Positions 1 to 26,982 of a stretch of DNA of 26,982 nt are shown here, one piece after another. Source of the stretch: a virus. Made by a program: the position numbers and the translations under genes. Under the pieces are notes generated by a model. It did not search any database, was not told the origin of the DNA, and worked only from the letters and a program-made list of their open reading frames with translations. Position 1 is the first letter of the stretch; each line of letters opens with the position of its first letter. The stretch spans positions 1 through 26,982 of IMG/VR virus record IMGVR_UViG_3300024348_001719; one strand, 5' to 3'.

Positions 1-348
1 ACCATCCTTCATTTCTGCACCAGTTACTTCCATATATTCTCCAAGAGCAAATGATCGTACAAATTTACGACCAGCAATACCCTTATGAACTACTTCAGCA
101 TCTATTACCTCTACAAGTTCACCTTTAATAATAAGAGTTCCATTGTCTACTGAGATATTAATATCTTCCCTGGAAAATCCAGCAACAGCCAAAGAGATTC
201 TATATGTATCTTCATCTAGTTTGAGAAGATCATATGGAGGATATGTCTGTGAGTTTGTTTTATGTGCGGTATTTAAGCGGCCTAACTCTCTGTTAAAGCC
301 AATAAAAAAAGGATCATTGAATAGATCCATTGCATGTGTTACTACCAT
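1..348 (-). CDS. Small heat-shock protein, Hsp20/IbpA type (3' end outside window)
   Basis: An ATP-independent holdase chaperone of the alpha-crystallin family that would keep unfolding proteins soluble in the cytoplasm. The 116 visible residues have a short N-terminal arm with a YPPYD motif near residue 39. An alpha-crystallin domain follows: DTYRISLAVAGFSREDI at about 51-67, a strand ending in LIIKGE, and HKGIAGRKFVRSFAL at about 89-103. This order matches bacterial IbpA-like proteins. The C-terminal strand and the IxI tail lie beyond base 1. The ATG at 348 is preceded by AAAGGGG at good spacing; a second in-frame ATG six codons on has no such site. It has its own extended -10 promoter just after the carbamoyltransferase gene. 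Hsp20 genes are known in several marine and freshwater phages, where a role in virion assembly or host stress is assumed, not shown here. Confidence 0.9.
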   Translation of the reverse strand, partial: MVVTHAMDLFNDPFFIGFNRELGRLNTAHKTNSQTYPPYDLLKLDEDTYRISLAVAGFSREDINISVDNGTLIIKGELVEVIDAEVVHKGIAGRKFVRSFALGEYMEVTGAEMKDG

Positions 349-404
349 TTTATTCCCCTTTCAAGCGAATAAGTTATGTGCCCCTATACGGCAGGCACAA
401 GATA

Positions 405-413
405 ATTATATCA
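405..413 (-). promoter_or_regulatory. Extended -10 promoter for the hsp20 gene
   Basis: On the minus strand TGATATAAT (TGnTATAAT) sits about 57 bases upstream of the hsp20 ATG and overlaps the stop region of the carbamoyltransferase gene. Its sequence is a perfect extended -10; no convincing -35 was seen, which is usual for extended -10 sites. It would give a 5' leader of roughly 50 bases. Confidence 0.5.
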
Positions 414-415
414 TA

Positions 416-1837
416 TTACCTGCATATTGTAAAGTTGTATGCTTTTTCCCAATTAATAATATCATTTTCATCATTAAGCAATGGCTTTCCTTTAATATTA
501 AGACTTGTGTTTAATAAGACTGGAACGCCAGTTTCAAGGTAAAACTTATTTATTGCTCTCCATAGCCCACGATTCTGATCTTTATTTACGGTCTGGACCC
601 TTGATGTTCCATTTAAATGTACTACAGAAGGTATCTTATTGGGTTGTAGGCACTTAACGGTATACTGCATGTAGGGGCTTACAAAGTCCATGTCAAACCA
701 TTTAGATGCAAACTCTTCCATAACAACTGGAGCAAATGGTCTAAAAAGTTCTCTTTGTTTAATTAGATTAACTTTGTCTTTAATTAGTGCATCTCTTGGA
801 TCTGCAAGAATACTTCTATTTCCTAGGGCTCTTGGTCCGTACTCTGCTCTGCCTGTTGCTACTGCTACAATTCCATCTTTTAATATACCGTCCACAATTT
901 GCTGAACAGGATACTCTCCTCCAAGATCATAACCAAGATAAGGAGTCTTCCATTCAAGGTGCTTTCCATAAAGGGCTGCTGCTGCACCTAAAGAACTACC
1001 AGCATCTCCTGGGTTAGGCATGATCCAAATCATATCAAAAATATTCCATAGCAATGTATTTGCTGAAGAATTAAGAGCACAACCACCCATAAATACTAAA
1101 TTGTTTTTACCAGTAAGGGACTTTGCCATACGCATAAACTGATTTAATCTTTGTTCATAAACTACCTGTACTGCTGCAGCAATATCAAACTTATCTTGCT
1201 CAGTAATGACCATTCCCCAGTCATTAATTCCTTTATGAAAGTTATACTTTTGTTGATCATACTCTGGAAAATACTCATCTATTTCTTTGTAATACCTTCT
1301 CCAGTCTCCGTATGCAGCCATGCCCATCATAATATATTCTTCTTGGTTTGGCATAAGTCCGATGAGTTGTGTAAATGCAGAGTAAAACAATCCAAAACTA
1401 ACAGGATAGTTTTGCTTATACTTAAGTTTGATCTTATCGCCCTCACCTGCCCAAATTGTGGAGGTATTGTATTCCCCTATTGCATCAAGAACTACAATAA
1501 CTGCATCATTAAACGCACTTGTATAGTACCCTGCTGCAGCGTGGGAATAGTGGTGCTTAAAATAATGAACTGGAACATCTATTGGAAATGTTGGGTTCCA
1601 GTCGCTGGATCCACCATGCAGAATCATTCTAGATTTTTTAAGCAGGGGTTTTTCGTAGTATGCAATTGCGTCTGGAGTTCCGTAGTTTAATGCATCTAAA
1701 ATAATTTCTTTGTTGTTATACCAGTCATTTTTTTGTTTGCTATATCTTTCTGCATGACCAGCAAAAAGTATCTCACCGTTTTTAATTAAAGACACTGATG
1801 CGTCATGAGATGTTTCATTAATTCCTAAAATTATCAT
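416..1837 (-). CDS. NodU/CmcH/TobZ-family carbamoyltransferase
   Basis: A predicted O-carbamoyltransferase that moves a carbamoyl group from carbamoyl phosphate, through carbamoyl-adenylate, onto a hydroxyl of a sugar, nucleoside or DNA base. Family marks are in order: NETSHDAS at 7-14, ERYSKQKND at 30-38, the metal-site HHYSH at 95-99, VVLDAIGE at 115-122, FMGGCALN at 249-256, PGDAG at 276-280, then the C-terminal YGPRALGNRSILADPR at 333-348 and FRPFAPVV at 365-372, ending with LLNTSLNIKGKP. At 473 residues it is shorter than the usual 550-600 residue members, but both the Kae1-like and the C-terminal domain are present. It overlaps the upstream SGNH hydrolase gene by 20 bases, so the two are probably translated together. 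Phage homologues can modify DNA (5-carbamoyloxymethylcytosine) or small molecules and glycans. No TET or base-methylating gene is visible here, so the substrate is open. Confidence 0.9.
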   Translation of the reverse strand: MIILGINETSHDASVSLIKNGEILFAGHAERYSKQKNDWYNNKEIILDALNYGTPDAIAYYEKPLLKKSRMILHGGSSDWNPTFPIDVPVHYFKHHYSHAAAGYYTSAFNDAVIVVLDAIGEYNTSTIWAGEGDKIKLKYKQNYPVSFGLFYSAFTQLIGLMPNQEEYIMMGMAAYGDWRRYYKEIDEYFPEYDQQKYNFHKGINDWGMVITEQDKFDIAAAVQVVYEQRLNQFMRMAKSLTGKNNLVFMGGCALNSSANTLLWNIFDMIWIMPNPGDAGSSLGAAAALYGKHLEWKTPYLGYDLGGEYPVQQIVDGILKDGIVAVATGRAEYGPRALGNRSILADPRDALIKDKVNLIKQRELFRPFAPVVMEEFASKWFDMDFVSPYMQYTVKCLQPNKIPSVVHLNGTSRVQTVNKDQNRGLWRAINKFYLETGVPVLLNTSLNIKGKPLLNDENDIINWEKAYNFTICR

Positions 1838-2669
1838 TTTTATCTAAATATTTTTTATATATAAAGTTAAACCAGTAGTCATGATATGCAACTCCAGCAT
1901 GTCCACCATCCCTTGCTATTATATTATATTCATTATTAGGGTTATTTTTTTCAAAATTAATTATGTGATCAGCCATTTCTTTTTTATTTGTTTCATAAAA
2001 AAAATCAAAGTTAATTATTCCTGTTTCAATAAACTGCTCTTTATAGTCTTTTTCATTATCCATCCAAGTAAAAGCATAAAGTTTAATGCCATTGCTTCTA
2101 CAGTATTCTCCTAAAATAAATAAATATTGATAAGATATTAGTCTTAAAATTTTAATATTTTCATTATTATATACTGCATCTATAATTGTTTTTTCTTTTG
2201 AGTTATATCCATAAAACCTTATTAAATTTGGAATATTTAAAAAGATTATATTTGGATTTCCATATTTTTTTGAATACTTTATTATATTTATAACCTGTGT
2301 AATTATTGAAGATCCTGCGGTTGCTAAATTAAAAAATCCAGATAATTGATTATTTTTTGATATTTCTTTATAAAGTTTATTTGACCAACTTTCATTAAAC
2401 AAAAGTCCAACACCCCATGTATACGAACATCCAGAAAAAAGTACATGGGTACCATTATGTATTTTTGTAAATTCATCGCACCTAAACATTAAAGAATTTA
2501 ATTCTTCTTTTTTTAATCCTAATTTAATATAATTAAAATCTTTATCCCATGTATCAAATAAAGGAAGTTTATTTAATGGTTCATCTCCATATATATTTTT
2601 ATCTGAATGTGGAACTTTATTAAATTCTCTGTATGGAATTAAAAAAGAATCTTCATCTATGCTATTCAT
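1818..2669 (-). CDS. SGNH/GDSL-like hydrolase
   Basis: A probable SGNH-fold esterase or acyl-ester hydrolase of unknown substrate. Block I is VLFSGCSYTWG at 76-86, with Ser82 as likely nucleophile; NLATAGSS at 114-121 supplies the oxyanion glycine; FLNIPN at 143-148 supplies the Asn; and ARDGGHAG at 252-259 fits the C-terminal Asp-x-x-His pair (Asp254, His257). There is no signal peptide, so it should act in the cytoplasm. The gene is strikingly AT-rich compared with both neighbours and the protein is about 12 percent Asn (35 of 283). No good ribosome binding site precedes the ATG. The 20-base overlap with the carbamoyltransferase gene suggests a joint pathway, for example acyl and carbamoyl decoration of the same sugar or base. 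That is inference; the fold call is fairly safe, the substrate unknown. Confidence 0.7.
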   Translation of the reverse strand: MNSIDEDSFLIPYREFNKVPHSDKNIYGDEPLNKLPLFDTWDKDFNYIKLGLKKEELNSLMFRCDEFTKIHNGTHVLFSGCSYTWGVGLLFNESWSNKLYKEISKNNQLSGFFNLATAGSSIITQVINIIKYSKKYGNPNIIFLNIPNLIRFYGYNSKEKTIIDAVYNNENIKILRLISYQYLFILGEYCRSNGIKLYAFTWMDNEKDYKEQFIETGIINFDFFYETNKKEMADHIINFEKNNPNNEYNIIARDGGHAGVAYHDYWFNFIYKKYLDKNDNFRN

Positions 2670-2753
2670 ATTAGTATATAAAGTCTTCTTTTTTATTTCT
2701 TTTGTTGTGTTTTTTTAAAAACCACCAACGTTTAATTATTTTTATCATATTTA

Positions 2754-2762
2754 ATTATAACA
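2754..2762 (-). promoter_or_regulatory. Extended -10 promoter after tRNA-Asn
   Basis: On the minus strand TGTTATAAT (TGnTATAAT) lies a few bases past the 3' end of the tRNA and about 85 bases before the SGNH hydrolase start. It could drive the SGNH-carbamoyltransferase pair. No clear -35 was seen. The stretch from here to the hydrolase start is very AT-rich and shows no gene. Confidence 0.4.
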
Positions 2763-2765
2763 TGC

Positions 2766-2837
2766 TGGTCTGGCAGGGATCGATCCTGCGACATCCGAAT
2801 TAACAGTTCGGCACTCTACCATCTGAGTTACAGACCA
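2766..2837 (-). tRNA. tRNA-Asn (anticodon GTT)
   Basis: A complete cloverleaf can be folded by eye: acceptor stem TGGTCTG/CAGACCA (7 bp), D stem ACTC/GAGT with an 8-base loop, anticodon stem CCGAA/TTCGG around loop CTGTTAA (anticodon GTT), a 5-base variable loop, and T stem GCAGG/CCTGC. The discriminator base is G, as expected for Asn; CCA is not encoded. The T loop reads ATCGATC, so position 54 is A instead of the usual T. The gene starts only 7 bases after the stop of the secreted protease gene, so it is probably processed from the same transcript. The next gene downstream is very Asn-rich. Confidence 0.95.
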
Positions 2838-2844
2838 AAACCAC

Positions 2845-3723
2845 TTAACCTAAAAGACTTACAAGCCTATTGGTTGTAGTTGTTCTTCCTACTGCTGGCT
2901 TAGATACTGATACAAAGTAATCATATGTTGCTTGATATGTACCCTTATAATTTTTAGCCCATGATGCAGAAAATGCTGCAGTTGCTGCAGATGTTCCTGC
3001 AAATCTTCCAATTTGAGTATCAAATACTCCAAGAGAATAAAAATCTACCTCTGGTGCAGCATTTGAATATGGAGCCATTGCATTATCTTCTGTTGCTCCA
3101 CCAATTGCTACAGCCTGTGGAATACATGCTGGAAAATCAATTCTAAAGTAATCTCTATTATTTCCAGCAGCAAAAATTGTTGCAACTCCAGCAGCAGATA
3201 ACTTATCAATGTTTCCAATAAGTTCTGCATGTGTTACACGAATTGGACAATACTTTGGTCCTGTTCCTAAGTTATGATTTCCCTGTGATGCAGAAACTGA
3301 AACAATATTGTACTTTTGCTTATTAGCAACTACCCATGTAAGAGCCTTTGTCACTTCATTAATGCTATAAGTGTCCATTGTTCCACTCTTAGTTAGTCCT
3401 GCAATGCGAACAAAAATAATATCTGCATCTGGATTAACCCGATTAGCAACAAGTGCCATGATGGTTCCATGTTCAAACCCACCCTTTAATGCTACAGATG
3501 ATGGAAGAGTTGCTGCTCCAACACCTTCTTGGAATCTTTGACCATTTGGACAAACCATGCTTCCAAGAATACAAACTTCTTGTACAAGTTTTGCCTTTAG
3601 TTGCGGAATAGATGAATCAATTGCTGTATCAATAATAACAATTGACTTGTTTGGTTCTGCATGTACTGGCTGTAATAGTACTAAACTAAATACCGCTACA
3701 ATTCCCACTGCTATTTTTTTCAT
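2845..3723 (-). CDS. Secreted subtilisin-like (S8) serine protease
   Basis: A predicted exported endopeptidase. Residues 1-22 form a classical signal peptide: a Lys-Lys N-region, a hydrophobic core and a VHA cleavage site before Glu23. The S8 triad follows in order: Asp32 in IVIIDTAID, His85 in FEHGTIMA, and Ser245 in GTSAATAAF, with the oxyanion Asn188 in FAAGNN. At 292 residues it is a minimal catalytic domain with no clear propeptide between the signal and Asp32, which is odd because most secreted subtilisins need one. Several cysteines (51, 58, 159, 200) could form disulfides. The start is fixed by AAGGAG six bases before ATG. The 17-base leader is identical to that of the 368-residue surface protein. 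It is the last protein gene before tRNA-Asn. Cleavage of host surface proteins or maturation of the other secreted phage proteins are the obvious guesses. Confidence 0.9.
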   Translation of the reverse strand: MKKIAVGIVAVFSLVLLQPVHAEPNKSIVIIDTAIDSSIPQLKAKLVQEVCILGSMVCPNGQRFQEGVGAATLPSSVALKGGFEHGTIMALVANRVNPDADIIFVRIAGLTKSGTMDTYSINEVTKALTWVVANKQKYNIVSVSASQGNHNLGTGPKYCPIRVTHAELIGNIDKLSAAGVATIFAAGNNRDYFRIDFPACIPQAVAIGGATEDNAMAPYSNAAPEVDFYSLGVFDTQIGRFAGTSAATAAFSASWAKNYKGTYQATYDYFVSVSKPAVGRTTTTNRLVSLLG

Positions 3724-3724
3724 G

Positions 3725-3741
3725 TTTCTCCTTGTTAGTTT
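3725..3741 (-). repeat. 17-base leader shared with 8992-9008
   Basis: On the minus strand AAACTAACAAGGAGAAA precedes the S8 protease start and includes the ribosome binding site. The same 17 bases occur exactly before the 368-residue surface protein. Here the left part also encodes the end of the 73-residue gene. Confidence 0.8.
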
Positions 3742-3956
3742 TCTTTGATTTTAATTACTACTTGGCAAGGGTCTCCGCCCTCTTCCCATTCCTTTTGCTC
3801 TTCTTCATTCATATAGGGATCACCTTCATGAGTGTTACAGAACGGTTCCGTTACCCATCCCCGTTCAATTCCGTTTTCAAGCCAAATCTCAAACTCTTTA
3901 TAGTCTAAGTCTTTGTCTTGCATATTGTTTAAAATTTCTTCCCATTCTTCGGACAT
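3735..3956 (-). CDS. Small acidic protein of unknown function
   Basis: A 73-residue, strongly acidic protein rich in Glu and Trp. A central WVTEPFCNTHEGDP segment is followed by an acidic MNEEEQKEWEEGGDPC segment and the end VVIKIKEN. The pattern (Cys-x-Thr-His, then a Glu-rich stretch, then GGDPC) is one I associate with small actinobacteriophage proteins, but no function is known to me. The two Cys and one His might bind a metal. It sits between the threonine protease and the secreted protease genes and ends 11 bases before the latter. A TATACT box lies 7-12 bases before the ATG, so a nearly leaderless transcript is possible; AGGAG is present but 12 bases away. Confidence 0.7.
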   Translation of the reverse strand: MSEEWEEILNNMQDKDLDYKEFEIWLENGIERGWVTEPFCNTHEGDPYMNEEEQKEWEEGGDPCQVVIKIKEN

Positions 3957-3971
3957 ATTATAAGTATACTC

Positions 3972-4496
3972 CTAAAGACTCACTACGTCAACTGGCCCCA
4001 TGCATGAAGGGTTAAATTTAATTGCAGCATTTACTGCTTGGACTACTCTGTTCCTGGCATTTTTTTGTTTATCTGTTGCATATAGAACTCCATAAGCATA
4101 CTCTGCTCCAGAACCCATAGCCAAATATGGCAGGGAATATTTAGATAAAGACATATCTGCAGAACTATGTTCATATATTTGTCCACGAACACAGATAATT
4201 AAACCAAGGTCTCCATCTTTAGATGTGTCTACCCAGAACTCATTATAAAATTCTTTTAGTTCTTTAACAAACCTTGTCTGCATAAATCTATCTGTATCTT
4301 TGATATTAGGAGCAGATGGTTTAAAGTTATAACGGATTCTTTCTCCGTCCATTGCACCTGCATACCCAATAAGATAAGGTCCTATCTTCCAAACCTTTGG
4401 TGCTTCAAGTGCTAGAATAGTACCATCATCTGATGCTCCACGATCTCCAGCCATGTAAACTTTATCTTCATGGCGAACAACAGCGATGCAAGTCAT
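3972..4496 (-). CDS. Proteasome-beta/HslV-like Ntn threonine protease
   Basis: A predicted Ntn hydrolase of the 20S proteasome beta/HslV fold, a cytoplasmic peptidase that normally forms a barrel. After removal of Met, the exposed N-terminus is Thr1-Cys-Ile-Ala. In mature numbering Asp17 (AGDRG) and Lys33 (APKVWK) sit at exactly the canonical distances. The GSG motif at 128-130 of the precursor matches the Ser129 region, and Asp170 with Ser173 near the C-terminus match the Asp166/Ser169 pair. LIGYAGAMDGERI corresponds to the conserved GFAG segment. No propeptide is needed because Thr directly follows Met. Length (174) fits HslV. No HslU-like or other unfoldase gene is in the window, so it may work with a host ATPase or alone on peptides. 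The ribosome binding site GGAGGGG is strong and lies in an invertible leader. Substrate unknown. Confidence 0.85.
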   Translation of the reverse strand: MTCIAVVRHEDKVYMAGDRGASDDGTILALEAPKVWKIGPYLIGYAGAMDGERIRYNFKPSAPNIKDTDRFMQTRFVKELKEFYNEFWVDTSKDGDLGLIICVRGQIYEHSSADMSLSKYSLPYLAMGSGAEYAYGVLYATDKQKNARNRVVQAVNAAIKFNPSCMGPVDVVSL

Positions 4497-4502
4497 GACA
4501 AA

Positions 4503-4550
4503 CCCCTCCCAGATTAGGTATATTTAAGTATACCATTGCCCCAGGAGGGG
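4503..4550 (-). promoter_or_regulatory. Promoter nested in a ribosome-binding-site-sequestering repeat
   Basis: The ribosome binding site GGAGGGG (4509-4503, minus strand) is perfectly complementary to CCCCTCC at 4550-4544. Between them lies an imperfect palindrome, GGTATACTTAAATATACC (4534-4517), which includes an extended -10 TGGTATACT. RNA started there would begin near 4520 and lack the CCCCTCC arm, leaving the site free. RNA read through from upstream would carry both arms. A competing short hairpin, CCCC-TCCT-GGGG, can also form in read-through RNA. The palindrome could alternatively be an operator. Confidence 0.5.
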
Positions 4551-4574
4551 TGTCAAGCAAGGTCTAAAATATGA

Positions 4575-4859
4575 CTAATTAGCCTTTTTGTCTACTGATT
4601 TAAACGCATCATTGATTTCTGCCAATGATAGTTTTCCATCGTCCAAAAAAGCCCTAGCCAGCCTTTCAATAACTGTTGCTACTCCTAATAGTCCTGCAAG
4701 CATAACTGCCTGTATTGTGTCAATCCCTACTACGGCTCCTGCTCCCAAGACTGATAGTCCTGATGCTGCGAATACCGCAAGAATTCTCATTAGAATATTT
4801 GTTATTGCTTTCTGTGGGTGTTCATTTTTTGGGGGTTCTACTATTTTTTTAGTTGCCAT
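4575..4859 (-). CDS. Holin-like protein with two membrane segments
   Basis: A 94-residue protein with a Lys-rich N-terminus, two predicted membrane helices (about 22-42, ILMRILAVFAASGLSVLGAG, and about 46-64, IDTIQAVMLAGLLGVATVI) and a charged C-terminal tail. Size, topology and its place right after another small membrane protein fit a holin or antiholin, which would form membrane lesions at the end of infection. No endolysin gene is recognisable nearby, so the call rests on topology and position only. Its ATG shares one base with the stop of the gene before (TAATG), with AGGA as ribosome binding site. About 70 bases separate its stop from the next start, and these hold the leader of the threonine protease. 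Confidence 0.55.
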   Translation of the reverse strand: MATKKIVEPPKNEHPQKAITNILMRILAVFAASGLSVLGAGAVVGIDTIQAVMLAGLLGVATVIERLARAFLDDGKLSLAEINDAFKSVDKKAN

Positions 4860-5047
4860 TATTCCTCATCCTTCCAGTCTTTATTTCTAACTGGATATGT
4901 AATTGCCCAGGCACACATAGTTGCAACTATTGCTACCCCAACAACTTGCTTGGCTGATCCGTCTAGTACTACATATGCAATAAACATACCAAGTAAAGTC
5001 CATAACTGATCAATCATATCCTGCATTACTTTTTTGATTATTTTCAT
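4859..5047 (-). CDS. Small two-helix membrane protein, possible holin/antiholin partner
   Basis: A 62-residue protein with a short basic N-terminus, two predicted membrane helices (about 14-30, LWTLLGMFIAYVVLDG, and about 35-51, VVGVAIVATMCAWAIT) and a charged tail ending WKDEE. The ATG overlaps the stop of the large surface protein gene by 4 bases (ATGA), with AGGAGAAGG just upstream. The tight chain of surface protein, this protein and the next membrane protein suggests one transcript. A holin pair is plausible; a membrane partner for the surface protein is an alternative. Confidence 0.55.
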   Translation of the reverse strand: MKIIKKVMQDMIDQLWTLLGMFIAYVVLDGSAKQVVGVAIVATMCAWAITYPVRNKDWKDEE

Positions 5048-7767
5048 GGTTTCCTTCTCCTTATTCTTGGGTCTCCCCCGCTAGGTCCTCCACCACTTGA
5101 GCCTCCGCCAGGTGTTGGGGTTGTTCCACCTGCGGTTCTTGCTGCTGAGGCTGCAGCATTAGTTGCTGCTCCTGCTGCTGCTCCTGCCACTGTTACAGCA
5201 TTTAGGGCTGCTCCAGTTGCAACTACTGTTGCTACAACCATCTTGGTTGCTTCTTCTCTTTCCTCTACAGTCATATCTGCACCTATACTTCCAAGGGCAG
5301 CAATGGCTGCTACTGGATTGCTAAACAGTTCTTCTGTAAATGCTGCTATATTTGTAACTATTTCAATTTGTGCGCCGACCTCTGCTGTAATAACTACTTC
5401 TTGCCCACTTTCACTAGTGCGAACTTCTACTGGTGTATCTGGTGGTAAGTCTGCTAATTTAATTCCAGCATCTGCTACTTGTTCTTTTGTAAGATTTTCT
5501 CCAGGAGCAACTGATTGAATCAATGCATCAGCAACAATTTCTTTTTCTGCGGTAGACATTTTCCCATCAGTAGATACTAAGGCTACGATTGCTGCAACAT
5601 CTTCTTTTGAAACTTCACCATCAGATGCAAGTGCTGCTAATACTGCTACTTGATCTGCAGTAGAAACTTTACCATCTGCTGCCAATGCTTCAATTAATTG
5701 ATTAGTTTCTTTTCCATCAATTTCACCATCTGCAGCCATTGATTCTGCAATTGCTTCAACTTCTGTGCTATCTACTCTTCCATCTAATAATGCATCATCA
5801 ACTGTATTATTTACATCTTCTATTGATCCCGCCTCTGGCTCAATCGCAGGTGGCTCTTCTGCAGGAGGTTCTTCTGCTGGCGGTTCAATTACTGGAGGTT
5901 CTTCTACAGAAGGCTCAACAACTGGAGGCTGTTCTGTAGGTGGTTCTTCTACAGGAGGTTGTTCTGTAGGTAGTTCTTCTACAGGAGGTTGTTCTGTTGG
6001 AGGCTCAACTGGCACGGTAGGCTCTTCTACGGGTGGTTGTTCTGTGGGTGGCTCTTCAATAGGTGGTTCTTCAGCAGGTGGCTCAACTGGCACAGGTGGT
6101 TGGTCTACAGTGGGTTGTTCTGTAGGTGGCTCAGGGGCTGGTGGCTCAACCAAAGCAGGAGGAGTTGGAACAGGTGCTGAGGTTGGTGCAGGAATTGCAT
6201 TAATTACTGCTTGTGCCTCTGCAATTATTGTAGGTGCTGTAGTTACTTTTTCTACTGCTGTAGAAACAATTGCAAGGTCTGCTACTTTTGCAGTTAATGT
6301 TGTATTTGCTGTTGCTAATGCAGTTACAGTATTTTGTGAAACTGTTGCAATGGGAGCAATTACTGTATTTGTGTTTGCTGTATTTGTTGCAACAACTGCT
6401 GTAATTGCTGAGTTTAATGTAGCAATTTGTGCATTAGCGGTATCAATTGCTGTTTGAATTGCTGCTGTTGAAGGATCTGGTGTAGGTGTAAATGATGCAC
6501 CTTGACTAATAGTTCCATTAAATCCAGGCCCAGAATTTGTATCAGTGATAGGAGTAATTGTTCCATTAGTACTTGATCTAGTATTAAAACGAGCACCATT
6601 TGGAATAGGTCCAGTAACACTGACATCTGCTATCCAAGCACCATCTGCTGGATTTACATCAGCATTAAATCTAATTTGCGTCATCTGTGTATCAGCGGTA
6701 GTTTGTGGATATGGACGAACATCCCAGGCCACAGAAAGAGTGTTAGTAGTTGTTGAGTAAGTTACGCCAGAGCCATTACTCCAGGTAGTCCAGTCATATC
6801 CTGCTATAGAAATAGAAGGAGCAGTTGGTGTTGAATAATAGTTTTGTCCCTCATTAACACCAAAAGTAATAGTTGCATTAGAGCCAACATAGACATTATT
6901 ATAAACAGTGTTTCCCATACGTAAATTAAATGGAAGGTTCATACGAACTCCAGCATCATCTGTATTTGCTAATACATTTGTTGATGCTCCAATTGTTGCT
7001 GCCAAAGCATTTACTGCATCTTGAGCATTATTGATAGCAACATTTGCCTGAGTTAGTTGTGTTTGTGCCTCTGTCCGTGCAGGTGCTACTGCTGCTACTG
7101 CCGTGGTTGCAGTTGATACCGTTGCTGTTGCTTCAGTTACTGCTGTCTGTGCTGCTTGAACTGCTGTAGAGGCTGTTACAGATTGTGCAACTTCTGTTGC
7201 AATTGCTGTTGCTACTTGAGTAACCGTAGTTGGTGTTTGTGTCATTAATGGAGTTGCTGTTGCTAATACCGTTGCAGTTGCAGCCTCAACCACTGGAGTT
7301 GCTGCCGTGACAGCAGTTTGTGCTACAGCAACTTCTGGAGTTGTTGTTGTTGCAGTTACTGGTATTGCTGCAATTGCTGTCGTTACCGCAGTTACCGCAG
7401 TCGTTACATCAGTAGTTACTGTTGCTGCTGTTGCTACAACTGTGGAAACATTTGATACTTCTGCTACAGCAGTGGTGGCTGCTGTGACTGCAGCAGTTGC
7501 TGCTGCTACGGCTGTGTTAGATGTTGTTACTGCCTGAATTGCTGTTGCTATTGTGGCTGTTGCTGTCTCTGATGCTGACACTGCTTGTGCAACCTCAGTA
7601 GTGGCTGTTGCAATGGCTGTATTTACGGCTATTTGTGCTGGACTAACTACAACTTGCTCAGCAGGGGCTGGAACCTCATCTGCATGTGAAAAATTTACTG
7701 GAGAAAAAATCATCCATAATGTTAAAAATAACCCCACTAACCCTGATCTGATTAGTATGTTTTTAAT
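5044..7767 (-). CDS. Large secreted, repeat-rich adhesin-like surface protein (probable ATT start)
   Basis: About 907 residues. The start is read as ATT at 7767, six bases after AAGGAG. This gives MKNILIRSGLVGLFLTLWMI, a full signal peptide with basic N-region and SHA cleavage site near residue 29; the alternative GTG at 7737 has no ribosome binding site and loses the basic residues. Domains in order: a low-complexity Ala/Thr/Val region (about 30-265), a beta-rich domain (about 270-425, with LPFNLRM and NVYVGSNATITFG), a second Ala/Thr stretch (about 430-520), a Pro/Glu-rich stalk (about 533-645), five tandem 18-residue DG repeats (about 662-751), a beta segment, an Ala/Val-rich hydrophobic stretch (about 850-885), a Gly-rich linker and a basic end, RIRRRKP. 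The end resembles a membrane anchor with an inside-positive tail. Likely displayed on the cell surface; binding partner unknown. It has its own promoter and follows a terminator. Confidence 0.8.
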   Translation of the reverse strand: MKNILIRSGLVGLFLTLWMIFSPVNFSHADEVPAPAEQVVVSPAQIAVNTAIATATTEVAQAVSASETATATIATAIQAVTTSNTAVAAATAAVTAATTAVAEVSNVSTVVATAATVTTDVTTAVTAVTTAIAAIPVTATTTTPEVAVAQTAVTAATPVVEAATATVLATATPLMTQTPTTVTQVATAIATEVAQSVTASTAVQAAQTAVTEATATVSTATTAVAAVAPARTEAQTQLTQANVAINNAQDAVNALAATIGASTNVLANTDDAGVRMNLPFNLRMGNTVYNNVYVGSNATITFGVNEGQNYYSTPTAPSISIAGYDWTTWSNGSGVTYSTTTNTLSVAWDVRPYPQTTADTQMTQIRFNADVNPADGAWIADVSVTGPIPNGARFNTRSSTNGTITPITDTNSGPGFNGTISQGASFTPTPDPSTAAIQTAIDTANAQIATLNSAITAVVATNTANTNTVIAPIATVSQNTVTALATANTTLTAKVADLAIVSTAVEKVTTAPTIIAEAQAVINAIPAPTSAPVPTPPALVEPPAPEPPTEQPTVDQPPVPVEPPAEEPPIEEPPTEQPPVEEPTVPVEPPTEQPPVEELPTEQPPVEEPPTEQPPVVEPSVEEPPVIEPPAEEPPAEEPPAIEPEAGSIEDVNNTVDDALLDGRVDSTEVEAIAESMAADGEIDGKETNQLIEALAADGKVSTADQVAVLAALASDGEVSKEDVAAIVALVSTDGKMSTAEKEIVADALIQSVAPGENLTKEQVADAGIKLADLPPDTPVEVRTSESGQEVVITAEVGAQIEIVTNIAAFTEELFSNPVAAIAALGSIGADMTVEEREEATKMVVATVVATGAALNAVTVAGAAAGAATNAAASAARTAGGTTPTPGGGSSGGGPSGGDPRIRRRKP
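5515..5784 (-). repeat. Five tandem 18-residue DG repeats in the surface protein
   Basis: Five consecutive units of exactly 18 residues, each starting Asp-Gly-x-[Val/Ile/Met]-[Asp/Ser] and continuing with an amphipathic helix (units begin DGRVDS, DGEIDG, DGKVST, DGEVSK, DGKMST). The acidic loop followed by a helix recalls half an EF-hand or a calcium-stabilised helical solenoid, but the full 12-residue EF loop is absent. Confidence 0.8.
5924..5983 (-). repeat. 30-base tandem repeat in the Pro/Glu-rich stalk
   Basis: Two adjacent 30-base units (5924-5953 and 5954-5983) differ at only two positions, and a third unit begins at 5984 and then diverges. Each encodes ten residues of the PPTEQPPVEE kind. 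Copy number could change by slippage without shifting the frame, altering stalk length. Confidence 0.75.
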
Positions 7768-7814
7768 ATTTTTCTCCTTATATAGCCTTAGTGGTGGACA
7801 TGACTAATAAGTTT

Positions 7815-7823
7815 ATTATACCA
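7815..7823 (-). promoter_or_regulatory. Extended -10 promoter for the large surface protein
   Basis: On the minus strand TGGTATAAT (TGnTATAAT) lies directly after the terminator of the preceding gene and about 48 bases before the ATT start. No good -35 was seen. The terminator-promoter order argues that this gene is expressed separately from the 368-residue protein. Confidence 0.55.
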
Positions 7824-7832
7824 TTTTTATAT

Positions 7833-7866
7833 AAAAAGAAAGAGGGCTGGTGTTAACCAACCCTCT
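7833..7866 (-). terminator. Rho-independent terminator after the 368-residue protein gene
   Basis: On the minus strand AGAGGGTTGGT pairs with ACCAGCCCTCT (11 bp with one G-T wobble) across a TAAC loop and is followed by TTCTTTTT. It begins about 17 bases after the stop of the 368-residue surface protein gene. It is the clearest terminator in the window. Confidence 0.85.
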
Positions 7867-7882
7867 AACTTATTAAGTTAAG

Positions 7883-8989
7883 TTACTTCTTTAGAGTAAC
7901 TTTAGCCTTTGGATTCTTTGCGTTCCACTTCTTTGCAAGAGCGTTATACTCTGCTTTATATGTTGCTGCTGCAAGATCTGATGCTGCAGTTGCTGCAGCC
8001 TTTTCAGTTGCTGCTGTTGCCTTTGCATCTGCAAGTGCCTTGTCTGCTGCTGCCTTTGCTGCTGCTGCATCTGCTTCTGACTTAGCAAGTGCTGCCTTTG
8101 CAGTTGCAAGTGCTGCATCTGCTGCTGCTTTAGCAGCAGTTGCTGCTGTTGCTGCTGCTGTTGCATCTGCTGCACGAGCAGCGACTGAGGCTGCTAGTTG
8201 TGCAGTAAGTGCTGCATTGCTTGTAGCAAGATCAGAAACTGTAACAAACTTTGTAACAGACTTAACTGCTACTGGTAGTCCATCAACATCTGTTGCTGTA
8301 ATAGCAAAACCAATAGCAGCATTGCCTGCTGTTGCTGGATATGTAACTGATACCTTTGAGATACCTGTTGTTGTGTCAGATGCTGCAGATGCTGTAGAAA
8401 CTGTTGCACCAACAACTGTAACTACTGGTGTAGTTGCTGCTGGTACGTTTCCAAAAATATCTGTAACTGTAGTTGAGTATTCAACAACGCTTGAAGTATT
8501 TGCTGATAGAGCAACTACTGGCGAAATGTTGTATGCAGGACCAGCGGTTCCCTTTACGTAGTATACATATGTATTTCCACCATTGGTAATTGTTACAGTA
8601 CCTGTAGCAGTTGACTTTGTGTAAACATAAAAATCTGCTGTTGTACCTGTTCCAACATTAACTGAATATGAAGTAACTCCTGAAGCAGAGGTTACTGGAG
8701 CAGTAGTTGTGTGAAGTGCTGGAACAATAAATGCTCCTGATGTTACAACAGAAACTACTGTTGCTGTGTCAATACCTGTTAAGGCAAACTTGACTGCATC
8801 GGCAGCCTCCACCTTATTATCAGATGGAACAGTTACTACTGCTGCACCTGCTACTGTATTTGCGTCTGTATCTGCAACTGTATTAACAGATACCGCAATA
8901 GTAGGAACTGCTTGTGCAGTTGCCGTACCAAGAACTGTACCAGCCAAGGCTGCAGCCAAGACTAGGCTAATCTTCTTAAATGAATTCAT
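7883..8989 (-). CDS. Secreted Ala/Thr/Val-rich surface (S-layer-like) protein
   Basis: A 368-residue exported protein. Residues 1-28 are a signal peptide (MNSFKK, hydrophobic core, AQA before VPTIAV). A beta-rich, Ig-like region runs to about 250 and is almost free of charged or large residues. Then comes a heptad-like Ala/Lys/Asp coiled coil from about 255 to 345 (for example AAKAAADKALADAKATA), and a basic tail ending AKVTLKK. From memory, low-GC freshwater actinobacteria carry surface proteins with this layout, so it may be a host-derived or host-mimicking cell-wall protein; this was not checked by search. Start ATG has AAGGAG seven bases upstream within the 17-base leader shared with the S8 protease. 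It lies directly after the terminase large subunit, with a candidate promoter, and ends at a terminator, so it can be transcribed alone. Confidence 0.8.
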   Translation of the reverse strand: MNSFKKISLVLAAALAGTVLGTATAQAVPTIAVSVNTVADTDANTVAGAAVVTVPSDNKVEAADAVKFALTGIDTATVVSVVTSGAFIVPALHTTTAPVTSASGVTSYSVNVGTGTTADFYVYTKSTATGTVTITNGGNTYVYYVKGTAGPAYNISPVVALSANTSSVVEYSTTVTDIFGNVPAATTPVVTVVGATVSTASAASDTTTGISKVSVTYPATAGNAAIGFAITATDVDGLPVAVKSVTKFVTVSDLATSNAALTAQLAASVAARAADATAAATAATAAKAAADAALATAKAALAKSEADAAAAKAAADKALADAKATAATEKAAATAASDLAAATYKAEYNALAKKWNAKNPKAKVTLKK

Positions 8990-8991
8990 TC

Positions 8992-9008
8992 TTTCTCCTT
9001 GTTAGTTT
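8992..9008 (-). repeat. 17-base leader shared with 3725-3741
   Basis: Exact copy of the translation leader AAACTAACAAGGAGAAA found before the secreted S8 protease. Here it is fully intergenic. Confidence 0.8.
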
Positions 9009-9024
9009 ATCTGATACTTTGACC

Positions 9025-9054
9025 AGAATATTAAATTAAATTAAAGCCGTCCAA
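9025..9054 (-). promoter_or_regulatory. Candidate promoter for the 368-residue surface protein
   Basis: On the minus strand TTGGAC (9054-9049), an 18-base AT-rich spacer and TATTCT (9030-9025) give a passable -35/-10 pair. It overlaps the last codons of the terminase gene and lies about 36 bases before the surface protein start. Weak sequence, supportive position. Confidence 0.35.
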
Positions 9055-10806
9055 GAAATCTCTAACATCGTCAGGCATTTTCGGATTATCTAATTCTACC
9101 ATACGTTGCTCTTTCTCCGCAAGTCGTGCTGAAGTAGACCAGGTATGGACTTCTATCTCTGTATTATTATTCTTTGGTGTATGTGATATTGCTCCAAATA
9201 CCGCACCAGTTACGGCATCTGCTAAGTCTTTAGATTTTTTACGGGGGTGATCAACACGATTACCCTTCATAATTTTAAGTTCTGACATTTCTTCTAATAG
9301 GATAGGTATTCTTGGGATAGACACACGCTCTTCATAAATCATCATCGCAAGATCTTCGTAATGCTTCTTGGCAACAGAGACTGTTTCAGTCCTAATTCCA
9401 ACGGCCTGCAACTCATTTTGAATATCAAATGATTGCCAACGGTCAAAAGAAACCATGCCAATATTAAAACCTTGTCTACGAAGGTTTATAATCCATTGCT
9501 TAACTTCAGACAGATTAACTGGTCCTTCTGCTCTTGGCTCCCACCATGCAACTGCATCTACTACTACTATTGGTGCTACTTGTTCGTAGTCTTTAATTAC
9601 CTGGATATTTACCCATTTATCTACGTGAGCAATTGCTACCGCACACTTATCGTGCTTTTGTGCAAGGTCAGCATGGATGTAATAAGTTTTCTCTGGATCT
9701 GGCACAAAGGTTTCATCAAACCTTCTAAATGAATCTAGTGGATTTCTACTGTTCATACACTTCTCAACCTTGTCAATTTGTTTAAAGAAAGCATCAGATG
9801 AGTATGTTGGCATACAAGCAAAACGCATCATGGCATCACCAAGATCAGTATAAAACGCTAGTTTAAAGTCTTCTATCTTACGGGTTGGATTTACTTCCCA
9901 TGTAGGTCTTTTGAATGCGTATACCCTTGGAATTTTGTATTGAAGGATGGTATCCTCATCCCACGAGATTTGAAATTGATTACCAGGGTCTTCATGGGGT
10001 AAGTCTTCATTCATAATAAAAGTGTGTGTTCTTTCAATGGTTTCTTTTTCTGCAATTACTGATTCATATCGTTGAGAAATAAAGTCACCCTGATAGCGTG
10101 GGAATGAAAGCAAAACAACTTTTCCAAGGTCTGGAAAACGAGAGTCTACTGAACCACGGAATGCTTTATAAATATTATCGGCTGTCTTTCCTTGTTCATT
10201 GCCAGATACTACTTCACTTACAAATCCAGAAATCTCATCAAGGACTGCCATAAGCAAGTTTAAACCCTCATGAGATTCTCTTTCTGAGTGTCCAGAATAA
10301 ACTGTAATTGCTTTATCAAACTCAATTGAGTCAGCCTTTGCATTATACTTTCCAGCAAACCAAGGTGACTTTTCAATTTTTGTTTTAAAACCTTTGAAGA
10401 AAACGTTTTTTGCTTGTTGTGCGTTAACAGCAACGTTAATAATATCAATAGCATCTCCTGCAGGCTTACCGTAATAAATTGCAGGGTCTTTAAGGCATAA
10501 TAGTTTATATACTACATATGCACAGGCTACTGTTGATATAAAGTCTTTTCCAGATCCCTTGCCAAGTTGCAGAATTAATTCGTTTTTAGTGTATTTATTA
10601 AAGTGTTTTGTTCCTTCAATATCTCCCATAATATCTATTACGTCTTCTTTGCGATAGATTTGGCTCATGGCTTCTACAATTTCGTATTGAATATCAGATA
10701 AAAGTGGTTGACCAAGATAATCAGGTGACTGGACAAATGTCTTTACGTCAACTGGAGTTTCAATAAAATGATTCTCTTTTAATACTTCAAGAAAATCATT
10801 GAACAT
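9031..10806 (-). CDS. Terminase large subunit
   Basis: The packaging motor: an N-terminal ATPase pumps DNA into the prohead and a C-terminal RNase H-fold nuclease cuts the concatemer. With the ATG start, the Walker A is GKGSGKD at 82-88, Walker B ends in LMAVLDEIS with Asp190/Glu191, and the nuclease acidic residues are Asp380 (HADLAQKHD), Asp455 (VSFDRWQS) and Asp527/Asp530 (KSKDLADAV). Length is 591 residues. A TTG at 10815 is also possible and would add three residues; the ATG at 10806 was preferred as the commoner codon, though neither has a good ribosome binding site, which suggests coupling to the small subunit gene it overlaps. It is followed by surface-protein genes instead of portal and capsid genes, which must lie elsewhere in the genome. 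Confidence 0.93.
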   Translation of the reverse strand: MFNDFLEVLKENHFIETPVDVKTFVQSPDYLGQPLLSDIQYEIVEAMSQIYRKEDVIDIMGDIEGTKHFNKYTKNELILQLGKGSGKDFISTVACAYVVYKLLCLKDPAIYYGKPAGDAIDIINVAVNAQQAKNVFFKGFKTKIEKSPWFAGKYNAKADSIEFDKAITVYSGHSERESHEGLNLLMAVLDEISGFVSEVVSGNEQGKTADNIYKAFRGSVDSRFPDLGKVVLLSFPRYQGDFISQRYESVIAEKETIERTHTFIMNEDLPHEDPGNQFQISWDEDTILQYKIPRVYAFKRPTWEVNPTRKIEDFKLAFYTDLGDAMMRFACMPTYSSDAFFKQIDKVEKCMNSRNPLDSFRRFDETFVPDPEKTYYIHADLAQKHDKCAVAIAHVDKWVNIQVIKDYEQVAPIVVVDAVAWWEPRAEGPVNLSEVKQWIINLRRQGFNIGMVSFDRWQSFDIQNELQAVGIRTETVSVAKKHYEDLAMMIYEERVSIPRIPILLEEMSELKIMKGNRVDHPRKKSKDLADAVTGAVFGAISHTPKNNNTEIEVHTWSTSARLAEKEQRMVELDNPKMPDDVRDFLDGFNLI

Positions 10807-11332
10807 CGTGGACAACGGTAATCACTTCTCCTTCTTTTGCAATAACAGAAAGTCTTTTCATTATAATATCACGTACTTCTGGATGCTCTGAAGCAATGTC
10901 TCTTAAGATTCCAACAAGAACTTCTTGTCGTCTTTCAATTTCCATCATTTCTTCTGCAAGTTCTTTATTCTCAAGAAGTCCAGCCTTTTGTAGCATGTCA
11001 ATTCTTCTTGACTCAATATCTAAAACTAACTTAATGCCAGCAGTTTTAGCACTAAGGTTTGTTGATAGACTTGCCTCATCAATAACCTCGTAAGCCTTTG
11101 TAATTAATTTTGTATAGTGTGTATCTGCTCCAACCAAAGCCTCTTTTGCACGGGCACGAATAGCATCATTTGCAGATGCCATAACCTTCCACTCATTAAT
11201 TAAAGACACAACACGGGTTCGTGGAATGTCTAGTTCTTTAGAAATAACTGTAGGGTCATTACCCTTAAGATATTCCGTAACCACTTGATTTACTTCATCA
11301 AGATGTTGAATAAGTTCTGTCTCAGTTGACAT
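10796..11332 (-). CDS. Terminase small subunit (HTH)
   Basis: Predicted DNA-recognition partner of the large terminase. The 178-residue protein has an N-terminal helix-turn-helix (TVISKELDIPRTRVVSLINE at about 28-47), a central helical region, and a long helix rich in Glu/Arg at about 120-150 (ELAEEMMEIERRQEVLVGI) suited to oligomerisation. The call rests on the HTH, size and the 11-base overlap with the large subunit gene. The ATG has GAGGG upstream and overlaps the end of the DUF3310 gene by 11 bases. Confidence 0.8.
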   Translation of the reverse strand: MSTETELIQHLDEVNQVVTEYLKGNDPTVISKELDIPRTRVVSLINEWKVMASANDAIRARAKEALVGADTHYTKLITKAYEVIDEASLSTNLSAKTAGIKLVLDIESRRIDMLQKAGLLENKELAEEMMEIERRQEVLVGILRDIASEHPEVRDIIMKRLSVIAKEGEVITVVHDVQ

Positions 11333-11564
11333 ACTTTCCCTCTAGTCTATTTATTTCATCTTTGATATAAAAGATGGCTTTTTCTAAATCTTGAATCGTT
11401 TTTGCTTCATCTTTAATTCCTGCTCTCCACAAGTACTTAAAGGCATTTCCAATATTAAAATTGCGATGTCTAGTAATCTGAATGCACTCAATTCCAGAAG
11501 GATCTGTTGTGTAATGTGCGGGATGATTTACTTGGTCAACGGTAATATGCAGATTGGCGCTCAC
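11322..11564 (-). CDS. DUF3310 family protein
   Basis: An 80-residue protein with the DUF3310 pattern: VNHPAHYT at 12-19, IECIQITRHRNFNIGNAFKYLWRAG at about 25-48, and KTIQDLEKAIFYIKDEI at 55-71. This family is widespread in phages and its biochemical role is not known to me with certainty; nucleotide-metabolism roles have been suggested. The start is GTG at 11564, overlapping the stop of the micro-gene before it by 4 bases (GTGA). Confidence 0.88.
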   Translation of the reverse strand: MSANLHITVDQVNHPAHYTTDPSGIECIQITRHRNFNIGNAFKYLWRAGIKDEAKTIQDLEKAIFYIKDEINRLEGKYVN

Positions 11565-11722
11565 ACAGTTACCTCAACGTTTAACCTTTTAAAACATTTT
11601 GAGCAATCTGTGTATGTTCTTCCAGTAAACGGACATGAAGACACAGATGACTCTGTGTGCTTACAAAACAAACTTAATGTAAGTGTTTTTGTAAAATCTA
11701 TAAAATGTTTAATAATCTTCAT
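11561..11722 (-). CDS. 53-residue cysteine-rich small protein
   Basis: Starts MKIIKHFIDFTKTLTLS and has four cysteines (20, 30, 40, 43) plus His22, spaced like a small zinc-binding fold (CKH, SSC, TDCSKC). The ATG has GAGG six bases upstream, lying inside the end of the previous micro-gene, and the stop overlaps the GTG start of the DUF3310 gene. Tight coupling on both sides and the good ribosome binding site support a real gene. Function unknown. Confidence 0.65.
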   Translation of the reverse strand: MKIIKHFIDFTKTLTLSLFCKHTESSVSSCPFTGRTYTDCSKCFKRLNVEVTV

Positions 11723-11846
11723 CTTCATCCTCTTCTAAGTTCCAGTCAAATGATTCTGGAATATTTTTTAATGCAACAATAGTATAGGTAATGCCTGCTG
11801 CTGCAGCCAATGACAATATAAAAATAATTTTTTTTATTTTATTCAT
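11709..11846 (-). CDS. 45-residue single-pass membrane protein
   Basis: Sequence begins MNKIKKIIFILSLAAAAG: a basic N-terminus and one hydrophobic helix at about 7-25, then an acidic tail ending NLEEDEDEDY. It could be a membrane-anchored small protein or an uncleaved signal-anchor peptide. The ATG overlaps the stop of the small HTH gene by 4 bases (ATGA), and its end overlaps the next gene by 14 bases. Function unknown; inhibitors of host membrane enzymes often have this size and shape. Confidence 0.6.
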   Translation of the reverse strand: MNKIKKIIFILSLAAAAGITYTIVALKNIPESFDWNLEEDEDEDY

Positions 11847-11998
11847 CTTTTAGATTTCCTTAATCCAAATTTAGCAAGGTATACGTAGATAGTCTCAACA
11901 CTGGCTCCGCACTCCTTTGCAATCTCTTCTGGAGTCTTTTTATCCATAAGGTAACGCTTACGCATATAGACTTCTGATGTATATAGTTTAGCAGGCAT
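11843..11998 (-). CDS. 51-residue helix-turn-helix protein
   Basis: The protein is essentially one HTH: RKRYLMDKKTPEEIAKECG at 13-31 and ASVETIYVYLAKFGLRK at 32-48, with a basic end. The pattern (helix, TPEEIAKECG turn, recognition helix) is that of Hin/sigma region 4-type domains. It could be a DNA-binding regulator or an accessory to a recombination protein. No good ribosome binding site precedes ATG; the previous gene stops 16 bases upstream. Confidence 0.7.
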   Translation of the reverse strand: MPAKLYTSEVYMRKRYLMDKKTPEEIAKECGASVETIYVYLAKFGLRKSKR

Positions 11999-12014
11999 AA
12001 TGTTATTTGTCAAC

Positions 12015-12647
12015 CTATTTTAAGTCAATATCATAGTTAAATCTATCAGAGTTTTCCATTATCCATTTGTCTTGATTTTCTACGTCATACTTTCTCTCAT
12101 TAATTATTCTGTCAATTAGATATTCTTTTTCCAGGGTAAACGAAGGCTCATATACCCTGACTCTATTATTAGGCTGAATTGCAAAATTTCCATCATCTCT
12201 TTGAATAACATGTCCACACTTGTGGTCTGCAGGACTTTCAGAATATCCATCATCTAAGACATTGCTATCTGGGTTATGCCAGTCTAGTGTAAATAGGTAC
12301 GTCCCCTTATGCATTGTCTTTGTTCTATCAATATACGACATTCTAAGGTTTGTTAGATTTTCAAATCTTGTTACAGCAACATGATGACTAAAAGAATTCC
12401 ATAGAACTAGGTTATGTAGATCAACTTCAGGAACTCCTGGCTCTGTACAAAAAGCAGAAATTGGAAGTCTCCACCAAAGGCCACCGTCTGGCATCAAAAT
12501 ATGAAATAGTGGGCTTCTAGACTTTAAACTTGAAACACCAAAGACTACGCACTCAAAGTATTTATCGTGGCTATCTTGATGGTTTCTTAAATAATTTCCT
12601 CTTACATAACAGTTTATCGGTGGTATGTTTGCATTTAACTCTGGCAT
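12015..12647 (-). CDS. Conserved-looking phage protein of unknown function
   Basis: A 210-residue soluble protein without a recognised domain. The N-terminal half is beta-like with NCYVRGNYLRNH at 12-23 and FHILMPDGGLWWRLPISAFC at about 48-67. The middle carries LFTLDWHNP near 118 and GYSESPADHKCGHVIQRDDG near 134, with several His and Cys that might bind metal. The C-terminus is charged. Its ATG shares a base with the RuvC stop codon (TAATG), so it is coupled to the recombination operon. Position among recombination genes hints at DNA metabolism, nothing more. Confidence 0.75.
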   Translation of the reverse strand: MPELNANIPPINCYVRGNYLRNHQDSHDKYFECVVFGVSSLKSRSPLFHILMPDGGLWWRLPISAFCTEPGVPEVDLHNLVLWNSFSHHVAVTRFENLTNLRMSYIDRTKTMHKGTYLFTLDWHNPDSNVLDDGYSESPADHKCGHVIQRDDGNFAIQPNNRVRVYEPSFTLEKEYLIDRIINERKYDVENQDKWIMENSDRFNYDIDLK

Positions 12648-13249
12648 TATTTGTTATCTCCTATTGCTTTCTCCCAATTTTTTATTGCCCAATGACCAAT
12701 GCCACAAGCGTCTGCGACATCATTATCTGTAATTGTTCTATCATAATTAATATTAATAAAGTTAATTGTTCTTTCTTTACGAAGCATTCTTTCGTGAGCC
12801 TTGTAGTATGAATCAGACTTTCCAGGATTTTGAGATCGTATTAGTAACTGTTCTTCTTTAGATATTTTCCCATTACCCATAAAAATTTGCCAAGTAATTG
12901 GAGAAACTCTACCAATCGTTTTAGTTCCAGATTGTCCTGCTGATCCAAGAATTGCACCTTGAACTAATGCAAGGTCAGCAGCAGTCTTAGGGCTATTCAT
13001 AAACACTGTATGCTCAATAACTATTGCTTCAAAGCCACCATAAATATCAAAAAAGGCTTTTACTTTTTTGCCAGCATCCATAACTTTTTCATAGATGTTA
13101 CTTCCTTCAAAATAAATCTTACCAATACTTTCCAACGTTTTTTGTTGGGTATCAAACAAAGCAAAAGCAAGACTATTGGTACTAGCGTCAATAGCACAAA
13201 TAGTTTTTGGCTGTGCCTCTGCTCCCCATTTAGTCTTGCTCATACTCAA
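12647..13249 (-). CDS. RuvC-like Holliday junction resolvase
   Basis: An RNase H-fold endonuclease that would cut Holliday junctions and branched replication DNA before packaging. The acidic residues fit RuvC: Asp21 in CAIDASTNSLAFA, Glu79 in AIVIEHTVF, and Asp177/Asp180 in DNDVADACGIGHWA, with the typical C-terminal helix. At 200 residues it is near the usual size. The first possible start is TTG at 13249, five bases after AAAGG; an ATG two codons on (13243) is the alternative. It overlaps the zinc-protein gene by 20 bases. Phage resolvases of this type usually resolve junctions made by recombination-dependent replication, which suits the neighbouring RecA and nuclease genes. Confidence 0.85.
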   Translation of the reverse strand: MSMSKTKWGAEAQPKTICAIDASTNSLAFALFDTQQKTLESIGKIYFEGSNIYEKVMDAGKKVKAFFDIYGGFEAIVIEHTVFMNSPKTAADLALVQGAILGSAGQSGTKTIGRVSPITWQIFMGNGKISKEEQLLIRSQNPGKSDSYYKAHERMLRKERTINFININYDRTITDNDVADACGIGHWAIKNWEKAIGDNK

Positions 13250-13520
13250 TATAACCTTTCAATTCTTTTAGCATTTTTGCAACTGCCTTTTCACTAACAT
13301 TACAGTTTGAGCAAAATCCAGAGTCATTATAGATAGAAAGTTCTTGTGCACAACCGCCCAGACATAAACGTTTCTTCCCTTTTCGCTTTTGTCTTTTTAT
13401 GACGTTGTATCTTTCTACAATCTTTTCTCTAGTTGCAATATCTCTACAAACCTTGGTACAATAAATTTGATAACTTACTGTTGGTTTAAACGATACATCA
13501 CATACGTTACATAACTTCAC
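13230..13520 (-). CDS. Double zinc-finger protein
   Basis: A 96-residue basic protein with two cysteine clusters: CNVC at 4-7 paired with YCTKVC at about 20-25, and LCLGGC near 52-57 paired with FCSNC near 69-73. A Lys/Arg-rich stretch (KRQKRKGKKR) lies between them. This fits nucleic-acid binding by two zinc ribbons. The start is GTG at 13520 with GGAGG six bases upstream, inside the nuclease gene (14-base overlap). It is locked between the Cas4-like nuclease and RuvC genes, so a role in recombination or junction binding is reasonable. Confidence 0.75.
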   Translation of the reverse strand: MKLCNVCDVSFKPTVSYQIYCTKVCRDIATREKIVERYNVIKRQKRKGKKRLCLGGCAQELSIYNDSGFCSNCNVSEKAVAKMLKELKGYIEYEQD

Positions 13521-14292
13521 TCAGTTCCTCCAGGGATGCTATCTTTACTACACCCACCCCTGCTTCTCCACAAGCCTTTTTAATAGGACAATTCTTGCAG
13601 ATTTTTGAATTAGATCTATAGTTTTTAGTTGGAAGAGTTTTGTCTTCCCATGCCTTACGAACTTCACGCATCCATTGAAATGCCATATCAATCCAGGCTC
13701 TGTAGTGATCGTTTACCTCTACTGGAATTACAAGTAGTTCGTGGTTGTTTTTATTTTCATAAATAATAACACCTTTAGACTTTTTTAGTATCTTCATATA
13801 AATAAGTAACTGAGATACGTGACCCATCTTAGGCTTACCTGTGCGTTTGCGGTACTCAAAGACTTCATTGTTTGTTGTCTTTACTTCAACAACAATCTCA
13901 TCGCCCTTCCATTGAATAAAGTTATCCACGTACCCAAAAATTGGTGGGTCATCATAAAAAACCTTAAACTCTGAATCAATAGAAATACCAGAATTCTTAA
14001 ATGCTGTTTCAATACGACCATGTGAAAGAGTTCCGTTGGTCATGTTTGCTACACCATAAGGATCAGCATTGTCTTCAAATACAGCACCCTCAAAAGCCAG
14101 GTACCAGTATCTAGGACACTCTCCATGGCCATAGGCAATAGTAGAAGGACCAAAGGTTTTCTTCTGTGTATGCTTAGGCTCACGCCCAACTAGATATCCT
14201 GCTTCAATTATCTTAACTAATTCTTTTGCATCTAACTGTGCTGGTGTTTCAACTTCTCTAATCATTATTTGTTGTAGTAAATTTTTAGTCAT
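13507..14292 (-). CDS. Cas4/AddB-like PD-(D/E)XK nuclease with Fe-S cysteines
   Basis: A predicted exonuclease that resects DNA ends for recombination. Numbered from the ATG at 14292: His91 and Glu95 (LSHGRIETAF), Asp123 (GYVDNF), Glu136-x-Lys138 (VVEVKTT) and Gln161 form the RecB-type nuclease core. Four cysteines, Cys59 upstream and Cys232, Cys235, Cys241 (CKNCPIKKAC) downstream, match the iron-sulfur staple of Cas4 and AddB. The ATG at 14292 was chosen over ATG at 14298 because AAGGG is six bases from the former and directly abuts the latter. A candidate promoter lies just upstream. There is no CRISPR array or other cas gene here, so this is a replication or recombination nuclease, as in many phages. 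Confidence 0.87.
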   Translation of the reverse strand: MTKNLLQQIMIREVETPAQLDAKELVKIIEAGYLVGREPKHTQKKTFGPSTIAYGHGECPRYWYLAFEGAVFEDNADPYGVANMTNGTLSHGRIETAFKNSGISIDSEFKVFYDDPPIFGYVDNFIQWKGDEIVVEVKTTNNEVFEYRKRTGKPKMGHVSQLLIYMKILKKSKGVIIYENKNNHELLVIPVEVNDHYRAWIDMAFQWMREVRKAWEDKTLPTKNYRSNSKICKNCPIKKACGEAGVGVVKIASLEELSEVM

Positions 14293-14312
14293 TATCATCC
14301 CTTGTTTATATA

Positions 14313-14321
14313 AGTATAGCA
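14313..14321 (-). promoter_or_regulatory. Extended -10 promoter before the Cas4-like gene
   Basis: On the minus strand TGCTATACT (TGnTATACT) lies about 20 bases before the nuclease ATG, in the only gap of this operon. RNA would start close to the ribosome binding site. The -35 (AATACA) is poor. Confidence 0.4.
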
Positions 14322-14323
14322 GG

Positions 14324-14638
14324 TTAGCGCATAATGTATTTTAATGCTGATACCAAATCGTTAATTGATTCTGCTGCGGTATAATAAATATTCTTCTTTG
14401 CCCTGTCACCTTTATCAACATTGGCCATCCATGTAGCCTTTAAAGACATCTTGGCTGCAATTGCCTGTAGTCTAACAATCTCAAGACTTGCAACCTGAAT
14501 TGGAATATCTGGTTTAATAATTATCTTAGCAATCATTGTAAGAGCAACCGTAAGTTCTTCATCATTCATATACTCTGCGATTTCAGCCAAACCATTTACC
14601 TGCTCTAGCGTTGTTTTTTGTGAACCCTCATTTGACAT
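14324..14638 (-). CDS. Helical phage protein of unknown function
   Basis: A 104-residue all-helical protein. Segments IPIQVASLEIVRLQAIAAKM (about 51-70) and WMANVDKGDRAKKNIYYTAAES (about 75-96, ending in a YYTAAE motif) are of a kind I associate with small actinobacteriophage replication-region proteins, without a known function. The ATG has AGGAG nine bases upstream, and it overlaps the resolvase-like gene by 11 bases. Position between nuclease genes suggests a role in recombination. Confidence 0.75.
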   Translation of the reverse strand: MSNEGSQKTTLEQVNGLAEIAEYMNDEELTVALTMIAKIIIKPDIPIQVASLEIVRLQAIAAKMSLKATWMANVDKGDRAKKNIYYTAAESINDLVSALKYIMR

Positions 14639-14924
14639 TTTTGCTCTCCTCTATTAACTGTTGTAACATATCTAGTTCTATTATAGCAAGGCGTACCTTT
14701 TGTGTACCCTCGCCAAGCACAACAACCAAAGCAGGATCCATGCTTTTCTTTAATGCATCAGTTGTAGCCTTAGCCCAAACATCTTGGTTTAGCGTAAAAG
14801 ACTTAGAGCATTCTTTAAAATCTATTACAAAATTATTCCAAGATGCATCACCCTTGGTGTTGTTTCTACCAGAGTTCTTATGCTGCTTAGCACCAATTCG
14901 CTTTGACTCAGATCTTTCACTCAT
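14628..14924 (-). CDS. Putative PD-(D/E)XK resolvase-like nuclease
   Basis: A 98-residue protein. KRIGAKQHKNSGRNNTKGD is followed by NNFVIDFKECSKSFTL, a pattern like the archaeal-type Holliday junction resolvase or VRR-NUC folds in which KGD supplies the first Asp and (I)DxK the second acidic-Lys pair. Here the usual Glu-x-Lys is Asp-Phe-Lys. The following helix (VWAKATTDALKKS) and ALVVVLGEG strand also fit. Asp26 and Asp35-Lys37 (approximate) would be catalytic. It starts 8 bases inside the preceding zinc-protein gene. The nuclease call is moderate; a second resolvase beside RuvC would be redundant. Confidence 0.6.
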   Translation of the reverse strand: MSERSESKRIGAKQHKNSGRNNTKGDASWNNFVIDFKECSKSFTLNQDVWAKATTDALKKSMDPALVVVLGEGTQKVRLAIIELDMLQQLIEESKNVK

Positions 14925-15102
14925 TAGTAAAATCTTTCTTTTTCTTCTTTGCTGGTATTAACGCAACTTTGGACACATGCTTTGCAGAACACATCCATGT
15001 TGCATCTCCAGTTTCATTCCAAAGTCTTAAAGATAATACTTCTTCATGACATTTTTTGCATGGAAACTTTCCACTAAATATACTAAAATTGCTATCAGCC
15101 AT
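14917..15102 (-). CDS. Small zinc-binding protein
   Basis: A 61-residue protein with CKKC at 15-18 and Cys38 with His41 (WMCSAKH), enough for one zinc site, and a Lys-rich end (AKKKKKD). Its ATG lies 8 bases inside the recA-like gene end and its stop 8 bases inside the next gene, so it is translated as part of this cluster. Probably a nucleic-acid or protein-binding accessory of recombination. Function unknown. Confidence 0.72.
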   Translation of the reverse strand: MADSNFSIFSGKFPCKKCHEEVLSLRLWNETGDATWMCSAKHVSKVALIPAKKKKKDFTNE

Positions 15103-16108
15103 TTGCCAATTTATCTCTTAGGCTTTTCTGTAAATCTAAATCTTCTCTTACACGATTAATAAACCCATCTCGCCCTTGAACCTTTGTACCATCATCAAGT
15201 TGATACCATGCTCCAGTACGATTAACGAGTCCTACTGATTCTGCTGTGTCAACGAGATCACCAATGGCATCAATACCAATATCGTCACCTCTAAAATAAA
15301 AATCATACTCACCAGACTGGAACCCTGGAGAGGTTTTAGAGAACTGTAGTTCCCAGCGAATCTTTCTACCAATTTTTTCTTCAATTAATTTATCTCCTAC
15401 TTTAATCTTTCCCTTAAGTGCTTGATTATCTGACTCTGACGAAAATAATTTAATAACGCACGACGAATAAAACTTAGTAGCCTGCCCACCTGAAGGCTGC
15501 TGGCTAGTATACATAGCGTTAATATTATTACGGGACTGAGAAATAAGTACAAGAAGAGTTGGCTTAACTTTATTGTTAGCATAATTAAGCATTTTCCACG
15601 CATTACTAAAGTCACGAGACTCTGCCCCAATCTGTTTAGTATTTTCTAATGCTTTCATTTCATCTGTATCTTTTTCAAAATATATTGCAGGAAGCATTGA
15701 TGTAATTGAATCTATAACTATTAAGTCAACACCAGCATTCATTAATCCAACACCTACATCAACCATATCACTAATAGTTCTTGCTTGTGAATAAATAAGT
15801 TTTGTTGGGTCTACTCCAAGTTGTTTAGCCCAGTCTTCAGAATATGACATTTCAGAATCAATCCATGCACAAAGTTTTCCTTCTGCTTGGGCTATAGCAA
15901 TCATCTGAAGGCACATAGAGGACTTTGCAGAGGACTTGGAGCCCCAGATAAGAACTTGTCTGCCATAAGGAAGACCCCCTCCTAGAGCACGGTTTAAACC
16001 AAAACTAGGTGTTGCTTGATACTCATAATTAATGCCAACTCCACTACCAAGTTTTTTTCTTAACTTAGGATCAAGTAGTGCTAATGCTTCTTCTATACTA
16101 ACCGACAT
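15095..16108 (-). CDS. RecA-like recombinase with altered Walker A
   Basis: A strand-exchange ATPase of the RecA/UvsX class for recombination-dependent replication and repair. Numbered from ATG 16108: P-loop GSKSSAKS at 56-63, putative catalytic Glu86 in WIDSEMSYS, Walker B LIVIDS with Asp133, and LVLISQSRNN near 186-195 matching the region before loop L2. In the P-loop GxxxxGK[ST], the second Gly is Ala61. A C-terminal extension (YDFYFRGDDIGIDAIGDLV) resembles the cellular RecA segment after the core. The ATG at 16108 was chosen because GGAGG is six bases upstream; the ATG at 16114 abuts it. It overlaps the DnaE stop by 11 bases. At 337 residues the length is normal. Confidence 0.88.
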   Translation of the reverse strand: MSVSIEEALALLDPKLRKKLGSGVGINYEYQATPSFGLNRALGGGLPYGRQVLIWGSKSSAKSSMCLQMIAIAQAEGKLCAWIDSEMSYSEDWAKQLGVDPTKLIYSQARTISDMVDVGVGLMNAGVDLIVIDSITSMLPAIYFEKDTDEMKALENTKQIGAESRDFSNAWKMLNYANNKVKPTLLVLISQSRNNINAMYTSQQPSGGQATKFYSSCVIKLFSSESDNQALKGKIKVGDKLIEEKIGRKIRWELQFSKTSPGFQSGEYDFYFRGDDIGIDAIGDLVDTAESVGLVNRTGAWYQLDDGTKVQGRDGFINRVREDLDLQKSLRDKLANG

Positions 16109-19100
16109 GTACATCCTCCAATGTTACTGTTCCGTCTTTTGTTTTTCCAAAACTAAACTTATAAGCCTTGCCTTCTTCAATGTGCATGTATGCTCTTGGG
16201 AATGCAGTAGGAAACACAGTTACAGAATGAAGTTCTCTACTAGTATCTGCTAATGTTAGAGATGCCATCTTCTTTCCAGCCTTTGTCATTCTTGGTTTAA
16301 AAGAAACAACAAATAATTCTTCTTCAGAATAAGGCAGTTGTTTATAACTTAAAAACTTTACTAGGGCATTTGGAGATCCCTTAATTTCATCAACTGGAAT
16401 AGCAGATACAATTCTGTTATCTGTAGCAAGAATAAGGTATGTCTTTCCTGTTTCAATAGTTGTTTGCTCTTCATCAAATATTCCAACTGATCCAGTCTTA
16501 TCTAATAACTCTACTCTTGACCAGCCAGTGCCACGTTTAATTGCTTTAACCATACCCATTAAAATAAATGAACCCTTTTCTTCAAAAGAATCAACATCTT
16601 GAATAAATGCATAGTAATGTGAAGGTATAGTAATGTTAAACTCTGGAAGGTTTAAGAACTCATAAAGATTTTCCTTAATCTCAGCATCATTTCTTGGTTG
16701 ATCTGCAAAGGTTGCAGCACCAATTACACGCAGAGCATTAAGTGCACGACTATTGACTCCATTGCCTTTTGTAAATGTGAACTCTTCAAGTTCTTTGTAT
16801 GTTTTAAATGGTCTAGCAGCAATATACTTTTCTGCAATGTTAGTTGATATAAACTTAATACCAGTCAGGCCAAACCTAATTCCCTTACCCTCAATTTTAA
16901 AATCAAAATCAGAGTCATTGATATGAGGAAGTTTTACTGGAATCCCCATGCGCTTTGCCTCAATTAAATATTCTGTTCTTCCGTCTTTATCTTTTTCGTT
17001 TTTAAGTAATGCAAACATAAACTCAAGAGGATAATGATATTTTAGCCACGCCGTCCAATACGAGAGCGTAGAATAAGCAACCGCATGAGACTTGTTGAAC
17101 GAGTAGCCTGCATGTGCTTCAAAGTCGTGCCATAGATCAAGAGCCTTATTGGGAGTAATATAGGCAGAAGCACCTTTGACAAATTGTTCTTTGTATACAT
17201 CAAACTCTTTAGCATCCTTCTTCTTGCCAATGATTTTTCTAACTTTATCTGCTTCCGACATGGACATTTGTCCAAGGTGTACACATGCTTGCATAACTTG
17301 CTCTTGGTAAAGAACACAGCCATAGGTATCCTCCGTAAACTCTTTCATAATCTGGTGAATATAAGATACATTTTGCTTACCATGTTTACGAGCAATATAA
17401 TCTTTACCAATAGTATTCATAGCACCAGGACGAACAAGTGCATTTGATGCAGCAAGTTCATTAAAATTCTTTACACCCATCTTAACAAGAAGGTTTGTGT
17501 ATGGTGTTGCTTCACACTGGAAGACACCTTTTGTATATCCATCAGAAAGCATTTCATAAACTTTTGCATCTGCAAGATCAAGAGAATCTAAGTCAATATC
17601 TTTATAATGATTTTCTTTAATCATAGCAACTGCATCTTGAATAACACTTAATGTTTTAAGACCAAGTGCATCAATTTTTATAAGCCCGATGCGTTCAGCC
17701 TCTTCCATGTCGACACCAACCACAGGTATACGTTCATCAGACCCAGGACTAGATCTCGTTTCCATTGGAGCAAACCTAAAAATCGGATCTTTGCTAGTGA
17801 CCACACCAGCAGCGTGTATACCAGTACCACGAATACGACCACGTAATTGTTCACCATAAACCTCCACCTCTGGATATTTTTCTCTAAACCAAGCAGCAGT
17901 CCTTGATGAACAATATTCATCCCAAGTGTCTACCAACTTTAAAACCTTGTTTACATCTGTTAATGGAATATCTAGAACTCTGGCTACATCTCGCACAACA
18001 CCCTTATCTTTAAATTCAAGGAATGTTGCAATAGATGCAACGTGTCTATACTGTCTAACAAGATAGTCTTTAACTTCATCACGTCTGTTATCTTGAATAT
18101 CTGTATCAATATCAGGAAAGTCATTACGTTCTGGGTTAATAAAACGGAAAAATAGAAGTCCATACTTAATTGGATCAATGTCTGTAATTCCAAGTGAGTA
18201 ACAAACCAATGAACCTGCTGCAGATCCACGACCTGGACCTACCATAATGCCTTCCTTCTTAGCCCAAGCAATCATGCTTTGAACTACAAGGAAGTATGGT
18301 GCAAACTTCTTATCTTTAATAATCTTAAGTTCTTCATCAAGTCTATCTAGGTATTCTTTGTTATCTGACAAACCTTTTATTTGTAAGCCCTCTAAAGATA
18401 TCTTAGCAAGTTCCCTATCAGGACTCTTGTATTGTACTGGCAGTAGGTTTAGTCCATCTTGTATCTCATAGTCTTCTACTGTATCTGCTAGTAGTAGAGT
18501 GTTGGCATAGATGTCAGGTCTATCAATACCCTGCGATTCCATCGCTGCCTTCATCTCTTTATAAGACAAAAGGTGAATGTCAAACTTGTTAAATGTTATC
18601 TGGCGATCTTCTCCATATAGATAGTCAAGTCGCTTCATCATGTCTGGTTGCTTTTTTGACTTTTCATATGTTGCTTCTTTATTTACTTTACCATGTGTGT
18701 TAAGCAACAACTTAAACTCTTGGATCTCTCTTTGTGATTGGTCAACATGGTGACAGTCTGGTGTAACAACAACCTTAATGCTAAACTCATCTGCAAGTTC
18801 TATTAGGTATTTATTTATTTGTGCTTCATTGTGTGGCATTACTTCAATGTAGTAATCACTACCAAAGGTATCTTTAAACCATTGAATGTATTTCTTAGCA
18901 AGAGCAAACTCTTCTTCTTCTAATGCCTTAACAATAACACTACTTGGACAAGCAGAAGTTACAATAATACCTTCACGATACTTTTGTAGAATATCAAAAT
19001 CAAATCTTGGCTTTTTAAAAAAACCATCTGTCCATGATAATTCACTAATCTTGTTAAGGTTTTCTAAACCTAATTTATTCTTGGCTAGAAGGATAATGTG

Positions 19101-19373
19101 GTTATAGACAAGATCTTGCTGACCTTCTCTTTCAGACTTATCTCGTTTATCAGATATGTCTGCACACATGTATCCTTCTAGACCTAGAATCGGCTTAATA
19201 CCCTTTTCTTTAGCCATGCGATACATCTCACGGTGACCAGATAACGTACCATGGTCTGTGATTGCGATTGCTGGCATACCTAAAGCACTAGCACGGTCAA
19301 CATACTCTTTTGGAGTTGCTACGCCGTCAAATAGTGAGTAATGGGTATGTACGTGTAAGCCTACGTAGTTCAT
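16098..19373 (-). CDS. dnaE: DNA polymerase III alpha subunit (DnaE-type) with PHP domain
   Basis: The replicative C-family polymerase of this phage. The N-terminal PHP domain has HVHTHYS at 7-13, TDHGT at 39-43 and PDCHH at 205-209, so metal-dependent proofreading is possible. In the palm, MVGPGRGSAAGSLVCYSLG at 377-395 binds nucleotide, PDIDTD carries Asp421 and Asp423, and IKIDALGLKTL carries Asp568. The thumb and fingers follow, with the helix-hairpin region and a C-terminal OB-fold near 950-1040. The length of 1091 is slightly below cellular DnaE (about 1160). No separate epsilon exonuclease, sliding clamp or clamp loader is in the window; host ones may serve. The ATG follows the SSB stop with one base between. 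DnaE-type polymerases are common in actinobacteriophages. Confidence 0.95.
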   Translation of the reverse strand: MNYVGLHVHTHYSLFDGVATPKEYVDRASALGMPAIAITDHGTLSGHREMYRMAKEKGIKPILGLEGYMCADISDKRDKSEREGQQDLVYNHIILLAKNKLGLENLNKISELSWTDGFFKKPRFDFDILQKYREGIIVTSACPSSVIVKALEEEEFALAKKYIQWFKDTFGSDYYIEVMPHNEAQINKYLIELADEFSIKVVVTPDCHHVDQSQREIQEFKLLLNTHGKVNKEATYEKSKKQPDMMKRLDYLYGEDRQITFNKFDIHLLSYKEMKAAMESQGIDRPDIYANTLLLADTVEDYEIQDGLNLLPVQYKSPDRELAKISLEGLQIKGLSDNKEYLDRLDEELKIIKDKKFAPYFLVVQSMIAWAKKEGIMVGPGRGSAAGSLVCYSLGITDIDPIKYGLLFFRFINPERNDFPDIDTDIQDNRRDEVKDYLVRQYRHVASIATFLEFKDKGVVRDVARVLDIPLTDVNKVLKLVDTWDEYCSSRTAAWFREKYPEVEVYGEQLRGRIRGTGIHAAGVVTSKDPIFRFAPMETRSSPGSDERIPVVGVDMEEAERIGLIKIDALGLKTLSVIQDAVAMIKENHYKDIDLDSLDLADAKVYEMLSDGYTKGVFQCEATPYTNLLVKMGVKNFNELAASNALVRPGAMNTIGKDYIARKHGKQNVSYIHQIMKEFTEDTYGCVLYQEQVMQACVHLGQMSMSEADKVRKIIGKKKDAKEFDVYKEQFVKGASAYITPNKALDLWHDFEAHAGYSFNKSHAVAYSTLSYWTAWLKYHYPLEFMFALLKNEKDKDGRTEYLIEAKRMGIPVKLPHINDSDFDFKIEGKGIRFGLTGIKFISTNIAEKYIAARPFKTYKELEEFTFTKGNGVNSRALNALRVIGAATFADQPRNDAEIKENLYEFLNLPEFNITIPSHYYAFIQDVDSFEEKGSFILMGMVKAIKRGTGWSRVELLDKTGSVGIFDEEQTTIETGKTYLILATDNRIVSAIPVDEIKGSPNALVKFLSYKQLPYSEEELFVVSFKPRMTKAGKKMASLTLADTSRELHSVTVFPTAFPRAYMHIEEGKAYKFSFGKTKDGTVTLEDVHVG

Positions 19374-19374
19374 A

Positions 19375-20031
19375 TTACCAATCTGTGTTGGTAGATGAAG
19401 TTACAGATGGAGTGTCAAACCCCAAATAGAACGCTTCTTGTTCTGCGTATGGAATCTTGCGTAGTGCAGATTCTAGTGGATATGGCTTGATATCTCCCCA
19501 AGCAAATGGTTCCTTATCTGGTGCTGATGGAATTAGTGTGTAATTGGTTTCAGTACCCTGACCATTACGCTTTAACTTCCATAGTACGTTAGAGATGCTT
19601 CCTGTTTCAAGAGCATACTCACGAATTGTATTAAATGATGACTGCTTGCTAATACCCATATTCCAAATTGCAACATATGGTGCTTCAATGCCGTCGTCTA
19701 CAAGAACGTTGCAATAAAAACGAAGACGGGCTCTCCAGCCAGCCTTTGGATCTTTACGATGCATTTCTTCTGCCCAGTCACGGCCTTCTGTTTCCATTGT
19801 ATCTACAGCCTTACGCTTATAGTCCTTTGGGTTTGTGTGTTCCTTTACAACTAGTGCAAGGCCACGTTCTGCATTATAGTTTGCAGAATCTTCATCCAAC
19901 TCTTCAATGAATCGGATCTTTACTGATTGTCCATCGGCAAGTTTTAGCCACTTAACCTTTGGTGCGTTTTCATCATACTTTGGTTTTTCGAGTAGGGTTT
20001 CGATGTTCTTTAATCCCTTTACAATACTCAT
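19375..20031 (-). CDS. Single-stranded DNA-binding protein
   Basis: A predicted ssDNA-binding protein that coats template strands at the fork. Over 218 residues there is a basic N-terminus, an OB-like core with VKWLKLADGQSVKIRFIEEL at about 26-45, RARLRFYCNVLVDDGIEAPY at about 100-119 and VLWKLKRNGQGTETNYTLIP at about 149-168, and an end PSVTSSTNTDW with an acidic-aromatic finish. The pattern of YxNVLV, W-x-G and a KLKRxG strand is typical of phage gp32-like proteins near DnaE genes. The ATG has GAAGGAG upstream. Adjacency to polymerase and primase supports the call; it is by pattern and context rather than strong motif. Confidence 0.75.
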   Translation of the reverse strand: MSIVKGLKNIETLLEKPKYDENAPKVKWLKLADGQSVKIRFIEELDEDSANYNAERGLALVVKEHTNPKDYKRKAVDTMETEGRDWAEEMHRKDPKAGWRARLRFYCNVLVDDGIEAPYVAIWNMGISKQSSFNTIREYALETGSISNVLWKLKRNGQGTETNYTLIPSAPDKEPFAWGDIKPYPLESALRKIPYAEQEAFYLGFDTPSVTSSTNTDW

Positions 20032-20058
20032 ATTTGTCTCCTTCGTGTTGTTGTATAT

Positions 20059-20355
20059 TTATTTTAGTATTAGTTCAAAATGTTTTGCAATTGATAAAAT
20101 TGCCAATAAAGACCACAAAATATTGAACCAAATAATTGTGGGTAGAGTCTTTACTGTTGATGACCATATCAAAGCCAGGCTTGAAACCAAAGCAAATATA
20201 TATAGCCACCAAAATTGTTTGCCTAGAAGAAGTCCAGGAAATATAATGCAGATCTTTGTCATAAAGGCAAAGAACTCTACAGTATTGGGCTTATTCCAAT
20301 AAGACTTAAATCTCATTGTTTTTAAGGCTTCTAGCCATTGTGTTCTAAATTTCAT
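20059..20355 (-). CDS. Small membrane protein in the replication operon
   Basis: A 98-residue protein with a basic N-terminus and three likely membrane helices: about 28-44 (FFAFMTKICIIFPGLLLG), 47-64 (FWWLYIFALVSSLALIW) and 72-92 (TIIWFNILWSLLAILSI). The ATG is preceded by a strong GTGGGGGA. It lies between primase and SSB genes, with short gaps on both sides. It might anchor replication to the membrane or modify host envelope functions; nothing in the sequence decides. Confidence 0.72.
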   Translation of the reverse strand: MKFRTQWLEALKTMRFKSYWNKPNTVEFFAFMTKICIIFPGLLLGKQFWWLYIFALVSSLALIWSSTVKTLPTIIWFNILWSLLAILSIAKHFELILK

Positions 20356-20372
20356 ATTTCCCCCACTAGATA

Positions 20373-21299
20373 CTAGTTTAGCATAGCCGATATAGATTTG
20401 TCAAACTGGAACTCTAAGTTCTTAATTTCTTCATCTTCCATATCTCCTATGTCTTTGTATTTTTTATCAAGTCTAATAGTAGTAACCAAAGATCCAAGTT
20501 TTTCAACTAACTTATCTTTCATTATATTACCAGCCTCATCATTATCTGCAATTAGTACAACGTTTGTGAAGTACTTTTCTAACAATTTAATTTGAGAATT
20601 AGATACATTAGCCCCCAGAGTAGCAACTGCTGGGAACCCTACTTGGTCTAGTCGAATAGCATCAAAAGATGATTCAACTACATATACTGTACCAGATGAT
20701 TTAATTCTGTGCAGGTTAAATAATATTTTACCCTTTGGCAATCCTGGTGTGTTTTTAAAATCTTTACCTTCAATTGTTCTTGCAACAAAGCCAAGACACA
20801 TACCATCTGGTGAATGCATAGGGATGGTAATTGAGTCTTGTTTTTCTGAATAGCCAAGTGAAAACTTTGTAAATGAAGAAATATTTATCTTTCTATACTT
20901 AAGATAATTCTTAGGCTTTTCATCTGCAAGCAATTGGTTATGCAAGCGCTTTAATATTAATTCATCATATGGAGTAAACTCTGGTGGTGCAACTAATGTT
21001 TTATTAACTAACTTTTCAATGTCGTGCTCTGTCTCTTTACTTTTAATATAGCGAACTGCTTCAAAGTATGTTCTTCCAGACATGTGCATAATTAGTTCTT
21101 CTAGGTTCTTTGTTGTCTGGCAACCAAAGCAAAAGAATAATCCACTATCCTTTGCAACTTCACCAGCAGGTGTTCTATTATTGTTGTGATATGGACAAAA
21201 GATTATAAAGTCATTGCCAAACTCTGCCTCAATGTCAACTCCAGAACCTACAAGAACACGCTTAATTTGTTCTTGTGTATATATATTACTTGTCTTCAT
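20373..21299 (-). CDS. DnaG-like primase (CHC2 zinc finger and TOPRIM)
   Basis: Makes RNA primers for lagging-strand synthesis. From ATG 21299, a CHC2 zinc finger spans 35-60 (FCPYH with Cys35 and His38, then FFCFGC with Cys57 and Cys60). A linker follows, then a TOPRIM core with Glu209 in YVVESSFDAI and Asp252/Asp254 in LIADNDEAG. The 308-residue length is short against cellular DnaG (about 600): the C-terminal helicase-binding domain is missing or reduced. An upstream TTG at 21329 could extend it by ten residues; the ATG was preferred. It overlaps the helicase gene by 14 bases, so both should be made in fixed ratio. Confidence 0.9.
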   Translation of the reverse strand: MKTSNIYTQEQIKRVLVGSGVDIEAEFGNDFIIFCPYHNNNRTPAGEVAKDSGLFFCFGCQTTKNLEELIMHMSGRTYFEAVRYIKSKETEHDIEKLVNKTLVAPPEFTPYDELILKRLHNQLLADEKPKNYLKYRKINISSFTKFSLGYSEKQDSITIPMHSPDGMCLGFVARTIEGKDFKNTPGLPKGKILFNLHRIKSSGTVYVVESSFDAIRLDQVGFPAVATLGANVSNSQIKLLEKYFTNVVLIADNDEAGNIMKDKLVEKLGSLVTTIRLDKKYKDIGDMEDEEIKNLEFQFDKSISAMLN

Positions 21300-22506
21300 A
21301 GTCTTTATACCTGTAATAACCTTTGTCAAAATCTACTTGAACCAAGAAGTCTCCCATAAACCCATTACGATTCTTACGGAAAACACATTCAATAATATCA
21401 CTATTAGTTGCACGACCTAGGGCCATAACCCAGTCAGCATCATAAGCAATCTGTCTAGACCAAGCAGTTTGTCCAAGTGTTGGAGGACTTGACAGATCTT
21501 TTACATCATCTGGTGTTGCAGATGAGATAGCAATAATAGGTACTTCTTCACCGATAGACATTAGTTTAAGTTCTCTTGAAAGGTTTTTCATTCGTACCGT
21601 TTCAGAATCAGCCTTTTGGTTTGGAGACATAAGTTGCAGGTAATCAACAACAACAAAATCTGGACGGTACTGATCAATCTTTCCACGAATAACAGAAGGA
21701 GTTACTTCTCCACCACTATCATTTGAGATAATATGAAATTCTGGACGACCAGCAACCTTATCAGAATGCCACTTCTTAAGCATATCAAGTTCAACTTCTC
21801 CATTAGATAATTTTCTGTGTGACCAAAGACCTTCACCCATAATTGCAAAAATACGATTACGAACTTCTGTTTCAGACATTTCAAGAGAAATAATAAGTGG
21901 TGACTTACCTTGCTTCCATGCTTGAACTGCAAAGTATAGAGCCATCCAAGACTTACCAATTCCTGGATAAGCAAGGAATACTCCCAACTGTCCTGGCATA
22001 ATTCCAGATGGAAGATAATTATCAAATCCTGGAAGGTTTGTTTTAATTCCTAATTGACCATTTTCTTTTTGTTTCTGAACCATTTCAAAATATGCAACAG
22101 CAGAATCAAGATCTGTTGCATCAATATCACGAATAGCAGATGTATTCTTTTTTAACTCAGAAGTCTTTGTAATTAAATGTTCAAGGGCTTCTCCGCCATT
22201 ACCGCTCTGAACTTCTCCTGCAGCATTACGTAAAATGTCTTTTAGGCTATCATTAAGATATTCGGTTTGCAATTCTGCAAGGTGGTGTTTTGTTGCTCCA
22301 ATTCCAGCAACAGGCTCAAAGTCTCTAAACTTTTCTGTAACTAGGTCTGCTGGTGGGAGGCATTGATTGTTTTCAGAATATAAACGAATAAAGTTCCAAA
22401 CATCGCTGTGTGTTCTTAATAGTGTTTCAACATTTGCTTGAAGTAGTACGTGAATTTGTTTATCTTGTAATACTGCAGAAATTAACTTTGCTTCTGTATT
22501 ATTCAC
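21286..22506 (-). CDS. DnaB-like replicative helicase
   Basis: A hexameric RecA-fold helicase that unwinds the fork. The N-terminal domain (1-130) is helical. The motor has Walker A YPGIGKS at 180-186, catalytic Glu209 in ISLEMSE, Walker B VVVDYLQL with Asp288, the following SRELK motif near 309, and an arginine-finger-like region late in the protein (FRKNRNG). Length is 406 residues, typical for phage DnaB. It starts with GTG at 22506, with AAAGGAG seven bases upstream, and overlaps the previous gene by 8 bases. Primase follows directly. Confidence 0.93.
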   Translation of the reverse strand: MNNTEAKLISAVLQDKQIHVLLQANVETLLRTHSDVWNFIRLYSENNQCLPPADLVTEKFRDFEPVAGIGATKHHLAELQTEYLNDSLKDILRNAAGEVQSGNGGEALEHLITKTSELKKNTSAIRDIDATDLDSAVAYFEMVQKQKENGQLGIKTNLPGFDNYLPSGIMPGQLGVFLAYPGIGKSWMALYFAVQAWKQGKSPLIISLEMSETEVRNRIFAIMGEGLWSHRKLSNGEVELDMLKKWHSDKVAGRPEFHIISNDSGGEVTPSVIRGKIDQYRPDFVVVDYLQLMSPNQKADSETVRMKNLSRELKLMSIGEEVPIIAISSATPDDVKDLSSPPTLGQTAWSRQIAYDADWVMALGRATNSDIIECVFRKNRNGFMGDFLVQVDFDKGYYRYKDYEDK

Positions 22507-22807
22507 CTAACCACTCCTTTGCTAATTTTCTACGTTCTTGACGTTCTTTTTTGTCTTGCTCTACTTCGGCTTTACCATTAATAATTTTTTCTGCATTGTA
22601 TGCAAAGTAATTCCATGATGGGTCTTGTGCAATACTGAAGTAGTATTCAAGAATATCATAGCACTGAGCAATACCATATGATTCTACAAGGGCATCAGCA
22701 GCCCACTGTTCAACGTTTAGATTCATGTTAGACTTCTGCTCATACCGTTGCAAGTAAAACTTGTTAAACCTACTGAGCAAAGCCATTCGGTCTTTGCGCT
22801 CAGCCAT
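22499..22807 (-). CDS. Small helical protein before helicase (possible loader)
   Basis: A 102-residue helical, charged protein: RFNKFYLQRYEQ near 13-24, ADALVESYGIAQCYDILEYY near 37-56, and a basic C-terminus with KKERQERRKLAKEWLGE. No motif identifies it. Its place immediately before the helicase gene, with overlapping ends, is where phage helicase loaders often lie, and its helical, basic nature would suit that. Treat this as a position-based guess. ATG shares one base with the stop before it (TAATG). Confidence 0.7.
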   Translation of the reverse strand: MAERKDRMALLSRFNKFYLQRYEQKSNMNLNVEQWAADALVESYGIAQCYDILEYYFSIAQDPSWNYFAYNAEKIINGKAEVEQDKKERQERRKLAKEWLGE

Positions 22808-23013
22808 TAATCTGAGATTTCAGATTTTGCTTCTTGAATTTTTTCTGTAAGTTTATCTTCTACAAATTTATAGACACGACCAAAAGCCTCATCTATGTTT
22901 TCGCCATCACGCTTTGAATCTACAATTCCTAAATCAAGGCGTAGTGATTGAAAATTTCCTAGATTAAGTGTATATCCAAGTGTTACAGATACCTTTGTGT
23001 TATCGTTTTCCAT
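22807..23013 (-). CDS. Small phage protein of unknown function
   Basis: A 68-residue protein starting MENDNTKVSVTLGYTLNLG. A beta-rich first half (SVTLGYT, LRLDLGIVD) is followed by a helix (DEAFGRVYKFVEDKLTEKI) and an acidic tail. The pattern of a two-strand start followed by DGExxxxAFxRVYxFVE is one I recall in small actinobacteriophage proteins near replication genes, without known function. The ATG at 23013 has GGGTGG just upstream; the earlier in-frame ATG at 23028 has no ribosome binding site. Confidence 0.72.
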   Translation of the reverse strand: MENDNTKVSVTLGYTLNLGNFQSLRLDLGIVDSKRDGENIDEAFGRVYKFVEDKLTEKIQEAKSEISD

Positions 23014-23031
23014 TATCCACCCATTCAATAA

Positions 23032-23574
23032 TTAAATAGACTCACTCCACACTGGAATGTATCGCCCATCTTCTGTCTTCGTATATGTAAGTATACCGTC
23101 TCCCATTCGCCTTGTCAACTCTTGGCTTGTAGGAGTCATGTTATTTGTTATTAATTTATCTTTTCTTGGTTGTCCAATATGTATAGTTGCAAGTATAGCA
23201 CAAATCTCTTTAACGTGGTCTTCTGAATAATAAGATCTAATTTGCCATCCCGTTTTTCCATCAATGCTTGATCCAACTGGAGGAGGTATGACTCCTCGTT
23301 TTATTAATCTTGGCATATACTTTCTATGACGATTAACTAACTTAGCAGTCTCTGCAACAGTATATGCTTTCTTTCTATTTCTTCTAAAGTCAGAACGTAA
23401 ACAAGTTTCTAATCTGTCTTTGTTAATATTATAAACAGTTACCATTCCTGTTGATCTAGAACTATGATGAAGTCTTACTAAGTCTCCATTAAGAAACCAT
23501 ATTTTTTTACCGCCAGGAATTACAGGTTCGCTATTATATGCTTCGCTCTGAATTTTTCCTTTTGCAGTAACCAT
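23032..23574 (-). CDS. Winged helix-turn-helix DNA-binding protein
   Basis: A 180-residue protein. The middle (about 70-120) reads as a MerR/excisionase-like winged HTH: YTVAETAKLVNRHRKYMPRL is a helix-turn-helix, IKRGVIPPPVG a turn and wing, and WQIRSYYSEDHVKEICAIL a following helix. The N-terminal part (FLNGDLVRLHHSSRSTGMVTVYNI) looks like a small beta domain with basic residues. It probably regulates transcription or replication start; its gene stands at the switch from tail genes to replication genes, which suits a regulator. GGAGGG is three bases from the ATG. It overlaps the zinc ribbon gene by 55 bases. Confidence 0.78.
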   Translation of the reverse strand: MVTAKGKIQSEAYNSEPVIPGGKKIWFLNGDLVRLHHSSRSTGMVTVYNINKDRLETCLRSDFRRNRKKAYTVAETAKLVNRHRKYMPRLIKRGVIPPPVGSSIDGKTGWQIRSYYSEDHVKEICAILATIHIGQPRKDKLITNNMTPTSQELTRRMGDGILTYTKTEDGRYIPVWSESI

Positions 23575-23708
23575 TTTCCCTCCACAGATTCGCTAGGTGG
23601 ATGATAAAATTTTCTATTTCCACACTTTACACAATATGTTTCTAAGTGATCTATGTTTGAATGTATCCTATCAACAAACATTTTTCCTTCGCATCTTTTA
23701 CATATCAT
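23520..23708 (-). CDS. Small zinc ribbon protein
   Basis: A 62-residue protein with CKRC at 3-6 and CVKC at about 26-29, a classical zinc ribbon, then a basic end. The ATG at 23708 lies one base after the stop of the tail-type gene; a longer reading into that gene is an out-of-frame artefact. The last 55 bases overlap the HTH gene in another frame, so the pair may act together. A small transcription or replication factor is likely. Confidence 0.7.
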   Translation of the reverse strand: MICKRCEGKMFVDRIHSNIDHLETYCVKCGNRKFYHPPSESVEGKWLLQKEKFRAKHIIANL

Positions 23709-23709
23709 A

Positions 23710-24150
23710 CTAGTTTGGTATACCAATTGCAATAACATTAACAGCAACTGATGCTGTTCCAGAAGTACCAAACTTTACGATAAATTGAACTTCTGAAGTT
23801 GTTATAGAAGTTATTACAACGCTTGTATTTGATCCAGCAGTTGTACCGCTTATGTTTACAATTGATGCCGTAGCAATTGGAGGAAACTTAAAGTTAGAAA
23901 ATGTTACAGAGTAAGTTTTTTCTTGCCCCGCAGTTACCGTTTCATTGTTTGCAATTGACTTATATTTTCCAACAAATTTTGTATCTGAAGTCTTTAGACT
24001 TTTCTTTTCTGCTCCAACTACGTCAACATCTGTATAGTTATATGTTGCATCAGAAATAGAAGTAGATAGGTCATTCACTGCCTCTGCTAACTGATAAATA
24101 TATGTAACATCAAGAGGTTGCCCTCTTTCTGGTAGTGGTACTTTTGCCAT
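23710..24150 (-). CDS. Putative minor tail or virion protein
   Basis: 146 residues. The N-terminus MAKVPLPERGQPLDVTYIYQ with a short helix (LAEAVNDLSTSIS) is followed by beta-rich sequence (EKTYSVTFSNFKFPPIATAS, then VQFIVKFGTSGTASVAVNVI) typical of phage decoration or fibre proteins. A proline-leading N-terminal segment with a helix could be the virion-attachment part and the beta domain the tip. AGGAGG upstream of the ATG is strong. It is the last gene of the tail-type cluster. No enzyme motif. Confidence 0.7.
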   Translation of the reverse strand: MAKVPLPERGQPLDVTYIYQLAEAVNDLSTSISDATYNYTDVDVVGAEKKSLKTSDTKFVGKYKSIANNETVTAGQEKTYSVTFSNFKFPPIATASIVNISGTTAGSNTSVVITSITTSEVQFIVKFGTSGTASVAVNVIAIGIPN

Positions 24151-24168
24151 TTTATTCCTCCTATTAGA

Positions 24169-24594
24169 TTATATCAAAGATTGTGATCCAGAATCAAAGA
24201 TTCCTAATCCCGCTTTTATTTCTTTTTTAGATGATACTAACTGTATTTTTACTCTAACTGTTGTTGTTCCTTCATTTAAAAAAGAATATGAATGAACTGA
24301 TGATGTGCCATGCCAATAAAAGGCATTGCTGTCAAAACTAACAAATATATCATATGCTGGGTGAAGATTTTCATTTCCCCAAACTGCTGTAATTATTTGC
24401 TCATTTATTGAAAGTGCTCCGCTTGTACCAATAACACTAGATCCACTAGAATTATAGATTGGGGACCAATGAGATGTTCTGTTTTTATCTTCAGAGATAA
24501 CCCTATATCTTGTATTATATTTTAAAGTATTATGGTCAACTGGTGGCAATGCTGATTTTAAAATTCTTGTTTTTTTAATATTTGCATCAGCCAT
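24169..24594 (-). CDS. Putative minor tail protein
   Basis: 141 residues, beta-rich, with YRVISEDKNRTSHWSPIY near 28-45, LSINEQIITAVWGNENLHPAYDIFV and GTTTVRVKIQLVSS near 108-121. Such repeated beta strands suit a fibronectin-like or baseplate accessory domain. Its ATG shares one base with the previous stop (TAATG). The call depends on neighbours and composition. Confidence 0.65.
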   Translation of the reverse strand: MADANIKKTRILKSALPPVDHNTLKYNTRYRVISEDKNRTSHWSPIYNSSGSSVIGTSGALSINEQIITAVWGNENLHPAYDIFVSFDSNAFYWHGTSSVHSYSFLNEGTTTVRVKIQLVSSKKEIKAGLGIFDSGSQSLI

Positions 24595-25748
24595 TATGTT
24601 ACACCAATAGAAAATCTAAATTCAATATAATTGCTTGTATTTGGTGACTTAATGATAGTTGCAGAAGTGTCATTTTTAATAACAGAATAACCAGTCAAAC
24701 CGTAAAGTGGATTTGTTGTTGCAATATTTTCAAGTCTTAATGCATCTAGTGCAATATAATAATCAGATGAAGGAAGTGGTCCTCCACTAATTCCAGTATC
24801 AATAACGCAAGCATAAATCTTAACAACGGTAACTGCTTCCCATGTAAAGTTTTGAGTTGTATAAAGTTCTTGTAGTTGTTTTTTTACCACAAAATATCTA
24901 TTTGTTTCAAAATCGTATCCATCAAAACCATTTTCAATGTCAACTTCAAACCTTGCATAAACATCTGGATTTGTAACATCTGTACCTGCAAAATCAATTA
25001 ATATTCTAATTGTGTCTGGAACTGCTACAGAATCACCATCTTTATTAACTAAAGAAAATGCAAACCTTAATTCATCTGTTGGAGAGTTTTTAGAAAAATT
25101 AACATTTGGTGCAGTTAAGTGTATATGATTTGATCCAGCCTCAATAACAATATTATCAACTCCACCAGAACCACCACCATCTAAGGTTAAATCTGAATCA
25201 TCTCCTTGAATTAATATTGTGTTATTTAAAAACCTTGCACGTTCATATCTTTCAAGACGATTTGTTTTATAAAATATAGAATTGTCTGCATTTGTTTGAA
25301 ATACACCATTTATTGCAATAACATTATCATCTTCTGGATCATCTAAAGGTGATGATATTGTTGGTATTGCTGTTGCTGCAGAAGCGGTATGATGAACCCA
25401 GGTCTCTCCCTGTGCAAAAGAAAATACAGTCTTACTATCGTTAGCACCAGCAGATGGGTTTGATCCTGCAGAGTATAGCCCTACCTCTGTTATTTCATAT
25501 CTTTCTTCTGTTGGTAGTTCTGCGGTAAGTACAATTTTATCAATACCGTTTTCATTTATAAATCCTCTAGAAGAGATAGGAACTCTAAACATTTCAAAAT
25601 CTAGGTTTGTTTTTGTTGCAAAGTCGTCTGCAACATCTTCTGTCTGTAACGGTTGCGGTCCACAGCCAATTGCAAGGTATGAGGCATAGGCAGGGGCCTG
25701 ACCAAGCATATACTTTCCAATTATGCTCTTACCCTTATTAGTTATCAT
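24594..25748 (-). CDS. Tail-fibre or baseplate-type protein
   Basis: 384 residues. The N-terminus (NKGKSIIGKYMLGQAPAYAS, then YLAIGCGPQPL and YEITEVGLYS near 83-92) resembles the start of phage tail-collar or fibre proteins that bind the baseplate. A central beta domain follows a Gly-rich hinge (LTLDGGGSGGVDN near 186-198), and the C-terminal part (about 200-384) reads like a carbohydrate-binding or jelly-roll fold (IRILIDFAGTDVTNP, YYIALDALRLENI). That order, attachment then hinge then beta domain, fits a receptor-binding protein. It overlaps both neighbours by one to four bases. Confidence 0.72.
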   Translation of the reverse strand: MITNKGKSIIGKYMLGQAPAYASYLAIGCGPQPLQTEDVADDFATKTNLDFEMFRVPISSRGFINENGIDKIVLTAELPTEERYEITEVGLYSAGSNPSAGANDSKTVFSFAQGETWVHHTASAATAIPTISSPLDDPEDDNVIAINGVFQTNADNSIFYKTNRLERYERARFLNNTILIQGDDSDLTLDGGGSGGVDNIVIEAGSNHIHLTAPNVNFSKNSPTDELRFAFSLVNKDGDSVAVPDTIRILIDFAGTDVTNPDVYARFEVDIENGFDGYDFETNRYFVVKKQLQELYTTQNFTWEAVTVVKIYACVIDTGISGGPLPSSDYYIALDALRLENIATTNPLYGLTGYSVIKNDTSATIIKSPNTSNYIEFRFSIGVT

Positions 25749-26260
25749 GACGTGGTTGCTCCAAAGTTCGCTTCATATATTGTACCATTTATGGCGATTT
25801 GAATCTCTATTTGTTCATCATTATTCATATTAACAGTCTCAATAATTAAGTCACCAGTTTCTTCTTCAATATAAACATTCTCACCATTAGGACCATTTCC
25901 TTCAAGAGGGACCTTTTCTTCAAACTTAATTGAAAAGTTAGCAAAATAGGTATCAGAAGTTGACTGTAGTCTTAAAATATTATTTGGGTTGTATCTTTGC
26001 TGGACTAAGCCCAGATTTTTAATTGGCGAATAGGAAACTCTTTGACCATTTATAATGTCGTTTCTAGAAACACTTAGTAATTCATGACCACCAATATCTT
26101 CAAATATTAAGTCTGTCATAATCTCTACAGACATAGATTGATCATCAAAAAGAACAGTATCTATTGAGGCAGTCTTAGTTGGTGCAGGAGAATAGGCTGA
26201 AACAACTGTTGCGTTTGAAGGAGTTTGTGGAACTGGAGATACTGTCACTTTATACCTCAC
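25745..26260 (-). CDS. Putative tail-associated structural protein
   Basis: 171 residues, beginning at GTG 26260 inside the end of the upstream tail gene. Beta-rich with no enzyme motif: VEIMTDLIFEDIGGHELLSV near 46-65, YSPIKNLGLVQQRYNPNNIL near 77-96, and an end rich in acidic and Asn residues (EEETGDLIIETVNMNNDEQ). No function can be read off; tail or baseplate assembly is inferred from neighbours. Confidence 0.68.
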   Translation of the reverse strand: MRYKVTVSPVPQTPSNATVVSAYSPAPTKTASIDTVLFDDQSMSVEIMTDLIFEDIGGHELLSVSRNDIINGQRVSYSPIKNLGLVQQRYNPNNILRLQSTSDTYFANFSIKFEEKVPLEGNGPNGENVYIEEETGDLIIETVNMNNDEQIEIQIAINGTIYEANFGATTS

Positions 26261-26982
26261 TCAAATAAATTGTCATTGTTGGGCCACTTTCTGATCTTTG
26301 ATATTCTATATTATAAACTACAAACCTAGAAGAATCTTTAGAAACTAACTCTAAACCAGATGAATCTTTATAGTCTATAGTTACAATGTCGCCAAGTTGT
26401 AATGTTGGAATGCTAAATATGTTCATACCAACAGATTTTTTAGGTACCATTAATTTATTAATAATCCAGTTCATCATTGCATCTGCATCATCTTGTGTCT
26501 GTATATACGGACTATCAATACTAAACTCATTCTTACCGTATGTCAATCTACTTAATTTTATTTCATCGTACCTTGATTTTTCAACCAGGTTAGAATAAGT
26601 TGATGTGTTTCCAAGTAGTTCTGGATCAGATAGATTGCCACGCTTCTTAAAGAATTCATCTACAGTTAGTTCATGCGTTGTATCTTGTGTAAATGTGACT
26701 CCTTGAATTCTTAAAAAATTTCCAGTTGTTTCATCTAGATTTAATGCTTTATCTGTTGAATTAAATATTAAAAATTCTGCACCGTATGAGTCTGCATAAA
26801 ATCCAGAAGTTGTGTATCCCTTTATATTATTAAAGGTTGGTGAAAGTTTTGCATAAAGTGCTGGGTATGCACGATCATACTTAATGTCAAAGTATGCACA
26901 TTCACGCATAATAGATCCAAACTCTTCAAAATAAAGATTATACTTTGGTGGCTGTTGAGCACTAATTCCAGATAGGTAGGTT
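26250..26982 (-). CDS. Minor tail/baseplate protein (5' end outside window)
   Basis: The reading frame is open from the right edge, so the ATG at 26909 is internal and the visible 243 residues are a C-terminal part. It runs YLSGISAQQPPKYNLYFEEF, then MRECAYFDIKYDRAYPALYA, TLQLGDIVTIDYKDSSG and, near the end, RFVVYNIEYQRSESGPTMTI. The layout of a REV-Y-DIKYD segment, an LGDxVTIDY segment and a final Y-R-S-GP-MT strand is one I associate with siphovirus minor tail or baseplate hub proteins. It ends 11 bases inside the next gene. Confidence 0.75.
   Translation of the reverse strand, partial: TYLSGISAQQPPKYNLYFEEFGSIMRECAYFDIKYDRAYPALYAKLSPTFNNIKGYTTSGFYADSYGAEFLIFNSTDKALNLDETTGNFLRIQGVTFTQDTTHELTVDEFFKKRGNLSDPELLGNTSTYSNLVEKSRYDEIKLSRLTYGKNEFSIDSPYIQTQDDADAMMNWIINKLMVPKKSVGMNIFSIPTLQLGDIVTIDYKDSSGLELVSKDSSRFVVYNIEYQRSESGPTMTIYLSEV

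Follow-up and report, generated by a model that had tools for sequence, protein, structure and literature searches.

The carbamoyltransferases (CTases) TobZ, GdmN, and NovN act on secondary-metabolite acceptors, with a carbamoyl adenylate mechanism that serves as the model. NodU/TobZ-type two-domain CTases are likewise found in phages, specifically the MetaGPA enzyme and that of Bacteroides phage BF486P3; according to PMC8670742, the MetaGPA enzyme was picked for its co-occurrence with a thymidylate-synthase/dCMP-hydroxymethylase homologue and was established in vitro to yield 5-carbamoyloxymethylcytosine. Other phage CTases, from the cyanophages and pelagiphages S-SSM7, S-SCSM1, HTVC008M, and Mosig, are annotated as Nol-like or plain CTases, and genes for 2OG-Fe(II) oxygenases or for an Asp/Arg hydroxylase lie close by in all four stretches. 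In bacteria, three kinds of enzyme serve the crocagin pathway: CgnC, a 2OG/Fe-dependent dioxygenase; CgnD, a hydrolase; and CgnI, a carbamoyltransferase (PMC10070186). StdF, an S8 peptidase fused to a NodU-like CTase, acts on a peptide and forms homocitrulline in a RiPP (PMC13174530). The SGNH fold is known from the phage tailspike deacetylase G7C gp63.1.

The window analyzed here, a 26,982-nucleotide stretch of viral DNA (IMG/VR record IMGVR_UViG_3300024348_001719), encodes a CTase of this kind beside an SGNH-fold hydrolase (Table 1), whereas no SGNH partner is annotated in the BF486P3 stretch. The overlap of 20 bases reported in the initial annotation was confirmed, and translational coupling across it is likely; adjacent SGNH-CTase pairs in relatives mostly abut or overlap as well, with gaps from −50 to +78 bases. 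An S8 subtilase gene lies directly upstream of the pair, with a tRNA gene between them.

Table 1. Coordinates of the CTase-SGNH gene pair within the window.
Feature	Position	Strand	Basis
NodU/TobZ-type carbamoyltransferase (CTase), short phage clade, 473 aa	416..1837	minus	ATG start; Pfam, PHROG, and PDB matches, tree
SGNH-fold hydrolase, 283 aa, hypervariable partner gene	1818..2669	minus	ATG start; family alignment, AlphaFold2 model, Foldseek and VIA-align, N-terminal hydropathy
Overlap of the CTase and SGNH reading frames, 20 bases	1818..1837	minus	ORF coordinates

By its domains and conserved residues, the first protein is a NodU/TobZ-type CTase: both Carbam_trans_N (PF02543, 1.7e-33) and Carbam_trans_C (PF16861, 1.7e-51) were matched above cut-off, as were the Nol-like CTase phrog_1601 (2.7e-101) and NovN, GdmN, and TobZ in PDB. 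Residues invariant across 12 diverse CTases, including that of the window (H95/H96/H99, D118, D278, GPRAL, R362, NTS443-445, and others), are all present, in keeping with the earlier remark that the family motifs are retained; the conserved His and Asp are presumably metal residues. TobZ, GdmN, and NovN share the domain family and these residues but are longer by ~100 residues or more, and the Nol-like CTases, which are ~27-35% identical to the window CTase, are also longer, lie in sugar-nucleotide/LPS-type clusters and, where included in the tree, fall on another branch. The window CTase groups with CTases of actinophages and marine phages in a clade with 100/100 support, in a tree that contains long branches and whose bootstrap was not fully settled. 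Phage C48C1 also encodes a CTase of this short clade. One search of cellular genomes returned no close relatives; a further search recovered matches of 45% and 44%, each on a MAG contig, and one of these contigs (L183) looks phage-like from its genes.

The partner protein alone had no sequence match in Pfam, PHROG, NCBIfam, or PDB, but its family profile matches GDSL/TesA structures across block I. In the family alignment, G80, S82, G86, D254, and H257 are invariant in all 39 members, corresponding to a block I GxSxT/SxG nucleophile and a C-terminal Asp-His whose spacing differs among members, and Ser82-Asp254-His257 thus form a putative SGNH catalytic triad. The block III region, where the GxND motif of SGNH hydrolases supplies the oxyanion Asn, contains no invariant Asn in this alignment; P139 and R151 are invariant there. 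The AlphaFold2 model (pLDDT 82, pTM 0.82) resembles the SGNH esterases TesA, EstA, and CgnD by Foldseek and VIA-align (TesA TMt 0.67; Z 14-16), and on this model the protein is classed as an SGNH-fold hydrolase. Both enzymes look catalytically intact, and the coupling of the pair described in the initial annotation is supported. A 602-aa radical SAM protein in BFVD also contains a similar fold.

Hydrophobic N-termini were absent by hydropathy from all 47 SGNH proteins, as opposed to 19 of 20 subtilases, and the SGNH partner is therefore predicted to be cytosolic, with no export signal. G7C gp63.1 shares the fold (4qnl, Z 13.2), but the family of the window is standalone, at 280-370 aa, with no evidence of a virion-attachment domain, and sits beside a CTase. 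A tailspike role was considered and rejected; one of the 39 members matched a tail-fibre PHROG, and one marine SGNH protein did so weakly, over 20 residues. Fusions were likewise sought, and no ORF >390 aa in the actinophage and marine sets had an SGNH profile match.

To follow the gene pair beyond the window, loci were collected from the best 80 of 577 CTase matches; L082 and L083, which have no CTase, were left out of the resulting 81-locus counts, L001 is the window's own copy, and neighbors were taken from greedy ORF picks with antisense ORFs skipped. An initial SGNH scan, with two loci and no annotated phage, had made the pair appear unique to the window; that impression was overturned by tblastn and profile searches of the CTase loci. 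In 52 of the 81 loci, the gene directly next to the CTase on its strand encodes an SGNH protein; after dereplication, 25 of 40 loci have this arrangement, against a mean of 5.5 and a maximum of 14 in 2000 permutations. Adjacency in a marine T4-like CTase group (42% identical) reached 27/42 (mean 14.4, maximum 23; 500 permutations), the marine SGNH being present in only two records of annotated phages, and a collection from cellular genomes (80 loci, 77 with a CTase ORF) had an SGNH-like neighbor in 12 of the 77 (mean 5.1, maximum 11; 2000 permutations). The gene-neighbor survey proposed in the initial annotation thus places the pair in other genomes far above chance, and the pairing is not due to chance; no published description of it was found in the portion of the literature that was searched. 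That the two genes are mere neighbors in a variable accessory region, with no shared pathway, is distinctly unlikely: the same stretch is filled with 2OG, subtilase, and other enzyme genes, and 11 of the 40 dereplicated loci had no SGNH gene in the fetched stretch (some end near the CTase, so that absence may reflect truncation), but adjacency exceeds permutation in three sets and was gained repeatedly, with at least 10 changes on the CTase tree.

The two genes diverge unequally. Median identity within the loci is 85% for the CTase and 27.8% for the adjacent SGNH protein, the former being in part a product of selection because the loci were chosen by CTase match; as controls, TerL, endolysin, and HslV-like genes from the same loci have medians of 74.8, 83.7, and 89.3%. 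The CTase is accordingly conserved, whereas the SGNH partner is hypervariable yet retains its invariant putative triad. Hypervariability, together with the tandem diverged SGNH copies that occur in CTase loci and the 147 sulfotransferase-like genes spread over 61 of the 81 marine loci, could also be expected of a fast-evolving counter-defence or superinfection-exclusion island in which SGNH, 2OG, sulfotransferase, and CTase genes are swapped accessories that disarm or alter host molecules. We consider this fairly unlikely, as the high conservation of the CTase and the overlapping order kept beside SGNH in unrelated phages suggest a single pathway and not loose cargo.

Loci without an adjacent SGNH gene usually carry a 2OG-Fe(II) oxygenase in the partner slot. 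Such a neighbor was present in one of 25 SGNH-adjacent loci versus 10 of 15 others (p = 3.3e-5), or 0/25 versus 6/15 when only Pfam-confirmed oxygenases were counted (p = 0.0013), in a comparison of 40 related loci where mutual exclusion of the two slots may be partly built in. Independent pairs on the CTase tree point in the expected direction (0 with, 4 against) but are not significant (p = 0.125). A 2OG gene occurs somewhere in 25 (strict) or 28 of the 40 loci, and each of the 12 long relatives encodes five to twelve. One further protein family (cluster 52) went unmatched by sequence in Pfam, PHROG, NCBIfam, and PDB and by profile against cluster 0; its structure model has a 2OG/prolyl-hydroxylase-type fold, to which it is provisionally assigned on that model.

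Whether DNA could be the acceptor was judged from gene content, active-site residues, and phylogeny. The initial annotation cited 5-carbamoyloxymethylcytosine in DNA as established for TET-linked phages, a statement that does not appear in the available passages of PMC8670742, where the case is linked to thymidylate synthase/dCMP hydroxymethylase. The absence it noted of TET, hydroxymethylase, and glycosyltransferase genes holds for the 20 proteins scanned with Pfam in the window, a fragment that also has a DnaE-like ORF (16098-19373) and further, mostly smaller ORFs. That CTase and SGNH carbamoylate 5-hydroxymethyl-pyrimidines in DNA or RNA is highly improbable, even though a 5hmC CTase has been proven within the superfamily (PMC8670742), weak sub-cut-off Tet_JBP matches occur in five of 12 records, and TobZ position 408, a W in TobZ itself and in 11 of the 14 cellular-collection rows, is V in the window, V or I in its clade, and I in the 5hmC CTases. 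None of the 12 long relatives encodes thymidylate synthase/hydroxymethylase or a Tet_JBP protein over cut-off, and two or more of the weak Tet_JBP sites coincide with genes that match 2OG-FeII_Oxy_3 (G010 at ~89.7 kb and G005 at ~91.6 kb). Moreover, at TobZ positions 421 and 423 every one of the 20 actinophage rows, the window's among them, has the G and R of TobZ; C and T stand there in the hydroxymethylase/synthase-linked MetaGPA and BF486P3 enzymes, which form a separate, long 100/100 branch far from the window CTase (in the same incompletely settled bootstrap). The DNA-base option, and with it the 5-hydroxymethylcytosine reading, is consequently disfavored by gene content, by TobZ-type residues at two of three positions, and by the distant branch. 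The broader proposal that acyl and carbamoyl editing converge on one acceptor is consistent with the pairing data; a DNA base as that acceptor is not favored.

Gene context is compatible with sugars in several groups. Cyanophage and pelagiphage CTase relatives sit among glycosyltransferase and sugar-nucleotide genes, and 79 of the 81 marine loci contain a glycosyltransferase-like gene; neighbors of the cellular CTase-SGNH pairs, however, are only weakly polysaccharide-like. Pfam inventories of G006 and G010 took in 62/113 and 67/106 of their ORFs of at least 95 aa, and the 25 commonest of 55 and 53 families. The 12 long actinophage relatives include PF11397 in four, an epimerase in one, and GT2 over cut-off in none, and with recognized glycosyltransferases so sporadic in actinophages, a phage-made glycan would not be universal.

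We tentatively favor, at somewhat less than even confidence, a tailoring module that recurs among phages and works inside the cell on an acceptor other than a DNA base. The genes recur as a coupled pair, they diverge unequally while the triad stays fixed, SGNH and 2OG genes alternate as neighbors, export signals are absent, and the relatives examined lack a 5hmC pathway. By analogy with TobZ, the CTase would activate carbamoyl phosphate with ATP and carbamoylate a hydroxyl (or amine) on a molecule produced inside the infected cell. This acceptor is most likely a sugar or glycan, or else a virion or surface protein that bears sugars; a peptide is also among the candidates. The enzyme in the variable partner slot would present the acceptor group for the CTase, the SGNH hydrolase by stripping an acyl group and, where another genome has a 2OG-Fe(II) hydroxylase in its place, that enzyme by adding a hydroxyl; rapid SGNH divergence may follow from an acceptor that varies with phage or host. 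The two reactions, the sequence in which they occur, and the nature of the acceptor are what we infer from these patterns.

In a RiPP-like pathway, prolyl-hydroxylase-like 2OG enzymes would hydroxylate side chains of a protein or peptide of the phage, Lys or a hydroxyl would be carbamoylated by the CTase, and the SGNH protein would serve as a leader protease or esterase. This reading draws on the likeness in enzyme kinds to crocagin and on StdF, given the S8 subtilase gene directly upstream of the window pair. It also draws on the abundance of 2OG oxygenases in every long relative and the radical SAM proteins that adjoin some marine CTases. The top structural match of the SGNH model is CgnD (Z 15.8 over 214 residues), but this rank is tied with TesA (15.7), and carbohydrate esterases and PatB also reach Z of at least 13. 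Crocagin is bacterial, with a precursor peptide and peptide-binding proteins, whereas no precursor, peptide-binding protein, or recognition element was noticed, outside any systematic search, at the phage pair; the window subtilase, unlike StdF, is a separate, hypervariable gene of a family with export signals, contrary to the in vitro role of StdF. We regard a RiPP-like pathway as unlikely. Also quite improbable is a common protein- or peptide-decorating pathway of abundant freshwater actinophages and marine T4-like phages, in which prolyl-hydroxylase-like enzymes or the rapidly diversifying SGNH hydrolase would expose groups on a phage protein for the conserved short-clade CTase to cap.

Nol-like CTases are auxiliary genes in many marine phage genomes, without known substrate, and the SGNH pairing and 2OG alternation offer a concrete two-step hypothesis with few candidate acceptors, together with a standalone SGNH family that is nearly invisible to Pfam, PHROG, and NCBIfam searches with single sequences. 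Setting the window CTase clade apart from the DNA-base-modifying clade keeps metagenome analyses from taking the gene for a restriction-evasion marker. A protein-decorating pathway, if real, would be the phage equivalent of the crocagin and Std peptide pathways and would amount to enzymatic carbamoylation of viral (glyco)proteins, of which no description was found. If a virion or surface glycoprotein turns out to be the acceptor of the favored tailoring module, the hypervariable SGNH gene would record, in readable form, how diverse phage-host chemistry is.

The carbamoyltransferase encoded in the 26,982-base phage record matched both of the carbamoyltransferase domains in Pfam; it also matched phrog_1601 (Nol-like) and, among enzymes of solved structure, NovN, GdmN, and TobZ. 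It has every residue that is invariant across 12 diverse carbamoyltransferases. Its partner, searched as a single sequence, gave no matches in Pfam, PHROGs, NCBIfam, or the PDB; aligned with 38 relatives (mean column identity 20%), it shares the invariant residues G80, S82, G86, P139, R151, C190, D254, and H257, and the family profile matched GDSL/TesA chains over block I. The predicted model (pLDDT 82, pTM 0.82) resembles SGNH esterases (TesA, TMt 0.67; Z up to 15.8), and because the fold match is joined by a predicted triad (S82/D254/H257), the name SGNH hydrolase is justified on these two grounds, with hydrolase activity predicted. A hydrophobic N-terminus was found in 0 of 47 SGNH proteins, compared with 19 of 20 relatives of the exported subtilase encoded nearby, and the SGNH proteins therefore probably work in the cytosol.

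The gene pair and other features of the window
Feature	Position	Strand	Remarks
Carbamoyltransferase	416-1837	minus	473 aa; start inside final 20 bases of the SGNH gene
SGNH-fold partner	1818-2669	minus	283 aa
tRNA-Asn (GTT)	2764-2837	minus	between subtilase and SGNH gene
Exported S8 subtilase	2845-3723	minus	upstream of the pair
HslV/proteasome-like peptidase	3972-4496	minus	phrog_1040; PF00227 just over cut-off
897-aa protein	5044-7737	minus	hydrophobic N-terminus, Ala/Thr-rich, extensin-like Pro-rich segment
phrog_3704 "ferredoxin" match	12015-12647	minus	

That the two genes form a coupled pair, as the initial annotation proposed, was confirmed and strengthened, as the coupling recurred beyond permutation in three sets of loci. 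The actinophage set comprised the best 80 of 577 related stretches from a carbamoyltransferase scan of viral contigs (82-91% identity) plus the window. In 52 of these 81 loci the nearest same-strand neighbor of the carbamoyltransferase was an SGNH-family gene (upstream in 26, downstream in 16, on both sides in 10), the ends of the neighboring genes overlapping or abutting in most cases; the remaining 29 had an SGNH gene elsewhere in the stretch (12) or none (17). Dereplication at 97% carbamoyltransferase identity left 40 loci, with SGNH adjacent in 25, near in four, and absent in 11, versus 5.5 adjacencies on average, and never more than 14, under random SGNH placement (2,000 permutations). 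All 12 long relatives (59-118 kb) contained an SGNH-family gene by profile. The marine set (80 loci reached via the 42%-identical carbamoyltransferase of a single-cell-derived marine virus; 81 including the query) had SGNH adjoining the carbamoyltransferase in 27 of 42 dereplicated loci (permutation mean 14.4, maximum 23, n = 500). Among 80 loci from cellular genomes (29-45% identity), an SGNH-like gene was adjacent in 12 of the 77 with a carbamoyltransferase ORF (permutation mean 5.1, maximum 11, n = 2,000). The coupling is thus wider than a single phage genus, and it is doubtful that the two genes lack a shared pathway.

The host is likely a freshwater actinobacterium. No WhiB gene was seen in the window's own stretch; a WhiB-type gene (representative PF02467, 2.8e-11), treated as an actinophage marker in the accounts of PMC10202952 and PMC10611076, was present in 28 of 83 sources of relatives sharing the window's terminase and other gene clusters. 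The HslV/proteasome-like peptidase gene, here in a phage, is kept in relatives. One MAG contig, NZGL01000008.1 (L183), which is labelled Gammaproteobacteria, carries a 45%-identical carbamoyltransferase, SGNH-like genes, and an epimerase, and has the look of phage DNA that was binned with a MAG. A 602-aa uncultured-phage "Radical_SAM" protein (BFVD A0A6J5LTW5) has an SGNH-like domain within its predicted fold, a possible fusion link.

The two partners diverge unequally, with median pairwise identities at the 25 SGNH-adjacent loci of 85% for the carbamoyltransferase versus 27.8% for the adjacent SGNH. Because loci were selected on the carbamoyltransferase, their other genes are the fair comparison; medians, over those of the 40 loci holding each gene, were highest for the HslV-like protein (89.3%) and endolysin (83.7%), followed by TerL (74.8%), TerS (66.1%), and Hsp20 (62.3%), and lowest for the exported subtilase (31.1%), which is almost as variable as the SGNH gene.

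Without an adjacent SGNH gene, the carbamoyltransferase usually neighbors a 2OG-Fe(II) oxygenase. Such neighbors (protein clusters 0, 52, and 77) occurred at 1 of 25 SGNH-adjacent versus 10 of 15 other loci (p 3.3e-5), or 0 of 25 versus 6 of 15 when the count was limited to clusters 0 and 77, which Pfam confirmed (p 0.0013); cluster 97, also of the oxygenase set, was never adjacent. No sequence match was found for cluster 52, and its model (pLDDT 73) has a prolyl-hydroxylase-type fold (Z 16.2 to 2rg4/3bvc, 14.4 to PHD2). On the carbamoyltransferase tree, SGNH adjacency underwent 10 or more changes and 2OG adjacency eight, and independent pairs ran four to zero in the expected direction, which is not significant (p 0.125). 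Either partner would provide the free hydroxyl that an O-carbamoyltransferase requires. Each of the 12 long actinophage records had 5-12 2OG-FeII_Oxy_3 matches. The 897-aa protein, whose Pro-rich segment matched PF02095 below the family cut-off (1.3e-12; also matched in one long relative, G010), is a possible substrate of prolyl-hydroxylase-like enzymes.

The initial annotation's suggestion of 5-carbamoyloxymethylcytosine in DNA is disfavored, and a DNA or RNA base is a highly improbable acceptor. A carbamoyltransferase co-occurring with thymidylate synthase homologs was shown to carbamoylate 5hmC in vitro, with W408, G421, and R423 (TobZ numbering) as discriminating residues (PMC8670742); their spacing agrees with the printed TobZ chain (index 414, 427, 429). 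At these positions the window enzyme carries V, G, and R, versus I, C, and T in both that enzyme and the hydroxymethylase-linked carbamoyltransferase of Bacteroides phage BF486P3, so that positions 421 and 423 count against 5hmC, whereas 408 does not. In a 54-row tree with long branches and unsettled bootstrap, the two 5hmC-type enzymes occupied a separate 100/100 branch, and the actinophage, marine, C48C1, L183 (contig NZGL01000008.1), and L184 enzymes formed a 100/100 clade. Thymidylate synthase and above-cut-off Tet_JBP matches were each absent from the 12 long relatives (weak Tet_JBP matches in five), which is not proof because no record was rated complete. As far as can be seen, the window carbamoyltransferase is not a 5hmC enzyme.

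A glycan or glycoprotein ranks first among acceptors and is tentatively favored. Nol-like carbamoyltransferases of cyanophages and pelagiphages have genes of GDP-mannose, fucose, heptose, or UDP-sugars around them, and marine cassettes carry sulfotransferase-like (147 genes, 61 of 81 loci) and glycosyltransferase-like genes (79 copies, 79 of 81 loci) along with an SGNH cluster (170 genes, 70 of 81 loci), adjoining genes that by eye resemble T4 baseplate gp25/gp6. In the 12 long actinophage relatives, glycosyltransferases were sporadic (PF11397 in four, GT2 over cut-off in none), with an epimerase in one. Upstream of the marine carbamoyltransferase and gp25/gp6, diverged SGNH genes stand in tandem arrays of up to ~6 and sulfotransferase-like genes number as many as seven, and the phrog_3704-matching protein resembles, by eye, marine cluster 12, sited between carbamoyltransferase and gp25 in several loci. 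As side observations, adenylylsulphate kinase genes (PF01583) were seen in two long relatives (G006 and G010), with sulfotransferase-like genes in related cassettes, and an FAD-dependent tryptophan halogenase (PF04820, 3.9e-104) in actinophage relatives (L058:13551-15074; cluster 66, seven loci).

Direct modification of a peptide or protein ranks second and is unlikely. Crocagin biosynthesis, as outlined in PMC10070186, brings a carbamoyltransferase together with the hydrolase CgnD and a 2OG/Fe-dependent dioxygenase, and CgnD heads the structural neighbors of the window SGNH protein, albeit in a tie. StdF is an S8 peptidase joined to a NodU-like carbamoyltransferase (PMC13174530); an S8 subtilase also lies upstream of the window pair, but is exported. 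A role in counter-defence is rather less probable again. The pair most likely belongs to a known type, the phage tailoring enzymes around Nol-like carbamoyltransferases.
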